From: Clostridia bacterium
GTDB taxonomy: Bacteria; Bacillota; Clostridia; Oscillospirales; CAG-272
Reading direction: 5' to 3'
DNA length: 60,565 bases
NCBI GenBank assembly: GCA_017411605.1
Contig: JAFQPR010000080.1
Location: 1 to 60,565, forward strand
A model generated the notes under the pieces. That model was given only the letters and a program-made list of their open reading frames with translations. It ran no database searches and was not told where the DNA came from. Below, one piece after another: positions 1 through 60,565 of this stretch; positions within the stretch are counted from its first letter, which is position 1; every line of letters starts with the position of its first letter. The position numbers and the translations under genes were made by a program.

Positions 1-897
<897 letters not shown>

Positions 898-978
898 TTA
901 ATATAATTTTTTTAATTAAACCCAAAATAATGCGGTTAAAACCCTACTTGTCCAGTTTAATTTTAACCATCAAAGTGT

Positions 979-1007
979 ATTATAACACAAATTTATAAAT
1001 TTGTAAA
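979..1007 (-). promoter_or_regulatory. Promoter of nifJ
   Basis: Read on the minus strand: TTTACA (1002-1007), a 17-nt spacer, and TATAAT (979-984), about 95 nt before the nifJ start. The spacer contains an AT-rich palindrome around AAATTTATAAATTT that may be a regulator site. The leader of about 90 nt has no obvious terminator. Confidence 0.7.
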
Positions 1008-1027
1008 TAGCAAATAATAAATATTCG

Positions 1028-1636
1028 TCAAATATTTGTCAATTTTTTAACGAGATTCTCTACCCTCTCGCGTGAGCTTACGATATTCAGCGCTTCAAGG
1101 AGCGCCTTTGCGCTCATTCCCTCGGGGAGAGAGAGCTCGCGGCAGAGCGCGTCACGAAGTGAGGATGCCTTATCCGAGCCCGAGAGTCCGAGAGTGAACA
1201 TATCGAACGTGGTCATACCGCCTCGCGCCTGCAGCTCCTCGCCCTCGGTAAACGGCGTAAGAAGTCCGCGCAAAATATCGCCTCCGACTCCCTCAACACC
1301 GAGCAAGCCCGCCTTGCCGCGATGCGCCTTTCTTCTCTCCTTACCCTCTACCCGTGGTATATAAAGCTGATATATTTTGTCCTTTGGAACGAGTCCCGAG
1401 AGGAAGCTGCGTATCTGAGCGCCGCCGCCGTCGGAATCGGTGAGAATGATGATACCGTCTCCCGCTATCCTTCTGATAAGCGCCTGCTTCTCCTTCGAGT
1501 TGAATATTCCGAAGCCGTCCGTGGTAATTACCACGCCTGAGAACATACCGAGTATCGCGCTCTTGTCGTACCGTCCCTCAACGACGACGGGAAGGCGCAG
1601 GCGGGGGAGAGGCGTAAGCTTAGAATTTACCGTCAT
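1028..1636 (-). CDS. rnmV: RNase M5-like Toprim protein
   Basis: A 202-residue cytoplasmic Toprim-fold protein. RNase M5 matures 5S rRNA in Bacillota, and that is the most likely role. The N-terminal half has the Toprim signatures: VVEGRYDK (catalytic Glu near residue 19), then ILTDSDGGG with the DxD pair near residues 64-66, then a GVEGVGGDIL segment that corresponds to the GxEH block of RNase M5. The start at 1636 is preceded by AAGGAGT; an open frame continues 63 codons upstream only because it crosses the hairpin repeats, so that extension is rejected. It is the last gene of a minus-strand maf-nth-rnmV run, but about 800 nt of repeats separate it from nth. A primase-like or other small Toprim role is the alternative. 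Confidence 0.75.
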   Translation of the reverse strand: MTVNSKLTPLPRLRLPVVVEGRYDKSAILGMFSGVVITTDGFGIFNSKEKQALIRRIAGDGIIILTDSDGGGAQIRSFLSGLVPKDKIYQLYIPRVEGKERRKAHRGKAGLLGVEGVGGDILRGLLTPFTEGEELQARGGMTTFDMFTLGLSGSDKASSLRDALCRELSLPEGMSAKALLEALNIVSSRERVENLVKKLTNI

Positions 1637-1650
1637 TTTTACTCCTTCGT

Positions 1651-1887
1651 TTATACAAGACTTTGTCTTGATGATATACAAAGCGAAACGCTTTGATGAT
1701 ATACACAGCAGAGCCGTGATGATATACAAGACTTTGTCTTGATGATATACAAAGCGAAACGCTTTGATGATATACACAGCAGAACCGTGATGATATACAA
1801 AGCGGAACGCTTTGATGATATACACAGCAGAGCCGTGATGATATACAAGACTTTGTCTTGATGATATACAACGCCGGTGGCGTTGAT
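1651..1887 (+). repeat. Mini-hairpin array 1 (linker GATGATATAC)
   Basis: Ten palindromic units of 13-15 nt joined by the constant linker GATGATATAC. Unit cores in order: AAGACTTTGTCTT, AAAGCGAAACGCTTT, ACAGCAGAGCCGT, AAGACTTTGTCTT, AAAGCGAAACGCTTT, ACAGCAGAACCGT, AAAGCGGAACGCTTT, ACAGCAGAGCCGT, AAGACTTTGTCTT, AACGCCGGTGGCGTT. Each folds into a short stem with a 3-nt loop although the arm sequences are unrelated (the ACAGC type has one mismatched pair). The order A-B-C-A-B-C-B-C-A-D suggests block duplication. It lies just upstream of the rnmV ribosome site, in the nth-rnmV gap. No named repeat family is recognised. Confidence 0.9.
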
Positions 1888-1997
1888 TTGGTACGAAGCT
1901 AAAATTTTACTATAGCGCTTCGAAATAGTTTTACAAAAGGTTTCCTTTGCAACAGGTCCGTTGAGCAATGTTGAGTTCTCTTTTACTCGTACTCAAT

Positions 1998-2426
1998 CAA
2001 TGCGAAGCATTGCATATCATCAATGCAAAGCATTGCATATCATCAATGCGAAGCATTGCATATCATCAATGCGAAGCGTTGCATATCATCAATGCAAAGC
2101 ATTGCATATCATCAATGCGAAGCATTGCATATCATCAATGCGAAGCATTGCATATCATCAACGCGAAGCGTTGCATATCATCAATGCAAAGCATTGCATA
2201 TCATCAATGCGAAGCATTGCATATCATCAATGCGAAGCATTGCATATCATCAATGCGAAGCATTGCATATCATCAATGCGAAGCGTTGCATATCATCAAT
2301 GCGAAGCGTTGCATATCATCAACGCAAAGCGTTGCATATCATCAATGCGAAGCATTGCATATCATCAACGCGAAGCATTGCATATCATCAACGCAAAGCG
2401 TTGCATATCATCAATGCGAAGCATTG
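1998..2426 (-). repeat. Mini-hairpin array 2, 19 units at exact 23-nt period
   Basis: Nineteen units start at 1998 and every 23 nt after that, the last at 2412, with no indel. Each is a 15-nt palindrome of the type CAATGCGAAGCATTG followed on the plus strand by an 8-nt linker CATATCAT. Arms are ATGC/GCAT or ACGC/GCGT; loops are GAA or AAA. Fifteen of 19 units have fully matched arms, and the other four have a wobble-type mismatch. The linker, read on the minus strand, matches the GATGATAT of array 1, so the two arrays face opposite ways. It begins 8 nt past the nth stop and would be transcribed with it. There are no unique spacers, so it is not a CRISPR. Confidence 0.95.
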
Positions 2427-2433
2427 CATTTAC

Positions 2434-3087
2434 TCACTTTCTGTATTTCTCGCAAAGCTCTCCGAGAGGACACTCGCCGCACTTCGGCGCTCTTGCCGTG
2501 CAGACCTCTCTGCCGAAGGTAACTATCCTATGGCAGAAGTCGCTTCCTTCATTTATATCTATAAGGTCGCGCAGGATATACTCTATCTTTACGGCATCCT
2601 TAAGGCTCTCGGGGTACATTCCGAGCCTTCCGCATATCCTGATACAATGCGTATCGCAAACGATAGCTCCCTTGCCGAATACGTCACCGAGCAGAAGATT
2701 CGCTATCTTCCGTCCAACCCCCGGGAAGAGCAATAGCTCCTCCATAGTATCGGGCAGGACTCCGCCGAAGCTATCCCTAAGCATAACCGACGAGTCCTTG
2801 ATGTTCGCCGCCTTAGTTCTGTAGAGTCCGCAAGGCATAACTATTCTCTCAATATCTGCGAGGTCTGCATCCGCCATAGCGGCAAAATTCGGGTATTTTG
2901 CAAATAATTCTTTACAAACTATGTTAACTCGGGCATCCGTACACTGCGCGGAGAGCCTTCCCATAACGAGAAGCTTCCACGGGTCACCGCCGTACTCAAG
3001 CGCGCAGACTGACTCGGGGTATATCTCCTTGAGCCGCTCTACTACCAGAGCGAGTCTTTCTCTTTTTTCTCTCTTTGATTTTATCAT
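2434..3087 (-). CDS. nth: Endonuclease III (DNA glycosylase/AP lyase)
   Basis: Base-excision repair enzyme that removes oxidised pyrimidines and cuts at the abasic site. The 217 residues show the full family set: helix-hairpin-helix LLLFPGVGRKIAN with the catalytic lysine at K127, the catalytic aspartate D145 in CDTHCIR, and a C-terminal [4Fe-4S] motif C-X6-C-X2-C-X5-C (C196, C203, C206, C212). Length is normal for the family (about 210). It lies 16 nt behind maf, so the two are probably co-transcribed; the array of hairpins begins just past its stop codon and may form the 3' end of the transcript or a stability element. Identification is secure. Confidence 0.95.
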   Translation of the reverse strand: MIKSKREKRERLALVVERLKEIYPESVCALEYGGDPWKLLVMGRLSAQCTDARVNIVCKELFAKYPNFAAMADADLADIERIVMPCGLYRTKAANIKDSSVMLRDSFGGVLPDTMEELLLFPGVGRKIANLLLGDVFGKGAIVCDTHCIRICGRLGMYPESLKDAVKIEYILRDLIDINEGSDFCHRIVTFGREVCTARAPKCGECPLGELCEKYRK

Positions 3088-3103
3088 TTTTAACCTGCCG
3101 CCA

Positions 3104-3688
3104 TTACTCTGAAATCGACACGCCCGCCTGCTCGCACAACTCTCCGAGCAGCCTCATAGAGAAGCCGACGACGGTATCAAAGTCGCCCTCGATTTTCTCC
3201 ACGAATTTGCCACCGAGTCCCTGGATACCGTACGCGCCTGCCTTGTCCATAGGCTCGCCCGTCGCAATATATTCATCAATCTCGGCATCGGTCAATTCGC
3301 GGAAATGTACTCCCGTCGAAGCTGTGCCCGAATAGAGCTTACCGCCTGCGTGAACGGCTATACCCGTGTGCACAAAATGCGCCTTTCCCGAGAGCTCACG
3401 GAGCATCTTTTTTGCGTGGGCGGCAGACTCGGGCTTGCCGAGCGGTATACCCCCCAGCTCAACGAGAGTATCCGAAGATATTATTATACTGTTCTTTATC
3501 TCTTCGGCAGTGAGGGTATCCGCAACCGCTCTTCCCTTCCTTACCGCGAGTATCTCAACGCCACGGCGCGGATGGATGCTTTCATCAAGAGTTTCGTCGG
3601 TCTCGGCGGTTTTTATCTCAAAATCGCGGCATACGGCGGATAAAAGCTCACGTCTTCTCGGTGACGCGGATGCAAGTATTATCTTCAT
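3104..3688 (-). CDS. maf: Maf-like nucleoside triphosphate pyrophosphatase
   Basis: A 194-residue Maf/YhdE house-cleaning pyrophosphatase; family members hydrolyse dTTP, UTP or modified nucleotides to monophosphates in the cytoplasm. The start MKIILASASPRRRELL is the canonical Maf N-terminus (the SxRR motif binds phosphate), followed by ETDE near residue 30, the SSDTLVELGG catalytic Asp block near 71 and KAGAYGIQGLGGKFVEKIEG near 147 with the conserved KAG..IQG. It leads the maf-nth run from a strong promoter at 3749-3777. Substrate preference cannot be read from the sequence. Confidence 0.95.
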   Translation of the reverse strand: MKIILASASPRRRELLSAVCRDFEIKTAETDETLDESIHPRRGVEILAVRKGRAVADTLTAEEIKNSIIISSDTLVELGGIPLGKPESAAHAKKMLRELSGKAHFVHTGIAVHAGGKLYSGTASTGVHFRELTDAEIDEYIATGEPMDKAGAYGIQGLGGKFVEKIEGDFDTVVGFSMRLLGELCEQAGVSISE

Positions 3689-3748
3689 TTTTTCTTTTCC
3701 TTATTCCTTGTTACGCGCGTATGCAACGCGCGCGTTTTTTGCATAACT

Positions 3749-3777
3749 ATTATATATCACTTTTTTCTCCGTGTCAA
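3749..3777 (-). promoter_or_regulatory. Promoter of maf-nth
   Basis: Minus-strand TTGACA (3772-3777), 17-nt spacer, TATAAT (3749-3754), about 60 nt before the maf start. A consensus housekeeping promoter. Confidence 0.85.
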
Positions 3778-3853
3778 GTATTTCGCATTTGGGTAGGAGC
3801 GAGAATAATCTGTGCCGTCCGGATTCCACCGCGGCGCGGTGCTTTTTTCGTCC

Positions 3854-4000
3854 CTGTCATCCTGAGCGAAGTCGAAATCCGAGCAAAGCGAGGATCTGGG
3901 ATCTCGGACGAAAAATCACCGATCGAAGAAAAGGCGAGATCCCGATGCGAAGCATCGCCCTACGGGTTCGACTCCGCTTGCGCTTCGCTCAGGATGACAG
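3854..4000. repeat. Interspersed palindromic element, copy A
   Basis: About 147 nt bounded by inverted ends CTGTCATCCTGAGCGAAG and CTTCGCTCAGGATGACAG. The interior has GATCTGGGATCTC, GAGATCCCGATG and the mini-hairpin CGATGCGAAGCATCG followed by CCCTACGGGTTCG. A second copy lies at 18951-19133 with the same ends and the loop of that mini-hairpin changed from GAA to TAC. It encodes nothing. Elements with TCATCCTGAGCG-type ends are common non-coding repeats in gut bacterial genomes; whether it is mobile is unknown. Confidence 0.8.
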
Positions 4001-4054
4001 CGGCGGTGACGGTATCAACAGTAAGCTGTGATTAAAACGAAGCATAGCAAGAAT

Positions 4055-4090
4055 AAAAAAGATGCACAGCCGAAGCTATGCATCTTTTTT
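4055..4090. terminator. Bidirectional intrinsic terminator
   Basis: The 12-bp stem AAAAAAGATGCA (4055-4066) / TGCATCTTTTTT (4079-4090) has U-runs on both strands. It would end transcription of the lipoprotein gene that stops at 4155. The stretch 3689-4154 holds only this, the maf promoter and palindromic element copy A. Confidence 0.85.
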
Positions 4091-4154
4091 TATTAAGTTT
4101 TATTCATTAAGTTAAATTAAACTTAACGAATCACAATTTGTTCCTAAGATCAAA

Positions 4155-5951
4155 TTATGCGGGAAGCTTAGAATACTCTGCCTCAAGGTTCTTAAGAGCC
4201 TCTGCCTTGGTGGGCTGGAGCTCCTCGTAAGTCTTTGACATACCTGCGAACTGATAACCGTTGTTAGCAAGAAGAGTATGATATCTGTTGTTTACAGAAT
4301 TCTCGTCAACGTCTGCATACATAAATCCGATAGCGTCCTCGAAGAGCTTATCGAAGGATGTACGAACGTTCTGACGGATGTACTTAAGCATCTCTACGTT
4401 ACCGAATACGCCGTTCTCGCCTGCAGCTGCGCCGTAAACGAGGGTGTAGTCATAGTAATCGTTCTTGATCTCAAGAGAGTTGCAAGACTGATAGTGAAGG
4501 AATGCGGAGCACTGAACGAACTTCTGAGTGTTAGCTCTGATAGCGCCTGCACGTCCAACAACGTGGATCTGAGTGAGGTAATCGTCGCCTGCCTTGTATA
4601 CAGGAACGGGAACAACACCGAAGCCGCCTCTGGTAGAGGTCTTCATATCCTGGTAAGCCTGATACTCAAGAGAACCTACGAGAATGATACCGCCGAAGAG
4701 AAGCTTATCGGTAGTGAACTGGTTACGGATAGCAAGAAGGGGAGTCTTGGTACCTTCGAAGCTAAGGCTGTTAGCATCGCTTGAAGTTACGAAGTATACG
4801 CCGTTCTTATCCATCATATCGGAGATCTTAGCAGCAAGATCGTAAAGACCCTGGTTCTTGGTAGGATAAGAGTAGTCATACTTCTTAGCGTCCTTATTCC
4901 ATTCCTTGTTGATGATGGTTACGGAAGAGGTGTAAACAAGACCTGCTGCGGGAAGACCGTTAGCGCCGAGAGCGAAGCCAAGTCTGTCATTGATGTTCTC
5001 GGTAGTGCTTGTTCCGCTGGGCTTATAGATAGCCTGGCTGAACTCGACAAGTCTGTCGTAGGTCCATCCGCCGTCTGCGCAATCAGCTGTACATCTGGTG
5101 TCCTTGTCCTCGTTTGTACAATCGCAAGGCTTAACTTCCTCAAGGAAGGTATCGATGGTGGGCTTTTCAACGTCGGGATACATTGTAGGAGCGATTTCAT
5201 TGAAGAGTGTTACGTTTACGGGAACAACGAAGAACGCACGGATAAGGTCAATGAAATAGTCGGATGCTACAACGTAGATCTTCTGAGTAGAAAGAGTAAG
5301 CGAACCCATAAGGTCTGCCATGTAACCGCTGTTAGCAAGGTTGAAGTGGTTATTGCCCTTGTAGTCGCCTGCGCCATATTGTTTAGAGTAGAGGTTAGCG
5401 AAGCAACCCTTAAGGGAACATACAAGAAGGTCTGTCATCCAGTTGCAGTACATATCGGGAGTAGAACTGTCAGCAGCAAATACCTCTTTTTCGATAACGT
5501 CATACATCTTTGAGAAGCCGAAGAGCTCTGCGTTATCCTCATAGTACTTGTATGTAACTGTTACGTTCGTGAGATCGTAAGCAGCGTCGTTTCTGTCTTT
5601 AACGAGCTTGTCAATGTTCTCGGTTCCAACGTCGGCACCCTCGCCTGCGAGATATCTCTCGCATCCGGAGGAAAGCTCTTCGTTGTTCGAGCACTTAGTC
5701 ATCATGAAGATAAGGTTGGTTTCATCATACTTGATGTTCTCCCACCAGTCACCTTCATCCTCGGTACCGCCACCGATTACAGGGGGGCCACCGTCAGCGC
5801 CGACGTCGGGTGCGTAGGTATCAACTACTCCGTCGTCCTTGCCGCCCTCGTCATCACCATTGTCCTTGCCGCCGATAAACTTACAGCCTGCGAAGCAAGA
5901 AAGGACCATGATCATAACGAGAAGTAAACAAATAATTCTTGTTTTTTTCAT
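4155..5951 (-). CDS. Large lipoprotein, extracellular solute-binding-like
   Basis: A 598-residue exported lipoprotein. It has a signal peptide (positive MKKTR, hydrophobic core) ending in the lipobox SCFAGC (Cys near residue 22), then an acidic Asp/Gly linker of about 40 residues that tethers the domain to the membrane. The body resembles carbohydrate-type extracellular solute-binding proteins (hydrophobic strand/helix alternation, a GRAGAIRANT segment near 465 and a helical C-terminus), but no permease or ATPase gene lies nearby, so the substrate is unknown. A Cys-rich stretch near residues 277-291 (CDCTNEDKDTRCTADC) is unusual for the family and could bind metal or form disulfides. RBS AAAAGGAG precedes the ATG. 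Expression may be set by the structured leader at 5952-6107. It could also be a stand-alone binding protein of another class. Confidence 0.6.
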   Translation of the reverse strand: MKKTRIICLLLVMIMVLSCFAGCKFIGGKDNGDDEGGKDDGVVDTYAPDVGADGGPPVIGGGTEDEGDWWENIKYDETNLIFMMTKCSNNEELSSGCERYLAGEGADVGTENIDKLVKDRNDAAYDLTNVTVTYKYYEDNAELFGFSKMYDVIEKEVFAADSSTPDMYCNWMTDLLVCSLKGCFANLYSKQYGAGDYKGNNHFNLANSGYMADLMGSLTLSTQKIYVVASDYFIDLIRAFFVVPVNVTLFNEIAPTMYPDVEKPTIDTFLEEVKPCDCTNEDKDTRCTADCADGGWTYDRLVEFSQAIYKPSGTSTTENINDRLGFALGANGLPAAGLVYTSSVTIINKEWNKDAKKYDYSYPTKNQGLYDLAAKISDMMDKNGVYFVTSSDANSLSFEGTKTPLLAIRNQFTTDKLLFGGIILVGSLEYQAYQDMKTSTRGGFGVVPVPVYKAGDDYLTQIHVVGRAGAIRANTQKFVQCSAFLHYQSCNSLEIKNDYYDYTLVYGAAAGENGVFGNVEMLKYIRQNVRTSFDKLFEDAIGFMYADVDENSVNNRYHTLLANNGYQFAGMSKTYEELQPTKAEALKNLEAEYSKLPA

Positions 5952-6107
5952 AATTCTCCTTTTCTAATTTGCCGAAGTGAATTTTTAGCCGCTGCCTTAC
6001 GGCACTGGGGCAGCGACAGGTAGCTTCGTGTCCGTCGGCAATTCCCGTTTTGCCAACCGAAGAGGCGCCGATAAACATCGAAGCACCGTTTACACTCTAC
6101 TCTACCG
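5952..6107 (-). promoter_or_regulatory. Structured 5' leader of the lipoprotein gene
   Basis: About 155 nt between a predicted start site and the ATG at 5951. On the minus strand it can form GGTGC...GCGCC with a nested CGAT/ATCG, then the 8-bp stem GTTGGCAA / TTGCCGAC around a loop of 8 nt, then CGCTGCC / GGCAGCG around 12 nt. The blocks GGCAAA and GGACACGAAGC loosely recall GEMM (c-di-GMP-I) riboswitches, but the rest of that consensus is not visible. There is no intrinsic terminator, so control would be translational. Class unknown. Confidence 0.4.
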
Positions 6108-6113
6108 TTTAAT

Positions 6114-6142
6114 ATAATAACATAAACATTTTGGGAAATCAA
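6114..6142 (-). promoter_or_regulatory. Promoter of the lipoprotein gene
   Basis: Minus-strand TTGATT (6137-6142), 17-nt spacer, TATTAT (6114-6119). It places the RNA start near 6107 and so defines the leader. The DNA from 6143 to 6301 is AT-rich without other features. Confidence 0.6.
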
Positions 6143-6301
6143 GAGCCGTTTTCCAACTTCTACCCTTTTAACAAGTTTTATCTTTTGAAGTTGTGCATTT
6201 TGTATATTTATTCTTTAATAAATTATAAACATTTCATAAATAACAGGACATTTTTGCCGTTTTGAGTCATTTTCCTATATTTTTGAAGTTTCAAAAAAAC
6301 C

Positions 6302-6826
6302 TCACTTTTCCTGAATTATAAGACCGTAATCTCCGTCCTTGCGCTTATATACGACAGAGACCTCGAGCGTTTCCGCATCGGTGAATGCAAAGAAGCTGTG
6401 TCCAAGGAGATTCATCTGCAAAATAGCCTCCTCGGGAGTCATTGGCTTGAAGGGGAAGCTCTTCGTTCTTATTCTGAACTCGGGCTCCTCAACGTACTCG
6501 TCATCGTCAAATTCCTCAATAACAAAAGCTCCGCTTTTAACCTTCTTTTCAAGACGAGTCTTGTTCTTCCTTATCTGCCTCTCAAGGCTCTCTGCCGTAC
6601 GGTCAAGCGCCGTCATAAACGTATCGCTTTCCTCTTCCGCGCGGAACACCGTAGCTCCGTAGGTTATGGTTACCTCGACGATCTTCACGCCCTTTCTCAC
6701 CTTACAGGTCACAAACGCCTCGGTATCCTCACCGAAGAATTTATCAAACCTCTGAAGCTTCTTCTCGATGAGCGCCTCAAGGCTCTCGCGAACGTTCATC
6801 TGCTTTCCGTAAACCGATATTTTCAT
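6302..6826 (-). CDS. hpf: Long-form ribosome hibernation promoting factor
   Basis: Binds the 30S subunit and dimerises 70S ribosomes into inactive 100S particles in stationary phase. The 174 residues have the N-terminal beta-alpha-beta-beta-beta-alpha S30AE domain (about 1-100) and a separate C-terminal dimerisation domain (about 120-174, FPFKPMTPEEAILQMNLLGH and the end SVVYKRKDGDYGLI), the hallmark of long HPF in Bacillota. The start was placed at ATG 6826 because the family begins directly with MKISVYGK. A TTG seven codons upstream (6847) has a better AAGGAG and is a serious alternative. A consensus-like promoter with TATAAT at 6960-6965 lies upstream. Confidence 0.92.
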   Translation of the reverse strand: MKISVYGKQMNVRESLEALIEKKLQRFDKFFGEDTEAFVTCKVRKGVKIVEVTITYGATVFRAEEESDTFMTALDRTAESLERQIRKNKTRLEKKVKSGAFVIEEFDDDEYVEEPEFRIRTKSFPFKPMTPEEAILQMNLLGHSFFAFTDAETLEVSVVYKRKDGDYGLIIQEK

Positions 6827-6959
6827 AAACCGTACCTTGCTCCGCAAAGGGAGCTCCTTTCTGAAATTCTACGGAGCAACGCGGGCTCGGAGATGCGCGC
6901 AGCCCGTCGGAAAAATGCCGCCGTCGGCAGCCTTTCCCCGTTTTTTCCTCCGCAATATT

Positions 6960-6965
6960 ATTATA
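6960..6965 (-). promoter_or_regulatory. -10 box of hpf
   Basis: Minus-strand TATAAT at 6960-6965 in the AT-rich stretch upstream of hpf; a matching -35 is only weakly present. The rest of 6966-7193 is AT-rich and carries the promoter of the divergent ABC gene without a clear -35. Confidence 0.45.
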
Positions 6966-7193
6966 GCATATTCTTTGTGAAAAATAAATAGTTTTTGTGA
7001 ATTTTTTTGAAATTTTTATGCAACAATTAACAAAACACCCCAACGCATTCGGAACAATTCTCTGCCATTCGCATAATTCGGCAAAAGTTTGTTAAATGTT
7101 AATAATATATTATTTAAATGAAAATAAAATGTTCATAATTATATGATAGAATGGTGCTGTAAACCAAAATTTTTTTGTTTAAACGGAGAAAAA

Positions 7194-9962
7194 ATGCTTA
7201 ATTTAAAAGAAATCAAAAAGGATTACGAAACTGCCTCCGAGGTCGTTCACGCTCTGCGTGGCGTATCGATAGCGTTCCGCAGCAGTGAGTTCGTTTCTAT
7301 CCTCGGCCCGTCGGGCTGCGGAAAGACTACCCTGCTCAACATTATCGGCGGTCTTGATCATTACTCGGACGGTGACCTCGTTATCAACGGAAGAAGCACA
7401 AAATCTTACACGGATAGGGACTGGGACGTATACCGTAACCACAGAATCGGCTTCATCTTCCAGAGCTACAACCTTATTCCGCACCAGACGGTGCTCGGCA
7501 ACGTAGAGCTTGCGCTGACTATCGCGGGCATCGGAAAAGAGGAGCGTACCGAACGCGCGAAGCGCGCTCTTGACAGAGTCGGACTCTCCGATCAGTATTA
7601 CAAGAGACCAAATCAGCTCTCGGGCGGTCAGTGCCAACGAGTCGCGATAGCGAGAGCTCTCGTTAACGACCCCGAGATACTTCTTGCCGACGAGCCCACG
7701 GGCGCGCTTGACACGGTCACGAGCGTTCAGATAATGGAGCTCATAAAGGAGATATCCGGAGAGAAGCTCGTTATTATGGTAACGCATAACCCCGAGCTTG
7801 CGGAAAAATACTCCTCAAGAATCATAAGACTCCTCGACGGTGAGGTGCTTGAGGACACTATGCCCTTCTCCTCCGAGGACGAGGAGCGCGAGTGCGACGA
7901 GGCAAATTCCACCGCAGAGGCGCTCGGTATTTCGGAATACGTGCATAAGACCTGCAACGAAAGCACCAACGGTAAGCTCAAGCGCAGCTTCCGCGAGAGG
8001 ATCGCCCTGCGGAAGAATAAACGCAGAAGAAAGAATGCGAAAAAAGAAAAGGCGAAGATGTCAATGCGCACGGCATTCGCCCTCTCGGCAAAGAACCTTC
8101 TTTCCAAAAAGGGCAGGACCGCAATGGTCGGCTTCGCGGGCTCTATCGGTATAATCGGTATCGCGATGGTGCTTGCCTTCTCCGCGGGTATCAAGGGCTA
8201 TATCGCGTCGATGCAGGACGATATGCTCTCGGGTAACCCGATAACGATAACCGAAACCGCCTACGACCTCGAGGTGCTCACCGGCATGATGTCGAACGAG
8301 GACAAGGTCGAGATAATAAAACAGCCGAACCGTGTATATATTTCATCACTTATTGCCTACATCGCGAAGATGAATAAGACGGCAAGCAGTATGCTTATAG
8401 AAAACAACCTGACGCAGGAATACATCGACTACGTCAAAGCGATGGATCCCGAATTTTATCAGGCGATGATCTTCGGATACGGAATTGATATGAACAGTAA
8501 CGTTTATACCGATTTCAAGTACGATAAAAACACCGACGCAAAGAATATGTCTATAAGCGCGCTTACGAATATGTACACGACCATACTTCAGCAGACCGAG
8601 TTCAAGGATTACGCAAGCTACGTAGGTCAGCTCGCTCCTTCTATGCAGCAGATGCCGAACAAGCTTGATTACATCAAGTCGCAGTACGATCTCGTCGGTG
8701 AAAACAGCAGATTCCCCGAAAACAAAAACGAGATAATGCTCGTTCTCAACTCCGACGACGAGCTTTCAGATCTTCTTCTCGCAAGATTCGGTTATTATAC
8801 GCAGGAGGAATTTCTCGAGATAATCACCAAGGAAACGAGCGAGGACGGCAAATATAACAAGGACGTCTACCGCGACTCCTTTGCTTACGACGAGCTTATC
8901 GGGAAAGAGCTCACCTGGTATCCCAACGACACGGTATTCAGCGAGACCAAGAATCCCTTTACGGGACAAACCACCTATATGTACTCCCCCTACTCCGAGA
9001 ACTTCACAGATGACCGTGCTCTGACTCTTAAGGTCGTCGGAATTCTTCATACGAAGGATAACGTAAACTACGGCTCTATTTCTTCGGGTATCTATTACAC
9101 CGAAGCATTCACCGATTATGTGCTTGAATGTAACGCAAACTCCAAGATATTCGAGTACATCAAGGGAATCGACGAAAGCAATACCACCGATACCGCGACA
9201 GCTATGGCGCAGTACTATATCCCCTATCAGTTCAGCTATACCTACGAGGGTGAAACGAAAACCACCTTCGGTGGAATCGGTCCTTCCATGGGCCTTGAAG
9301 ATATGATGGGCTCCTTCACAGGAGGCGCCGGCGCATTCGACCATGCCGAATTCAAGGAAAAGTTCATACGAAATCTCGGCGGAAATCCCCTTGCGAACAG
9401 TATCTCTATATATCCGAAGTCCTTCGACGATAAGGACCTCGTAACAGGATATCTCGAGGCGTGGAACGACGGTGTGACTGACGATAACGGCCGCTCAAAG
9501 ATCACCTTCACCGACACGCTCGAGCTTGTTATAACAATGATAAACACCATGATAGACGTAGTTTCCTACGCGCTCATCGCCTTCACCTCGATATCTCTCG
9601 TGGTTTCAACTGTTATGATAGGTATTATTACCTACGTTTCGGTCGTTGAGCGTATCAAGGAGATCGGTGTTATCAGAGCGCTCGGCGGAAGAAAGAAGGA
9701 CGTCAGCCACCTCTTCAACGCAGAAACGTTCATCATCGGTCTGCTCGCAGGCCTTATGGGTGTTCTCGCAACTTACGCGATATCCTTCGTCGTCAACCTT
9801 ATCCTCAAGCCGCTTATCAATTACTCGTCTATCGCGGCTCTCCCCCTGAGCAACGCGGTATTGCTTATCGCGATAAGCGTTCTTCTCACTCTCGTATCGG
9901 GACTTATCCCCGCAAAGAGTGCCGCGAAGAAGGATCCCGTCGTTGCACTCAGAACAGAATAA
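7194..9962 (+). CDS. Fused ABC transporter ATPase and FtsX/MacB-type permease
   Basis: One 922-residue chain joining an ATPase of the LolD/MacB/FtsE class to a large permease. ATPase (about 1-230): Walker A GPSGCGKTT at 38-46, signature LSGGQCQR near 141, Walker B and DEPTGALDT near 165. A charged linker (about 240-300, rich in Lys/Arg) leads to the first membrane helix (about 308-335), a big external domain (about 340-790) and three C-terminal helices (about 800-910, including the SVVERIKEIGVIRALGGRKKDV motif of FtsX permeases). Such systems act mechanically on the envelope, exporting or sensing peptides and lipoproteins. Start at 7194 follows GGAG; upstream in-frame codons lack an SD. No two-component system is adjacent. 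The fusion is common in Clostridia; substrate unknown. Confidence 0.85.
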   Translation: MLNLKEIKKDYETASEVVHALRGVSIAFRSSEFVSILGPSGCGKTTLLNIIGGLDHYSDGDLVINGRSTKSYTDRDWDVYRNHRIGFIFQSYNLIPHQTVLGNVELALTIAGIGKEERTERAKRALDRVGLSDQYYKRPNQLSGGQCQRVAIARALVNDPEILLADEPTGALDTVTSVQIMELIKEISGEKLVIMVTHNPELAEKYSSRIIRLLDGEVLEDTMPFSSEDEERECDEANSTAEALGISEYVHKTCNESTNGKLKRSFRERIALRKNKRRRKNAKKEKAKMSMRTAFALSAKNLLSKKGRTAMVGFAGSIGIIGIAMVLAFSAGIKGYIASMQDDMLSGNPITITETAYDLEVLTGMMSNEDKVEIIKQPNRVYISSLIAYIAKMNKTASSMLIENNLTQEYIDYVKAMDPEFYQAMIFGYGIDMNSNVYTDFKYDKNTDAKNMSISALTNMYTTILQQTEFKDYASYVGQLAPSMQQMPNKLDYIKSQYDLVGENSRFPENKNEIMLVLNSDDELSDLLLARFGYYTQEEFLEIITKETSEDGKYNKDVYRDSFAYDELIGKELTWYPNDTVFSETKNPFTGQTTYMYSPYSENFTDDRALTLKVVGILHTKDNVNYGSISSGIYYTEAFTDYVLECNANSKIFEYIKGIDESNTTDTATAMAQYYIPYQFSYTYEGETKTTFGGIGPSMGLEDMMGSFTGGAGAFDHAEFKEKFIRNLGGNPLANSISIYPKSFDDKDLVTGYLEAWNDGVTDDNGRSKITFTDTLELVITMINTMIDVVSYALIAFTSISLVVSTVMIGIITYVSVVERIKEIGVIRALGGRKKDVSHLFNAETFIIGLLAGLMGVLATYAISFVVNLILKPLINYSSIAALPLSNAVLLIAISVLLTLVSGLIPAKSAAKKDPVVALRTE

Positions 9963-10007
9963 GCTTCAGACAAAAAGCAGCGTCGATTTCAAAATAATAT
10001 AAAATAT

Positions 10008-10049
10008 CCTCGCAATTGCAAATCAAAGTTTGCAATTGCGAGGTTTTTT
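10008..10049 (+). terminator. Strong intrinsic terminator
   Basis: The 15-bp stem CCTCGCAATTGCAAA (10008-10022) / TTTGCAATTGCGAGG (10029-10043) is followed by a T-run. It ends the ABC gene and sits between convergent genes. Confidence 0.92.
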
Positions 10050-10051
10050 CT

Positions 10052-10552
10052 TTAAATATCTGCAATAAGTTGAGACCTACTGTGCTTATCAAGCTTGCGC
10101 CAATTATCTATAGTATATCGGTTATCATCCGAGTCCCTCACGCGCACTCTTCCGTCCGGATAGACCTTGACGTCGTGATTTCTGTCACGCACGTCGAAGC
10201 TCTTTACACCCCTATCGGTCTCTACCGTCCAATGAAGGTTTCCGTATTTTTCCGTAACCGATATTATACGGATTATCGACGGAACGAGATAATAATCGTC
10301 AAGGCTCTCGCAAACCACCCGTTTTGATTCGGGCGAAAGCTCGCCGATGGAACGTATAAGCGCCGTCTCGTTTCCGTCGGTGTCGAGAAGAGTTATGTAA
10401 ACGTCACCGCGGCTGACCGGAAAAAGTCTTCTCGGCTCAAGGGACGAATACGTTGCCCCATCCTTTGTAACAAGCGTAACAAGATTGTTCTCTTCGTGGG
10501 TTATAGTGTCATCCCGTGTTACATAAACACGCTTAATTACGGAAATACTCAT
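10052..10552 (-). CDS. DUF1854 family protein, ABC transporter partner
   Basis: A 166-residue cytoplasmic protein of the DUF1854 type: a charged beta-rich fold with the DGNETALIRSIGELSPESKRVV core near residues 60-80 and the VETDRGVKSFDVRDRNHDVK segment near 110-130. No catalytic motif is evident. Its start overlaps the stop of the ABC exporter gene upstream (4 nt), so the two are translationally coupled. DUF1854 proteins are known next to ABC exporters, including ones associated with cyanophycin metabolism in other phyla; no cyanophycin gene is seen here. An accessory role for the transporter is inferred from context only. Confidence 0.75.
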   Translation of the reverse strand: MSISVIKRVYVTRDDTITHEENNLVTLVTKDGATYSSLEPRRLFPVSRGDVYITLLDTDGNETALIRSIGELSPESKRVVCESLDDYYLVPSIIRIISVTEKYGNLHWTVETDRGVKSFDVRDRNHDVKVYPDGRVRVRDSDDNRYTIDNWRKLDKHSRSQLIADI

Positions 10553-12864
10553 AGTCTTTCCTCCTTGCGTATACGCTCCGCATCGGCAGCCATCGACTGT
10601 ATCTGCACAAGCTTATAATATTTACCCTTCATAGCCATAAGCTCATCAGGTGTTCCGTTTTCCACTATGCGGCCGTTATCCACCACGATTATGCGGTTCG
10701 CGCGCTTTAGCGTCGAAAGGCGGTGAGCTATCATAAGCGTCGTCTTACCCGCAATGAGTCTGTCAATAGCCTCTTGTATCAGATGCTCGGTCTCCGAGTC
10801 GACCGCTGCGGTCGCTTCGTCAAATATAAGTATGGACGGAGCCTTAAGCACCGCTCTCGCAATGGAGATCCTCTGCTTTTCTCCACCCGAAACGCCGACT
10901 CCTCGCTCTCCAAGCACCGTATCGTAGGCATCGGGCTGGCGCGCTATAAAGCCGTGCGCGTTAGCTACGTCGGCGGCGTGTATTACATCCTCGATGCTCG
11001 CGTCGGGATCGCTGTACGCTATATTGTTGAATATCGTGTCGCTGAACATCATAGGCTCCTGTTGGACATAGCCTATCTGCGCGCGGTAAGCCGAAAGATC
11101 AAAATTCTTGATATTATGACCGTCCACCAGAATCTCTCCCGAATATCCGTCATAAAAGCGCATAAGAAGGTTTATCAGAGTGGATTTTCCGCTTCCCGTA
11201 GTTCCGACTATTCCCACGACCTCGCCCGGCTCGACCGTCAACGTAACGTCATCAAGGACCTTTTTCGTTCTGTCAAACGAAAATCCCACATGCAGAAACT
11301 CTATTTTACCGCGAAGCTTATCGGGTACTACGTGCATCTCGGCGTGCGTCTCGGGCTCAGCCTCGAGTATATCTAGTATCTTCTCGGTCGAAGCCAGCGC
11401 TCCCTGGAACGAGTCGGAAAGATTCGCGAAGAAGGTTACGGGATTATAAAACATAGCCGCATACGAAATAAACGATACTATGAGTCCCGCGGAATATCCG
11501 CTCTCGCCCGCTATGACCTTGCCGCCGCCTACTCCCCATATTATAAGAGAGCCGCAGGTAACGAGGAAGGATATGATTTGAGGAAAGGCGGTCGCGAGCT
11601 TTCCTATTTTGAGGTCCATCGCGAGCCAATCGGCATTTTTCTCGTTAAATTTATCAGAAGAGCGTCGCTCTCCCGTGAATGATTTTACAACCTTTATGCA
11701 GGGTATCGTATCGGAGAGCGTTGCAAAAACGGATGACCAACGTCTCCATATTCTTCTGTAATACGGTCTGATCTTTTTGGAAAATATTCGTGCCGCTATC
11801 GCAATAAACAGCACGGGTATAAGCGAATAAAGGGTAAGTGTCGGATTAAGCGTCAGCATTATGATTATTATACCGACGAGCTGGAAGGCGTGAACTACCG
11901 CCTCCTGCGTTATCCTGAGCATAAATTGCTGAAGCGTAGAGGAATCTCCCGCGATACGGTTTATCACCGATCCCGTAGAGGTCTTATCGTAAAACCTCAT
12001 CGGCAGATACTGCGCTTTAAGATATATATCGTTTCTCAGCGAGGCTACCGCCTTATCACCCACGGTACGCATCAGGTACGACCTTACTATACCTATGCCG
12101 TACTGAAAAACATACGTAAACAAAAGGCAAGCTATCATAGTGAACAAAAGGCGTCCCGAATCTTCCCCTACAAGCGCGGCAAGACGGTTTAAGAGTCCGA
12201 CGTTCGAGACGCCGCTTCCCCCCGGAAATACCACGTCAACTATAAATCCCGTTATAGTCGGCGGTATCAGAGACATTGCCGTCGTTATCAGCGAAAGGAT
12301 AATGCAGACTATTATCGTTTTCATCTGCGGAACTATATACTTTGAGAGCCGCTTTATTATTTTCAGCTTCGAACGGCACATAATACATTCCGCCCCCGGG
12401 TGAAGAAGTGTCCTTCCGCACTTAGGGCAAACGCTGAGAGCGCGTTCAAAAACCACCGCCATTACCGCAAGCTCCTCATTCAGCGGAGCTCCATCGTTCA
12501 TCCTGTTGATAAACTGCGCTGCCGCATCGCAGAGCGAAGCAACCGAATAGGTATAGCGGAACACGATCTCTCTTTTTCCACTCGGCATAACGGCGGATAA
12601 GGTCGCATTACCGTACATTCGCTTAGCGCGAACGTCGCGCATCTCGGATCTTTTAAAGATCCTCTCTCCTTCGTTCTTTCCACCGTAGCTTATCACAGAG
12701 CTTTCGGTAAAGAACAGCGCGCTCTCGGCGTATTTGCCGTCTCGCGCAAGGTCGCCAACGATAACGAACAGTATTTTTTCATCCGAATCAGCATATCTTT
12801 CGACTATATACTGCGCGTCATCCGGTATCGGCTTGTTTTTAAGTATAAGTTCTGACATTTCCAT
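10549..12864 (-). CDS. ABC exporter with N-terminal zinc ribbon
   Basis: A 771-residue half-transporter (type IV exporter fold) of the inner membrane. Residues 1-165 are a soluble extension with a beta-rich part and a zinc ribbon C146-X2-C149...C160-X2-C163. Six membrane helices follow (about 180-470), then the ATPase: Walker A GTTGSGKST near 555, signature VSGGEKQRISIARA near 655, Walker B ILIFDEATAAVDSE near 680 and the switch histidine in MIAHRLSTL. The extension makes it about 170 residues longer than typical exporters and pairs consistently with the DUF1854 gene it overlaps. The substrate cannot be inferred. No strong SD precedes the first ATG (12864); the second ATG at 12858 is possible. 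A structured leader lies upstream. Confidence 0.85.
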   Translation of the reverse strand: MEMSELILKNKPIPDDAQYIVERYADSDEKILFVIVGDLARDGKYAESALFFTESSVISYGGKNEGERIFKRSEMRDVRAKRMYGNATLSAVMPSGKREIVFRYTYSVASLCDAAAQFINRMNDGAPLNEELAVMAVVFERALSVCPKCGRTLLHPGAECIMCRSKLKIIKRLSKYIVPQMKTIIVCIILSLITTAMSLIPPTITGFIVDVVFPGGSGVSNVGLLNRLAALVGEDSGRLLFTMIACLLFTYVFQYGIGIVRSYLMRTVGDKAVASLRNDIYLKAQYLPMRFYDKTSTGSVINRIAGDSSTLQQFMLRITQEAVVHAFQLVGIIIIMLTLNPTLTLYSLIPVLFIAIAARIFSKKIRPYYRRIWRRWSSVFATLSDTIPCIKVVKSFTGERRSSDKFNEKNADWLAMDLKIGKLATAFPQIISFLVTCGSLIIWGVGGGKVIAGESGYSAGLIVSFISYAAMFYNPVTFFANLSDSFQGALASTEKILDILEAEPETHAEMHVVPDKLRGKIEFLHVGFSFDRTKKVLDDVTLTVEPGEVVGIVGTTGSGKSTLINLLMRFYDGYSGEILVDGHNIKNFDLSAYRAQIGYVQQEPMMFSDTIFNNIAYSDPDASIEDVIHAADVANAHGFIARQPDAYDTVLGERGVGVSGGEKQRISIARAVLKAPSILIFDEATAAVDSETEHLIQEAIDRLIAGKTTLMIAHRLSTLKRANRIIVVDNGRIVENGTPDELMAMKGKYYKLVQIQSMAADAERIRKEERL

Positions 12865-12865
12865 A

Positions 12866-13012
12866 CTTTGGCGAGTGAAACCTGATTCGAATACGCTTTA
12901 CTCGCTTAGCCTCCCATCAACGTTCGGCGCTCGGTGCGCCGATTCTTACAAAGAGAGAGCCTTTGCAGCTTTGCAAAAAAGCGAAATCAGCTTGCAAGCT
13001 CTCGCTCTCTGC
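12866..13012 (-). promoter_or_regulatory. Structured leader of the ABC exporter gene
   Basis: Between the promoter at 13019-13047 and the start codon the minus-strand RNA can form AGAGAGC/GCTCTCT, the tight hairpin CGGCGC-N5-GCGCCG (12925-12941) and a closing stem ACTCGC/GCGAGT (12871-12876 with 12900-12905) that ends 7 nt from the start codon and could mask initiation. No T-box or known riboswitch signature was found. Confidence 0.4.
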
Positions 13013-13018
13013 AGGTTC

Positions 13019-13047
13019 ATAATAGCACAGCAATTCCGAAATTTCAA
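13019..13047 (-). promoter_or_regulatory. Promoter of the ABC exporter operon
   Basis: Minus-strand TTGAAA (13042-13047), 17-nt spacer, TATTAT (13019-13024). Confidence 0.6.
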
Positions 13048-13094
13048 CCGTTTTTCGAAAAAAGTCGAAAGAATTTTTTTCTTTCAAAAAAGGC

Positions 13095-13123
13095 TTGACA
13101 CAGCCTCAAAAATGTTATATAAT
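13095..13123 (+). promoter_or_regulatory. Consensus promoter of a candidate small RNA
   Basis: TTGACA (13095-13100), a 17-nt spacer and TATAAT (13118-13123), a perfect housekeeping promoter facing a stretch with no credible reading frame but with a terminator about 165 nt on. Confidence 0.85.
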
Positions 13124-13129
13124 TTTCCT

Positions 13130-13292
13130 GTTCGCCTCCTTTGGAGGCGTTGCTTTTTTCTGCGGATATTCACCCTTGCGAAACGTTCCGCAGAAAAACG
13201 AGCATAGTTGCTCTCCCCGCGTCAAGCGAACAACTACGCTTAAGGCTTAAATAAAAAAACAACCTGCCGCTCTTCTGACAGGTTGCCTTTTT
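13130..13292 (+). ncRNA. Candidate structured small RNA of unknown family
   Basis: About 163 nt from the predicted start site to a terminator. Helices visible: CGCCTCC-TTT-GGAGGCG (13133-13149); a 12-bp stem TTTTTCTGCGGA (13155-13166) / TCCGCAGAAAAA (13187-13198); GAGCA-N4-TGCTC (13200-13213); a possible long-range closing pair GTTCGC (13130-13135) / GCGAAC (13226-13231) that competes with the first hairpin; and the terminator CAACCTG...CAGGTTG (13260-13285) with T-run. No ORF with an SD fits. The architecture (one long internal hairpin inside a closing stem) makes 6S RNA worth testing, but no diagnostic sequence was recognised. Confidence 0.6.
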
Positions 13293-13514
13293 GATATATT
13301 CCAATAGTATACAGCACACACTATTCAAGGCGCGAAGCCTCAAAAACAATTCGCGCATCAATGCCGCTCACAGCGCAGTGATTTTGCATTTTTTGCGCAC
13401 GAAAGAATGCCGCCCAAATCTTTTCTCTTTCAAAAAATCCGGCAGTATTTTCCGTTTTTTTCGAAAGGTTTCCCTCTCGCTTTTTTCTCCACACCGCACA
13501 GTCCGGCGGGGTGG

Positions 13515-13536
13515 AAAGCAATATAAATATTGCTTT
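13515..13536. terminator. Terminator downstream of ydbC
   Basis: Stem AAAGCAATA / TATTGCTTT with T-run on the plus strand and A/T-rich flanks on the other, between the small RNA and ydbC. The DNA from 13293 to 13514 has several T/A runs and short palindromes but no recognisable gene. Confidence 0.55.
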
Positions 13537-13565
13537 TTAAAGAGTGTTAAACCCCGAAATATGTA

Positions 13566-13790
13566 TTAGTCGAGATTCTGAGTCTTAAGCATATCAAGGA
13601 GAGCCTTAGCCTCTTCCTTGGTAATGGTAATACCCTTGCCCATCTTTTCGTGGTCGGGAGACCAGGTACGAATATCGTATACAGGCTCTCTCTCGTTCCA
13701 GCTGATAAGGTTAAGCTCCTTATTCCAACCGTTGTTACCTTCGCTTACGATACCGATCTTTTCAACTACTTCGTATTTAATTTCAGGCAT
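13566..13790 (-). CDS. YdbC-like PC4-fold single-strand nucleic acid binding protein
   Basis: A 74-residue protein matching the YdbC/PC4 coactivator-like family: one-domain beta-sheet-helix proteins that bind single-stranded DNA or RNA as dimers. Diagnostic stretches are KELNLISWNEREPVYDIRTW (residues 25-44) and WSPDHEKMGKGITIT (43-57) with a C-terminal helix. Stand-alone gene with a consensus promoter (13832-13860) and AAGGAG. The function in bacteria is unsettled; a nucleoid or transcription-coactivator role is inferred from the fold. Confidence 0.9.
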   Translation of the reverse strand: MPEIKYEVVEKIGIVSEGNNGWNKELNLISWNEREPVYDIRTWSPDHEKMGKGITITKEEAKALLDMLKTQNLD

Positions 13791-13831
13791 TTGTCTATCT
13801 CCTTAAAAGATTTAAAAGTATTTGTGTAAAC

Positions 13832-13860
13832 ATTTTAACATATATATATAATTATGTCAA
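13832..13860 (-). promoter_or_regulatory. Promoter of ydbC
   Basis: Minus-strand TTGACA (13855-13860), 17-nt AT-alternating spacer, TAAAAT (13832-13837). Confidence 0.8.
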
Positions 13861-13929
13861 GAGTTTTTTAAAAATTTATTAATAATTTACACTTTTTTGT
13901 CTTATTTTCTTTTTTTCGAAGCTTTTATA

Positions 13930-13958
13930 TTGACTTTTTAAACGTAAAATGTTATAAT
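13930..13958 (+). promoter_or_regulatory. Promoter of the pflBA leader
   Basis: TTGACT (13930-13935), 17-nt spacer, TATAAT (13953-13958). It lies 340 nt before pflB, leaving a long leader. Confidence 0.75.
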
Positions 13959-13964
13959 GTAGTT

Positions 13965-14151
13965 CGAAACAGCGGCAAATACCTTTTTAATTGATATAAT
14001 CAATAAAAAAGACGGCGTCGTTCGCGCGGCGTTTGCTGCAAATTTATATCCGATCCCCTTCGGATATTTGCTATATAATAACCGTTCCCATCAATTTGGA
14101 TGCGGTTTTGCCGACTGTTCGGGCAGAGAGGGTTCTGTCCGGCAGTTTTTT
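13965..14151 (+). ncRNA. Terminator-ended structured leader or small RNA before pflB
   Basis: From the predicted start to the T-run at 14146-14151 the RNA folds into several helices: ATTGA-N5-TCAAT within complementary T and A runs (13985-14017); a CAGC...GCTG arm pair with GGCG-type stems inside; ATCCGA-N6-TCGGAT; ACCG...CGGT around CATC/GATG; and an intrinsic terminator with GGGCAGA (14121-14127) / TCTGTCC (14134-14140) plus flanking TGCC/GGCA. The terminator is 146 nt before the pflB start, so this is either an attenuator controlling pflBA or an independent RNA. It lacks the GGGUCGUGACUGG block expected of a ZTP (pfl-motif) riboswitch. Confidence 0.55.
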
Positions 14152-14297
14152 AATTGTTAAAAATTTATTTATCATACACATGGCTTCTCGGGGACTCTCT
14201 TCCCCGCAGGGAGGCTACGCGGAACGCGCGGCAGCTTTATAATGATTATAAAATGCAGTTATCGCGTTTTGACGAACACGTAAGGAAAGGAGAAAAA

Positions 14298-16526
14298 ATG
14301 AGAGAAGAATGGACCGGCTTTAAAGAAGGCAGATGGGTGCACGAGATCAACGTCAGAAGCTTCATTCACAAGAATTACACACCCTATTACGGCTCAGAGG
14401 ATTTCCTCGAGGGTCCGACCGAGGATACTACCGATCTATGGCACGAGGTCAGTGAGCTTATGAAGGAGGAGATCGCCGCAGGCGGCGCTCTCGATATGGA
14501 TACGAAGACCGTATCCACCATCACCTCGCACGGAGCGGCTTATATAAATAAGGATAAGGAGAAGATAGTAGGTCTGCAGACCGATAAGCCGTTAAAACGC
14601 GCGCTTATGCCCGCGGGCGGTATCCGTATGGCAGTCAAGGCTTGCCGCGATCACGGCTACGAGGTAGACCCCGAGATAGTTGACTTCTTCACCGAGCACA
14701 GAAAGACGCACAACGCGGGCGTTTTCGATGCTTACACCCCCGAGATGCGCAAGTGCCGCACCAACCATATAATCACAGGTCTTCCCGATGCCTACGGCAG
14801 AGGAAGAATTATCGGCGACTACCGCAGAGTTGCTCTTTACGGTGTTGACAGACTTATCGAGGACAAGCAGTTCCAGAAGGATACCACGGTATCCACGATG
14901 TCACTTGAGGTCATCCGCGAGCGCGAGGAGCTCTCCGAGCAGATAAGAGCTCTCGAGATGTTAAAGAAGCTCGCCGAGATCTACGGCTGCGATATCTCGA
15001 AGCCCGCAACGACGCTCCGCGAGGCAACCCAGGCGCTCTACTTCGCTTACCTTGCGGCTGTTAAAGAGCAGAACGGCGCGGCAATGAGCCTTGGCAGAAC
15101 CTCGACATTCCTTGATATCTACGCAGAGCGCGACCTCAAGGCAGGCATTATAACCGAAAAAGAGGTCCAGGAGATAATTGACCAGTTCGTTATGAAGCTC
15201 CGTATGGTGCGCTTCGCGAGAACTCCCGATTACGACCAGATCTTCGCGGGAGACCCCACCTGGGTAACCGAGTCTATCGGCGGTCTCGATACCGACGGTA
15301 AGCCCCTCGTTACGAAGATGTCCTTCCGTTATCTTAACACGCTCAACAACATCGGCGCAGCTCCCGAGCCCAACCTCACGGTGCTCTGGTCCGAGCATCT
15401 TCCCGAGAATTTCAAGAAATTCTGCGCTAAGATATCCATAAAGCACCACGCGGTGCAGTATGAGAACGACGACCTTATGCGCCCCGTTCACGGTGACGAT
15501 TACGCCATTGCGTGCTGCGTATCCTCGATGAGAGTCGGCAAGGAGATGCAGTTCTTCGGCGCGAGAGCAAACCTCGCAAAGTGCCTGCTCTACGCGATAA
15601 ACGGCGGCGTTGACGAGATCAGCGGTCAGCAGGTCGGCCCCGAGTACAGACCCGTTACGGGTGACTACCTCGACTACGAGGACGTTATGAAAAAATACCG
15701 CGATATGATGAGATGGCTTGCTCGCGTTTACGTCAACGCGCTCAATATCATCCATTATATGCACGATAAATACTCCTACGAAAGACTCCAGATGGCGCTC
15801 CATGACAGAGACGTTAAGCGCTGGTTTGCTACCGGTATCGCAGGTCTTTCGGTAGTTGCGGACTCGCTCTCCGCTATCAAGTACGCAAAGGTGCGCGTTA
15901 TCAGGAACGAAAACGGAATCGCAAACGATTACGTCGTTGAGGGAGATTTCCCCAAGTTCGGTAACGACGATGACCGTGTTGACAGTATTGCGAAAGAGGT
16001 TCTCCACACCTTTATCAGCTATCTTCGCGAGAACGCGGCGTACAGAAACGGTGAGATAACCACCTCGATACTTACCATTACCTCAAACGTTACCTACGGC
16101 AAAAATACAGGCTCTACCCCCGACGGAAGAAAGGCGGGCGAGCCCTTCGCTCCCGGCGCTAACCCGATGCACGGCAGAGATGAAAACGGTGCGGTTGCAT
16201 CCCTCGCGTCGGTATCGAAGCTCCCCTTCACCGACTCGCAGGACGGTATTTCAAACACCTTCACGATAGTTCCCTCCGCTCTCGGTAAGACCGAGGACGA
16301 GAGAGAGGACAATCTCGTGGCGCTCCTCGACGGCTACACCGCAAAGCGCGGCTTCCACTTAAACGTTAACGTTTTCGACAAGGAGCTTCTCCTCGACGCG
16401 CAGAAGCACCCCGAGCTTTATCCTCAGCTTACGATAAGAGTTTCGGGCTATGCCGTAAACTTCATCAAGCTTACGAAGGCTCAGCAGGACGAGGTTATTT
16501 CACGTACCTTCCACTCGGCGCTTTAA
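14298..16526 (+). CDS. pflB: Pyruvate formate-lyase
   Basis: Glycyl radical enzyme that splits pyruvate with CoA into acetyl-CoA and formate under anoxia. The 742 residues carry the adjacent catalytic cysteines C406-C407 (ACCVS) and the glycyl radical loop RVSGYAV with the radical glycine at about G717, both essential and in the usual places; length fits the family (about 740-760). The adjacent CC distinguishes it from glycerol or choline glycyl radical enzymes. Start 14298 follows AAGGAAAGGAG; upstream in-frame codons to 14154 lack an SD and overlap the leader. pflA follows after 1 nt. There may be control by the leader at 13965-14151. Confidence 0.97.
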
Positions 16527-16527
16527 T

Positions 16528-17253
16528 ATGCAAAAGGGCAAGATACATTCGATTGAAAGCTTCGGCACGGTAGACGGCCCGGGCGTGCGCTTCGTGGTCT
16601 TCTTCCAGGGCTGCCCTATGCGCTGCCTTTACTGCCATAACCCCGACACGTGGGAGATTTCGCAAGCAAAATACGAGCTTACGGCAGACGAGGTCCTCGA
16701 GAGGATGACTCGCAATCTCCCCTTCTACAAGACGGGCGGTATTACCGCAACGGGCGGCGAGCCGCTTATGCAGATAGACTTTCTCACCGAGCTTTTCACG
16801 AAGGCTAAGAGCGCGGGGATACACACCTGCCTCGATACCTCGGGTATCACCTTCCGCTCCGACGCCGCCACCCTTGCTAAATTTAACACGCTACTCGAGG
16901 TCTGCGACCTCGTGATGCTCGATATAAAGCATATGGACGCATCGGGGCACAAGGCGCTCACCTCGAAGGAGGACACCGCTCCAAAGGCGTTCGCGAGATA
17001 CTTAAGCGAGCGAGGTGTGCCTATGCGTATCCGCTACGTGCTCGTCCCAGGGTACACCGACGGCGAGGACGACCTCAAGTCCCTCGGCGAGTTTCTCTCA
17101 ACGCTCGATAATATTGAGCAGGTGGAGATACTTCCCTACCACGAGCTGGGCAAGACAAAATACGAGGCTCTCGGCATCCCCTACCCCCTGGAGGGCGTAA
17201 GAGTTCCCGTCGGCGCGGATATAGACCGCGCAAAGCGCATTATCGGCGTATAA
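16528..17253 (+). CDS. pflA: Pyruvate formate-lyase activating enzyme
   Basis: Radical SAM enzyme that abstracts a hydrogen from the PFL glycine. The 241 residues have the [4Fe-4S] motif C29-X3-C33-X2-C36 (GCPMRCLYC), the TGGEP SAM-binding loop near residue 76 and the DTSG strand near 103. It has no extra ferredoxin-like insert, as expected of PflA proper rather than of activases for other glycyl radical enzymes. It is one base from the pflB stop, so the pair is an operon. Identification is secure from motif and neighbour. Confidence 0.96.
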   Translation: MQKGKIHSIESFGTVDGPGVRFVVFFQGCPMRCLYCHNPDTWEISQAKYELTADEVLERMTRNLPFYKTGGITATGGEPLMQIDFLTELFTKAKSAGIHTCLDTSGITFRSDAATLAKFNTLLEVCDLVMLDIKHMDASGHKALTSKEDTAPKAFARYLSERGVPMRIRYVLVPGYTDGEDDLKSLGEFLSTLDNIEQVEILPYHELGKTKYEALGIPYPLEGVRVPVGADIDRAKRIIGV

Positions 17254-17324
17254 GAGCCGCAGATAAGGCAAAACCCCCACCCGTAACACGATTTTTATTA
17301 TAATTTCATAAAGTGCGCAAAAAA

Positions 17325-17373
17325 GAAGAGTGGATAGACACCGACTTTACCGTCAGCGTTTATCCGCTCTTTT
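17325..17373 (+). terminator. Terminator of pflBA
   Basis: Hairpin with arms AGAGTGGATA and TATCCGCTCT followed by TTTTT. The surrounding 17254-17474 holds nothing else recognisable. Confidence 0.75.
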
Positions 17374-17474
17374 TATATTTGTCTTTCCTTTTAGCGCAGT
17401 TGGTTTTATTTGTTTTATATAGTTGTATTTATTTAGGAAAAAATAATGTTTATTTTAGATTTTCATAAAAATTA

Positions 17475-18797
17475 TTATTTATTGTCGAGCAGCCACTCAA
17501 CAAGATTCAAAGATTTAATACCATCGTAAGAAGTACTAAGTCCCGTATCAAGCGCTAAAACGATCTTCCCGTAATTGTCCCTTATAGCTTGAAGCGGTCG
17601 TAATTCTCTTGCGCGAACATCCTCGCTTTTCATGGATTCCGTGACCTGTACGTAGAGCTTATCGTCGGCTTTTGATGCGATAAAGTCCACCTCAGTGTTA
17701 TCTACCTTGCCGATTGCAACGTCATATCCGCGGCGCAGAAGCTCAAAGTAAACGATGTTTTCAAGCATATGTCCCGTATCACGATTTCTGAATCCTAAGA
17801 GATAATTACGAAGTCCGATGTCAACGATATAATATTTACCAAGGGTGCGAAGGTACTCCTTGCCCTTGATATCAAAGCGCTTGATGTCATAGAAGAAATA
17901 AGATTCAAGCAATGCACCAACATAGGATTGCACAGTATGCGTGCTTGGCGCGCCCTTGCGTCCCGTTTTTTCGATTAATCCCTCGTTCACAAGTGTGTTT
18001 CCGATAGAAGAAAACGACACGTTGCTACCAATATTATCAGCGAGAAACAATATAATTTTACGAAGCAAAATAGGATCGGTAATCTGTTTTCTTCCGCGCT
18101 TCTTCTCGCGTTCAAGCACATCACGAACCACAACGGACGAATAAATACCGTCGAGCAATACAAGAGCTTTCTCTTGATCAAGTCCAATGTCTGCAATACC
18201 GGGCATTCCTCCAAAGCGAACGTAAGCATCGAATACTTCGCCAAGATCATACTTCTCACCACTCTGATCGACTGTAACTTTGCGTGTTCCGCCGAGCGCA
18301 CTGACCGTTTCTTTGATTTCAAAGCCGTGGAACTCAACGAACTCAGCAAATGATAATGGGAGCATTTTTATCTCAATACAGCGTCCGGAAAGGTATGTCG
18401 AATACTCCGAAGATAAGAGATAAGCATTGGAACCCGTAATGTAAATGTCACAATTCAGATCGACACGGAAAGCATTGATAGTGTCCTCCCATTTGTCAAT
18501 GCGCTGCACTTCGTCGAAGAAAAGGTACATACGCTCTCCCTCGATTGCTCTATCCTTTACATAATGATAAAGTTCATCGGCAGTCATATCCTTGAAGTCA
18601 TGAGACTCAAAATTCATTTCTATAATGTTTGAAGCAGGGATTCCATTCTCTTTCAAATGCTCAACCATCAGCTTGAGCAAGCTTGATTTACCGCAACGAC
18701 GGATGCCCGTTACCACTTTTACAGGCTCGGTATCCTTAAAAGCAATCAGTTTATTAAGGTAAATATCTCTTTTTCTCAAAGTTTGTTTAGGATTCAT
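17475..18797 (-). CDS. AAA ATPase with C-terminal DUF4143
   Basis: A 440-residue stand-alone ATPase of the AAA_14 + DUF4143 architecture, abundant and strain-variable in gut anaerobes. Walker A is GIRRCGKSS (near residue 31), Walker B YLFFDEVQ (near 104), followed by a sensor-like YITGSNAYLLSSE. The C-terminal domain has the DUF4143 hallmarks RDTGHMLENIVYFELLRRGYDV and NTEVDFIAS, an arrangement that recalls a PD-(D/E)XK nuclease-like fold. Start 18797 has an AAGGAGG; promoter at 18822-18851. A paralogue of the family lies at 51171-52400. Biological role unproven; suggested links to toxin-antitoxin or defence functions are inference. Confidence 0.85.
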   Translation of the reverse strand: MNPKQTLRKRDIYLNKLIAFKDTEPVKVVTGIRRCGKSSLLKLMVEHLKENGIPASNIIEMNFESHDFKDMTADELYHYVKDRAIEGERMYLFFDEVQRIDKWEDTINAFRVDLNCDIYITGSNAYLLSSEYSTYLSGRCIEIKMLPLSFAEFVEFHGFEIKETVSALGGTRKVTVDQSGEKYDLGEVFDAYVRFGGMPGIADIGLDQEKALVLLDGIYSSVVVRDVLEREKKRGRKQITDPILLRKIILFLADNIGSNVSFSSIGNTLVNEGLIEKTGRKGAPSTHTVQSYVGALLESYFFYDIKRFDIKGKEYLRTLGKYYIVDIGLRNYLLGFRNRDTGHMLENIVYFELLRRGYDVAIGKVDNTEVDFIASKADDKLYVQVTESMKSEDVRARELRPLQAIRDNYGKIVLALDTGLSTSYDGIKSLNLVEWLLDNK

Positions 18798-18821
18798 AAT
18801 TATACCTCCTTGCCTGCATTC

Positions 18822-18851
18822 ATTATAGCACAAACTTCAAAAAAATGTCAA
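18822..18851 (-). promoter_or_regulatory. Promoter of the DUF4143 ATPase
   Basis: Minus-strand TTGACA (18846-18851), 18-nt spacer, TATAAT (18822-18827). Confidence 0.75.
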
Positions 18852-18950
18852 GTGTTTGCAATCAAAAGCACAAACTTTTTATTATCAAATATCAAAATAA
18901 TTTTATTTGTTCTACGCAGTTGTATTTATTTGAAACAAAAATTCCGCCCG

Positions 18951-19133
18951 TGTCATCCTGAGCGGAGCGCAGCGGAGTCGAACTGCAAAGCAGTGCGAGG
19001 CATAAGCAGAGCAGGATCTCGGTTAAGCAGAACGCACTTTTTTCCTCGTAGATCCCGATGCTACGCATCGCCCTACGGGTTCGGCTACGGCAAAGACTCG
19101 CTTTGCTCTCTAACGCCTCCGCTCAGGATGACA
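18951..19133. repeat. Interspersed palindromic element, copy B
   Basis: About 183 nt bounded by TGTCATCCTGAGCGGAG and CTCAGGATGACA, the same design as 3854-4000. The internal mini-hairpin is CGATGCTACGCATCG here and CGATGCGAAGCATCG in copy A, so the arms are kept and the loop differs. Outside the ends the two loci are unrelated. Confidence 0.8.
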
Positions 19134-19194
19134 CGAGGAGGCTCGCGACCTGTCGGATAGCAAAAATCACTTATGGAAACGGATTAATATCGAC

Positions 19195-19220
19195 GCGTAG
19201 TGTCATTAAGGCCACTACGC
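19195..19220. promoter_or_regulatory. Perfect inverted repeat GCGTAGTG/CACTACGC
   Basis: Arms of 8 bp at 19195-19202 and 19213-19220 separated by 10 nt, upstream of an XRE regulator gene. It has no T-run, so an operator or RNA hairpin is more likely than a terminator. Confidence 0.4.
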
Positions 19221-19243
19221 TAATTCAATAATTTTTGTTATTG

Positions 19244-19304
19244 TAATCGTATTGCAGTTACTATAACAGCATATAGCAGTTCTAAAATCATTGCAATGCG
19301 ATTA
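19244..19304. promoter_or_regulatory. Inverted pair of operator-like sites before the XRE gene
   Basis: TAATCGTATTGCAGTTA at 19244-19260 and, inverted, a site reading TAATCGCATTGCAATGA on the minus strand at 19288-19304 (14 of 17 positions shared). A third, TAATCGTGTTGCAGTTA, lies at 19751-19767 before the AbrB gene. Probably the binding site of the XRE protein encoded at 19337. Confidence 0.5.
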
Positions 19305-19336
19305 TACTAATTGCATAAGAATGCAAGAGGTGTAAT

Positions 19337-19660
19337 ATGATAGAAAAAGCTATAGGAAAAAGAATTCAAGAAGCCAGAAAGAAAAAGGGACTGACACAGG
19401 AAAAGCTCGCTGAACTGATTGACGTAACGCCGCATTTTCTTTCAGCACTCGAAAGAGGTATTTATAATATCAAGCTTGATACCCTCGTTCAGATCATAAA
19501 TCATTTGGACTGCACCGCAGATGATATTTTTTGCGATGTAATTAATAATGGATACAAAGCGCGTTCTTCCCGATTATCCGATAAAATCGAAACGCTCAGC
19601 TCCGAGGAGCAAGCAAGGATATTTGACGTAGTAGACGCAATGATTAAAAACGCAAAATAA
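19337..19660 (+). CDS. XRE-family transcriptional regulator
   Basis: A 107-residue DNA-binding protein. Residues 5-60 form a Cro/C1-type helix-turn-helix (IGKRIQEARKKKGLTQEKLAEL, then the recognition helix VTPHFLSALERG); the rest is a helical tail likely for dimerisation. Preceded by AAGAGGTG and by a pair of inverted operator-like sites, so autoregulation is likely. The same site occurs before the downstream AbrB-type gene, which suggests a small two-gene regulon. What it senses is unknown. Confidence 0.85.
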   Translation: MIEKAIGKRIQEARKKKGLTQEKLAELIDVTPHFLSALERGIYNIKLDTLVQIINHLDCTADDIFCDVINNGYKARSSRLSDKIETLSSEEQARIFDVVDAMIKNAK

Positions 19661-19670
19661 TTAATATGCA

Positions 19671-19701
19671 AAAAAATCTGCAAGCTACTGCAGATTTTTT
19701 T
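19671..19701 (+). terminator. Terminator of the XRE gene
   Basis: Stem AAAAAATCTGCA / TGCAGATTTTTT with a 6-nt loop and T-run. Confidence 0.9.
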
Positions 19702-19750
19702 ATTTAACGACATAATTCGACATTTTTCTACGCAACATCGGTTTATAATA

Positions 19751-19767
19751 TAATCGTGTTGCAGTTA
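19751..19767. promoter_or_regulatory. Operator-like site before the AbrB-zinc ribbon gene
   Basis: TAATCGTGTTGCAGTTA differs at one base from the site at 19244-19260 and lies 30 nt before the start at 19798, close to where a promoter must be. Confidence 0.5.
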
Positions 19768-19797
19768 TAAATACAGTTTTACTGTTATTGAGGAATT

Positions 19798-20034
19798 ATG
19801 GAAAGTTATAAAAAAATAGATGCGCTCGGAAGAATAGTTATTCCTTCGGACTTCAGGGAAAGATTGAATATATCCGAAAACGAAAGAGTGCTGCTCTCAT
19901 GCGACGGAGATAAGATTATCATATCAACGTTAAAGCATAATTGTAAGCTATGTGGGAAAACAGAGAATCTAAGCAAAAAATTCCCTTTATGCAAAGAATG
20001 TATAAAACAAATATTTGCCGAAGCGATTATTTGA
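19798..20034 (+). CDS. AbrB-type DNA-binding protein fused to a zinc ribbon
   Basis: A 78-residue protein. Residues 1-45 are a SpoVT/AbrB swapped-hairpin DNA-binding domain (KIDALGRIVIPSDFRERLNI), and residues 49-72 have C-X2-C...C-X2-C spacing (CKLCGK and CKECIK), a probable zinc ribbon. Short AbrB proteins in Clostridia often act as transition-state regulators. It is likely expressed together with, or under, the XRE gene 137 nt upstream through the shared operator. A simpler 61-residue relative without the zinc ribbon is at 39872. Target unknown. Confidence 0.85.
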   Translation: MESYKKIDALGRIVIPSDFRERLNISENERVLLSCDGDKIIISTLKHNCKLCGKTENLSKKFPLCKECIKQIFAEAII

Positions 20035-20155
20035 ATATCCCAAAATATATTATACTCGCAGTTATGCAAAGCTTCAAAAACAGCGTCGAGGGGATTCTCT
20101 GCGCTGAAAGCTTCGTATAACGACCAAAAAACACTTTTACACGCCTTCGGGGGTA

Positions 20156-20182
20156 CGGGGGAACTTATGCGATAAGTTCCCC
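20156..20182. other. GC-rich perfect hairpin near the AraC gene end
   Basis: The 11-bp stem GGGGGAACTTA / TAAGTTCCCCC with a 5-nt loop lies 9 nt past the AraC stop codon. There is no T-run on either strand, so a factor-dependent terminator or mRNA-end stabiliser is the best guess. Nothing else was found in 20035-20190. Confidence 0.45.
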
Positions 20183-20190
20183 CGCATTAA

Positions 20191-20943
20191 TCACGCCAGA
20201 ACGCGGAAGCCGCTGGGAGATATACCGTACTTCTTTTTAAACGCCTTTGAGAAGCCGAAGGGGTCGTTATAGCCGACCATATAGGCGCTCTCCTCGACGT
20301 TATAGCCAAGATTCAGGAGCTTTTTTGCCTCGTGGAGCCTTTTATTTATTAAGTACTCCTGCATTGAGATGCCGTTTTCTTCCTTGAAGATCCTCGCGAG
20401 GTATTTTCTGTTCAGCCCGAGAGATTCGGCAATATCGGAAATGGTGACATTCTCCATATAGTGCGCGTTTATATAGCTTTTCACTCTGTTCGGGTAGTCC
20501 GCCTTACCGCGCTCCTCAACGAGGCGCGCGTAGAGCTTATATATTATCCCCGCGAAAAGCGCTTCCTTGCCGACATCAGCCGCAAGAGCTTCCTCGAGGT
20601 CTGCGACGAACGCTCCGTCATACGCGAAAACGTCGGCAAGCTCCGCGAAGCTATCCGCAAGCTTACCTCTGAAGCCGAGCCATATATATTCCCACGGCTC
20701 CACGCTGTCCGCTATGTATACGGTCACCTCACCCGGCTTTATAATAAACGCCTCGCCCTTACCGAGCGCGTACTCGCCTCTATCCGTTTCGAAAGTACCC
20801 TTTCCCGACAGAACGAAATGGATAAGATAGTAATTTCTTATATGCGGTCCGAACTTATGCGACGGCGCGCAATCCTCTCTGCCCGCATCGCAAGGTGAAA
20901 AGTCAACGAAGCCGCAGTCTTCGATCAAAGCTGTTCTTCTCAT
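20191..20943 (-). CDS. AraC-family regulator, divergent from melA
   Basis: A 250-residue regulator with an N-terminal cupin sugar-sensing domain (about 1-130, with HKFGPHIRNYYLIHFVLSG and KPGEVTVYIAD) and two C-terminal helix-turn-helices (about 150-250: ISDIAESLGLNRKYLARIFK, then AYMVGYNDPFGFSKAFKKKYG and the family ending SPSGFR). It is divergent from the alpha-galactosidase gene, so it is probably its activator, sensing melibiose/raffinose-type sugars. Two AGTGACA direct repeats 21 bp apart in the intergenic region are fitting sites. Start at 20943 has GGGAG; a longer upstream frame crosses that promoter region and is rejected. Confidence 0.88.
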   Translation of the reverse strand: MRRTALIEDCGFVDFSPCDAGREDCAPSHKFGPHIRNYYLIHFVLSGKGTFETDRGEYALGKGEAFIIKPGEVTVYIADSVEPWEYIWLGFRGKLADSFAELADVFAYDGAFVADLEEALAADVGKEALFAGIIYKLYARLVEERGKADYPNRVKSYINAHYMENVTISDIAESLGLNRKYLARIFKEENGISMQEYLINKRLHEAKKLLNLGYNVEESAYMVGYNDPFGFSKAFKKKYGISPSGFRVLA

Positions 20944-20966
20944 AGTTATCTCCCACAAGCATTTAT

Positions 20967-20994
20967 AGTGACATTTTACCATATTTGAGTGACA
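20967..20994. promoter_or_regulatory. AraC-type direct repeat operator
   Basis: AGTGACA at 20967-20973 and 20988-20994, spaced 21 bp (two helical turns), between the divergent AraC and melA genes. Confidence 0.5.
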
Positions 20995-21114
20995 CATTGC
21001 AATGGTATTCCGAAAAAAATACTGCTAAAATTAAATTAAGCTCAGCCGTTCTCCCAAAAAACGGGGCTTACGGCAGAAAAACGTTTGAGAATTTAATAAA
21101 GAGGAGATATGCTT

Positions 21115-22458
21115 ATGCTTAAAATCACATTTATGGGCGCGGGAAGCACCGTTTTCGCTAAGAACGTGCTTGGCGACTGTATGCTTTGCGAGAGCATCAA
21201 CAAGGATCTCGAGATCGCTCTTTACGATATCGACGGAGAAAGACTCGACGAATCCTATCAGCTTATCGAGGCGCTCAACCAAAAGTACACCGACGGTAAG
21301 ACCGTTATCAAGAAGTATCTCGGAATCCCCGAGAGAAAGGACGCTCTGCGCGGCGCAAGCTTCATTATCAACGCGATCCAGGTCGGACTCTACGAGCCCT
21401 GCACGGTTATCGACTTTGAGATACCGAAGAAGTACGGACTCCGTCAGACCATTGCCGATACGCTCGGCATCGGCGGCATTATGCGCGCGCTCCGTACCAT
21501 TCCCGTTATGAAGTCCTTTGCTAACGACATTGAAGAGGTTTGCCCCGATGCGTGGCTGCTTAACTACACTAACCCTATGTGTATGCTCTCGAACTATATG
21601 CAGAGATTCACTAAGGTCAAGACCGTCGGACTTTGCCACAGCGTGCAGGTCTGCGTGCCGAAGCTCTTCGACAAGCTCGGACTCACCGAGCAGTACGGCA
21701 ACAACTACATCGCAGAGATCGCGGGCATCAACCATATGGCGTGGCTTCTTAAGCTTACCGACAAGGACGGACGTGATCTTTACCCGCTCGTCCGCAAGCT
21801 CGCCAAGGAGAAGAACGCCGCAGGCAAGCACGACGATATGGTGCGCTTCGACTATATCGACAAGCTCGGCTACTACTGCACCGAGAGCAGCGAGCATAAC
21901 GCTGAGTATAACTGCTTCTACATAAAGAAAAACTACCCCGAGCTTATTGAGAAGTTCAATATTCCGCTCGACGAGTACCCCAGACGCTGCGTCAACCAGA
22001 TAGCAAAATGGAAGCAGCAGAAGGAAGAAATCTACGCGGGCGGCAACATTGAGCATAAGCGCAGCCGCGAGTACGGCTCGGGCATCATCGAGGCTATCGT
22101 GACGAACAAGCCGTATCAGATAGGCGGTAACGTGCTGAATAACGGCCTTATCCCCAACCTTCCGAGAGAATGCACGGTCGAGGTTCCCTGCCTTGTTGAT
22201 GCATCGGGTATCCACCCCACCTACGTCGGCGATCTTCCCACTCAGCTCGCGGCAATGAACGCAAGCAACATCTATCCTCAGCTCCTCACCGTCGAAGCGG
22301 CAGCCACCGGTGACAGGCAGAAGGTCTACCAGGCGGCTATGATGGACCCCCACACCTCTGCAGAGCTTTCGATAGATGACATTATCGCTATGTGCGACGA
22401 GCTTATCGACGCGCACGAAAAAGCAGGCTATCCTTGCTTCTTTACCGAGGGATTGTAA
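21115..22458 (+). CDS. melA: Alpha-galactosidase, glycoside hydrolase family 4
   Basis: Cytoplasmic NAD+ and Mn2+-dependent glycosidase that works by transient oxidation at C3 and elimination. The 447 residues open with the dinucleotide fold ITFMGAGSTVFAKN, have LYDIDGERLDES, the family block QTIADTLGIGGIMRALRTIP near residues 122-141, the metal-binding cysteine and histidine in GLCHSVQ near 178 and IAGINHMAW near 203. These match MelA more closely than the phospho-glucosidase branch of GH4. Start 21115 is preferred over 21109 because the GAGGAG is 8 nt away. It is divergent from its likely AraC activator; no transporter is adjacent. Substrate specificity is inferred. Confidence 0.9.
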   Translation: MLKITFMGAGSTVFAKNVLGDCMLCESINKDLEIALYDIDGERLDESYQLIEALNQKYTDGKTVIKKYLGIPERKDALRGASFIINAIQVGLYEPCTVIDFEIPKKYGLRQTIADTLGIGGIMRALRTIPVMKSFANDIEEVCPDAWLLNYTNPMCMLSNYMQRFTKVKTVGLCHSVQVCVPKLFDKLGLTEQYGNNYIAEIAGINHMAWLLKLTDKDGRDLYPLVRKLAKEKNAAGKHDDMVRFDYIDKLGYYCTESSEHNAEYNCFYIKKNYPELIEKFNIPLDEYPRRCVNQIAKWKQQKEEIYAGGNIEHKRSREYGSGIIEAIVTNKPYQIGGNVLNNGLIPNLPRECTVEVPCLVDASGIHPTYVGDLPTQLAAMNASNIYPQLLTVEAAATGDRQKVYQAAMMDPHTSAELSIDDIIAMCDELIDAHEKAGYPCFFTEGL

Positions 22459-22504
22459 TTCATTGTTTACATTTTATTAATTTTATTTCATAAAAGGCAA
22501 CATA

Positions 22505-22545
22505 AAAGGGATATTCCGCTTTGAGCAATATCCCTTATTTTTATT
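22505..22545 (+). terminator. Terminator of melA
   Basis: Stem AAGGGATATT / AATATCCCTT with an 11-nt loop, followed by ATTTTT. Confidence 0.88.
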
Positions 22546-22576
22546 CAATTATACCGCGAGCGAATTCCGTCTTCGT

Positions 22577-22996
22577 TCACTTTTTTATAATAGAGTTTAT
22601 CAATTCTATAAGCTTATCGTTGCCCTCGACGCTGACGCTCGTTACGTCAAAGGTATTATACTTAACATCGACGTGCTCCATAGCATTTTTCAGCGAAAGC
22701 ATCGACTCCGTGTAAAATTTTCTCTTCTTTTCCACTCCTCTTATCCTGTTATACGGTATATCCTTTTTTAAGAAGAATCCATACTTAATGAAGAGTGAGG
22801 TCTTTCTCATCTCGACGTACCCGAAGAATGGAGAAATAAAGAAGTAAAGCACGAAAAGGTCAAGCGGGATCACCACGAGCAGCGAGAGCGGCGCAAACGC
22901 CCCGACTACCGTTATCGCGATAAGCAAAAGCAACGTCGGAATAAAGAGTATAAAGAAGAGCTTATCTACAAGCGGCTTAAATCTTCTGCGTTCCAT
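22577..22996 (-). CDS. Small membrane protein with bacterial PH domain
   Basis: A 139-residue protein with two hydrophobic helices (about 14-60) and a C-terminal PH-like domain (about 60-139) of the YdbS/YokE sort, with the typical SLKNAMEHVDVKYNTFDVTSVSV end pattern. The start at 22996 has AAGGAG at suitable spacing; a GTG three codons earlier is too close to it. Role unknown; bacterial PH domains usually act in envelope assemblies. It sits just upstream of melA's terminator on the other strand and 48 nt downstream of a lipoprotein gene, so the two may be co-transcribed. Confidence 0.65.
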   Translation of the reverse strand: MERRRFKPLVDKLFFILFIPTLLLLIAITVVGAFAPLSLLVVIPLDLFVLYFFISPFFGYVEMRKTSLFIKYGFFLKKDIPYNRIRGVEKKRKFYTESMLSLKNAMEHVDVKYNTFDVTSVSVEGNDKLIELINSIIKK

Positions 22997-23044
22997 ATTA
23001 TTCACTCCTTTTGATAGATATCGTAAATCTCCCGAAGGGCACCC

Positions 23045-23443
23045 TTACCCGTCAAGCTCGACGGACACCTTGCCGTGACTTCCCTTTGCGGCTTCAATAA
23101 TTATATAAACGGTTTTTCCGCCCTCTACGTATCCGCCTCTGCCCTTCAGAGTCTCACCGGCCTTAGCGCAAGTAAGCTCACTCTTCGTTCCGTAGATATC
23201 GTAATATAGGCGAATCTCACCTTCCTCGGCAGACACGGAATACTGAATATCTCCCTCTCCCGAGCCCGACCTTTTTAATTTGAAAACAAGCTCGCCCTCA
23301 AGCGAAAGAAAGCTTGCGTCACAGCTATGCGAGGTGTTGCTCCTTACAAGCCCAACAGCGCGATACGAGCTCACGTACTTACCGCACGAGCAAAGCAAAA
23401 ACACTAAAGTAATTATAAGTATCAGTGACAAAATTTTTTTCAT
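23045..23443 (-). CDS. Small lipoprotein, function unknown
   Basis: A 132-residue exported lipoprotein: signal peptide MKKILSLILIITLVFLLCSC with the modified Cys probably at residue 20, then a beta-rich domain of about 110 residues (KLKRSGSGEGDIQYSVSAEEGEI and repeated Gly/Glu-rich strands) that looks like an immunoglobulin- or lipocalin-like sandwich. RBS AAGGGAAC. It leads toward the PH-domain gene. No family recognised. Confidence 0.7.
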   Translation of the reverse strand: MKKILSLILIITLVFLLCSCGKYVSSYRAVGLVRSNTSHSCDASFLSLEGELVFKLKRSGSGEGDIQYSVSAEEGEIRLYYDIYGTKSELTCAKAGETLKGRGGYVEGGKTVYIIIEAAKGSHGKVSVELDG

Positions 23444-23774
23444 TGAGTTCCCTTTCCATACGGCAGAAGTTTTAATGTCGTTTCACAAGGTCGAAGTACA
23501 CATGCCATATCACTAACAATTCAACGCAATTATAGCACATAATCGTATTTTATGCAATACTATGCTCCGTTTTTGAAGATAATAGTTAAAAAACGTCGAA
23601 GGATTTATAAAAACTTAATACTTTGTTCACTTTTTGTTAACATATTATCTGTTATTATTTGATATAATACCATAGTGACGAAACACACAACCTAATAGCA
23701 ACCTTGTTACGTGCTCGCAAGGAGTATAACCGGTCGCATCGGCACAAATATTTCATAATAAAAAAACTTAATAT
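23444..23774. other. AT-rich region before tRNA-Met
   Basis: No credible gene. Holds TATAAT at 23662-23667 (probable -10 for the tRNA), and at 23720-23736 the string AGGAGTATAACCGGTCG, which recurs at 24331-24347 and overlaps the sequence of the tRNA anticodon arm. Probable trace of integration events at this tRNA. Confidence 0.6.
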
Positions 23775-23851
23775 GGACCATTAGCTCAGTTGGTTAGAGC
23801 TACCGGCTCATAACCGGTCGGTCCTAGGTTCGAGTCCTAGATGGTCCACCA
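23775..23851 (+). tRNA. tRNA-Met (anticodon CAT)
   Basis: A complete 77-nt cloverleaf with encoded CCA: acceptor GGACCAT/ATGGTCC, D arm GCTCAGTTGGTTAGAGC, anticodon stem ACCGG/CCGGT around CTCATAA, variable loop, T arm CTAGG-TTCGAGT-CCTAG. The regular first acceptor pair indicates an elongator rather than an initiator; a lysidine-modified isoleucine tRNA is possible from the CAT anticodon. Confidence 0.95.
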
Positions 23852-23854
23852 AGA

Positions 23855-23900
23855 ATAACCTAAATTGAACCCTTGTGGTTTGATTTAGGTTATTTCTTTT
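23855..23900 (+). terminator. Terminator of tRNA-Met
   Basis: Stem AATAACCTAAAT / ATTTAGGTTATT followed by TCTTTTT. Confidence 0.9.
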
Positions 23901-24052
23901 TGGTAGACCATCTCGATTGACTTGATCTAGTTCCGTGGCATTACCACGGAATTAGGTTCGCATTCCCCGCTCGAAGATCGAAGAGCTTGCTCTTCAGGCG
24001 CGAAGCGTGGGAATATTGACACAAAGTGTCAAAATCCTAGATGGTCAGCACC
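23901..24052. repeat. Degenerate mini-hairpins and a tRNA-end fragment
   Basis: Contains TTCCGTGG-N3-CCACGGAA, GAAGAGC-TT-GCTCTTC and TTGACAC-AAA-GTGTCAA, each a short stem with a tiny loop. TCCTAGATGGTC at 24035-24046 equals the 3' end of the tRNA-Met. No gene. Confidence 0.6.
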
Positions 24053-24340
24053 CCCTCGCGGTTATCTCTCTTTTGTTTATGTATCGTCTTGAACTTTAAC
24101 TTAGTCCTAACCGGTTTGAGCCGGAGGCTACATAATCGGGGCGAAGCCGAGTCGACAAGCTCGCTTGTCAGCGAGCGAGCGTAGATTGCTCCGCGGCGGT
24201 TCGTTGCAAGACGAACGTAGTGCGTAGCACCCAAGTACACCTCATCCACCATCAAAGATGGTCCCCCTTCTCCCACTGGAGAAGGCTTACGCAGTGCGTA
24301 GCACCAAAGACTTTAGTCTTTGCGCCGAATAGGAGTATAA
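24053..24340. repeat. 288-bp direct repeat, left copy
   Basis: Highly similar to 28702-28990 in the same orientation. The repeat is largely a chain of small palindromes, among them CCGGTTTGAGCCGG, CTCCGCGGCGG, ACCATC-AAA-GATGGT, CCTTCTCC-CACT-GGAGAAGG and AAAGACT-TT-AGTCTTT. At 24153-24168 the hairpin GACAAGC-TCG-CTTGTC is replaced in the right copy by GATGAGC-TT-GCTCATC, with both arms changed together. The two copies bracket an AT-rich insert with defence-like genes. No transposase or integrase gene is present. Confidence 0.88.
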
Positions 24341-24757
24341 CCGGTCGGTCCTAGCGGTTTTCGTTTTGCTTTTTATACGTTTTATCGTCCGACGAATTGT
24401 CGGGGGCTTTTTGGTTTCATATGTCTTACGAAAGTGTGACAGCAGTATTTTGAAGCAATACCGAATGTGTACTGACCGATACAAGGATAGCGGTTAACAT
24501 TGCAAATTCGTTTCACGGACAAAAAGAAACAGCGCAGGGAAAAAGATTCCTGCGCTCAATATAAGCGACATAAAAACGAGCAAAATCCTAAAAGTGCCGA
24601 GAGCATTAATGCGGTCGTCGCAGAAAGCGGATAAGTGTGCGACGCCGACTTGTATCAAGACAAGCACACGCCTCGGTGCCATTTTTGAATTGGATACTGT
24701 ATTGTGACATTTTTTGCATAAAGCTGATGATAAAATAATATTAAATGAAACGTTATT
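24341..24757. other. Non-coding left arm of the AT-rich insert
   Basis: No credible gene. Begins with an 18-nt identity to the tRNA-Met interior (24337-24354, ATAACCGGTCGGTCCTAG). Contains a hairpin AGCGCAGG...CCTGCGCT at about 24530-24556 and small palindromes. A 62-codon minus-strand frame (24494-24682) has a hydrophobic stretch but no SD and is not called. Confidence 0.5.
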
Positions 24758-24793
24758 CCGTAAGCGAATTACGGAACCGTAAAAAAATTACGG
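24758..24793. promoter_or_regulatory. Tandem 17-bp palindromes before the ATPase promoter
   Basis: CCGTAAGCGAATTACGG (24758-24774) and CCGTAAAAAAATTACGG (24777-24793), identical 6-bp arms and centres 19 bp apart, ending 7 bp before the -35 box. A probable binding site for an unidentified regulator of the ATPase-Toprim pair. Confidence 0.6.
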
Positions 24794-24800
24794 AAGCCTA

Positions 24801-24829
24801 TTGACATTTTGCAAAAAAGGAGGTATAAT
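24801..24829 (+). promoter_or_regulatory. Perfect promoter of the ATPase-Toprim pair
   Basis: TTGACA (24801-24806), 17-nt spacer, TATAAT (24824-24829). Transcription would start near 24836, which excludes an ATG at 24830 and supports the start at 24854. The AAGGAGG inside the spacer would not be transcribed from here. Confidence 0.8.
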
Positions 24830-24853
24830 ATGTTTACAATGGAGGGCAAAAAT

Positions 24854-25975
24854 ATGTTAGTACGTTTCACGGTAGAAAATTACAAATCCTTCAAGGAGCC
24901 TATTACACTAGATTTTCAAGGTAGACACGATTACAGATATAACAACCAGTGCATAAGAAATGGTTTGTTAAGTAAAGTAGTTATTTATGGAGCTAATTCT
25001 TCGGGAAAAAGTAATTTTGGCTTTGCGCTCTTTGATATTGTTGGGTTGCTTACAGACAAAAACACAATTCCTAATCAGAATGACGAGTTAACATTTATAA
25101 ATGCAGACTCAGATTCGGTTGTAGCTACTTTCACCTATGTTTTTAAAAAGCAAAATGATTATATCACTTATTCCTATAAGAAGAAAAAACCTAAGCTGAT
25201 TACATACGAAGAATTGTATATTAATGATACAAAAATCTTTTCGTATGACTTTGAATCAAAGAAATTTGATTTAGTAAATATGGGAACAATATTTGCGGAT
25301 AGCTTGAATTTTGATTATTTTGAAAACAATTTTGCTATTTTAAGATATATCGCAAATAACACAAATCAGCCCGAAAGCTCATATGTTAAATTCATAATGA
25401 ACTTTGTCTCGCATATGCTGTGGTTCCGCTCTCTTCAAGAGAATGGATACATAGGACTTACAACGGGTGGCGATTCTTTAAGCCAGTGGATAGCCGACAA
25501 CAACTTGGTAAAAGATTTTCAGATGTTTTTACGCGATTTAGCTGGAATGGAATTAAATCTTGATGTTTATCAGATACAGCAGCCTGCACCTATCAAATTA
25601 CTTGTTGAAAAACATAAAAACAAAGTATTGCCGTTTGAACAAATCGCATCAAGCGGAACAAGAGCTTTGGAACTTTTGTTCTATTGGAGCAAACGCTTTA
25701 ACGAAGTATCATTTTTGTTTATGGATGAATTTGATGCTTTCTATCATTTTGATTTGGCAGAAAATGTAATCAAGTACATAGTTAATCTTGATAATGTTCA
25801 AACAGTTTTTACCACTCACAATCCTAAATTAGCTTCAAACGAAATCCTTAGACCTGACTGCTACTACACTCTTCAAAATGGCAAATTAACATCTTTTGCA
25901 GATAGCACCGAAAGAGAATTGAGAGAAGGACATAATCTGGAAAAAATGTTGAGAAACGGAGAATTTAATGCCTAA
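24854..25975 (+). CDS. AAA ATPase of the AbiL/RloA/PARIS-like type
   Basis: A 373-residue ATPase of the SMC/OLD-like AAA_15/AAA_21 group, probably a phage-defence sensor acting with the next gene. Start MLVRFTVENYKSFKE is the usual opening of the group; Walker A is GANSSGKS (46-53), Walker B FLFMDEFD with D281/E282, and a switch-like TTHNP follows near 312. The start at 24854 has GGAGGG 8 nt upstream and lies just after the predicted RNA start. It overlaps the downstream gene by 8 nt, so they are co-translated. Base composition is much richer in A+T than the neighbourhood, as in transferred DNA. Related pairs (AbiLi/AbiLii, PARIS AriA/AriB) act by abortive infection; the exact type is not settled. 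Confidence 0.75.
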   Translation: MLVRFTVENYKSFKEPITLDFQGRHDYRYNNQCIRNGLLSKVVIYGANSSGKSNFGFALFDIVGLLTDKNTIPNQNDELTFINADSDSVVATFTYVFKKQNDYITYSYKKKKPKLITYEELYINDTKIFSYDFESKKFDLVNMGTIFADSLNFDYFENNFAILRYIANNTNQPESSYVKFIMNFVSHMLWFRSLQENGYIGLTTGGDSLSQWIADNNLVKDFQMFLRDLAGMELNLDVYQIQQPAPIKLLVEKHKNKVLPFEQIASSGTRALELLFYWSKRFNEVSFLFMDEFDAFYHFDLAENVIKYIVNLDNVQTVFTTHNPKLASNEILRPDCYYTLQNGKLTSFADSTERELREGHNLEKMLRNGEFNA

Positions 25976-26735
25976 GAAAATTCTTCTCATTGTAGAAGGA
26001 GAATCTGACGAAGTTAAATTTTTGAGGGGATTGTTTGAAAATTGCTTTAGAAAAGCAGAGTATAAGTTTTATTCATATAAGACAAATATTCATACTTTGG
26101 CTCAAGAATTATACAACAATTACCCTGATTTTGACGAAGGGGATATTGATATTAGACTTATTTTAGCATCTTTAGAATCCAGTAATGATAAAAAAGAGAT
26201 GCTGTTGGATAAGTATTCTGATATTTATATGGTTTTTGATTTTGAGCCACAACACGATCATAAACATTTTGATACGGTTAGACGAATGGTAAATTATTTT
26301 AATGACTCAACTAACCAAGGTCAGCTTTTCATAAACTATCCGATGATGCAATCATACAAGCATTTTGAGTGTTTGCCTTGCCCATCATTTGAATTTTATG
26401 AAGTGTCACTCGATCAAGCCAAAGATTACAAACGATTAGTTGGTGAATTGAGCAAATTTACAGATTTAACCCAATACACATATATCACATATTACAGTAT
26501 TGCGGTTCACCAACTAAAGAAAGCAAATAAAATTATAAATGATAGTTATACCCTGCCAAGCAAAAGCGAATATTTTGATTTCGTAGCCACCCAAATATTT
26601 GATTATCAAGTATGTTTGCTTGAATCATCTAATAAGATAAGCGTTTTAAACACTTGTATTTTTGCTTTGGTTGATTTTGCACCGTCTAAATTCTTTGGAT
26701 TTGTATTTAAGCATAAGGATGATTTGTGGATATAG
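25968..26735 (+). CDS. Toprim/RloB-like effector partner
   Basis: A 255-residue protein. The N-terminus MPKKILLIVEGESDEVKFLR holds the Toprim-type acidic residue (E10-G11) used by OLD nucleases, RloB, AbiLii and AriB. A second acidic cluster is D91-F-E93 with D97/H98 (MVFDFEPQHDH), where Toprim domains have DxD. The remainder is helical. Paired with the upstream ATPase by an 8-nt overlap, it would be the nuclease or tRNase effector of a two-gene defence module. The DxD is not canonical (D-F-E-P-Q-H-D), so activity is uncertain. AT-rich like its partner. Confidence 0.65.
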   Translation: MPKKILLIVEGESDEVKFLRGLFENCFRKAEYKFYSYKTNIHTLAQELYNNYPDFDEGDIDIRLILASLESSNDKKEMLLDKYSDIYMVFDFEPQHDHKHFDTVRRMVNYFNDSTNQGQLFINYPMMQSYKHFECLPCPSFEFYEVSLDQAKDYKRLVGELSKFTDLTQYTYITYYSIAVHQLKKANKIINDSYTLPSKSEYFDFVATQIFDYQVCLLESSNKISVLNTCIFALVDFAPSKFFGFVFKHKDDLWI

Positions 26736-26743
26736 TTTATACA

Positions 26744-26777
26744 ATGCAAGGCATCTGTACAAGGTGCCTTGTTTTTT
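26744..26777 (+). terminator. Terminator of the ATPase-Toprim operon
   Basis: Arms CAAGGCA.C and G.TGCCTTG around ACAAG, followed by seven T. Confidence 0.88.
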
Positions 26778-26789
26778 TGTTTGGATGCC

Positions 26790-26818
26790 TTGATATTTTC
26801 AAGAAGATATGATATAAT
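26790..26818 (+). promoter_or_regulatory. Promoter of a candidate RNA in the insert
   Basis: TTGATA (26790-26795), 17-nt spacer, TATAAT (26813-26818), directly before a structured stretch without a reading frame. Confidence 0.8.
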
Positions 26819-26823
26819 AATCG

Positions 26824-26969
26824 TGCGACACAGTTGAATATTATTTTCGTCCGAAGTCTATGCTTGGTAAAAACGTAGGCTTTGCTTGTCATATCTTCGG
26901 ACGTGAACTGTGTCGCAACAGAAGCGAAACTGCGTTTTTCGGTGCGCGGTTTCGACTGCGCACCTTTTT
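26824..26969 (+). ncRNA. Candidate structured RNA in the defence insert
   Basis: About 146 nt. A 12-bp closing stem TGCGACACAGTT (26824-26835) / AACTGTGTCGCA (26906-26917) encloses an AT-rich internal loop and a second 9-bp stem CGTCCGAAG (26848-26856) / CTTCGGACG (26895-26903), inside which CTATGC/CGTAGG-like pairing is possible. A terminator GGTGCGC (26941-26947) / GCGCACC (26958-26964) + TTTTT ends it. It lies between the ATPase-Toprim operon and two small genes. A long rod with an open central bubble resembles the general plan of 6S RNA or of retron-type RNA ends, but no reverse transcriptase is present and no family is recognised. Confidence 0.65.
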
Positions 26970-27024
26970 GTATTTATACTTTTGATGTTAATAAAGTTTT
27001 TTGAAAATCAAAATAGGAGCCACT

Positions 27025-27624
27025 ATGCAGAATAAAATTTATGAAAAATTTAAAAATGACATAACCGTATCATCAGCTATAAAAGATGTGTACAACAAAA
27101 AAAGAAAAAATGCATATGTGACAATTCTTTGTATATTTATTTTATCTGTTTGCGTAGGTTTGATTTTTAAATTTAAATTGATGGGTTGGATAATATCCAT
27201 GCTGTTATCCGTGATGTTTTCTGGATATATTGTTCTTTATTTAAAGTCTTCGAAGAAAGAATTCGTAATGGGAAACATACAAAGTATTGAACATGATTAC
27301 AGATTAGAAACTTCTAAAGGAACTCGAGGATTTGGTCTCTCGAATGTATATACCACCATTCGAAGACAACATCAATTGGTGATACAGGTGGTAAGTAACG
27401 AAGGGACAACGCCAAAAATAAGCACTATTGTTTGTCCTCCTCAATATGAGCGTCTGTTGAGATTGGGAGATACTTTGTTATATCATCCATATTTGAATTA
27501 TCCGGCAACACTGTCTAATAAAAGTAAATGTATTTGTGTAAAATGCGGAACCATGCAATCCGTTGATAAACAAATTTGTTTTGAATGCAAAACGAACTTG
27601 TTTAATAATAACACTCAACCGTAA
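27025..27624 (+). CDS. Membrane protein with C-terminal zinc ribbon
   Basis: A 199-residue protein of unknown function. Two adjacent membrane helices (about 33-78: AYVTILCIFILSVCVGLIF and WIISMLLSVMFSGYIVLYL) are followed by a soluble beta-rich domain (about 85-165) and a zinc ribbon CVKCG...CFECK at the C-terminus (C-X2-C-X11-C-X2-C). Start 27025 has AGGAG; an upstream TTG eight codons earlier has none. AT-rich; carried in the same insert as the ATPase-Toprim pair, from which it is separated by the candidate RNA. Could be a pore-forming or accessory protein of the defence island, but that is only positional. Confidence 0.65.
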   Translation: MQNKIYEKFKNDITVSSAIKDVYNKKRKNAYVTILCIFILSVCVGLIFKFKLMGWIISMLLSVMFSGYIVLYLKSSKKEFVMGNIQSIEHDYRLETSKGTRGFGLSNVYTTIRRQHQLVIQVVSNEGTTPKISTIVCPPQYERLLRLGDTLLYHPYLNYPATLSNKSKCICVKCGTMQSVDKQICFECKTNLFNNNTQP

Positions 27625-27684
27625 TACTTGACTTATCTGTATCTTTGTGATATAAAAAGTCATCACAACAAGAAAGGAAATACG

Positions 27685-28386
27685 ATGAAAAAGATATTAT
27701 TCTTACTGCTTACAACTGTGCTTTGTGTCTCGTTTTTGTTTTTCTGCAAAAGCACTGAAGATATATACAAAACATATCTTGTTAAACAAACAATGTCAGA
27801 CACAAACGTAACGGTAACTACAGAATTCATCTATAATCAAGATTATCAAATAGTCAAGCATAAAACGACCGCAAACAACATAACTAATGCGGAAAGTGAG
27901 ATTGGATATGATAAAAACGGATATCAAAATTATCAAAAAAACGTTTCGACATCAGGAATCGTTACAGAAACTTTTGTCACTAACGATGCAAACGGGCGCC
28001 CGTTAGAAACGAAAAGAATCGAGACATACAACGGCAAGAAAAGCGAAACAATAATATCGTACGAATATACCGATAAAAATGGCTCATACATACAAACTTC
28101 CACCGACGGCACAATTACAACTGTGACTAAAGATGAGTACGGCAACGAAGTTGCTCGTTCTAATAACACCGGACAATTTATTACGTACGAAAACAAATAC
28201 GAACGCGAACAATTGATCGAAACAAAGAATACTTGGACAATAGGAACTCAAACAATTATTACGACGACAAAATATGAGTATGATAGTCAAGGTAACAAAA
28301 TCAAAGAAACAAATTATGATTCCAATGGTGCTGTGATATCTACTCAAGCCTTTGAATATTCAAGAAACGTAATATTCGTTGATTGA
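27685..28386 (+). CDS. Secreted YD-repeat-like protein
   Basis: A 233-residue exported protein: signal peptide MKKILFLLLTTVLCVSFLFFC (a cysteine at residue 21 in a weak lipobox context), then many Thr-rich beta strands in the pattern YDxNGxxI/YEYDSQGNKIKET and YDSNGAV that recall RHS/YD repeats. It is too short to be a toxin-delivering RHS protein; more likely a small surface lipoprotein. RBS AAAGGAAA. Last gene of the AT-rich insert, ending at a strong terminator. Confidence 0.6.
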   Translation: MKKILFLLLTTVLCVSFLFFCKSTEDIYKTYLVKQTMSDTNVTVTTEFIYNQDYQIVKHKTTANNITNAESEIGYDKNGYQNYQKNVSTSGIVTETFVTNDANGRPLETKRIETYNGKKSETIISYEYTDKNGSYIQTSTDGTITTVTKDEYGNEVARSNNTGQFITYENKYEREQLIETKNTWTIGTQTIITTTKYEYDSQGNKIKETNYDSNGAVISTQAFEYSRNVIFVD

Positions 28387-28423
28387 TAATTACGGTTCGA
28401 CTTTCGTTAAACATGCTCCACCA

Positions 28424-28459
28424 AAATAAAAAGACGAACAGTGGTTCGTCTTTTTATTT
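28424..28459 (+). terminator. Terminator closing the insert genes
   Basis: Stem AAATAAAAAGACGAAC / GTTCGTCTTTTTATTT with loop AGTG; T-rich on both strands. Confidence 0.9.
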
Positions 28460-28460
28460 A

Positions 28461-28650
28461 TCCAAGCCGCAGGCTTGGTATGGCATCACGCTTTGGCGTG
28501 TATGGAATTGCCGTAGGCGTATGGCATCACCGAAGGTGCATATAATCACACATCAGCGTGTAGCCCCCCTGCAACTTGATGATATACAACACTTTGTGTT
28601 GGTGATATACAAAACTGCGTTTTGATGATATACACGCCACGGGCGTGATT
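28461..28650 (+). repeat. Mini-hairpin array 3
   Basis: Units include CCAAGCC-GCA-GGCTTGG, CACGC-TTTG-GCGTG, CACC-GAA-GGTG, then CAACAC-TTT-GTGTTG, AAAAC-TGC-GTTTT and CACGCC-ACG-GGCGTG, the last three separated by GATATAC linkers as in array 1. The first half uses a diverged ATGGCATC linker. Not coding. Confidence 0.85.
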
Positions 28651-28691
28651 AGTTATAACGATTTGACTTTATTAAAGCTTTTTTCAACGAA

Positions 28692-28722
28692 AGAGAGATA
28701 ACCCTCGCGGTTATCTCTCTTT
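28692..28722 (+). terminator. Hairpin at the edge of the right repeat copy
   Basis: AGAGAGATAACC / GGTTATCTCTCT around CTCGC, followed by TTTTG. The left arm is missing in the left copy of the 288-bp repeat, where tRNA-like sequence takes its place. Confidence 0.7.
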
Positions 28723-28990
28723 TGTTTATGTATCGTCTTGAACTTTAGCTTAGTCCTAACCGGTTTGAGCCGGAGGCTACATAATCGGGGCGAAGCCGAG
28801 TCGATGAGCTTGCTCATCAGGGAGGCGAGCGCAGATTGCTCCGCGGCGGTTCGTTGCAAGACGAACGTAGTGCGTAGCACCCAAGTACACCTCATCCACC
28901 ATCAAAGATGGTCCCCCTTCTCCCACTGGAGAAGGCTTACGCAGTGCGTAGCACCAAAGACCTTAGTCTTTGCGCCGAATAGGAGTATAA
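28702..28990. repeat. 288-bp direct repeat, right copy
   Basis: Partner of 24053-24340, 289 bp, with few differences except a compensatory arm swap in one mini-hairpin (28801-28817 region, GATGAGC-TT-GCTCATC). It is followed by a second TCGGGGCGAAGCCGAG string, which also occurs inside the repeat. It ends 28 nt from the VanZ gene stop. Confidence 0.88.
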
Positions 28991-29018
28991 TCGGGGCGAA
29001 GCCGAGCCTGTGAGCTTA

Positions 29019-29693
29019 TCAATATCTCCCCGATAAAATCGCAAAATAAAAATCTAACATAGCAATAGTTTTGACAAGCGCGTAGCTCGCCAAAACGGCC
29101 GCCATACCAAGCGCGACGTACGATACAACGTTCAATACTCTGATGCGCTTTTGCGTATCCCTGTAAATCAGCTTATAGAGTAAGCAACCGAGAGTACCGC
29201 CAAGAGTGTTGGTAACAAGATCAAGGGAATCGAAGTATCCGATGTGGGTAATAAGCTGCATAGCTTCAAAGCATAAGCTCAAAACGAACGACGCGACAAT
29301 CGCCTTCGGTAGTTTTCGACTCTTGATAAAGTATCCAAGGTAAAGCCCGAAGGGTAAGAAAGCAACTACGTTTAATATATCCTGTCTTGGATGAGCCCAA
29401 ACCGCCTTCCACGTGTTTTTATTTAAGAGAGAGAGAAAGCTCTTCTTCGCTATTTGGAGCTTATCCGCAGCGCTCATACCTTTAAAAAGATAGTACGTAT
29501 CGGTAATGGTGACCTTCATATTGCATTTGAGCGAAATCAGCCATACAAGCAAGAATATATATAAAGAAAAAATAAGTATCGACATAGTGCGAAACCTGCG
29601 AGCATCTGACGTGTCTATAAATCTTTCTCGCATAGGTGCGGCTTTTTCCTCGCTAACAGCCTTGCTGTTTGAAAAACGTTCCCGTTTTTTCAT
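29019..29693 (-). CDS. VanZ-family membrane protein
   Basis: A 224-residue inner-membrane protein. After a charged N-terminus (1-35) come four or five helices: about 36-58, 105-122 (DILNVVAFLPFGLYLGY), 130-150, 158-175 and 190-212. The stretch NVVAFLPFGLYLG with FDSLDLVTNTLGGTLG is the VanZ-like signature. VanZ proteins modulate susceptibility to glycopeptides or alter surface accessibility; here no van cluster is nearby, so only the family is asserted. RBS GGGAGGG precedes the ATG. Stands alone next to the right end of the insert. Confidence 0.85.
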   Translation of the reverse strand: MKKRERFSNSKAVSEEKAAPMRERFIDTSDARRFRTMSILIFSLYIFLLVWLISLKCNMKVTITDTYYLFKGMSAADKLQIAKKSFLSLLNKNTWKAVWAHPRQDILNVVAFLPFGLYLGYFIKSRKLPKAIVASFVLSLCFEAMQLITHIGYFDSLDLVTNTLGGTLGCLLYKLIYRDTQKRIRVLNVVSYVALGMAAVLASYALVKTIAMLDFYFAILSGRY

Positions 29694-29868
29694 ATAAAAC
29701 GTCCCTCCCGCGCATTTTGCAAACTAATGATGGATTCAATGAAAAACATTCATCGCGCGTTCGGCGTGATGAAATATAATGCTTAAAAGTCACTATATTC
29801 TTTTTTTGCTGATTTTACGCTAAAAAAGTCATCCTACGCTGTATCCGTACCGTGCTGCCTTGATTTTC

Positions 29869-31062
29869 TCATCCTGCGAAATGAACTTCCGCCCAGAGGA
29901 GATTATGGTCGCTTTTGCCGTCCGACTCGAGCATACCCGAGTCGAGGATATCCCAGCCCGAATGCAGAATAATATCGTCGATCGCCGTGTTTTTCGAGGG
30001 GAAGGTAGCGTACTTCCCCGTGTTTACAAGGGCGCCGCCTTCGATAAGCTCGCGCTCGCTTTTGTCTTCTGTGTTGAAGTCTCCCGTTACGATAAAGCCA
30101 CGGCTGTTTCCTATCGCTGAGCTAAGCTCTGCGAACTGCACTGCGCGCACGTCGGCGTTCTCGAACGAGAGATGCGCGTTATAGAAGTCGATATGCTCGC
30201 CGCCGACGTCGAGTGTGGCGTGGCCGTATACTCTTTGCTCGTATTCGGCGGGGGTTGTGAGCAGCTTGGTTTCGTAGCTTACTATTGGATATTTGCTCAT
30301 AATACCGTGACCGTACTCGCCGCCCCGATGATCTATCGCGCGGGAGAATGCGTAGTGCTCAAATCCCGCCGCCTCGGCAAGCTCCTTCAGCGTGTCGATA
30401 CCGCCCGAGCGGCTTGTGCCGACGTCAACCTCCTGCAAGCCGACGATGTCAAGTCCGAGGGGCGCGATATGCTCGGCAAGCTTCTCCATCTTGTGGCCGA
30501 CGCCGCTGCCGTTTTCTATATTAAAGGTCGCTACGCGGAGCGTAAGCTCAAGAGCGGCAAGCGCATCGGTCTTGTGCTCGCTCTTAGCGCTCGAGCGCGA
30601 AAACGCAAGCGTGCCGTCCTCGTTTTTTACAAGGCTATCGACAAAATATTCTGTCGCCTCGGTGAGCGCCGTACCCGTCGCGCCCAGGATTATACATTTT
30701 TCGTCTTTAGTATACACCGTCCATCCTCCGCTACCGTAATCGGCGGCGTTTTCCTCTCCGCTCTCGCGAGAGGTGCTGCCGATAAGTATTTCCTTTTTGC
30801 TCTCCGGCTCTTCGTCATCCTTGCAAATTTTAAGAAGGAGCTTATATTCTCTGTAAAGCGCGCTCTGGATATTCCCCGCAGCCTTACCGGCTCTTTCGTT
30901 CGTGCCGTCGTAGATTATTCTGTAATCCTTATCTATCACGACCTCGGTATGTACGGGTTCGCCATCCTGCGAGCCGCCTTTTTTGCAACCCGCAAGAGAG
31001 ACGAACAATGTTAAAAGCAAAATGCTTGCCAGAGCTTTCTTTGCGAATCCCGATTTTTTCAT
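29869..31062 (-). CDS. Lipoprotein with endonuclease/exonuclease/phosphatase domain
   Basis: A 397-residue exported lipoprotein: signal peptide with lipobox VSLAGC (Cys near 26), an N-terminal alpha/beta module (about 40-160; IIYDGTNERAGKAAGNIQSAL and KKEILIGST) like those found ahead of secreted glycosidases, then an EEP domain (about 170-397). EEP motifs are RVATFNIENG, IVGLQEVD, GHGIMSK, GDFNTEDKSE and SDHNLLWAEV, giving the metal and catalytic set Asn, Glu, Asp/Asn and Asp-His. Substrates of this fold include DNA, phospholipids and phosphosugars; extracellular location and the glycosidase-like N-module suggest a scavenging phosphodiesterase. Not certain. Confidence 0.82.
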   Translation of the reverse strand: MKKSGFAKKALASILLLTLFVSLAGCKKGGSQDGEPVHTEVVIDKDYRIIYDGTNERAGKAAGNIQSALYREYKLLLKICKDDEEPESKKEILIGSTSRESGEENAADYGSGGWTVYTKDEKCIILGATGTALTEATEYFVDSLVKNEDGTLAFSRSSAKSEHKTDALAALELTLRVATFNIENGSGVGHKMEKLAEHIAPLGLDIVGLQEVDVGTSRSGGIDTLKELAEAAGFEHYAFSRAIDHRGGEYGHGIMSKYPIVSYETKLLTTPAEYEQRVYGHATLDVGGEHIDFYNAHLSFENADVRAVQFAELSSAIGNSRGFIVTGDFNTEDKSERELIEGGALVNTGKYATFPSKNTAIDDIILHSGWDILDSGMLESDGKSDHNLLWAEVHFAG

Positions 31063-31162
31063 AAAGATCTCCGTTTGTTGTTTTAATTCTAAAACATCCT
31101 ACCGATAAATATTATAGCACCAACTTCGGGCTAAATCAACCTATTATTTTTTCAAATATCTC

Positions 31163-31191
31163 TTGATAAGATAAAAACATAATGATATAAT
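31163..31191 (+). promoter_or_regulatory. Promoter of the 31219 operon
   Basis: TTGATA (31163-31168), 17-nt spacer, TATAAT (31186-31191). A small inverted repeat AGTAC...GTACT brackets the ribosome site before the ATG at 31219. Confidence 0.75.
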
Positions 31192-31218
31192 AAAGCAAAA
31201 AAGTACAAGGGTGGTACT

Positions 31219-33258
31219 ATGGAAAAGGCTTCGCGTAAATATAATACTATAATACCGATAAAGCTCCCGATAGAGAAGCTTGACTCCTGGGGCGAGGAAT
31301 ACGCAAAGCTCGCTGCAGACGTCGGCGCTGAGCTTTTTATCATTATAAGGAATATATTCGGTGACCGAGAGCGGTTTCTTCGCGAGATTACAGAGCTTCG
31401 CGAAAAGGTTGCCTTCTTTAAGAAAAGAGGTATCACCGTCGGAGCTTGGCTCTGCCCGACTACGGGTCACGAGGGTATGGGGCTCGTTATCGGCGAAGAG
31501 GGCAAAAAGTTCACACGGAGGCAGGTTGCAGACTATTCGGGCGGCAATCCAAAGCTCATACCGCAGGCGTTCTGTCCGCTTGACCCCCTCTTCGTTCGGG
31601 ACTTCGCGTGGAAGATGGGCGAGCTTTGCCAAAGCGGAGTTACAAGGTCGCTCTTCGAGGACGATTTCCGCCTTTCGGGACCGCCTATAACCAAGATCGC
31701 GTGCTGCTGCGAGCTACATATGAACGCCTACCGAAAGAGGCTCGGTAGGGACGTTTCGATCGGTGAGCTCCGCGAGCTTATATACGAAAACGAAAATCTC
31801 AGCTACCGCCGCGAGTGGATGGAGCTGAAGCGCGAAACTATGACCTCGTTTCTCCGCGCTCTTCGCGCCGAGGTCGATAAGTATAATCCCGAGTTCCGTA
31901 TAGGCATCAGCGCAAGCCGCTTAAATTACGATATCGACGGCGCGACGATACAGGAGCTCGCAACGGTTGCCGCAGGTAACACGCGTCCTTTCGTGCGGCT
32001 TACGGGCGCGCCGTATTGGGCTCGCGAAAATAATACTCTAAGCGCCGTGATAGAGAGTAACCGAATGCAGTTCGGCTGGTTTGCGAATACCGATATCGAA
32101 ATAATCTCCGAGGGTGACCCATATCCCAGACCGAGAACGAGGATACCCGCGGCGTACCTTGAGGTTTTTGACCAGATACTCCGCGCCGACGGTGGCTCCG
32201 ACGGTATCTATAAATATATGACCGCATACGGTGAAGGCCCCGGCTACGAGGACGGATATTATGAGTTCCACAAGAAGAACGAGAAGCTATATCATTTGAT
32301 TGATAAACTCTTCTCGAGCAAGCGTAAAATAGGTGTAAAACCTTATATCTGTCAACAAAAGTTAGCAAACGCCATATTTGACGACCTTGAGCCGTTCGAG
32401 GAGTTCGGCGCATTTTACAGGCTCGACAGCGTTATTCCGCCCGAGTCTTACCTTGTTACCGACTGCTCTGTTCCTACCTCGTACGAGTCGGGCGGCTTTT
32501 CGGGCATAGCCTTTGGCGAGAACGCAAGATACGTTGGAGATGCAGAGCTTTCTTGCGGTATGATCACCGACCTCAAGGGCGCGAAGATACTCACCGAGCG
32601 CGGAATAGATTGCGGCCTTATAGGCTATACCCGTGTTAATACTAATCCATCCGAGGAGTATTTTACCGCCACTGACACGGCAATAATTATAGGCAAGCCC
32701 TCCCCCTTCCCTCTCCGCTTCTATCGCGTAAAGACAAGAGAAGGAACAAGAATTACGAGCGTTTTCCGCTACGGTGACGACGTACCCGAGTTTGGCGACT
32801 ACAAGGCAACCTTTGACGAGGACGTAAAAAAAGAGGACTTCCCTGCCTGCTATCTTTATGAGAACGCGGACGGTCGGCGCTTCTGCGTTTATACCTGCGT
32901 TGCGCTTAACGCGCAGAACAGAGATATCTACAACGGCTTTTGCGGCGACTTCTTCAATAACTACTGCCGCCAGAGGCAAATAATCGACGCGGCAGAGTGG
33001 CTCTCGGGTAAGAAGCTCCCCGCGAAGTCGGTAAAAAATCCGCACCTCTACGTGCTTTGCGCCGAGGATGACGAGTTCCGCGTTATAGGTTTATGGAACA
33101 TCTCCGAGGACGAGATAACGCGCCCTAAGATAGAGCTTGACGCGCCGGCTGAAAATATCACATACCACCTCACCGACGGCTACACCGAGGGGGACACTGT
33201 ATATCTTACGCAGCCGATAAAGCCGTTTGAATGCGCGTTTCTCGAAATAAAAAAATAA
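31219..33258 (+). CDS. Unassigned TIM-barrel glycosidase-like protein
   Basis: A 679-residue protein without signal peptide, so probably cytoplasmic. The first 330 residues alternate strand and helix as in a TIM barrel, with candidate acidic residues in LFEDDFRLSG (near 152) and EIISEGDPYPRPR (near 293). Residues 360-600 resemble the flavodoxin-like and Ig-like tail of multi-domain beta-galactosidase-type enzymes, ending in a beta-rich domain (HLTDGYTEGDTVYL). I do not recognise the family; a GH42-like or novel hydrolase is possible. It forms an operon with a GDSL hydrolase 10 nt downstream, which supports action on an acylated glycan or glycoside. Cys-rich ACCCELH near 168 is notable. Confidence 0.5.
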   Translation: MEKASRKYNTIIPIKLPIEKLDSWGEEYAKLAADVGAELFIIIRNIFGDRERFLREITELREKVAFFKKRGITVGAWLCPTTGHEGMGLVIGEEGKKFTRRQVADYSGGNPKLIPQAFCPLDPLFVRDFAWKMGELCQSGVTRSLFEDDFRLSGPPITKIACCCELHMNAYRKRLGRDVSIGELRELIYENENLSYRREWMELKRETMTSFLRALRAEVDKYNPEFRIGISASRLNYDIDGATIQELATVAAGNTRPFVRLTGAPYWARENNTLSAVIESNRMQFGWFANTDIEIISEGDPYPRPRTRIPAAYLEVFDQILRADGGSDGIYKYMTAYGEGPGYEDGYYEFHKKNEKLYHLIDKLFSSKRKIGVKPYICQQKLANAIFDDLEPFEEFGAFYRLDSVIPPESYLVTDCSVPTSYESGGFSGIAFGENARYVGDAELSCGMITDLKGAKILTERGIDCGLIGYTRVNTNPSEEYFTATDTAIIIGKPSPFPLRFYRVKTREGTRITSVFRYGDDVPEFGDYKATFDEDVKKEDFPACYLYENADGRRFCVYTCVALNAQNRDIYNGFCGDFFNNYCRQRQIIDAAEWLSGKKLPAKSVKNPHLYVLCAEDDEFRVIGLWNISEDEITRPKIELDAPAENITYHLTDGYTEGDTVYLTQPIKPFECAFLEIKK

Positions 33259-33268
33259 GGAGTCAAAA

Positions 33269-34000
33269 ATGAACCTTAGATTTAAAAGTATTGGTAAAAA
33301 GGATATTATTTACCTAATTATAATATTTGCGCTCGCTGTGGCTACCGTCGTTTTATCGGTTTTGCTTGCGGTAAACAGAAGCTCATCCGACGAGCCTACG
33401 TACTACGAGAAGAAGTGCGAGGTATTTGCTTCGGAAAACGCCAATTTTTCACACGGGCAGATAGTTTTTATCGGTGACTCGCTCACGGACGGTTGCGCCG
33501 TTGACACATTTTATGGGGGGCTTTCACTCGCTACCTATAACCGCGGTATTGGCGGTGATACAACCGAAGGAGTGCTTAAAAGGCTCAAGCTTTCACTATT
33601 TGATATAAAGCCTGAAAAAATCGTGCTTATGATAGGAATCAACGATATCAACGGAAACCGAACCGAAAAGGAGATACTCAAAAATTACAAGGCTATCCTC
33701 GAAGAGATAAAGAAAAACCTGCCCGAAGCCGAAGTTTATTGCGTATCTATCCTACCCGTTAACAAGGACCTTGAGTCCTTCACGCATATAGACGTTGATA
33801 AATCGCGCGCCGCAGTGCTTGAGATCAACCCGAAGATCAAGGCTCTCGTAGGTGAGCTCGGCTACACCTTCGTTGACGCCTATCCATCCTTTGCCGACAG
33901 GAACGATTATCTTCACAAGAACCTTTCGGTTGACGGTATTCATCTGAACAGCGAGGGCTACGAGGTTTATTCGGAGATACTGAAGCCGTATCTGGATTAA
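33269..34000 (+). CDS. Membrane-anchored GDSL/SGNH hydrolase
   Basis: A 243-residue esterase-like protein with an N-terminal membrane anchor (about 12-37) and an external SGNH domain. Block I is FIGDSLTDG (Ser71), block II has Gly in NRGIGGDT (near 92), block III Asn in MIGINDI (near 118) and block V DGIHLN (near 227) with the catalytic Asp and His. The full set is present, so activity is likely: deacetylation of glycans or release of acyl groups. RBS AAGGAG. Operon with the preceding glycosidase-like gene. Confidence 0.88.
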   Translation: MNLRFKSIGKKDIIYLIIIFALAVATVVLSVLLAVNRSSSDEPTYYEKKCEVFASENANFSHGQIVFIGDSLTDGCAVDTFYGGLSLATYNRGIGGDTTEGVLKRLKLSLFDIKPEKIVLMIGINDINGNRTEKEILKNYKAILEEIKKNLPEAEVYCVSILPVNKDLESFTHIDVDKSRAAVLEINPKIKALVGELGYTFVDAYPSFADRNDYLHKNLSVDGIHLNSEGYEVYSEILKPYLD

Positions 34001-34087
34001 CGCATTACCACGATAATCGCGCCGCGCAGATCTTTTCTTTTTCACACTCCCGCTCGCATATTCACACAAATATTTTTTCAATTCGGG

Positions 34088-34116
34088 TTGACATATTATC
34101 ACGTTAAGGCTATAAT
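34088..34116 (+). promoter_or_regulatory. Promoter of the 34148 gene
   Basis: TTGACA (34088-34093), 17-nt spacer, TATAAT (34111-34116). Confidence 0.85.
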
Positions 34117-34147
34117 GATATTACCATTTTAAATAAGGAGGATCACC

Positions 34148-34522
34148 ATGAAAAACATCACTTGGAACAAAAAATGGAAGAGCGTTCTCGTTTGGTTAAG
34201 CGCATACCTCAGCTTTATAGCTTTCGTTCTCGTTGGCGGATATTTTTACGTTAAGGGTGACGAAGAAGAGGTACAGACCGCGACCAAGCACGCCTTTCTC
34301 GTTACTCTCATCTTCACCGTCATCAGCGCATTCTTCTCTATCTTCAATCAGATAGGCGGACTCACGGATAACTATTACCTCTCTTCAGCTTACGAATTTT
34401 ACTCTGTTTGCACCTCTATCGTAAGCATTGCGAAGATCATCGTTTTCGCTGTCTTTATCATCTTAGCGCTCGTTAAAAAAGATAACTGCGCTGAAAAAGC
34501 CGAGGCAAAGGAAGAGGAATAA
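34148..34522 (+). CDS. Small three-helix membrane protein
   Basis: A 124-residue integral membrane protein of unknown function with helices at about 13-33, 46-66 and 88-108 and an acidic/lysine tail (KKDNCAEKAEAKEEE). Strong promoter, AAGGAGG and a strong terminator indicate a monocistronic gene with high expression. The size and layout are like DUF4870-type proteins but no diagnostic motif was seen. Confidence 0.65.
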   Translation: MKNITWNKKWKSVLVWLSAYLSFIAFVLVGGYFYVKGDEEEVQTATKHAFLVTLIFTVISAFFSIFNQIGGLTDNYYLSSAYEFYSVCTSIVSIAKIIVFAVFIILALVKKDNCAEKAEAKEEE

Positions 34523-34545
34523 TTCCCGCCTTATACTTAATACAA

Positions 34546-34592
34546 AAGCTGTCCGAGAGTGGAAACGAGCACTCGGGCAGCTTTTATTTTTT
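34546..34592 (+). terminator. Terminator of the 34148 gene
   Basis: Stem AAAGCTGTCCGAGAGTG / CACTCGGGCAGCTTT with ATTTTTT after it. Confidence 0.9.
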
Positions 34593-34657
34593 GACGATCA
34601 TTGAATTTGTCAGACATTTGTGGTATACTTGATTTGAACACGCCCGGGCGAGGAAAC

Positions 34658-35560
34658 CTAAAGAACAAGGCTTTTTCCTATGGTCGCCAGGTGGCGAAGC
34701 GCCTCTGGCAAAAGCCTATCGGGATAATTCTCAAAATAGCCGCCGCCAACCTCGAAGTTGAAGTTACCGGAATATCCTACCTCGCCGAGCGCGGATGCGA
34801 TATCATCCCAATCCATAGTACCGTAGGTATAGGGCTTGGTGTGCTTATCCTCGTTGAGATAGGTTTCCTGCGCGTGGATTATCCTCGTCGTACTACCAAG
34901 CTTGCGTATAGCGTCACCTACGCCGATACCCGTGTCGCGCTCTGTGAGATAAAGGTGACCGAAATCGGGGCAAGCGCAAAATCTGTCGCTCCCCAGCTCA
35001 TCTATGAACTCGAGTATCTCCTCGGGGCGTGAGCAGGTCGATGAGCGGATATTGCCATCGGCATCGCGCTTCCACATCGGCTCGATAGCCGCTATAACGT
35101 CATACCGCTCAAGCTCGGGTATAAGCGAGCGGTAAAACTCAAGGTTAAGCTCGTGGCACTCCTTTCGCTCGGCATCACCGAGTCTGCCCGCCGTTCTTAT
35201 CGGGTGGATGACCGTATAGCGCGAGCGCAGAAGGTGAGTCGCGTGGATATTCAGCCTCGTGATATCGCAATACATATCCCCTTTACCGTTAAAATAATAG
35301 CGGTCGCCGAAGAGCGAATGCGTCTGCCCTACCTCAAGTCCGCAAGCAGAGATGCCCTCGTAAATCTTAGTAAAATGCTCGCAAAACTCGCCCTCGGACA
35401 TACCGTAGCCCGTGACCCGTCTGATATCCTCGGCATCATCCGCAAGGTCGATGCTCAGGTTATAATCAACCGCGTCAAAACCCGCTTCCTTTATCATTTT
35501 AAAGGCTTTATCAAAGCCGACCCTGGCTAAAAGATAGCCCGTGCTGACACTTATCTTCAC
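34658..35560 (-). CDS. Sugar phosphate isomerase/epimerase-like TIM barrel
   Basis: A 300-residue AP-endonuclease-2-fold protein (xylose isomerase-like barrel). Metal-binding acidic and histidine positions are visible in QTHSLFG (near 79), VIHPIRT (near 117), AAIEPMWK (near 158), CPDFGHLYL (near 195) and IHAQE (near 229). Relatives isomerise or epimerise sugars or keto-inositols, or cleave 3-keto-glycosides together with Gfo/Idh/MocA dehydrogenases, of which three are in this window. GTG start with GGAG 7 nt upstream; no in-frame ATG fits better. Precise reaction unknown. Confidence 0.82.
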   Translation of the reverse strand: MKISVSTGYLLARVGFDKAFKMIKEAGFDAVDYNLSIDLADDAEDIRRVTGYGMSEGEFCEHFTKIYEGISACGLEVGQTHSLFGDRYYFNGKGDMYCDITRLNIHATHLLRSRYTVIHPIRTAGRLGDAERKECHELNLEFYRSLIPELERYDVIAAIEPMWKRDADGNIRSSTCSRPEEILEFIDELGSDRFCACPDFGHLYLTERDTGIGVGDAIRKLGSTTRIIHAQETYLNEDKHTKPYTYGTMDWDDIASALGEVGYSGNFNFEVGGGYFENYPDRLLPEALRHLATIGKSLVL

Positions 35561-35635
35561 AATCCCGCTCCAAAAAACTTTTTCTTAAGTTTATCACAAC
35601 GTACCTTAAATGTCAAGCGGAGAACACGCAACGAA

Positions 35636-35770
35636 TTGCAACCTTGCGACAGTATGAATTGACACCTAGTGTCATAAATTGCCTTCGACATGAATTCTGC
35701 CCTCGTCACATCCGTTGCAATTCAATTCATGGAGTAGGCGAAGCGCCAACGAGAAATCATGGCGTAGCCA
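35636..35770. repeat. Degenerate mini-hairpin cluster
   Basis: Contains TTGACAC-CTA-GTGTCA, GGCGAAGCGCC-like and GGC-GTA-GCC palindromes separated by variants of AATTCATGG/AATTGCC. No gene. Similar to the other hairpin clusters but with a different linker. Confidence 0.5.
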
Positions 35771-35777
35771 ACAAAAA

Positions 35778-35822
35778 AACGGTAGAGATATTGTTATACA
35801 CAGTACCTCTACCATATTTTTG
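35778..35822. terminator. Terminator before the 35840 lipoprotein end
   Basis: GGTAGAG...CTCTACC stem with ATATTTTTG on the plus strand; on the minus strand it lies 18 nt past the lipoprotein stop. Confidence 0.7.
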
Positions 35823-35839
35823 TATACTATTATTTACAA

Positions 35840-36220
35840 TTACTCAAGAATTTGGATTTTTATTGCCACGACCTGCGGCGGTAAGCTTCTCATAACCTGA
35901 CCGTTATAGGATATCAAAATTATATCTCCTTCGTTGATATCGCTAAGCGTGATAGCCTTACCGTCCCTGCCTTCGTACTTCGTTTCTGCCGAGGTGAGGA
36001 TGCGGTATACGCCAAACGAGCCCTCGCTATCCTCGGTAGCGGTGACCTCCAGCTCATCACTCGACACGCTGTTCACGGTTGCTTTGATTTTATAATACGC
36101 AGCCGAGTCCGTCAGCGTTCCGTTCGAGGTGTCGCTTTTACCTTCATCTTTATTCCCTGTGCAGCCGACAAGAAGCGACAGAGAGATTATCATCAATATG
36201 CTTTTAATTATTCTTTTCAT
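35840..36220 (-). CDS. Small lipoprotein, function unknown
   Basis: A 126-residue exported lipoprotein with signal peptide and lipobox SLLVGC (Cys at about 20), a Ser/Asp-rich linker and a compact beta-barrel-like domain (about 40-126; KIKATVNSVSSDELEVTATED, then LSDINEGDIILISYNG) reminiscent of OB-like DUF3221 proteins. No catalytic motif. An XRE gene is 56 nt upstream of it on the same strand, possibly in the same transcript. Confidence 0.65.
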   Translation of the reverse strand: MKRIIKSILMIISLSLLVGCTGNKDEGKSDTSNGTLTDSAAYYKIKATVNSVSSDELEVTATEDSEGSFGVYRILTSAETKYEGRDGKAITLSDINEGDIILISYNGQVMRSLPPQVVAIKIQILE

Positions 36221-36276
36221 ATTCTCACCTAAGTTTTAAATCAAATTCGTCCCATCTTTAGTTTATCCGTTTTCAC

Positions 36277-36519
36277 TTATTCAATTCCAAGCAAGTACGC
36301 GGGAGTAACGTTCAATATTCGGCACAAAATAGCAATTTCATAATCCGCTACAAAACGAGTGCCTATCTCAATTCTGCTGACACTATCCCTCTCAATTATA
36401 ACGCCCTCAAGCTGTAGCTTTGCCGCTAAATTTTCTTGAGATAGCTTAAGCTTCTTTCTTGCAGCCTTTACTCTTTCGCCGCAAATATTCTTTCTTCCGT
36501 TAAAATCATAAATTTTCAT
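36277..36519 (-). CDS. XRE-family repressor (short type)
   Basis: An 80-residue protein made almost only of a helix-turn-helix: GERVKAARKKLKLSQENLAAKLQ then ERDSVSRIEIGTRFV and a closing helix. The same architecture recurs at 39281, 39534 and 50361, so the genome carries a family of these mini-repressors. Start at 36519 has GGTGAT upstream; the longer frame crosses its promoter and operators. Two direct copies of a TTGTGTTAA...TAAGAAT site in its promoter suggest autorepression. Confidence 0.8.
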   Translation of the reverse strand: MKIYDFNGRKNICGERVKAARKKLKLSQENLAAKLQLEGVIIERDSVSRIEIGTRFVADYEIAILCRILNVTPAYLLGIE

Positions 36520-36531
36520 ATTATCACCATT

Positions 36532-36600
36532 TTGTGTTAATCTTAAGAATTTACTTGACTTTAACATATTTTTTGTTTTTAATTGTGTTAAAGATAAGAA
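36532..36600. promoter_or_regulatory. Direct operator repeats before the XRE gene
   Basis: TTGTGTTAATCTTAAGAAT (from about 36532) and TTGTGTTAAAGATAAGAAT (from about 36582), 50 bp apart, plus the inverted pair TGTTAAAG/CTTTAACA on the complementary strand. Likely sites for the XRE protein. Confidence 0.5.
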
Positions 36601-36672
36601 TATCATATATTTACGAGGATTATTATAAAGAATACCGACTAAAAAGGAGCACGCCGCGATTATCAAACTAAA

Positions 36673-36745
36673 AAAGAGAGAGCCGATTCAAATGGGAATG
36701 CATTAGCCCAAGTTGAACAGTTCTCTCTTTATTTTTATTAATTTT
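36673..36745. terminator. Terminator of the Gfo/Idh/MocA gene
   Basis: AAAGAGAG...CTCTCTTT arms with A and T runs, just past the stop at 36752; works in either direction. Confidence 0.6.
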
Positions 36746-36751
36746 TATCTA

Positions 36752-38038
36752 TCAGAATTTAACAAGGTCCATAACGTTGATAGGCTGACCCGATGCCATA
36801 GACTTATTAGCCGAGATACCCGTAAGGATACTCATTGCCCCGTCCACGTGTGAAGCCGCGCGGTGGAATTTATCGTACTCGGGCACGCCGAAGATATCGT
36901 TAAGGAGCACGGCGTCTCCGCCGCCGTGACCGCCCTTGCCTTCCTCGATAGGCACGTTATACGCCTCGCCGAACATGGGGTAAACCGTGATCTTCTTACC
37001 CTTTACAACGCCCTCCTTAGAGGACTCGCCGCCCGCGTTAACGTAGATAGCCTCGGTCACCTCGATCTCGATTCTTCCCTTCGTTCCCGTGAAGCAAACG
37101 CGGAAGCCCTCCCAGGGGGAGTATGCGTTGAGGGAGTAGGACATCTGCGCGCCGCTCGCGTATTGAACGAGTACGTTCATTGTATCCTCGATGCTGATAT
37201 TATCACCGAAAACGCTCTGATCTCTGATATATCCGTCGTCAGCCTCTGCGTTGAGGTAGAGCTCCTCGAGCTGACGGTTGCCCTTCATTACGAGCGCAAA
37301 GGGATCGCCCTCGGCGTTTTTCTGTCCGTGAACGCGTGAATAGAACTTGGTTATGCCGCGCTCCTCTGCGTTCTCTCTGCCGTAGAACTTGAGGTCACCG
37401 AACGCGAACACGCGCTTCGGATACGTGCCGAGCCAGAAGTTTACAAGGTCGAAGTGGTGGGTTGCCTTATGCACCATAAGTCCGCCGCTGTTTCTCTTAT
37501 CTCTGTGCCAACGGCGGAAGTAATCCGCGCCGTGAGAGGTATTGAGTAGCCACTCGAAATGCACCTGCGTGACCTTACCGATGGTATCGTTCATAATAAG
37601 CTCGCGTATCTTCGTGTTATGGGGCGCGTAGCGGTAGTTGAATGTAACGCGGAGCTGCTTACCCGTTCTCTTTATGCAGTCGATTATCTCCTGGCACTTA
37701 TTCTCATCAACGGTCATAGGCTTCTCGGAGATAACGTCGCATCCGAGCTCCATCGCCTTGATTATGTATCTGTGGTGAGTGCGGTCGATAGAGGTGACGA
37801 TAACCGTATCGGGCTTCGTTTCCTTTATCATCTCTTCAAACCTATCTGGAGTGTACGTGGGTACTGCGTGGTAGCCGAACTCCTCAACAAGCGTGCGGTT
37901 TGCATAGTCCATACGGGTCTGGTTTATATCGCAAAAAGCAACGAGCTCGGACGTTTCCGAGAATCTTTTCGCGATTGCCTGGTAATACATTCTCGCTCTG
38001 CCGCCGATGCCGACGTGAGCGTATCTTTTCTTTTCCAT
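36752..38038 (-). CDS. Gfo/Idh/MocA family oxidoreductase
   Basis: A 428-residue NAD(P)-dependent dehydrogenase. Rossmann N-terminus with GIGGRARMYYQA, then DTVIVTSIDRTHHRYI and the hallmark SEKPMT with the catalytic lysine near 103. The C-terminal beta-sheet domain has the substrate-binding HKATHHFDLVNFWLG (near 192-206) with catalytic-type histidines. Substrates of the family include sugars, inositols, amino sugars and glycosides; none can be chosen here. It is monocistronic between an XRE gene and tRNA-Val, apart from the dehydrogenase cluster at 56-60 kb. Confidence 0.9.
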   Translation of the reverse strand: MEKKRYAHVGIGGRARMYYQAIAKRFSETSELVAFCDINQTRMDYANRTLVEEFGYHAVPTYTPDRFEEMIKETKPDTVIVTSIDRTHHRYIIKAMELGCDVISEKPMTVDENKCQEIIDCIKRTGKQLRVTFNYRYAPHNTKIRELIMNDTIGKVTQVHFEWLLNTSHGADYFRRWHRDKRNSGGLMVHKATHHFDLVNFWLGTYPKRVFAFGDLKFYGRENAEERGITKFYSRVHGQKNAEGDPFALVMKGNRQLEELYLNAEADDGYIRDQSVFGDNISIEDTMNVLVQYASGAQMSYSLNAYSPWEGFRVCFTGTKGRIEIEVTEAIYVNAGGESSKEGVVKGKKITVYPMFGEAYNVPIEEGKGGHGGGDAVLLNDIFGVPEYDKFHRAASHVDGAMSILTGISANKSMASGQPINVMDLVKF

Positions 38039-38227
38039 AATAAAGCCTCCTATGCTTTTTTCTTAATTATAAAACAAGAAATCCGCAATTTCTATAAAAT
38101 TCTTGGCTATTTTATGAAAAATAGGAAAATATTGCTCAACTCTGCAAAAGTTTTTTTGAAAAACGCGCGTATAGCTCGAAGCAACGTAAGGTTTTGAAAA
38201 AACATTCTTCCCTTTTAGATTTTAATC

Positions 38228-38256
38228 TTGACAAAGGGCTGATAATAGTGTATAAT
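38228..38256 (+). promoter_or_regulatory. Promoter of tRNA-Val
   Basis: TTGACA (38228-38233), 17-nt spacer, TATAAT (38251-38256), 17 nt before the tRNA. Confidence 0.9.
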
Positions 38257-38273
38257 ACCGATGTGAATAATTT

Positions 38274-38350
38274 GGAGGCATAGCTCAGTTGGTTAGAGTA
38301 CTTGCTTGACATGCAAGGGGTCACTAGTTCGAGTCTAGTTGTCTCCACCA
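38274..38350 (+). tRNA. tRNA-Val (anticodon GAC)
   Basis: A 77-nt cloverleaf with encoded CCA: acceptor GGAGGCA/TGTCTCC, D arm, anticodon stem CTTGC/GCAAG around TTGACAT, T arm with TTCGAGT. Confidence 0.95.
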
Positions 38351-38351
38351 A

Positions 38352-38393
38352 AAAAGAAGTAACTTTTGTCTACCAAAAGTTGCTTCTTTTTTT
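38352..38393 (+). terminator. Terminator of tRNA-Val
   Basis: Long near-perfect stem AAAAAAGAAGTAACTTTTG / CAAAAGTTGCTTCTTTTTT with loop TCTAC. Confidence 0.92.
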
Positions 38394-38395
38394 AT

Positions 38396-38566
38396 CCATT
38401 GCGAAAGCAATGGCATATCATCACGCTTTAGCGTGTATATCATCGCAGCAGGCGTATCTCATCAGCCGCAGGCTGTATCCGCTTTCGCAATGATGATATA
38501 CAACACTCCGTGTTGATGATATGCAATTCCTACGGAATTGATGATATACAAGGCTTATGCCTTGAT
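38396..38566. repeat. Mini-hairpin array 4, reversing orientation inside
   Basis: Units: CCATTGC-GAA-AGCAATGG type, CACGC-TTTA-GCGTG, a CGC-AGCA-GGCG unit, CAGCC-GCA-GGCTG, then CAACAC-TCC-GTGTTG, CAATTCC-TAC-GGAATTG and CAAGGC-TTAT-GCCTTG. Linkers read TATATCATC in the first half and GATGATATAC in the second, so the array flips near 38480; ATTGCGAAAGC (38399-38409) is the reverse complement of GCTTTCGCAAT (38481-38491). Confidence 0.85.
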
Positions 38567-38590
38567 TTATTTACGAAAATATGGTATAAT
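38562..38590 (+). promoter_or_regulatory. Promoter whose -35 is the end of array 4
   Basis: TTGATT (38562-38567), 17-nt spacer, TATAAT (38585-38590). The -35 is formed by the right arm and linker of the last hairpin unit. Confidence 0.65.
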
Positions 38591-38633
38591 AAACTCAACG
38601 ATAAATAAGAATTTGACGAATGGAGATTTCAAA

Positions 38634-38924
38634 GTGAAAAGGCAATCAAGAAAATTATCATCAAAACAGCTTGCACTCGTTTTGATTCCTTTCATAAGCA
38701 CAATTTGCTGTTTAGTATACTTTCTTTTTACCAAGCGATATTACACGAAGAAATGTCTTTTTTCATTATTAAAAGCTTGTTTAGCTACCTTTGTTTTGGG
38801 TGTTGTATTGATGTTTGTTGGATTATTCTCATACACCGTAACCGCCGTAATTTCACTTGTATTGATGGGCATTGTAATGAACTTCGTTTTCTTCAAATCC
38901 TATAGCAACACAGTAGGTCAGTAA
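38634..38924 (+). CDS. Small membrane protein, function unknown
   Basis: A 96-residue protein with a basic N-terminus (VKRQSRKLSSKQ) and three hydrophobic helices (about 14-34, 43-63, 66-88). GTG start with GGAG 8 nt upstream, 38 nt after a -10 box. No family recognised. Its promoter is partly built from mini-hairpin array 4, so the array's insertion could have set its expression. Confidence 0.55.
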   Translation: MKRQSRKLSSKQLALVLIPFISTICCLVYFLFTKRYYTKKCLFSLLKACLATFVLGVVLMFVGLFSYTVTAVISLVLMGIVMNFVFFKSYSNTVGQ

Positions 38925-39177
38925 ATTCCAATTTGTCGAGCAGGCAACCGCGTGAAATTACACACCTTTTCACTGTTCTTTCGCAACAAAAAACGCATCT
39001 TTGCGACCAACGGGAGCAACATCATTTTAAGCGAAGCAAAAAACATCATATCGCCGCAGGCGATGCATCATTTGACAAACAACTGATTTTATAATTGCAA
39101 GCCGCAGGAGAGCTGACAGCGCATCTCATAACAACTAAAATTCAATAGAGGCTCTTCAATAGAAGCCTTAGTAAAAA
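38925..39177. other. Gene-free region with decayed hairpin units
   Basis: No gene. Contains ATATCGCC-GCA-GGCGATGCATCAT around 39045-39072, recalling the hairpin-plus-ATCAT units of arrays 2 and 4, and other decayed pieces. Confidence 0.45.
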
Positions 39178-39222
39178 GAGCGAAGATACCCTTTATAAGT
39201 ATCTTCGCTCCCGTTTTTATAT
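39178..39222 (+). terminator. Terminator-like hairpin
   Basis: GAGCGAAGATAC / GTATCTTCGCTC stem followed by CCGTTTTTATATTTT. Downstream of the 38634 gene and between convergent units. Confidence 0.8.
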
Positions 39223-39280
39223 TTTAGTTTTCATTATTAATTTCATTGATAATCCACAGTTCGTTTTTGCGCTTATTTTT

Positions 39281-39520
39281 TTAAACAAGCTCATCAAGAC
39301 CGACTCCGAAAATCTCCGCAAAAGCCTTAAGCTCGATATCGGTAACAAACCTTTTTCCGCATTCTATTCTTTGTATGGCGTTTTTATCAAGGTCTATACC
39401 TATGAGCTGCATTTTATCAGCAAGAGCTCGCTGGGAAAGCTTTTCCGAATAGCTCATTCTCAATTTGCGAACGTTCTCTCCACAGAGATTGTTTCTACCC
39501 TCATTTTTATTTTTGAACAT
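39281..39520 (-). CDS. XRE-family mini-repressor
   Basis: A 79-residue helix-turn-helix protein, similar in layout to the one at 36277: GENVRKLRMSYSEKLSQRALADKM then LDKNAIQRIECGKRFV and a DELV end. Thirteen nucleotides downstream of another XRE gene, so a two-gene operon. Paralogous pairs like this may form heterodimers or counter-regulate each other; that is inference. Confidence 0.8.
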   Translation of the reverse strand: MFKNKNEGRNNLCGENVRKLRMSYSEKLSQRALADKMQLIGIDLDKNAIQRIECGKRFVTDIELKAFAEIFGVGLDELV

Positions 39521-39533
39521 TTTAATATCACTT

Positions 39534-39764
39534 TTAGTCTAAGTTGAAAATTTCATCATAGGTAACAGAAAGTATATTCTTTAGAAGAATTATTTCATCC
39601 GGATATAAATGCCTCTGCCCTACCTCGATTTTAGCGACTGCGCTTCTCGTGATATCGCACCCGTTTATCTGCAGCTTAGCCGCCACTTGCTCCTGAGTGA
39701 GCCCTGCTCTTTCTCGCAAGCTCCTGATATTGCTTCCAATTCTCTTCTCGATTGATACGTTCAT
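39534..39764 (-). CDS. XRE-family mini-repressor
   Basis: A 76-residue helix-turn-helix protein: GSNIRSLRERAGLTQEQVAAKLQ then TRSAVAKIEVGQRHLYPDEI and a final EIFNLD. First gene of a two-XRE operon divergent from an AbrB-type gene. RBS GAGG. The shared 107-nt intergenic region contains GCACTTATTTAAG and the palindrome TGCAC-N8-GTGCA, likely operators. Confidence 0.82.
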   Translation of the reverse strand: MNVSIEKRIGSNIRSLRERAGLTQEQVAAKLQINGCDITRSAVAKIEVGQRHLYPDEIILLKNILSVTYDEIFNLD

Positions 39765-39796
39765 TCAAAACCTCGCACTTATTTAAGAACAACCTA

Positions 39797-39825
39797 TTGA
39801 CATAATTATAAACGCGTGATAGAAT
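39797..39825 (+). promoter_or_regulatory. Promoter of the AbrB-type gene at 39872
   Basis: TTGACA (39797-39802), 17-nt spacer, TAGAAT (39820-39825). The palindrome TGCACCTATATAAGTGCA (39831-39848) sits at the start site and would block it when bound. Confidence 0.7.
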
Positions 39826-39871
39826 ATATTTGCACCTATATAAGTGCATTTAATAATCTTGGAGATTTGTT

Positions 39872-40057
39872 ATGAAAAAAATTGGAATAATCAAAGAATT
39901 TGATAAGCTTGGAAGAATCGTGATACCAAAAGATTTAAGAGAGCGATTTGGACTTTTCAGGGAGGTTGAAATCGTCGCAACAGAGGATGGCGTACTTATT
40001 AAAAATCCCGAGTATAAGCTTGTAAAGGTGGAAAACACCGAGAAAGGAGATTTATAA
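39872..40057 (+). CDS. AbrB/SpoVT-type DNA-binding protein
   Basis: A 61-residue single-domain swapped-hairpin protein (KEFDKLGRIVIPKDLRERFGL...VEIVATEDGVLI), shorter than B. subtilis AbrB (about 95). RBS TTGGAG. Divergent from two XRE repressors and probably controlled by them through the palindrome at 39831. Could act as a transition-state regulator or as an antitoxin-like protein, but no toxin gene is adjacent. Confidence 0.8.
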   Translation: MKKIGIIKEFDKLGRIVIPKDLRERFGLFREVEIVATEDGVLIKNPEYKLVKVENTEKGDL

Positions 40058-40075
40058 ATATGCCGTTGATATTTA

Positions 40076-40098
40076 CACGCGCTTCGGCGCGCTTTTTC
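40076..40098 (+). terminator. Terminator of the AbrB-type gene
   Basis: CGCGC-TTCG-GCGCG stem with TTTTTCTTTTTT after it. Confidence 0.8.
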
Positions 40099-40122
40099 TT
40101 TTTTGCTTTTATCATATATGCC

Positions 40123-40138
40123 GTTAGCTTAGGCTAAC
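40123..40138. promoter_or_regulatory. DtxR-type operator 1
   Basis: GTTAGCTTAGGCTAAC: GTTAGC-N4-GCTAAC, a perfect palindrome about 190 nt before feoA. Confidence 0.7.
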
Positions 40139-40228
40139 TATTTTGTGCAGTGTGTTATTTCGGGCGCTTTGTGTATGCTTTCCGATTTGTATAAGCATAC
40201 GAAATTGACCGAATTCCCCTCAAAATCG

Positions 40229-40257
40229 TTGACAAAACCCCTTAAAAAGAGTATAAT
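40229..40257 (+). promoter_or_regulatory. Promoter of the feo operon
   Basis: TTGACA (40229-40234), 17-nt spacer, TATAAT (40252-40257), with an operator directly at the start site. Confidence 0.9.
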
Positions 40258-40265
40258 TTACCACA

Positions 40266-40281
40266 GTTAGCGGTTGCTAAC
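40266..40281. promoter_or_regulatory. DtxR-type operator 2, at the feo start site
   Basis: GTTAGCGGTTGCTAAC, same GTTAGC-N4-GCTAAC design, 8 nt past the -10 box, the classical position for an iron-loaded repressor. Confidence 0.8.
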
Positions 40282-40315
40282 CCCAAAAAGCCGTTATTGG
40301 AGAAGGGAGATTTTT

Positions 40316-40528
40316 ATGAATCTGCGCGAAGCACAGGACGGAGTTGAGTACGTTATACGCAAGATAGAAACGGACGACGAGGAGCTTAATGCATTTTTGT
40401 TTTCTCTCGGTTGCTATAGCGGAGAAAGTATAACCGTAGTTCGCCACCTGAAGGGCGGATGCGTCGTTTCCATCAAGGATGGAAGATATAACATTGACAA
40501 TCAGCTCGCTGAAGCCATTATTATTTAA
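40316..40528 (+). CDS. feoA: Ferrous iron transport protein A
   Basis: A 70-residue SH3-like FeoA protein of the cytoplasm that supports FeoB. It has the family pattern of a short beta-barrel: VEYVIRKIET, then LFSLGCYSGESITVVRHLKGG and a strand with SIKDGRYNIDNQLAEAI. Start 40316 has AGAAGGGAG. First gene of the feo operon behind the iron-type operator at 40266; feoB follows 129 nt later with another operator in the gap. Confidence 0.9.
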   Translation: MNLREAQDGVEYVIRKIETDDEELNAFLFSLGCYSGESITVVRHLKGGCVVSIKDGRYNIDNQLAEAIII

Positions 40529-40583
40529 ATCGTATGCCAGGATTTACCCACGCTTTGCGAGCTGATTATTTTTTTGTTAGTCG

Positions 40584-40599
40584 GTTAGCAGTTGCTAAC
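40584..40599. promoter_or_regulatory. DtxR-type operator 3, between feoA and feoB
   Basis: GTTAGCAGTTGCTAAC, third copy. Its place 58 nt before feoB suggests a second regulated promoter for feoB or a roadblock; no strong -35/-10 pair is visible there. Confidence 0.7.
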
Positions 40600-40657
40600 C
40601 AATGCCGATCGGTTGTTAATTTATATCCGAAAGGATAAATAAGGAGGAAAATCCAAT

Positions 40658-42673
40658 ATGAGAATTGCTTTGGCGGGCAATCCTAACTCAGGTAAGACCA
40701 CCATGTATAACGCTCTGACCGGACGAAGCGAGAAGGTCGGCAACTGGGCAGGTGTTACCGTTGACAAAAAAGAGCACCCCATCAAAAAGGCGTACGCCGC
40801 CGATGCGCAGCTTATCGCTGTTGACCTTCCCGGCGCGTACTCAATGTCACCCTTTACGAGCGAAGAGAGCATCACCAGCTCCTACGTAAAGAAAGAAAAT
40901 CCCGACGTTATTATCAACATCGTGGATGCAACTAACTTAAGCCGCAGTCTTTTCTTCACGACTCAGCTGCTTGAGCTTGGTATTCCCGTTGTAGTCGCGC
41001 TGAATAAGAGCGATATCAACGAAAAGAAGGACACCAAGATAGACGATAAGGCGCTTTCCGCAAAGCTCGGATGCCCCGTCGTTTCCACTGTTTCCACATC
41101 CGCTGCGGGACTTCGCGCAGTCGTTGAGGCGGCTGTTGCTCTCGTTGGCAAGACGCAAAGCGCTCCCTACTCACAGGGCGATATCGACCTATGCGACAAG
41201 GCAACGGTTGAAGCGGCTGACCGCAAGCGCTTCGACTTCGTAAACAAGATAGTGCGTGAGGTCGAGAGCCGTAAGGTTCTCACCAAGGACAAAAACGTAG
41301 GCGATAAGATCGACTCCGTTTTAACTAACAGATGGCTCGGTATTCCGATATTTGCTGTTATTATGTGGGCTGTTTTCTGGATCTCTCAGGCAGGTCCCGG
41401 CGTATGGCTCGCAGAGGGCCTTGACATAGGTGAAACTCACCTTTGGGGACTCGTTGACTGTATTTCGTGGTTTAAAGACGTCGTTGCAGGCTGGCTCAGC
41501 GGAGCTCACGACCTGATACAGGCTATTATACTTGAAGGTATTATCGAGGGCGTTGCCGCCGTTGTCGGCTTCTTGCCTCTCGTTATGGTAATGTACTTCC
41601 TTATCGCGCTTCTTGAGGACTGCGGCTATATGGCGCGCGCTACCGTCGTTCTTGACCCTATCTTCAAGAAGGTTGGTCTTTCGGGTAAATCGGTTATCCC
41701 CTTCATTATCGGAACGGGATGCGCTATCCCCGGCGTTATGGCTTGCCGTACCATCCGTAACGAGCGCGAGCGCAGAGCGACCGCTATGCTCACTCCCTTT
41801 ATGCCCTGCGGCGCAAAGCTCCCCGTTATCGCACTCTTCGCGGGCGCGTTCTTCGGCGAGTCCGAATGGGTTGGCGTTACGATGTATTTCGCGGGCATCA
41901 TAATCATTCTTCTCTGCGCGCTTCTCATCAACGCGCTTAACGGCTACAAGGCAAGAAGGTCCTTCTTTATCATCGAACTCCCCGAATATAAGGCTCCCTC
42001 GGTAAAGCTTGCTCTCAAGTCTATGTGCCAGAGAGGATGGGCTTACATAGTTAAGGCGGGAACGGTTATTCTCGTTTGCAACTTCGTGGTTTATATGATG
42101 CAGACCTACGGCTGGAACTTCAAGGCGGTTGAAAACCCCTCGGATTCCATTCTCGCAACGATTGCGACTCCTATTGCCTACGTTATCGCTCCCATCGTCG
42201 GCGTTGCTCTCTGGCAGCTCGCGGCGGCGGCAGTTACCGGCTTTATCGCCAAGGAATGCGTAGTTTCTACCCTTGCAACCGTATTTATGTTTGAGGAGCT
42301 CATAAACGAGGACCTCGAGGCAGTCGGCGCTATCGGCGCTGCAAATATGGGCGGCATATCCGCTGTTGCAGGTCTCGCGTTCCTTATGTTCAACCTCTTC
42401 ACTCCTCCCTGCTTTGCGGCTCTCGGCGCTATGAACTCCGAAATCAAGAGCAAAAAGTGGCTCTGGGCAGGTATAGGTCTTCAGTTCGCGGTTGGTTACA
42501 CCGTCGGATTCCTCGTATTCTTCTTCGGTACTCTCTTCACGGGCGGCAGCTTCGGTAAGGCTTGGATGCCTATTATCGGCTGGATAATCGTTCTCGCTAT
42601 CGCGGCAGTATTTACTCTTATGATACTGAGAGCGAGAAAGCAGCTCAAGTCAGAGTACGAGCTCAAGGCGTAA
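40658..42673 (+). CDS. feoB: Ferrous iron transporter B
   Basis: A 671-residue inner-membrane Fe(II) transporter. N-terminal G domain: G1 GNPNSGKTT (7-15), G2 region around NWAGVTVDKKE, G3 DLPGAYSM (near 53), G4 NKSD (near 115), then a helical spacer, and the membrane part with two Gate/nucleoside-recognition repeats (about 220-655), including GYMARATVVLD and GTGCAIPGVMACRTI, the conserved Cys-containing helix. Start has AAGGAGG. It lies between feoA and a FeoB-associated Cys-rich protein, all under the same operator type. Confidence 0.97.
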   Translation: MRIALAGNPNSGKTTMYNALTGRSEKVGNWAGVTVDKKEHPIKKAYAADAQLIAVDLPGAYSMSPFTSEESITSSYVKKENPDVIINIVDATNLSRSLFFTTQLLELGIPVVVALNKSDINEKKDTKIDDKALSAKLGCPVVSTVSTSAAGLRAVVEAAVALVGKTQSAPYSQGDIDLCDKATVEAADRKRFDFVNKIVREVESRKVLTKDKNVGDKIDSVLTNRWLGIPIFAVIMWAVFWISQAGPGVWLAEGLDIGETHLWGLVDCISWFKDVVAGWLSGAHDLIQAIILEGIIEGVAAVVGFLPLVMVMYFLIALLEDCGYMARATVVLDPIFKKVGLSGKSVIPFIIGTGCAIPGVMACRTIRNERERRATAMLTPFMPCGAKLPVIALFAGAFFGESEWVGVTMYFAGIIIILLCALLINALNGYKARRSFFIIELPEYKAPSVKLALKSMCQRGWAYIVKAGTVILVCNFVVYMMQTYGWNFKAVENPSDSILATIATPIAYVIAPIVGVALWQLAAAAVTGFIAKECVVSTLATVFMFEELINEDLEAVGAIGAANMGGISAVAGLAFLMFNLFTPPCFAALGAMNSEIKSKKWLWAGIGLQFAVGYTVGFLVFFFGTLFTGGSFGKAWMPIIGWIIVLAIAAVFTLMILRARKQLKSEYELKA

Positions 42674-42674
42674 T

Positions 42675-42860
42675 ATGAAGCCCGTTGATATTATTGCAAT
42701 CGTTGCGATATTGCTTACAGTCGGAGCCGCGGTGTTCTATATCGTTCGCGCGAAGCGGCGCGGCGAAAAGTGCGTCGGCTGCCCATACGCAAAGCAGTGC
42801 GGCGGTAAGTGCGGCGGCGGTTGCGGCAGTTCAAAAAACGGTAAAAAAGACAAAGACTAA
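42675..42860 (+). CDS. FeoB-associated Cys-rich membrane protein
   Basis: A 61-residue protein with one N-terminal helix (about 4-26) and a Cys/Gly-rich tail (CVGCPYAKQCGGKCGGGCG), matching the small proteins found after feoB in Bacillota, thought to handle iron at the transporter's exit. One nucleotide from the feoB stop, so translationally coupled. Confidence 0.9.
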   Translation: MKPVDIIAIVAILLTVGAAVFYIVRAKRRGEKCVGCPYAKQCGGKCGGGCGSSKNGKKDKD

Positions 42861-42917
42861 AAAAGAGGGCTGGCATAATTCCACAAGTCAGCCCTTCACA
42901 AAAAACGGAGGTTAGTC

Positions 42918-43292
42918 TTGAATAACTTATATAAATTCACGTCCTCGCAGATAAGATATATGATATGGCTATCAAGACTCTCAAGCGACGGCTTCGGCGT
43001 AAAGAATATTGAGCTTGCGAACGCCATCGGGTACAGCAAGCCCAGCGTACATAATATGCTTAAATCTCTCTGTGAGAGCGGCATAGTCGCTAAGGAGAGC
43101 TTCGGACTTGCCCATCTTACCGAGGGGGGACGGATAATTTCAAAAAAATACGAGAAATGCTACGAGCTGCTCAAAAAGAAAATGAGCGAGCTTTGCGGAG
43201 ATAACGCGACTACCGAGATCGCCATATGCGGTATTCTCGCGGATATGACTCCCGAGCGCATAGACGAGCTTTGCCGCGAGGCAAGTCAATAA
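42918..43292 (+). CDS. DtxR/MntR-family metal-dependent repressor
   Basis: A 124-residue regulator with an N-terminal winged helix (about 1-65; SRLSSDGFGVKNIELANAIGYSKPSVHNMLKSL) and a helical metal-binding/dimerisation domain. DtxR-type layout is clear, although the exact metal ligands are not all evident. It is the fourth gene of the feo operon and thus probably binds the three GTTAGC-N4-GCTAAC sites upstream, closing a feedback loop. TTG start with GGAGG 7 nt upstream. Which metal (Fe or Mn) cannot be decided. Confidence 0.85.
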   Translation: MNNLYKFTSSQIRYMIWLSRLSSDGFGVKNIELANAIGYSKPSVHNMLKSLCESGIVAKESFGLAHLTEGGRIISKKYEKCYELLKKKMSELCGDNATTEIAICGILADMTPERIDELCREASQ

Positions 43293-43312
43293 CTCACACG
43301 GGTGGCTCGGAT

Positions 43313-43663
43313 ATGAAGGATTTTATTATTATCGTTATCATTGCCGCCGTCGTTGCCTTGAGTTTATATTCTACGGTAAAGCACTTCCGCGGTGAGGGCG
43401 GATGCTGCGGAGGCGGCGGCTACAGGATAAAGAAAAAGCGGCTGAAGAATATCTGCCGCAAAAAGGTTTTCTCGGTTGACGGTATGCACTGCGAGCGATG
43501 CAAAGGACGTGTTGAAGAGGTTATAAACGACCTTCCCGGTGTATCCGCCTCCGTTAATATAAAAAAAGGTACGCTCACGGTTTTCTACGCCGAGGACGTT
43601 CCCGACGAGGTCATTATAGCGCGCATCGAAAAAGTCGGCTATCAGGCAAAGCTGCCCGAGTAA
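43313..43663 (+). CDS. Membrane-anchored heavy-metal-associated domain protein
   Basis: A 116-residue protein with an N-terminal helix (about 3-22), a Cys/Gly-rich patch GGCCGGGG near 31, and a C-terminal HMA domain (about 48-116) with the metal-binding GMHCERC (M-x-C-x2-C near 58) and the usual VEEVINDLPGV and VGYQA ends. Likely passes a soft metal, copper or iron, at the membrane. Last gene of the feo operon. RBS is weak (GGTGG). The combination of feoB-tail-like Cys patch and HMA is unusual. Confidence 0.8.
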   Translation: MKDFIIIVIIAAVVALSLYSTVKHFRGEGGCCGGGGYRIKKKRLKNICRKKVFSVDGMHCERCKGRVEEVINDLPGVSASVNIKKGTLTVFYAEDVPDEVIIARIEKVGYQAKLPE

Positions 43664-43726
43664 GATACGCGGTATATAAATCCGCATCAAACCTCTGCGG
43701 TGCAGCAGAAATCAATACAAAATCCA

Positions 43727-43790
43727 AAGAGCAAGAATAGAAGGTTTTTTCTCCTTTTACTCTTGCTCTTGCTTTTTCTTTTGTCGATAA
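43727..43790. terminator. Terminator of the feo operon
   Basis: AAGAGCAAGA / TCTTGCTCTT arms with T runs on the plus strand; also just beyond the stop of the convergent lipoprotein gene. Confidence 0.75.
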
Positions 43791-43823
43791 ATCTCGCTAT
43801 TTGAAAACTTTTATTTACTTTTG

Positions 43824-46292
43824 TTAAGTTTCGGGAGTTATCTCCTCTGCTACAGGGGCGGTGTATACCGTGAAGAGATAGCCTTCCTTTACCTTGTCGC
43901 CGTTCTTTACGTTGTACTTCAGGCGGTAGGTTCCGTCAGCGAGGGGTTCTTCGGCGGGAATATTCTCGGGAGTATCCGTGGAAGTATCGCCCTCGGGAGC
44001 TTCTGCAGGCTCGGTGGACTCAGCCTCGTTGGAGCCTTCTGCGGTGGGAACTGCTGCCCAGCTCTCGTCGGGAAGAAGCATCTCGAGAACTGCGCCCTCG
44101 GCAACGAAGCCGTAGTTATATATCTCCTTCGAGAGAGCCTCGAGCATAGTTGAAGCGGTGTGCGCTCCGCCATCGGGCGCGGGTACCGTTACTTCAAAGT
44201 CTGTTATCTCGGTGAAGGTAAGCTTTGCCTCGTTCGAGCTGCCCTTTACGATATTTACCTTATAGTTATTGACCTTGATTTCGCCCTCTGCGAGCGCGGT
44301 GAAGGCAAGGGGCGTGTAATCCGAGCTTCTGATTCCGTCCTTGGTTGAGATATACGCAACGAGCGTATACTCTCCCTCGCCGAGCACGGGGATATCAAAG
44401 GTCGCTCCGCCGCTTACGGTGAAGCTTTCGCCCTCGGCATAAGCCGTACCCGTGGGCTCTTTTACGTAGATATGGTTAAGAGTTTTGTCCGCTCCTACGA
44501 GCGCAAAGTATACCGAATATTCCTCGCCGACAACGAAGAGCATCGTATCGCTCGCGGTGAGCTTAAGCTCCTCTACCGAAACGGTAAGACCCGTGTTTGA
44601 TACTGCGGTCGCAGACTGCGCGCCGATAGGCGAAAATCTTATCGCAAGCTCTACTGCCGCCTTATCCGAATAATCTATTACCTCGGCATCCTTTATAGCT
44701 TCATACATTTCCATAAACGCCGCGTGCTTTGCAAGGTTATTCTCCCAGCCCTTTGCGAGGTCAGCCTCGCTGTATATCGGGCTCTCGTTCCACGTATGAT
44801 ACTTTATGAACTGCTCAAGCTCGAGATTTGCCTGCTTAACGCCGCTCCTTACGTATTCCATATCGCGGCGGCAGACGAGTCCGACCTCGGCAAAGAACGC
44901 CTCGAGGTTTGCCATCTGACCGTCAAAGCCATCTCCCATAACGCGGAGATTGATCTCGGGAGCGTATCCGTCACCGTATAAATTGCTGCCCTCGGGAGGC
45001 TCTTTCGAGAAGTGGGACACGTGTATTAAGTCAACCTCTATTTTACCGTCAAGGAACTTGTCACCGAATCTGATCTCCGTGCCGTTTTTCATTACCACGG
45101 CGAGTCTTTCGTGGTAGCCCGCCGTCTGATATACGAGAGTACCCTCTCTGTTGGTATGGTAAAGCACGTCTGCCGTAACCTCCTCTCCTACAAGAGGGTA
45201 AACCTTATCGGGAGTCGTTATAAGCTCGAGATACTCGTAGCCCTCGAAGCCCTGAAGGTAAATGGTTATAGCTGCCATCGTCTCTCCGGATGAAACTCTC
45301 ATTATATCAGTTTCTCTATCCGAGCTGATGACCTTAAGAACCTCTAGTCTGCGAGCATCGTCCGAGGGATTGTAAAACGCGTCGTAGCAGATATCGTCTT
45401 TAAATACCATGCAGGATACGTTATAGTGGTCACCGCTGTTGCTGACGTCAACTACCTCCCAGAAGCCCTTGTTGTTTACCGCGGAGAAATTGTGGTCAAA
45501 GTCGTTGTATATATACGAGTACTCGCATATCTTGCCCTCGCTGTATACCATTCTGTTGCCTCCGCCCGAGAAGCTCTTATGGTATACCTCGTATACGTTA
45601 TCACCGTCGGCATCCTTCGTGCGCTTGCAGACAGTCATATAGTCATTTTGGTATGAATAAAGGATCTCGCAATTTTCCTCAACGTGAAGGTAATACTTCT
45701 CGTATCCCATATCCACCCACTTATCAACAACTCTTACGTGCTTCTTAACGTTGTCGATAAGCTCCGCGCCCGCAACGGCGCTCGTGCTGATGTTTTTCGT
45801 GAGATTTAAGAAATAATCGTATGAGTTTGAATACTCACTGAAGCCGCCCCATCTGAACGTGCTGCCCGCAACCTCGGCAAAGCTGCCGTCCTGGCAGACG
45901 TATTTGGTAGCGCCCTCGAGTCCTGAGGTGTCGTCCTTCGGTGTTACGATAGTGTTATTCGCAAGACTGTAAGTCACAGCCTCCGCAAGTCCCATAAGAG
46001 TTTCTGCGCCATCAGTAAATATGTTGCCGCTGTTCTTAAGAAGCTCTGCGTTGAGGCGCTGATTCGCAAGAATGAGGCTTGCCGCTTCTTTACCGCTCAT
46101 TCCCTCGGGAAGAGTTGTCATAACGAGCGTTCCGTCACCGTACTTATCATCGTCGGGGTTATTGCCGTCGTCGGGATTGCCGATATAATTATCGTCACCG
46201 CCCGTTTCCTTATCGCCCTTCTGCTTCTTGCAACCCGCAAGCATACTGAGGACAAGCGTCAGCACTATGAGTAAAGCTATTAATTTTTTCAT
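43824..46292 (-). CDS. Very large lipoprotein, function unknown
   Basis: An 822-residue exported lipoprotein: signal peptide with lipobox SMLAGC (Cys near 21), Asp/Gly/Asn linker (to about 55), a helical plus beta body, several beta-sandwich-like modules in the C-terminal third (about 555-700; SVEELKLTASDTMLFVVGEEY, DIPVLGEGEYTLVAYIS), and an acidic Glu/Pro/Thr-rich spacer (near 755-790) before the last strand pair. No catalytic motif recognised. It is followed on the same strand upstream by a TetR gene whose start lies 700 nt away; a second big lipoprotein is divergent. Probably a surface adhesin or polymer-binding protein. Confidence 0.65.
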   Translation of the reverse strand: MKKLIALLIVLTLVLSMLAGCKKQKGDKETGGDDNYIGNPDDGNNPDDDKYGDGTLVMTTLPEGMSGKEAASLILANQRLNAELLKNSGNIFTDGAETLMGLAEAVTYSLANNTIVTPKDDTSGLEGATKYVCQDGSFAEVAGSTFRWGGFSEYSNSYDYFLNLTKNISTSAVAGAELIDNVKKHVRVVDKWVDMGYEKYYLHVEENCEILYSYQNDYMTVCKRTKDADGDNVYEVYHKSFSGGGNRMVYSEGKICEYSYIYNDFDHNFSAVNNKGFWEVVDVSNSGDHYNVSCMVFKDDICYDAFYNPSDDARRLEVLKVISSDRETDIMRVSSGETMAAITIYLQGFEGYEYLELITTPDKVYPLVGEEVTADVLYHTNREGTLVYQTAGYHERLAVVMKNGTEIRFGDKFLDGKIEVDLIHVSHFSKEPPEGSNLYGDGYAPEINLRVMGDGFDGQMANLEAFFAEVGLVCRRDMEYVRSGVKQANLELEQFIKYHTWNESPIYSEADLAKGWENNLAKHAAFMEMYEAIKDAEVIDYSDKAAVELAIRFSPIGAQSATAVSNTGLTVSVEELKLTASDTMLFVVGEEYSVYFALVGADKTLNHIYVKEPTGTAYAEGESFTVSGGATFDIPVLGEGEYTLVAYISTKDGIRSSDYTPLAFTALAEGEIKVNNYKVNIVKGSSNEAKLTFTEITDFEVTVPAPDGGAHTASTMLEALSKEIYNYGFVAEGAVLEMLLPDESWAAVPTAEGSNEAESTEPAEAPEGDTSTDTPENIPAEEPLADGTYRLKYNVKNGDKVKEGYLFTVYTAPVAEEITPET

Positions 46293-46337
46293 CTGTTTTT
46301 CTCCTTATCTTTGGGGAATAAATTTCATCTATATTAA

Positions 46338-47018
46338 TTAAGTCTTGCTTTCCAGAAAGGCAAGCATATTACTTATAACGTTCTCCGCTATCGTTTTATA
46401 GTCGAATTTCGACACGAAGGCTATCGCCTCCGCGATTTTTTCCTCGGGTACCAAATATACTCTAAACGTGCTCTCGAGGAAGAAGCGCACCTTCATCTCC
46501 ATCGTGAAGAACATATCGCAGGGCACCGTCATAAACGAGCGCATTATACCGCCCGACGCTATCTCGAGGCAGTAGAAATCCTTCGTCTCAAGCTCCGGAA
46601 GATGCTCCGCAAATATGTTTTCAAGCTTATGCGTTATCGTATCGTATATTATCCTCGAGGTTTCGGGGAGCGAATAGGACACAGAGTACATCTCTCTTAT
46701 ATGCTCGTGACTCTCCGCCATATATAGCTGAAGCGTGGTCTCCGCGGCGTAAAACAGGATCTTATCCTCTGTTACCCCCGAAAGAAGCTTCTCGGTTGCC
46801 AAGAACTGCCCCTCGAGCACGTATGCAACAAGCTCCGAGAGCATTCCCTCCTTACTGCCGAAGACGTTGATCAGCGAGCTATACGCAACGCCCGACGCCT
46901 CCGAAACGTCACGAAGAGTCGTTTTATGATATCCCCTCTCGAGAAACATCTTCGCTACCGTATGCAAAAGCTTCGACTTCGTCTTCTCAAAATTCTTCCC
47001 TCTGCCAATGCGAGCCAC
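46338..47018 (-). CDS. TetR-family regulator
   Basis: A 226-residue repressor: N-terminal helix-turn-helix (about 12-60; LERGYHKTTLRDVSEASGVAYSSLINVFGSKEGMLSELV), helical ligand domain after that. GTG start with GGGAGGG. A perfect 16-bp palindrome TTGTATCGTGATACAA at 47046 covers its start site, so it is autorepressed and may also control the adjoining divergent lipoprotein gene and the downstream one at 43824. Ligand unknown. Confidence 0.88.
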   Translation of the reverse strand: MARIGRGKNFEKTKSKLLHTVAKMFLERGYHKTTLRDVSEASGVAYSSLINVFGSKEGMLSELVAYVLEGQFLATEKLLSGVTEDKILFYAAETTLQLYMAESHEHIREMYSVSYSLPETSRIIYDTITHKLENIFAEHLPELETKDFYCLEIASGGIMRSFMTVPCDMFFTMEMKVRFFLESTFRVYLVPEEKIAEAIAFVSKFDYKTIAENVISNMLAFLESKT

Positions 47019-47045
47019 CGTTTCGCCCTCCCTTGAAATTCAAAG

Positions 47046-47061
47046 TTGTATCGTGATACAA
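47046..47061. promoter_or_regulatory. TetR operator
   Basis: TTGTATC-GT-GATACAA palindrome directly after a minus-strand promoter TTGACA-N17-TATATT and 28 nt before the TetR start. Confidence 0.75.
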
Positions 47062-47132
47062 ATATAACATATTTTTCTTTTCTTGTCAATATTTTCTACT
47101 AACTTTTTTTGAAAACTTTGAGTAAGAAAAAA

Positions 47133-47161
47133 TTGACAAATCCTTACGTATAGGGTATAAT
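47133..47161 (+). promoter_or_regulatory. Promoter of the 47249 lipoprotein
   Basis: TTGACA (47133-47138), 17-nt spacer, TATAAT (47156-47161). Confidence 0.85.
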
Positions 47162-47248
47162 TAAAGTAACAGAAAAGTAAATTTATACCGTTATATAGTC
47201 GGAACGCATAAAACCTCGCTATAACGGCAATCGAACAAGGAGCATTTT

Positions 47249-49441
47249 ATGAAAAAAATAATACTCTTTCTGATTCTTTCGCTGGCACTCGCCGCCCTCA
47301 CCGCGTGCGACACGCTTTTTGAGAATCTCGGAATAACGGATCCTAGCGGTACGGGTGACGGAGACGGTACGAATACCGATAACGGTAACAAAGATAATAA
47401 CGGTGGTGACATCACCGACAATGGTCACTATATAACCGTCACCCTTTCCGAGTTTGACGGAAACGGAAAGCCCGTCACGCGTGAGGAAAAGATAGACCTC
47501 AACGTATTTGCCGAGTTCGGAGGCTACGATAAGTGGCTCGAGTCGAACGTAACGGAGTGGGACATATACCGCTACCGCACCTGCTATGATATAACCGTGA
47601 ACGGCGAGCCGATGCCCGATGGGTATTCCATTAAGGCAGGCGACGTTATCGTTCTTCGAGAGAGAGAGCCCGAATACGTCGTATCTATAAATATGACTAC
47701 CTACGACGGCGGAAAATCCTTCGTCAGCTACCGTCTTTCGGAGCCGATAAGACTCGGTTACCTCTTCGAGCTTCTCGTTGACGATTCGGGACGCTACGCG
47801 CACCATATAGATTACTTCTATCAGGCGTACAGCATAACCGCAGGCGGCGTTGCCTTCAGCACCGATGCGGAGCTTTCGCAGGATATTACTATCGACATAC
47901 ATAAAAAAGCACCGAGCTTCCGCGTGACGGTTATTGACCCCGAGGAAGGCGCCTGTGAGTTCGATATGTATACGCCTACCGACGTTTATACCACCCTTTT
48001 TGAGTATATGTGGAACGGTGGCAGAGTTGAGCTCTTTGACCATTACAAGCTCTACTTCGGCGATGCGGTTATCACCAACACAGAGGACGCGAAAAAATAC
48101 ACGGTCGATGCCTCGCACTCTCTTCTCGTGTTCAAAACGGCAGATGCGACCGATTTTAAAATAGATATAAACAACAGCTATCAGATAAACGCTCTTGCAA
48201 CAATTCCCTGCGACCTTGATGCACTCTTCAAGGAATATCTCGGTATGAGCTACGGCGAGGTGACGGAGATATTCACCCTCGAGTGCGAAGGCAAAATAGT
48301 TGACGGTATACTTCACGGATGCTCTTACGTTGTGCTAAAATTAAAGGAAGACCGTGATGCGTGCGAGGTCAAGCTCGACGTTTATGACGGATACGGCAAT
48401 TATCTTTACTCGGAATCCACAACCGTTCCCTTTGGAACGCCGCTCTCTGAGGCTCGCTTCGGTGAATTTAATCCCGACAGCGCCGCGAGCTACGCCTTCG
48501 TTTATCTTGACGGAAAGCTATTGACGGCGGCTGACCTCACGAAGCTCATCACCCGCGATATCACGCTTGAGAAAAAACCGCCCAAGCCCGAGGTTGAAGA
48601 AGACGAAAGACCTACGGTCACGGTTTGGTTTGAAGAAGGCGGTATCGATACGGATAACCCGAAATACGAATTTCTGAAGCAGTATTTAGATTTCGGCCAC
48701 GAGGCTATGGGCGCTGTAAAAGACTATGCGTTCGACACGGCTATAACCTTTAACGAAGCGTTGGTTGAAATTATCGGCTACGATTACAGGGAGCTTATGA
48801 AGAAAGGAATCTTTGCAGAAGCTTACAGCTACAAATCCAACAATATACTCTCCCCCGACGAAGAATTCACGGGCGAATGCATGATATCCTTCTATGGCGG
48901 AAAGACTATCGAGCTTAAGGTATACCGCGAGGTTGACGGAGTAAGATACGGAAGCTACACCGCCCTCGCTCACTCGGCAATGCGCTTGGTCGACTTTATG
49001 AAGCACTCCGAGTATTTAAGCGGCGGAGCTTTCAGCGAGAGCTTATTCACAAACAGACTTCCCGCATCAGATTCGGGTATGATATTCCCACCTAACTTGT
49101 ACGGCAGAACTATGGAAGATTTTGCCGACAACTTTGACGACTTACATAACGAGCTCGAAACAATCACGGGTACTATGATTATCCGAAACTACGAGCCGTT
49201 CAAGGTTGACTTCTACCATAACGATGAATTTATAAAGAGTGAAACGTATACTCACGCAGTTAAGGTTATCGACCTCTTCCCCGAGGTGCCGGGATATACC
49301 GAGAAGTCCTGCTGCCACGTAAACAGATACATATATACGGGCGAGGGCTTCCATATGTATTACATTATGCAGGATACAACCATCGTGATATACGACGAAT
49401 ACACCCCCGGAGCCGAGGAAGAAAAGGATGGACTTGCGTAA
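47249..49441 (+). CDS. Lipoprotein with tandem small beta modules
   Basis: A 730-residue exported lipoprotein: signal peptide with lipobox AALTAC (Cys near 20), an Asp/Asn/Gly linker (30-58), then five or more modules of about 75-80 residues that each seem to end in a charged turn: REREPE (near 148), HKKAPS (near 226), KTADAT (near 294), KEDRDA (near 370) and EKKPPK (near 440), with further modules to the C-terminus. Several contain a VNGEPMPDGY or LDGKLL turn and an AGD/ITL strand, like beta-grasp or ubiquitin-like repeats. Probably a surface-exposed binding stalk. Strong promoter and AAGGAG. Divergent from TetR. Family not recognised. Confidence 0.65.
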   Translation: MKKIILFLILSLALAALTACDTLFENLGITDPSGTGDGDGTNTDNGNKDNNGGDITDNGHYITVTLSEFDGNGKPVTREEKIDLNVFAEFGGYDKWLESNVTEWDIYRYRTCYDITVNGEPMPDGYSIKAGDVIVLREREPEYVVSINMTTYDGGKSFVSYRLSEPIRLGYLFELLVDDSGRYAHHIDYFYQAYSITAGGVAFSTDAELSQDITIDIHKKAPSFRVTVIDPEEGACEFDMYTPTDVYTTLFEYMWNGGRVELFDHYKLYFGDAVITNTEDAKKYTVDASHSLLVFKTADATDFKIDINNSYQINALATIPCDLDALFKEYLGMSYGEVTEIFTLECEGKIVDGILHGCSYVVLKLKEDRDACEVKLDVYDGYGNYLYSESTTVPFGTPLSEARFGEFNPDSAASYAFVYLDGKLLTAADLTKLITRDITLEKKPPKPEVEEDERPTVTVWFEEGGIDTDNPKYEFLKQYLDFGHEAMGAVKDYAFDTAITFNEALVEIIGYDYRELMKKGIFAEAYSYKSNNILSPDEEFTGECMISFYGGKTIELKVYREVDGVRYGSYTALAHSAMRLVDFMKHSEYLSGGAFSESLFTNRLPASDSGMIFPPNLYGRTMEDFADNFDDLHNELETITGTMIIRNYEPFKVDFYHNDEFIKSETYTHAVKVIDLFPEVPGYTEKSCCHVNRYIYTGEGFHMYYIMQDTTIVIYDEYTPGAEEEKDGLA

Positions 49442-49486
49442 GCATTCCTCGGGCGGACTCAAGATGACACGCGTGGGCGACACACA

Positions 49487-49526
49487 AAAAAAGGAGTACG
49501 GACGATTTGTTCGTGCTCCTTTTCAC
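49487..49526 (+). terminator. Terminator of the 47249 gene
   Basis: AAAAGGAGTACG / CGTGCTCCTTTT stem and T run. Confidence 0.85.
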
Positions 49527-49554
49527 ATTCCTTTCCCTGCAAGGTATAGTGTGT

Positions 49555-49695
49555 TATACCTTTATTTTTCGGCAGTAACAAATGAAGTTTTCGCTGATGC
49601 GAAAGTGAAGTTAAATTTGCCCACTTTGCCGAAGGCAAAACTTCACTTACACATAAAACTTCGCTTTGCCACTTAGGGCAAACTTAGCCTGACAC
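49555..49695. repeat. Hairpin cluster with AAGTGAAGTT linkers
   Basis: Units TTCGC-TGAT-GCGAA, TTTGCC-GAA-GGCAAA and a TTGCC...GGCAA unit separated by AAGTGAAGTT / AACTTCACTT. The design is like the GATGATATAC arrays but with another linker. The linker also occurs inverted, giving a larger palindrome. Not coding. Confidence 0.7.
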
Positions 49696-49744
49696 CTGTC
49701 AAAGAGCAGGTGCTCCAAGCGGACTATATTTTAACGATTCTTAT

Positions 49745-50251
49745 TCAGATATCACTCATTTCAGCTAGCATAATATATCTTATGCTTTTCTCTCTTTGTC
49801 GGGCATACTGTATAGTTGACCATGTTCCGCCTTTATCATTACCATTCCAAATAGCCAAAACAAGATCAGAACAGTCAACCATAAACTTATTTCTCTTATG
49901 CATGCATCCCCTGAAAAAATGATCTGAAACAATATGGCATTTACTGCATTTACTCAAAATATCGTAATACTCTTCCTGATGTCTTTTCAGATTTTTCGGA
50001 TAAGGCTTAGGATAAGGCAACGCGGCTTCCAGCTTAATATATTTATATTTGTTCCGGAGCATTATAACCGTCTTGGCAAAATCAATATCAGCTCCTTCTG
50101 CCATACCTGTAATAAACGTATCATATCCCGCTTTTATTAAACTCTCCACTTCTTTAGCTAGCTTTTTTAAATAATTGATAAACAGTGGATTATCTTCATC
50201 CCTTGGAAAAGTAAAGCCGGAAGGTCTATGTCCTGTAACACAGCAAATCAC
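49745..50251 (-). CDS. SLOG-family (YpsA/DUF1273-like) nucleotide-binding protein
   Basis: A 168-residue Rossmannoid protein. The N-terminus MICCVTGHRPSGFTF and FITGMAEGADIDFAKTVI (near 46-63) match YpsA/DprA-like SLOG proteins that bind nucleotides or NAD-derived ligands; the stretch CSDLVLAIWNGNDKGGTWSTIQYA (near 127-150) completes the ligand site. GTG start at 50251 with AAGAGG. Divergent from an XRE mini-repressor; nested inverted repeats in the shared promoter imply common control. In phage-defence systems SLOG proteins act as sensors, but no effector is adjacent. Confidence 0.85.
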   Translation of the reverse strand: MICCVTGHRPSGFTFPRDEDNPLFINYLKKLAKEVESLIKAGYDTFITGMAEGADIDFAKTVIMLRNKYKYIKLEAALPYPKPYPKNLKRHQEEYYDILSKCSKCHIVSDHFFRGCMHKRNKFMVDCSDLVLAIWNGNDKGGTWSTIQYARQREKSIRYIMLAEMSDI

Positions 50252-50255
50252 AAAA

Positions 50256-50360
50256 ATATACCTCTTTTTTTATTTTTGACCAATATAGCGGTCAATATCT
50301 CTTCTGATTATAGCATAAAATATTGTTAATTGCAACCGATATTGGTCAAAAGAGGTATAT
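50256..50360. promoter_or_regulatory. Nested inverted repeats in the SLOG-XRE divergent promoter
   Basis: TTTTGACCAATAT (50274-50286) and ATATTGGTCAAAA (50339-50351) are perfect 13-bp inverted repeats; a second pair, ATATACCTCTT (from 50256) and AAGAGGTATAT (to 50360), carries both ribosome sites. A shorter GCGGTCAATAT / ACCGATATTGG pair lies inside. Likely operators for the XRE protein encoded at 50361. Confidence 0.7.
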
Positions 50361-50603
50361 ATGGAACAAAAATTAAGAAGAGATCGATTTATGGGTGAAA
50401 ATCTGAGAGTCCTTCGTGATAAGCACGGGATTTCACAGGAAAAACTATGCGCCGAGCTTCAACGCCGAGGCTGCGACATTGGGCGCACCACTTACGCAAA
50501 GTATGAATCCGGTGAGTTAAATATTAAAATAAGTGTTATTATCGAGCTGAAAAAGATATACGGATGCACGTACGACGAGTTTTTCGACGGACTTGACAAC
50601 TAA
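50361..50603 (+). CDS. XRE-family mini-repressor
   Basis: An 80-residue helix-turn-helix protein: GENLRVLRDKHGISQEKLCAEL then GRTTYAKYESGELNIKI and a DEFFDGLDN end. RBS AAGAGGT. Divergent partner of the SLOG gene with symmetric operators between them, so it most probably represses both. Fourth short XRE protein of this kind in the window (with 36277, 39281, 39534). Confidence 0.85.
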   Translation: MEQKLRRDRFMGENLRVLRDKHGISQEKLCAELQRRGCDIGRTTYAKYESGELNIKISVIIELKKIYGCTYDEFFDGLDN

Positions 50604-50663
50604 CAGCGAACAATATAATTTTAATCAAAGAGAATTCCCAATTTAGGTGTGAGCAAATAAAAG

Positions 50664-50699
50664 CGGCAGAAGCATAATCAAAAACAGTGCTTCTGCCGT
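50664..50699 (+). terminator. Terminator-like hairpin after the XRE gene
   Basis: CGGCAGAAGC / GCTTCTGCCG stem with a 15-nt loop followed by TAGTTTTATAT. Confidence 0.65.
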
Positions 50700-50775
50700 A
50701 GTTTTATATAAATTTAAAATCAAGAGTCTAAATTGATAAAAACTCCGAATTAACGATTTTTGAGCATAATTGTTT

Positions 50776-50885
50776 ACAAATCTGCGTTATGCGTTGCGTT
50801 TCTTTTCTCTTGGAGATTCTCCAAAGGCTTTTTTAAACGCTTTATAAAAGTTGGCGTAGTTCTCGTATCCGACCTCGCGAGCCGC
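50776..50885 (-). pseudogene. Orphan duplicate of the AraC gene 3' end
   Basis: These 110 bp match 52553-52662 with four substitutions and no gap; there the sequence is the last ~100 nt of the AraC gene plus 11 nt past its stop. Here nothing of the AraC gene lies beyond, so it is a broken fragment. The two copies are direct repeats bracketing the DUF4143 ATPase gene. Confidence 0.9.
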
Positions 50886-51170
50886 GTGCAGATTGCTATG
50901 CGAGCGAGAGGCGTACATAGGTACGCCGAGCAAGGAAACGAGGATAAAACAAAAAACTATAATAGAATGGAAGAAATTCAGAGAATTTCAACCTTGATAT
51001 ATTTAAATCTGCATAAAGAAACGACAGAAACACTGTTTTTACACATGCTTCTGTCGTTTTTTATTTGGTTCTGCCTAAATGTGACAGCCCCTTATATGAA
51101 ACTGCTTTGCGGCAGATACGCCATGTGAGCTCTTTTTTAATGAGTGAGTGAGCAACAAACAGTTAATAAC
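50886..51170. other. Gene-free region past the AraC fragment
   Basis: No credible gene. Holds an intrinsic terminator AACGACAGA / TCTGTCGTT with T run at about 51020-51066; on the minus strand it is over 100 nt past the ATPase stop. Confidence 0.6.
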
Positions 51171-52400
51171 TTAAATCACCCAAATCGGCACGATAAGATT
51201 ATCTCTATCGAATGCACCGAATTGATCCGACATACAAAGAACGGCTCCTGTTCCAAGTTGCAGAGAGGATTTATCAATCACACTAAACGTGCGAACGATG
51301 CGCTTATCAGGGTTGGCGGTTTTTTTGATTTCTAACGGGTAAAGCTTTCCGTCACCCTCCATAATGACATCAATTTCTTTAGCATCACGGTCACGGTAAA
51401 AATACAAATAAGGTTCTCTACCTGCGTTCTGATAACCTTTCATTATCTCAGACACAGTAAAGTTTTCAAGGAGTGCTCCGCTCATTGCTCCACTTTCAGC
51501 AACCTCCGGGGAGGACCATTTGGTAAGATAACATACTAGTCCCGTATCATAAAAATATACTTTCGGTGTCTTAATTGTGCGTTTTAATACGTTATTTGAG
51601 TAAGGGTGAAGAAGGAATATAATACCTAATGTTTCCAAAATATTCATCCACGCCTTTGCCGTCGGCATATCTATTTCCGCATCTTCCGCGAGAGCGTGAT
51701 AGTTTAAAAGCTGTGACGTTCTTGCAGCCACTGCAGTAATAAATCGATTAAACTTTAACGCATCCACCGTACCGGAAATATCGCGCACGTCGCGCTCTAC
51801 GTAGGTAGAAAGATATGACGAATAATACATATTACGATCGGGGTAAAGTCCTGATACGATACCGGGCATCGAGCCTTTCCATATGCGCTCAAACAAAGCA
51901 GGCGTATCTTGGGGCTCGATTTTCTTACACTCATCTATCAATACGTTCATATTCGTGGTAAACGGAATACAATCCGCACCCACAATTTCCCGTTGCGACA
52001 TAGGTGACATATGAAGAAGTGCTACTCGTCCTGCGAGAGATTCTTGAACACCGCGCATAAGTCTGAATATCTGAGAGCCGGTCATCCAAAAATCACCGGG
52101 ATTGTGATGTTCGTCTATATGGATCTTAATATAAGTGAAAAGCTCGGGAGCGTACTGAACCTCGTCAATCAAGACAGGAGGTTTGTGTATTTGCAGAAAA
52201 AGCGCAGGATCGTTTTTCGCCATATCGCGAGTAGCAAGATCATCAAGGGACACGTATTTGCGTCCTTTATTTTCTTTCTCTGCGAGCGAACGCAACATTG
52301 TTGTTTTCCCCGCCTGGCGGGGTCCCGTCAGCAAAATCGCAGAGTAGGATTCTGACAACTCGAGAATGCGATTTTCCATATGACGCAAAATATAACTCAT
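51171..52400 (-). CDS. AAA ATPase with DUF4143, second copy type
   Basis: A 409-residue stand-alone ATPase with Walker A GPRQAGKTT (near 26-34), Walker B PPVLIDEVQ (near 73-81), WMTGSQIFRLM sensor-like motif and a DUF4143 C-terminal part (LLENFTVSEIMKGYQNAGREPYLYFYRDRDAKEIDVIME with the KEIDVI acid). Start 52400 has GGAGG. Same architecture as 17475-18797 but clearly a different subfamily. It lies between direct repeats of 110 bp made from the AraC gene end, suggesting it came in, or was copied, with a recombination event. Confidence 0.85.
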   Translation of the reverse strand: MSYILRHMENRILELSESYSAILLTGPRQAGKTTMLRSLAEKENKGRKYVSLDDLATRDMAKNDPALFLQIHKPPVLIDEVQYAPELFTYIKIHIDEHHNPGDFWMTGSQIFRLMRGVQESLAGRVALLHMSPMSQREIVGADCIPFTTNMNVLIDECKKIEPQDTPALFERIWKGSMPGIVSGLYPDRNMYYSSYLSTYVERDVRDISGTVDALKFNRFITAVAARTSQLLNYHALAEDAEIDMPTAKAWMNILETLGIIFLLHPYSNNVLKRTIKTPKVYFYDTGLVCYLTKWSSPEVAESGAMSGALLENFTVSEIMKGYQNAGREPYLYFYRDRDAKEIDVIMEGDGKLYPLEIKKTANPDKRIVRTFSVIDKSSLQLGTGAVLCMSDQFGAFDRDNLIVPIWVI

Positions 52401-52563
52401 ATATACCTCCAAATAACTTCGGCAGATTTTATTTCCTTTATTATAACCGAAAAGTAGTTGTTTGTCAATTGATTTTTCGGCAGATTTTTATAAATTCACT
52501 AAATTTGCCGAAAAAACTAAAGAGCGACTAATAATGATTGATATTTATTAAGACAAATCTGCG

Positions 52564-53355
52564 TTATGCGTTGCGTTTCTTTTCTCTAGGAGATTCGCCA
52601 AAGGCTTTTTTAAACGCTTTATAAAAGTTGGCGTAATTCTCGTATCCGACCTCGCGTGCCGCCTCTGCCGCAGCAGTTCCCGAGAGGATAAGGCTTGCCG
52701 CGTACGCAAGCTTCTTTTGCAAAATATACTGCTTCGGAGATATCTTCATCTCCGACTGAAAGACGTGGCAGATCGTGGATTTTGACAAGAAAAGGCTTGC
52801 CGCCATATCGTCGAGAAGTATTTTTTCGCGAAAATGCGAGTCTATATACTCGACCACCGCCGTGACGGTGGGATTGACGCTCACTCGCTCACTCTCACCC
52901 GCCCTGTACGTATGGATATACATTGCCTCGGTAAGCAGTCCGCCGACGAGCGGCATATACCGCTCGATATTCTCCTCCGCAAATATATCAAGCAGCATTT
53001 TCATAAGCCCCCTCTGCGTGCTTTCTCTTGACACGGGGTGCGAGCTTATCTTCAAGTTAAAGTCATCTCTTATCTCGCTTGGTATGAGTGACTCGTCGAA
53101 AAGAACGGTCGCTCTTTTATAAGTGATATCACCGACGGTAAACACGCTGTGATAAGTCAGGGGCGGTATCATTATTATCTCGCCCGCGCCGAGCATATAT
53201 TTCTCATTATCCGCGACGATACTTATTTTTCCCTCGAATACCGCTATCATCTCATACCTCGTATGAGAGTGATTTTCGAAGATGTGCTCTCCGTCAAGAG
53301 TTCCCTCTCTGTAGGATACTCTCATATTTTCGTTTTGCATCGTTCTGTGCGCCAT
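52564..53355 (-). CDS. AraC-family regulator of the oxidoreductase cluster
   Basis: A 263-residue regulator: N-terminal cupin (about 10-130, HIFENHSHTRYEMIAVFEGKI) and a C-terminal double helix-turn-helix (about 165-263; LLDDMAASLFLSKSTICHVFQ then AREVGYENYANFYKAFKKAFGESPRE). Start 53355 follows GGGGGAAG. It is divergent from the OYE-like gene, so it is probably the activator of the 53506-60357 cluster. Its last ~100 nt are duplicated at 50776. Ligand is likely the cluster's substrate, an unidentified sugar-like compound. Confidence 0.87.
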   Translation of the reverse strand: MAHRTMQNENMRVSYREGTLDGEHIFENHSHTRYEMIAVFEGKISIVADNEKYMLGAGEIIMIPPLTYHSVFTVGDITYKRATVLFDESLIPSEIRDDFNLKISSHPVSRESTQRGLMKMLLDIFAEENIERYMPLVGGLLTEAMYIHTYRAGESERVSVNPTVTAVVEYIDSHFREKILLDDMAASLFLSKSTICHVFQSEMKISPKQYILQKKLAYAASLILSGTAAAEAAREVGYENYANFYKAFKKAFGESPREKKRNA

Positions 53356-53399
53356 AACTTCCCCCACGCGTAAAAGGTTTTATTTATTTTAGCATATAT

Positions 53400-53463
53400 T
53401 TGCAAGAATTGCAATGTTTTAGCGAAAAAGGATATTGTATTATTACAAAATTTGTGATATCAT
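53400..53463 (+). promoter_or_regulatory. Promoter and site of the oxidoreductase cluster
   Basis: TTGTAT (53435-53440), 17-nt spacer, TATCAT (53458-53463). Upstream TTGCAA-GAA-TTGCAA (53400-53414) is both a direct and inverted repeat and a candidate AraC site. Confidence 0.55.
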
Positions 53464-53505
53464 CTAACTAAAGGATAAATATTTAATATAGAGAGGTAGT
53501 TTTAA

Positions 53506-54717
53506 ATGAGCGTATTAAACGATAGCGTTATCATTGACGGCGTTACCTTTGCTAACCGCATAGTTTTTCAGCCTATGGAGGGCTGCGACTGCAACAGTGA
53601 CGGTACTCCGAGCGAGCTTACCGTAGCAAAGTACGTCAATGCCGCAAAGTCGGGAGCGGGACTTATCTGGATGGAGGCGAACGCGGTTTGCCCCGAGGGT
53701 AGGACGAATCCCGGTCAGATGATGCTTACGAAGGAAAATCTCCAGAAGTTCAAGAGCTTCGTTGCCGATCTCAAACGGATCGCGAAGGATGAGTGCGGTA
53801 TCAATCCTGTTATCATTCTTCAGCTCACCCATTCGGGCAGGCAGAGTATCGTTCCCATGATCGCGTACAGACACCCCATTTACGAGGAAAAGCGTCCCGT
53901 TACCGACGATAATATCGTCACGGACGAGTACCTTAAGACTCTCCCCGAGAAGTATGCGGCATCCGCTCTTCTCGCAATCGAGGCAGGCTTTGACGGAGTT
54001 GACGTTAAGAGCTGCCACGGATATCTCTTCCAGGAGCTTCTCTCGGCGTTCAACCGCCCCGGTGAGTACGGCGGCTCGTTTGAGAACAGAATAAGACTTT
54101 ATATCGACTCGGTCAAGGCTGTTAAGGCGGCTGTTCCCGCGGATTATCTCGTCGTATCAAGACTCGGCGCGGCAGATATGGTTCCGAAGCCCTACGGATT
54201 CGGTACGACCGAGGATAACGAGCTTGATCTCACCGAAACGGATATGCTCGTTGAAAGACTTATGGCTGAGGGTATCAAGCTCATAAACATAACGATAGGC
54301 AATCCATATTACAATCCGCATATCAACCGTCCATTCCGTCAGGGCGCGTACGTCGCCCCCGAAGCTCCCGAGGTCGGTCTTGCGAGATTCATTACCGTGC
54401 AGAAGCACTTGAAGGACAAATTCCCCGCCCTCTCTATCGTAGGCTCGGGTCTGTCTTATTACAGAGCAGACCTTATGGAGCGCGCCGAGGAGATGATAAG
54501 CGTAGGCGCGGCTGACCTCGTCGGCTTCGGTCGAGGCTCTATCGCTTATCCTATGTTTTACAGAGATTGGAAGGACGGCAAGTTCGACGCGAAGAAGTGC
54601 TGTGTTTCCTGCTCAAAATGCACGGCTCTTATGCGCGCGAAGTGCGTTTCGGGCTGCGCTGTGTTCAATGAATATTACAGAAACTTATATAAGGAGAAAG
54701 TGGCATGTCAAAAATAG
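53506..54717 (+). CDS. OYE-like NADH:flavin oxidoreductase with Cys cluster
   Basis: A 403-residue TIM-barrel FMN enzyme of the old yellow enzyme/2,4-dienoyl-CoA reductase group: NRIVFQPMEGCD at the start, QLTHSGRQS near 106 with the flavin- and substrate-contact residues, GFDGVDVKSCHGYLFQELLSAFNRP near 161, and VGFGRGSIAYP near 338. The C-terminus holds CCVSCSKCTALMRAKCVSGC, a Cys cluster that resembles the [4Fe-4S] site of the longer family members, although the following FAD/NAD domain is missing; such truncated types exist. Probably reduces or isomerises an enone or unsaturated sugar. Overlaps the SDR gene by 13 nt. Confidence 0.85.
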   Translation: MSVLNDSVIIDGVTFANRIVFQPMEGCDCNSDGTPSELTVAKYVNAAKSGAGLIWMEANAVCPEGRTNPGQMMLTKENLQKFKSFVADLKRIAKDECGINPVIILQLTHSGRQSIVPMIAYRHPIYEEKRPVTDDNIVTDEYLKTLPEKYAASALLAIEAGFDGVDVKSCHGYLFQELLSAFNRPGEYGGSFENRIRLYIDSVKAVKAAVPADYLVVSRLGAADMVPKPYGFGTTEDNELDLTETDMLVERLMAEGIKLINITIGNPYYNPHINRPFRQGAYVAPEAPEVGLARFITVQKHLKDKFPALSIVGSGLSYYRADLMERAEEMISVGAADLVGFGRGSIAYPMFYRDWKDGKFDAKKCCVSCSKCTALMRAKCVSGCAVFNEYYRNLYKEKVACQK

Positions 54718-55439
54718 CTATAGTTACAGGTGCATATCAGGGCATCGGAAAAGGAATCGCGGACGGACTTAAGGGCGCGGGTTATACCGTTATCTACTCC
54801 GACGTGCACGCAGAAATGGAGGGCGAGATATACTGCAAGTGCGATATATCCAAGGCTGAGGACAGAATCGCTCTTCGCGATTTCGCTCTTGAGAAGTTCG
54901 GCAGGATCGACCTTCTCGTTAACAATGCGGGCGTTGCCTGCAAGGTAAGACTCGACGTTCTCGAAACCACCGAGGAGAGCTTTGACAGAGTTGTCGGCAT
55001 CAATACCAAGGGTACGTTCTTTATGTGCCAGGTGTTCGCTAACGCTATGATAGAGTGCCTGGCAAAGGGACTCGAGGACTATTCTCCGAGAATAGTTAAT
55101 ATCGCTTCAAACTCCAGCTATACGTCAAGCACCAGCCGCGGTGAATACTGCATCTCCAAGGCGGGCGTTTCTATGACCACTCTTCTCTTCGCGGATAAGC
55201 TTGCCGAGTTCGGTATCCCTGTTTTCGAGGTTCGCCCCGGCATCATCAAGACTCCTATGACCGACGTCGTTTCTGCTAAGTACGATAAGCTTATTGCCGA
55301 GGGTATCACTCCCATCAAACGCTGGGGTACGCCCGAGGACGTTGCAAACTGCGTTATTGCGGCGGCGAGTGGGCTGCTCGATTTCGGTACAGGAACCGTG
55401 CTTAATGCGGATGGGGGATTCCACATCCGTAGACTCTGA
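54705..55439 (+). CDS. Short-chain dehydrogenase/reductase
   Basis: A 244-residue classical SDR with TGAYQGIGKGIADGL (NAD(P) loop), NNAG (near 74), the catalytic Ser in SNSSYTSS (near 138), YCISKAG (Tyr-x3-Lys near 150) and GGF near the end. Acidic residue after strand 2 (YSDVHAE) suggests NAD preference. RBS AAGGAGA; overlaps the upstream flavoenzyme gene, so they act in one pathway, probably oxidising or reducing a sugar or cyclitol hydroxyl. Confidence 0.9.
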   Translation: MSKIAIVTGAYQGIGKGIADGLKGAGYTVIYSDVHAEMEGEIYCKCDISKAEDRIALRDFALEKFGRIDLLVNNAGVACKVRLDVLETTEESFDRVVGINTKGTFFMCQVFANAMIECLAKGLEDYSPRIVNIASNSSYTSSTSRGEYCISKAGVSMTTLLFADKLAEFGIPVFEVRPGIIKTPMTDVVSAKYDKLIAEGITPIKRWGTPEDVANCVIAAASGLLDFGTGTVLNADGGFHIRRL

Positions 55440-55447
55440 TTTAAAGC

Positions 55448-55955
55448 GGTGTATTTTGTGATAACCGGAAATGACGAATTTATATTTAATAAACTCTGTT
55501 AGCTGACGAAAGTCCGTGCGAATTTATTTTAGCTAAGGTTGAAACACTCCGTGTTTCTTCCGTTTGATTATAGTCATTTCCTATCTCCGTTTTCCCACCT
55601 CGCCGTACCCTCGTACGGCTCTCGGTGTGAAGAACGAAGATTTCTCATCAAAATCTCCTCGCATCAGGCTTTTACTAAATCTTGTGCTTTGTGCTAACCC
55701 GGTGTATTTTGTGATAACCGGAAATGACGAATTTATATTCAGTAAGCTCTGTTAGCTGACGAAAGTCAGTGCGAATTTATTTTAGCTGAGGTTGAAACAC
55801 TCCGTGTTTCTTCCGTTTGATTATTGTCATTTCCTATCTCCGTTTTCCCACCTCGCCGTACCCTCGTAAGGCTCTCGGCGTGAAGAACGAAGATTTCTCT
55901 CCAAAACCCCCTCGCTTTAAAGGCTTTTACTACACCTTTTACTTTGTGCTAATTC
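55448..55955. repeat. Two tandem ~254-bp repeats with conserved hairpins
   Basis: Copies at 55448-55700 and 55701-55955 with a partial third at 55956-55995. Each has an outer stem GGAAATGAC (55467-55475) / GTCATTTCC (55573-55581) and an inner hairpin GAAACAC-TCC-GTGTTTC (55541-55557). A diverged single copy at about 60405-60530 has GAAAATGAC / GTCATTTTC and GAAATTC-TAC-GAATTTC, with the pairing kept through compensatory changes. No SD-led reading frame; a 63-codon frame at 55564 is not conserved. Function unknown; RNA element or mobile repeat. Confidence 0.85.
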
Positions 55956-56010
55956 GGTGTATTTCGGGATAACCGGAAATGCAAGCTCTGTGCTGATTTA
56001 GGCTGAAAAT

Positions 56011-56105
56011 AGTTAGATTAGGATTGAGTTAGATTTGTGTAAAGTTAGATTACGATAGGGTTAGATAAAACAGAGTCAGATTGTGGTAAAGCAAGATAGA
56101 CTTTT
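56011..56105. repeat. Degenerate 16-nt tandem repeat (iteron-like)
   Basis: Six units begin AGTTAGATT, AGTTAGATT, AGTTAGATT, GGTTAGATA, AGTCAGATT and AGCAAGATA at 56011, 56027, 56043, 56059, 56074 and 56090, i.e. a 16-nt period (one of 15). They lie just before a weak promoter TTGTGG-N18-TATACT (56081-56110) of the FAD gene and could bind a regulator side by side. Confidence 0.7.
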
Positions 56106-56139
56106 ATACTGTTAAAAAATCCGAAAGGACAAAAATTTA

Positions 56140-58026
56140 ATGAAAACATATTCCTTTGACGCTCTTGTTATCGGCTCGGGCTGCGCGGGATACAACTGCG
56201 CGGACTGGCTTTACGACTTGGGTATGACAAATATTGCCCTTATGACCGAGGGTAAGCTTGCCGGTACGTCAAGAAATACGGGCAGCGACAAGCAGACGTA
56301 TTACAAGCTCTCGCTTGCGGGCGATGACGGCGACAGCATTCTCGGTATGGCACAAACGCTCTTCTCGGGCGGAGCTATGGACGGCGACGTTGCGCTCGCC
56401 GAGGCGGCAAACTCCGCAAAATCCTTTATGAAGCTCGTGAATCTCGGTATGAGATTCCCCACCAACGAGTACGGTGAGTACGTCGGCTACAAGACCGACC
56501 ACGACCCCTACTGCCGCGCTACCTCAATAGGTCCTTATACCTCGAAGAAAATGACCGAGGTGCTAGAGGCGGCGGTTGAGCGTAAGGGTATCACCATTCT
56601 CGATAACGCTCAAGCTATTAAGATACTCACCGAGGGTGGACGCGCCGTAGGCGTGCTTGCGCTCGATACCTCGAGCACGTCCGATGTCGAGTATATCGCG
56701 GTTTCCGCGCCCAACGTGGTTATCGCGACGGGCGGTCCTGCAGCGGTTTATAAGGATAACGTTTACCCAAACTCCCATACCGGTAACTCCTCTCTCGCTC
56801 TCGAGGCGGGCGCGACCTTCGGTAACCTCTCCGAGTGGCAGTACGGACTCGCTTCCACAGACTTCAGATGGAACGTTTCGGGCACTTATCAGCAGGTGCT
56901 CCCCCGCTATATATCTGTCGATGCCGAGGGCGTTGAGCGCGAGTTCCTTCTCGACTACTTCGATACCCCCGAGGAGGCGCTGAAGAACGTATTCCTTAAG
57001 GGATACGAGTGGCCCTTCGACGTCAGAAAGATACACGGGTCCTCGTATATCGACCTCATTATCTATCACGAGAATGTGGTGCTCGGGCGCGACGTGTTTA
57101 TGGATTTCAGACGCGAGCCTACGGGACTTGAGGGCGGCTTCGATAAGCTCGACGAGGTTTCGTATAATTACCTCAAGAACTCCGACGCGCTTGTCGCTCT
57201 GCCTATTGAAAGACTCCGCAAGATGAATCCCGGCGCTATCTCGCTTTACAGCGATCACGGCATTGATATAACTAAGGACCCTCTGCGCGTAGCGGTTTGC
57301 GCTCAGCATAACAACGGCGGTATCCGTATCGACTCCGATTGGCAGACCAGTGTTCAGGGACTCTACGCCGCAGGCGAAGCCGCAGGCAGCCTCGGTATCT
57401 TCCGCCCCGGCGGAACTGCGCTCAACTCCTGCCAGGTAGGCAGCCTTCGTGCCGCCGAGCATATCGTTTGGAAGAGCGAAAATCTCCCCTCGGAGAACTT
57501 CGAGAAGATAGCAGCGGCGGCAGTAGCCGAAGCCGACAAGCTTATAGCTGAAACGCGCGGTGAAAAATCCACCGTAGTGGCTATGCGTGATAAGTACAGC
57601 GCAAGAATGAGTCAGCACTTCGCATTCCTCAGAGATATCCCCTCCATGGAAGCCGCTAAGGCTGATATCGCAAAGGATGCGGAAAGCTTCGCCCTCGATA
57701 ATAAATGGAAGAACGTTTACGATATTCCCCACCTCTTTAAAAACCTCGATATCCTCAGAATGGAAGAGGCTATCGCAGAGGTTATCAGCTATACCGCAAA
57801 GACCTTCGGCTCGCGCGGTTCGGGCTTCGTTCTCTCGGGCGGTAACTTTATGGACAGATGCCCCGTAGCAGAGGATGCCTCGGGCAGAGAGAAGATCGTT
57901 ACCGTAAGAAAGAGCTGCGGAAAGCTCGAGCTAGAGCTCGTCCCCGTAAGACCTATTCCCCGCGAGCGCGACCTTTGGTTTGAGAAGGTTTGGGGTAAAT
58001 ACAGAGCTGTTACCGAGAAAAAGTAA
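56140..58026 (+). CDS. FAD-dependent oxidoreductase, fumarate reductase-like flavoprotein
   Basis: A 628-residue flavoprotein of the succinate dehydrogenase/fumarate reductase/aspartate oxidase group. FAD loop VIGSGCAGYNCADWL (10-24), a TSRNTGSDKQTYYK segment near 44, IATGGPAAVYKD near 200, GIRIDSDWQTSVQGLYAAGEAAG near 395 with the FAD-ribose-binding GE, and a helical C-terminal third. The usual Ser-Gly-Gly-x-Thr or HisRNTG motifs are only partly kept, so the substrate is not fumarate with certainty. RBS GAAAGGAC. With the OYE-like, SDR and two Gfo/Idh/MocA genes it probably oxidises a polyol- or glycoside-type compound. Confidence 0.8.
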   Translation: MKTYSFDALVIGSGCAGYNCADWLYDLGMTNIALMTEGKLAGTSRNTGSDKQTYYKLSLAGDDGDSILGMAQTLFSGGAMDGDVALAEAANSAKSFMKLVNLGMRFPTNEYGEYVGYKTDHDPYCRATSIGPYTSKKMTEVLEAAVERKGITILDNAQAIKILTEGGRAVGVLALDTSSTSDVEYIAVSAPNVVIATGGPAAVYKDNVYPNSHTGNSSLALEAGATFGNLSEWQYGLASTDFRWNVSGTYQQVLPRYISVDAEGVEREFLLDYFDTPEEALKNVFLKGYEWPFDVRKIHGSSYIDLIIYHENVVLGRDVFMDFRREPTGLEGGFDKLDEVSYNYLKNSDALVALPIERLRKMNPGAISLYSDHGIDITKDPLRVAVCAQHNNGGIRIDSDWQTSVQGLYAAGEAAGSLGIFRPGGTALNSCQVGSLRAAEHIVWKSENLPSENFEKIAAAAVAEADKLIAETRGEKSTVVAMRDKYSARMSQHFAFLRDIPSMEAAKADIAKDAESFALDNKWKNVYDIPHLFKNLDILRMEEAIAEVISYTAKTFGSRGSGFVLSGGNFMDRCPVAEDASGREKIVTVRKSCGKLELELVPVRPIPRERDLWFEKVWGKYRAVTEKK

Positions 58027-58124
58027 TCGTTTGGTAAATATCCAAAATAACCCTATAAATAATAACAATTATTTGCATATTGTGGCATTTTTGTATTTGC
58101 TGCCACTATAAAAGGAGCAAGATT

Positions 58125-59288
58125 ATGAACGAGAATAAGAAAGTCAGAATTGTTTGTGTCGGTATCGGAGGATACGCACACGTTTATTGGAAAGCTCTTT
58201 TCGGCTCGTCCGAAAGCAACTTCGAGGTCGTAGGCGGAGTTGACCCCTACGCGGAAAACTCGCCCTGCTACGAGGATATCAAGGCGCGCAACATTCCAAT
58301 TTATACGGATATGGAAGCCTTCTATCGCGAGCACGAGGCAGACCTTGCAATAATTACCACGCCCATACACTTACATACGCGCCAGATGCTCTATGCGCTT
58401 GAGCACGGCTCAAACGTTCTCTGCGAGAAGCCACTCTCCGGCGTTTCCGCCGATGCGGAGCTTATTGAGCGCCGCGCGGCAGAGCTTGGCAAGTTCGTTA
58501 TGATAGGATATCAGTGGAGCTATGCGCCCGCAATGATCGCTCTTAAGAACGATATTATCGCAGGCAAGCTCGGCGCGCCTATCTCGCTTAAGACGAGAAT
58601 TCTCTGGCCGAGAAAGAAGGATTACTTCACACGTGGCTCGGGTTGGGCAGGAAAGCTCAAGGCAAAGGACGGTACAGTTATCAACGATAGCGTTGCCGCT
58701 AACGCCTGCGCTCACTATATCCACAATATGCTCTACGTTTGCGGAGAGCTCGGTCTTGCGGCAGAGCCGAAGAACGTAAAGGCTGACCTTCTTCGCGTTA
58801 ATAATATCGAGAACTTTGATAACGCTACTATCAGCTTCGAGCTTGAGGGCGGCGCAAAGTGCCTCTTCGTTGCGGCTCACTCTACCGACGTCAACCGCAA
58901 CCCCGTGTTCGATTATAAGTTCGAGCTTGCTACCGTTAAGTACGATGAAAACACCAAGGATATCATCGCATACTTCAATAACGGTGACGAGAAGCACTAC
59001 GGAAATCCCTTCTCCGGCGGCTCTGACGGCGGTAAATCCAAGATCGCTATCGCGGGCTGCCTCGATCCCGAGAACTTCAAGCCCGCTTGCACTCCTTATA
59101 CTGCCGCGGCGCACACAAGATGTATCGAAGCCGTTCAGACCTTCCCTATCCATCAGGTAAACCCCGAGTATGTTCGCGATAACGGCGAGCTTCTCTACGT
59201 TGAGGGACTTACCGACGCTATGATGAAATGCTACGAGGACGAGATAATGCTAAGCGACCTCGATATCTTTGAGAAGTGGGTGAAATAA
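58125..59288 (+). CDS. Gfo/Idh/MocA family oxidoreductase
   Basis: A 387-residue NAD(P)-dependent dehydrogenase: Rossmann start VRIVCVGIGGYAHVYWKAL, LAIITTPIHLHTRQM near 76, CEKPLSG with the catalytic Lys near 103, and the substrate domain with NDSVAANACAHYIHNML near 187-203 (His catalytic positions). Start 58125 has AAAGGAG. Two nucleotides before the next Gfo/Idh/MocA gene, so the pair is co-transcribed; such pairs are seen in inositol and glycoside oxidation routes (inferred). Confidence 0.88.
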   Translation: MNENKKVRIVCVGIGGYAHVYWKALFGSSESNFEVVGGVDPYAENSPCYEDIKARNIPIYTDMEAFYREHEADLAIITTPIHLHTRQMLYALEHGSNVLCEKPLSGVSADAELIERRAAELGKFVMIGYQWSYAPAMIALKNDIIAGKLGAPISLKTRILWPRKKDYFTRGSGWAGKLKAKDGTVINDSVAANACAHYIHNMLYVCGELGLAAEPKNVKADLLRVNNIENFDNATISFELEGGAKCLFVAAHSTDVNRNPVFDYKFELATVKYDENTKDIIAYFNNGDEKHYGNPFSGGSDGGKSKIAIAGCLDPENFKPACTPYTAAAHTRCIEAVQTFPIHQVNPEYVRDNGELLYVEGLTDAMMKCYEDEIMLSDLDIFEKWVK

Positions 59289-59289
59289 G

Positions 59290-60357
59290 ATGACTAAGGA
59301 AGAAATATTCTCTTATAATAAGCATATACCGACTCCCCCCGAGACGCCTTACCGTTTCGGCGTTACGGGCCTCAATCACGGACACATCTGGGGAATGTGC
59401 TCGGGACTTCTTAATGCGGGTGCGAAGATGACGCATATCTATGAGCCCGACGAAAAGCTCCTTGCGGATTTTCTTAAAAAGTATCCGAGCGTCACGGTTT
59501 GCGAGAGTCTTGATGAGCTTCTCGCAGTTCCCGAGCTTGAGCTTATAGCGACCGCCGCTATACCCGGTGACAGAGCCGGAATAGAAATTGCCGCTATGCG
59601 CGCGGGTAAGGACGTTTTTGCGGACAAAGCTCCCCTTATCACCCTCGAGCAGCTCGCAGAAGTAAAGGCTGTTTCCAAGGAAACGGGCAAAAGGCTCTTC
59701 GTTTGCTACAGCGAGTTCGTTATGAACGAGGCTGCTCTCTTCGCAAAGCAGGTCATCGAGAGAGGCATTATCGGCAAAGTGGCGCATATAGATATCTTCG
59801 CGCCCCACAGACTCAATGCTCCAAGCCGCCCCGAGTGGTTCTTCGACAGAGAGAGAACGAGCGGTATCCTCACGGATATCGGCTCGCATCAGTTCCAGCA
59901 GTTCCTCGAGTATGCGGGAACGAACTCGGCAAAGGTTACCTCGGCAAGAGTTGCCAACTACTTCAACAAGCAGTACCCGGGTCTTGACGATTTCGGTGAC
60001 GCTACGCTCACCGCGGATAACGGCATCACAGGTTACGTCCGTATCGACTGGATGTCCCCCTCGGGAATTCAGACCTGGGGCGACGGCAGAGTTATAATTC
60101 TCGGCGAAAAGGGCTATATCGAGCTTCGCAAGAACTGCAATATCGGCTCACCCGAGAAGGTTACTAACACCGTTTTCGTCTGCACTGACGACGGCGTATT
60201 CACCGAGTCCGTAACGGGCAAGGTGGGTATCCCCTTCTTTACGAATCTTATCAAGGACTCAAGATGCGGCACCGAGGACTCTATGTCCGTTGAGCAGGCG
60301 TATAACGCTATCGAGCTCGCTATCACCGCGCAGAACATCGGTCTTGCAAATAAATAA
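59290..60357 (+). CDS. Gfo/Idh/MocA family oxidoreductase
   Basis: A 355-residue relative of the preceding enzyme but with the atypical N-terminus VTGLNHGHIWGMCSGLL (the glycine-rich loop is changed to GLNHGHIWG) and DKAPLITL in place of the EKP motif (Lys kept near 116). The C-terminal domain has GILTDIGSHQFQQFLEYAG near 195-213, like the scyllo-inositol/glucose-fructose branch. The altered cofactor loop may mean a changed cofactor or a non-redox role. Last gene seen of the cluster. Confidence 0.85.
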   Translation: MTKEEIFSYNKHIPTPPETPYRFGVTGLNHGHIWGMCSGLLNAGAKMTHIYEPDEKLLADFLKKYPSVTVCESLDELLAVPELELIATAAIPGDRAGIEIAAMRAGKDVFADKAPLITLEQLAEVKAVSKETGKRLFVCYSEFVMNEAALFAKQVIERGIIGKVAHIDIFAPHRLNAPSRPEWFFDRERTSGILTDIGSHQFQQFLEYAGTNSAKVTSARVANYFNKQYPGLDDFGDATLTADNGITGYVRIDWMSPSGIQTWGDGRVIILGEKGYIELRKNCNIGSPEKVTNTVFVCTDDGVFTESVTGKVGIPFFTNLIKDSRCGTEDSMSVEQAYNAIELAITAQNIGLANK

Positions 60358-60404
60358 TATCTCTGCTGTAAAGGCTCATAAGAGCAAGGGGCTGGCGCAT
60401 TTAG

Positions 60405-60530
60405 GCGCAACCGAAAATGACAAACAACGACATAAAGAAGCTCTAAAATCAACAAATGAGCTAAGAATATGTGTTATAAGGTTGAAATTCTACGAATTTC
60501 TCCATCAAATTAAAGTCATTTTCTATTTGC
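60405..60530. repeat. Diverged single copy of the 55.4-kb repeat
   Basis: Outer stem GAAAATGAC (60413-60421) / GTCATTTTC (60515-60523); inner hairpin GAAATTC-TAC-GAATTTC (60484-60500). It matches the tandem repeats at 55448-55955 in order and flanks (GGTTGAAA, AGTCATTT, TCC.CC.TCG), with the stems changed compensatorily. No gene from 60358 to the window end. Confidence 0.75.
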
Positions 60531-60565
60531 GTTTCCCTCCCTCGACATAATTTTATACGCCTCAC

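Follow-up and report, generated by a model that had tools for sequence, protein, structure and literature searches.

Why should rows of short hairpins stand between ordinary genes, with stems that vary yet stay paired and linkers that stay fixed? The question is raised by a 60,565-nt stretch of a Clostridia bacterium genome (contig JAFQPR010000080.1; "the window" hereafter means this whole stretch), in which the original prediction, made from the letters alone, described four arrays of tandem mini-hairpins with changing but complementary arms, a constant linker and no named repeat family that its author recognised. The prediction was partly borne out; what it missed is the shared polarity of loops and linkers, the inverted bipartite layout, the insertion character of the arrays and a link to PF05635 proteins with clade-specific linkers. 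With moderate confidence we propose that the arrays are DNA recognition modules of mobile elements encoding a protein of that family (23S_rRNA_IVP, 23S rRNA-intervening sequence protein; IVP), and that the window's four arrays, A to D, are stand-alone, amplified copies.

Four hairpin arrays in the window

All four predicted arrays are present (Table 1). Perfect hairpins (arm 6, loop 3-5) numbered 11, 18, 5 and 5 in A, B, C and D, against means of 0.15, 2.8, 0.19 and 0.25 in 500 dinucleotide shuffles per array, and each count lay above its shuffle maximum (3, 10, 3 and 3). This test, together with a reversed-pattern control that gave 0 matches in 69 of 69 same-genus genomes, led us to reject a chance origin. 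The predicted unit of a hairpin plus a fixed linker stood, with its borders better set as a CA...TG hairpin (mostly 14-17 nt, loop 3-4) followed by an 8-nt linker, ATGATATA/G (ATGATATR) or ATGATATG. Units are mostly 23-25 nt long, which under a coding-repeat reading would shift the frame. At gathering score, Rfam recognised two tRNAs only in the window.

Table 1. Positions of the arrays, their parts and associated features in the window
Feature	Position	Strand	Description
DUF4093/Toprim-like gene	1028-1636	-	
Array A	1656-1887	+	10 hairpins, mostly three types in ABC order; 9 linkers ATGATATA on +
Array B	1998-2426	-	19 hairpins CAAYGC-TTY-GCRTTG read on -; 18 linkers ATGATATG
Endonuclease III gene	2434-3087	-	stop codon abuts array B
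Array C	28462-28649		bipartite element, 3' of terminator-like hairpin (by eye)
Array C right-half hairpins	28587-28601, 28610-28624, 28633-28647		
Decayed element	35600-35780		AATTCAT-class linkers
tRNA gene	38274-38347		followed directly by its terminator-like hairpin and array D
Array D	38396-38567		complete bipartite element, seven hairpins
Array D hp1	38396-38413	+	CCATTGC-GAAA-GCAATGG
Array D left hairpins hp2-hp4	38422-38475	+	
Array D right hairpins hp5-hp7	38501-38515, 38524-38540, 38549-38564 (38501-38564)	+	linkers ATGATATG/A
Half-element remnant	38985-39090		ACATCAT-like linkers (by eye)
Half-element remnant	49560-49700		ACTTCAC-like linkers (by eye)

Linker orientation is uniform in A and B and flips half-way in C and D. 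Arrays A and B, which the prediction had treated as the core, turned out to be the tandemly amplified, least informative copies: three hairpin types dominate A and a single type dominates B, and since both consist mostly of tandem copies they are weak evidence for independent arms. The loops of B read GAA or AAA on the + strand; among its 19 units are 4 mispaired intermediates and 3 with a compensated ACGC/GCGT stem. The linkers of C are TATGGCAT/TATGGAAT-like in the left half and ATGATATA/GTGATATA in the right, and those of D are TATATCAT-type on the left and ATGATATR on the right. In D, the 5' arm and loop of hp1 are complementary to a middle segment, CTTTCGCAATG, which lies just 5' of the first ATGATATA. 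The strand of D folds well as single-stranded DNA (z -6.2), its minimum-energy fold using some linker pairs, whereas array B has a z of only -2.0, its copies also pairing mutually in the minimum-energy fold. As for a trunk built by pairing linker with linker, left variants such as TATCTCAT had, by eye, no matching right variants.

Six more clusters occur in the window's own genome, on contigs C11, C54, C75 (two), C88 and C94. Isolated single linkers in this genome were set aside, 14 of 20 stretches inspected having one linker within ordinary sequence, which we took as chance matches. Counting the decayed element and the two half-element remnants, the window seems to have collected four element families, ATGATATR and three other linker classes. 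Two further repeats were seen there: one of a few hundred nt with several hairpins, present in two copies (23933-24340 and 28698-29020) and not of the array type, and an intergenic one (55440-55860 and 60440-60565) with GAAACACTCCGTGTTTC-type hairpins inside a longer repeated block.

Stem pairing and insertion sites in relatives

A search of relatives by linker spacing and a measurement of arm covariation, both put forward with the original prediction, came out in its favour. The two-linker pattern (two linkers 9-15 nt apart) was found in 27 of the 69 same-genus genomes. Among public genomes, at least 116 stretches also had it; by their titles these are MAGs of Bacillota, almost all with Clostridia-type names. 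Linker-bounded segments comprised 230 distinct sequences among 444 (a total that includes overlapping loci taken twice), with 18 perfect arm types among the distinct 15-mers, rather than the one conserved palindrome per family that defines REP sequences. Across 66 distinct 15-nt units, selected by their two flanking linkers and not by pairing, standard pairs filled 95.2% of pair cells as against 69.1% in column shuffles; the covariation score was 0.640 as against 0.143, and sliding the columns by 1-3 positions left at most 58.6% paired. When units were instead selected by a perfect hairpin and the linker before it, with no demand on what followed, the two bases after the hairpin remained A (290 of 305 cases) and T (299 of 305).

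Column shuffles leave the relatedness among rows in place; the covariation argument gains further weight from an orthologous pair of arrays and from finding this design repeatedly, in 18 linker classes. The two arrays of the pair (L096 and L146, both from Christensenella assemblies) each follow the same tRNA gene, and their flank is 78% identical over 800 nt. Between the two, linkers are conserved except in the last base; hp5 has two compensated base-pair differences, hp6 has lost one base pair on both arms, hp4 and hp7 differ in their loops only, and hp2 and hp3 show larger changes, wobble pairs included. Stem changes in this pair, the sole orthologous one found, are largely compensated, and the uncompensated arm mutation by which selection for hairpins was to be refuted did not appear. 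Thus stem pairing is maintained and stem sequence is free, while the linker is fixed.

The arrays also have the character of insertions. A and B occupy the 789-nt gap between the endonuclease III and DUF4093/Toprim-like genes. The endonuclease gene was found in 58 of the 69 genomes, and the loci of 29 relatives were compared: in 28 of them the start of the DUF4093 match lies between -33 and +144 nt relative to the endonuclease III stop, the contig of the 29th ending there. ATGATATR words in the next 900 nt of the 28 loci were absent in 25 and single in 3. By this comparison of sequences, A and B split a gene pair that is adjacent in 28 relatives, where the site is empty. More generally, a tRNA gene (14 types) is found no more than 150 nt from 57 of the 164 ATGATATR array clusters, as against 6.6% of random segments from the same loci. 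Locus L234 (in G025) has two IVP elements, located 3' of a tRNA-Leu gene and of a duplicated 3' portion of tRNA-Leu; an identical copy of the second element's terminator, with a related array, occurs at another place there without IVP.

The IVP gene and the anatomy of complete elements

Comparison of flanks revealed a block of ~370 bp that recurs next to many arrays and is an ORF of ~115 aa. Its product matches PF05635 (E 6.7e-18) and TIGR02436 (E 1.1e-19), and its profile matches PDB entries 2rld (E 4.1e-41) and 2gsc (E 3e-6). PF05635 is found in 58 of the 69 same-genus genomes, and most of the IVP genes inspected (up to 30 loci, then 80 more), of many sequence types, have hairpins and a repeated linker of their own upstream.

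We quantified this association in 102 IVP ORFs sampled by PF05635 alone, which avoids bias towards the array pattern, and having at least 300 nt upstream. An ORF counted as positive when any of 18 linker words occurred at least 3 times in up to 480 nt upstream, and non-IVP ORFs were scored without the word by which their loci had been found. A repeated linker preceded 77 of the 102 IVP ORFs (one, L202, being a known false call), compared with 20 of 425 non-IVP ORFs and none of 306 shuffled upstream regions; the 77/102 fraction is optimistic, because the word list was drawn from the same data. The remaining 25 of the 102 had no repeated linker upstream. Hairpin counts that use no word list agree with the association: the mean per 480 nt was 5.16 upstream of IVP and 1.84 upstream of 356 linker-free non-IVP ORFs, with at least 5 hairpins in 68 of 102 and 22 of 356, respectively.

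On a weakly resolved tree of 128 IVP proteins (102 columns), the linker classes required 24 changes for 18 states over 101 rows (minimum 17), whereas 200 label shuffles gave a minimum of 69 and a mean of 75.6. Linker class therefore follows the IVP tree, which we read as co-inheritance with a conserved linker and not yet as recognition; linker and gene are adjacent and inherited together, so tree agreement alone is no proof that the protein reads the linker. IVP genes from further families and orders within the class have arrays too, such as those with TTTAGCT/AGCTAAA linkers (in L370, L372, L375 and L377). No array was recognised in the inspected loci of 'VWQKAHELVLEIYK'-type IVPs outside the genus.

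Some features of the IVP proteins were noted in passing. A second IVP class ('IIETKSFDFAVRIVNLYKHL' and relatives; L202, L204, L205, L210-L212, L214, L216 and L222) mostly lacks a hairpin array; its members have short tandem repeats in inverted orientation on their two sides, such as AAATGCAAAATGC / GCATTTTGCATTT, and several of the copies are next to tRNA-Leu-like sequences. An alignment of 58 IVPs has eleven invariant columns, many of them polar, including Q33, S40, N44, E47, D56, K66, E67, E70 and W74 (numbered as in L144, its first sequence); this is more than would be expected of a mere scaffold.

A complete ATGATATR-class element begins with a terminator-like hairpin, followed by hp1, linker, hp2, linker, hp3, linker, hp4 and a middle segment; its right half then runs through inverted linkers in the order linker', hp5, linker', hp6, linker', hp7, a short leader and the IVP gene. 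The layout of other linker classes is similar; usually there is one flip, with three to five linkers to either side of it. Exactly one linker flip was seen in 66 of 104 elements of all classes (permutation mean 4.3, maximum 12), the commonest linker strings being four-plus-four (15 elements) and three-plus-four (13). The other 38 of the 104 had no single clean flip, probably in part as a result of neighbouring arrays and one-mismatch matches. In the ATGATATR class, a complement of at least 8 nt between hp1 and the middle segment was present in 46 of 73 distinct pairs, through 9 different sequences, as against a mean of 10.3 and a maximum of 21 upon re-pairing; a cruder test across all classes gave 19 of 53, where 0.35 was expected. 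Complementarity of the middle segment to its 5' arm and loop gives hp1 a possible choice of two partners.

Behind the IVP gene, a same-strand ORF lies within 200 nt in 32 of the 43 elements with enough sequence, 9 of the 32 having an exact ATGA overlap. These ORFs belong to diverse Pfam families, none listed in more than 2 of the 32, and may be cargo or simply neighbours. By eye, 13 elements shared no common sequence after the IVP stop, and no element 3' end, junction or target duplication was found.

An IVP-family ORF is thus carried by elements in relatives and not by the window's own arrays. In the window's genome, which is 81.8% complete, the matching IVP clade is unrepresented (best identity 49%). 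In the DNA examined, an IVP ORF lies within 500 nt of 19 of the 164 ATGATATR clusters, 83 of which could be viewed over 800 nt on both sides. With so few clusters near an IVP gene, most array copies appear without one in the DNA examined, and MAG incompleteness may lie behind part of these. Across genomes, ATGATATR arrays occur in 7 of 9 with a cognate IVP and in 20 of 60 others (Fisher p = 0.023, at a cut-off of 79% identity chosen afterwards and with cis arrays counted too), a weak association in trans. Of the 69 genomes, 26 have ATATCGA pairs five times or more, 50 have any match and 9 have reversed-pattern matches; the genomes that bear the pairs outnumber the five IVP genes of that clade retrieved. 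Six stretches of IMG/VR viral contigs (L177-L182) also carry ATGATATR arrays, and an HMM search found no IVP ORF in those stretches.

Possible reading of the arrays by IVP

Loop sequence bears on whether the arrays act as DNA or RNA. On the linker's TCA strand (or its equivalent in other classes), loops were GxA in 114, TxC in 7 and other in 83 of 204 units. The GxA:TxC ratio was 56:4 where the TCA strand is sense to IVP and 58:3 where it is antisense, and 56:8 and 64:0, respectively, with looser linkers (235 units). In the ATATCGA class, 58 perfect hairpins, out of 110 distinct strings among the matches listed, had 39 GxA, 0 TxC and 19 other loops. The bias is thus towards GNA/GNNA, mostly 3-nt GNA, whichever strand is transcribed; such loops, when closed by GC pairs, are described in a passage of PMC4686876 as forming extraordinarily stable DNA mini-hairpins. 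Because loop type follows the linker onto the antisense strand, which an mRNA function would not allow, loop polarity points to a DNA rather than an mRNA role. Single mispairs on the TCA strand leaned to G.T over A.C (11:0; 18 GT to 7 AC under relaxed settings, the sense group contributing 6 of the 7 AC); the signal is weak and the cases are few.

These observations weigh against the foremost alternative, that pairing is selected in RNA and the array is a structured leader of the IVP mRNA, serving autoregulation, transcript protection or RNase III processing as in rRNA intervening sequences. In ACTTCAC-class elements the array runs almost to the start codon with a TATAAT-like motif between them in 0 of 15, so it may be transcribed, and RNase III is reported to excise the Coxiella IVS RNA (a passage of PMC4990558). 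However, loop type and linker flip together, so that GNA loops are sense in one half of an element and antisense in the other; the ATATCAT class has a TATAAT-like motif 3' of the last linker in 12 of 17 elements; and the L146 array keeps its structure without an IVP ORF aligned to that of L096. We consider an RNA role unlikely.

Palindromes might also arise neutrally, one arm correcting the other by template switching within hairpins, with no protein reading them. The tandem copies and mispaired intermediates of array B and the symmetric loss of a base pair from hp6 fit such copying, but it leaves unexplained why linkers are constant within an IVP clade and differ between clades, and why there is a single inversion and a strand-polar GNA/GNNA loop bias; as a full account it is improbable. 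Slightly less probable still is that the linkers are operator or nucleoid sites, bound as double-stranded DNA by IVP or a host protein that regulates the adjacent gene, with the hairpins as spacers or cruciforms. Arrays do lie directly 5' of the IVP gene, and by eye the end of hp7 forms a -35-like TTGATT in some ATATCAT-class elements; yet spacers need neither covarying stems nor GNA loops on one strand, and in the DNA examined, 145 of the 164 ATGATATR clusters lack an IVP ORF within 500 nt.

REP/BIME elements moved by RAYT or IS200-type Y1 transposases, suggested by palindromes in intergenic DNA and two Y1 genes in the window's own genome, were rejected as very improbable: stems are free; the GTAG (or CGTC) tag that stands beside the palindrome in the definition given in part of PMC3733652 was nearly absent (GTAG/CTAC in the 8 nt of the following linker in 1 of 305 distinct hairpin-linker pairs); Y1 matches (PF01797, as for a cognate RAYT) occur in 10 of the 27 genomes with arrays and in 8 of the other 42, with none in the array-rich, 95% complete G011; and the RAYT-like gene of L195 has, by eye, GTAGGGGAGG palindromes of its own. 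That gene (L195 1180-2640, in G050) is flanked by these palindromes and lies between an ATGATATR array and a GTGATGA-linker array. REP/BIME systems with RAYT (REPtrons) resemble the present one in having a gene for a small nucleic-acid protein beside cognate palindromes, with copies spread away from the gene; they differ in that the arrays here have a free stem, a fixed linker and no GTAG, and an unrelated four-helix-bundle protein in place of a Y1 HuH enzyme.

We therefore return to recognition modules of IVP-encoding elements. We infer DNA binding by IVP, because of its protein family, and likewise the chemistry of transposition. A family relative from Xanthomonas forms a pentameric ring. 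The four-helix-bundle protein would bind the folded single strand, in which it would recognise the linker's sequence and the hairpin's shape, and the inverted module sets would be element ends or assembly sites. Elements would settle beside terminator-like hairpins, often 3' of tRNA genes, and arrays without IVP would have moved in trans or been left behind, then amplified by slippage or unequal exchange. The cleaving or joining enzyme would be expected to be a host factor or a reverse transcriptase rather than IVP itself.

The main support for this mechanism is the parallel with diversity-generating retroelements (DGRs), with their free-stem hairpin, GRNA loop and Avd-PF05635 kinship. Avd is reported to be homologous to PF05635 (DGRs in immunity, part of PMC10053308), and in the target-DNA hairpin of DGRs pairing is needed and stem sequence is not, with a GRNA loop (part of PMC3240598). 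Both systems share a free-stem hairpin with a G-N-N-A-type loop (here mostly 3-nt GNA, with 83 of 204 loops of neither type); unlike DGRs, the arrays combine many hairpins with fixed linkers. The 23S rRNA intervening sequence, for its part, has the same protein family and, in the parts of PMC4990558 consulted, is a selfish element with self-complementary parts and a small ORF; the seven-hairpin array, clade-specific linkers and stand-alone copies seen here are absent from those passages, and Rfam found no rRNA in the window or in 17 loci scanned.

CRISPR repeats are ~25-40 nt long, with unrelated spacers and cas genes; here the repeat measures 8 nt, with palindromes in the place of spacers. 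Altae-Tran et al. 2023 (PMC10910872) list six hypervariable non-CRISPR interspaced repeat arrays, two of them (AddB-like, GGDEF) described in the text considered, and its Fig. 6B legend names IVP among the associations of CRISPR adaptation modules. The present arrays likewise have regular repeats, variable spacers and apparently no cas genes. Among titles and abstract openings of the open-licence literature, with subscription papers and supplements outside the scope, we found no description of IVP-linked hairpin arrays. Within that scope, we regard the pairing of a known protein family with a known type of DNA hairpin as new, with overlap with PMC10910872 possible.

A wider proposal is that IVP/Avd-type four-helix-bundle proteins define a large undescribed class of mobile elements, perhaps carrying gene cassettes, in which ordered single-stranded DNA mini-hairpins are read by shape and by a clade-specific linker code; hundreds of module pairs would then lie in one genus of gut Clostridia, many far from IVP, and the ATGA-overlap ORFs would be captured cargo. 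We hold this to be possible, with slightly less than even confidence. IVP-family proteins are without known function according to part of the Coxiella IVS paper (PMC4990558), and most sampled members in the genus now gain a candidate DNA partner, in 18 linker classes, which makes their function directly testable. If true, the proposal would explain a class of intergenic hairpin repeats, and would provide an evolutionary counterpart to the Avd/hairpin part of DGRs as well as a natural set of candidate linker-reading, hairpin-binding proteins.
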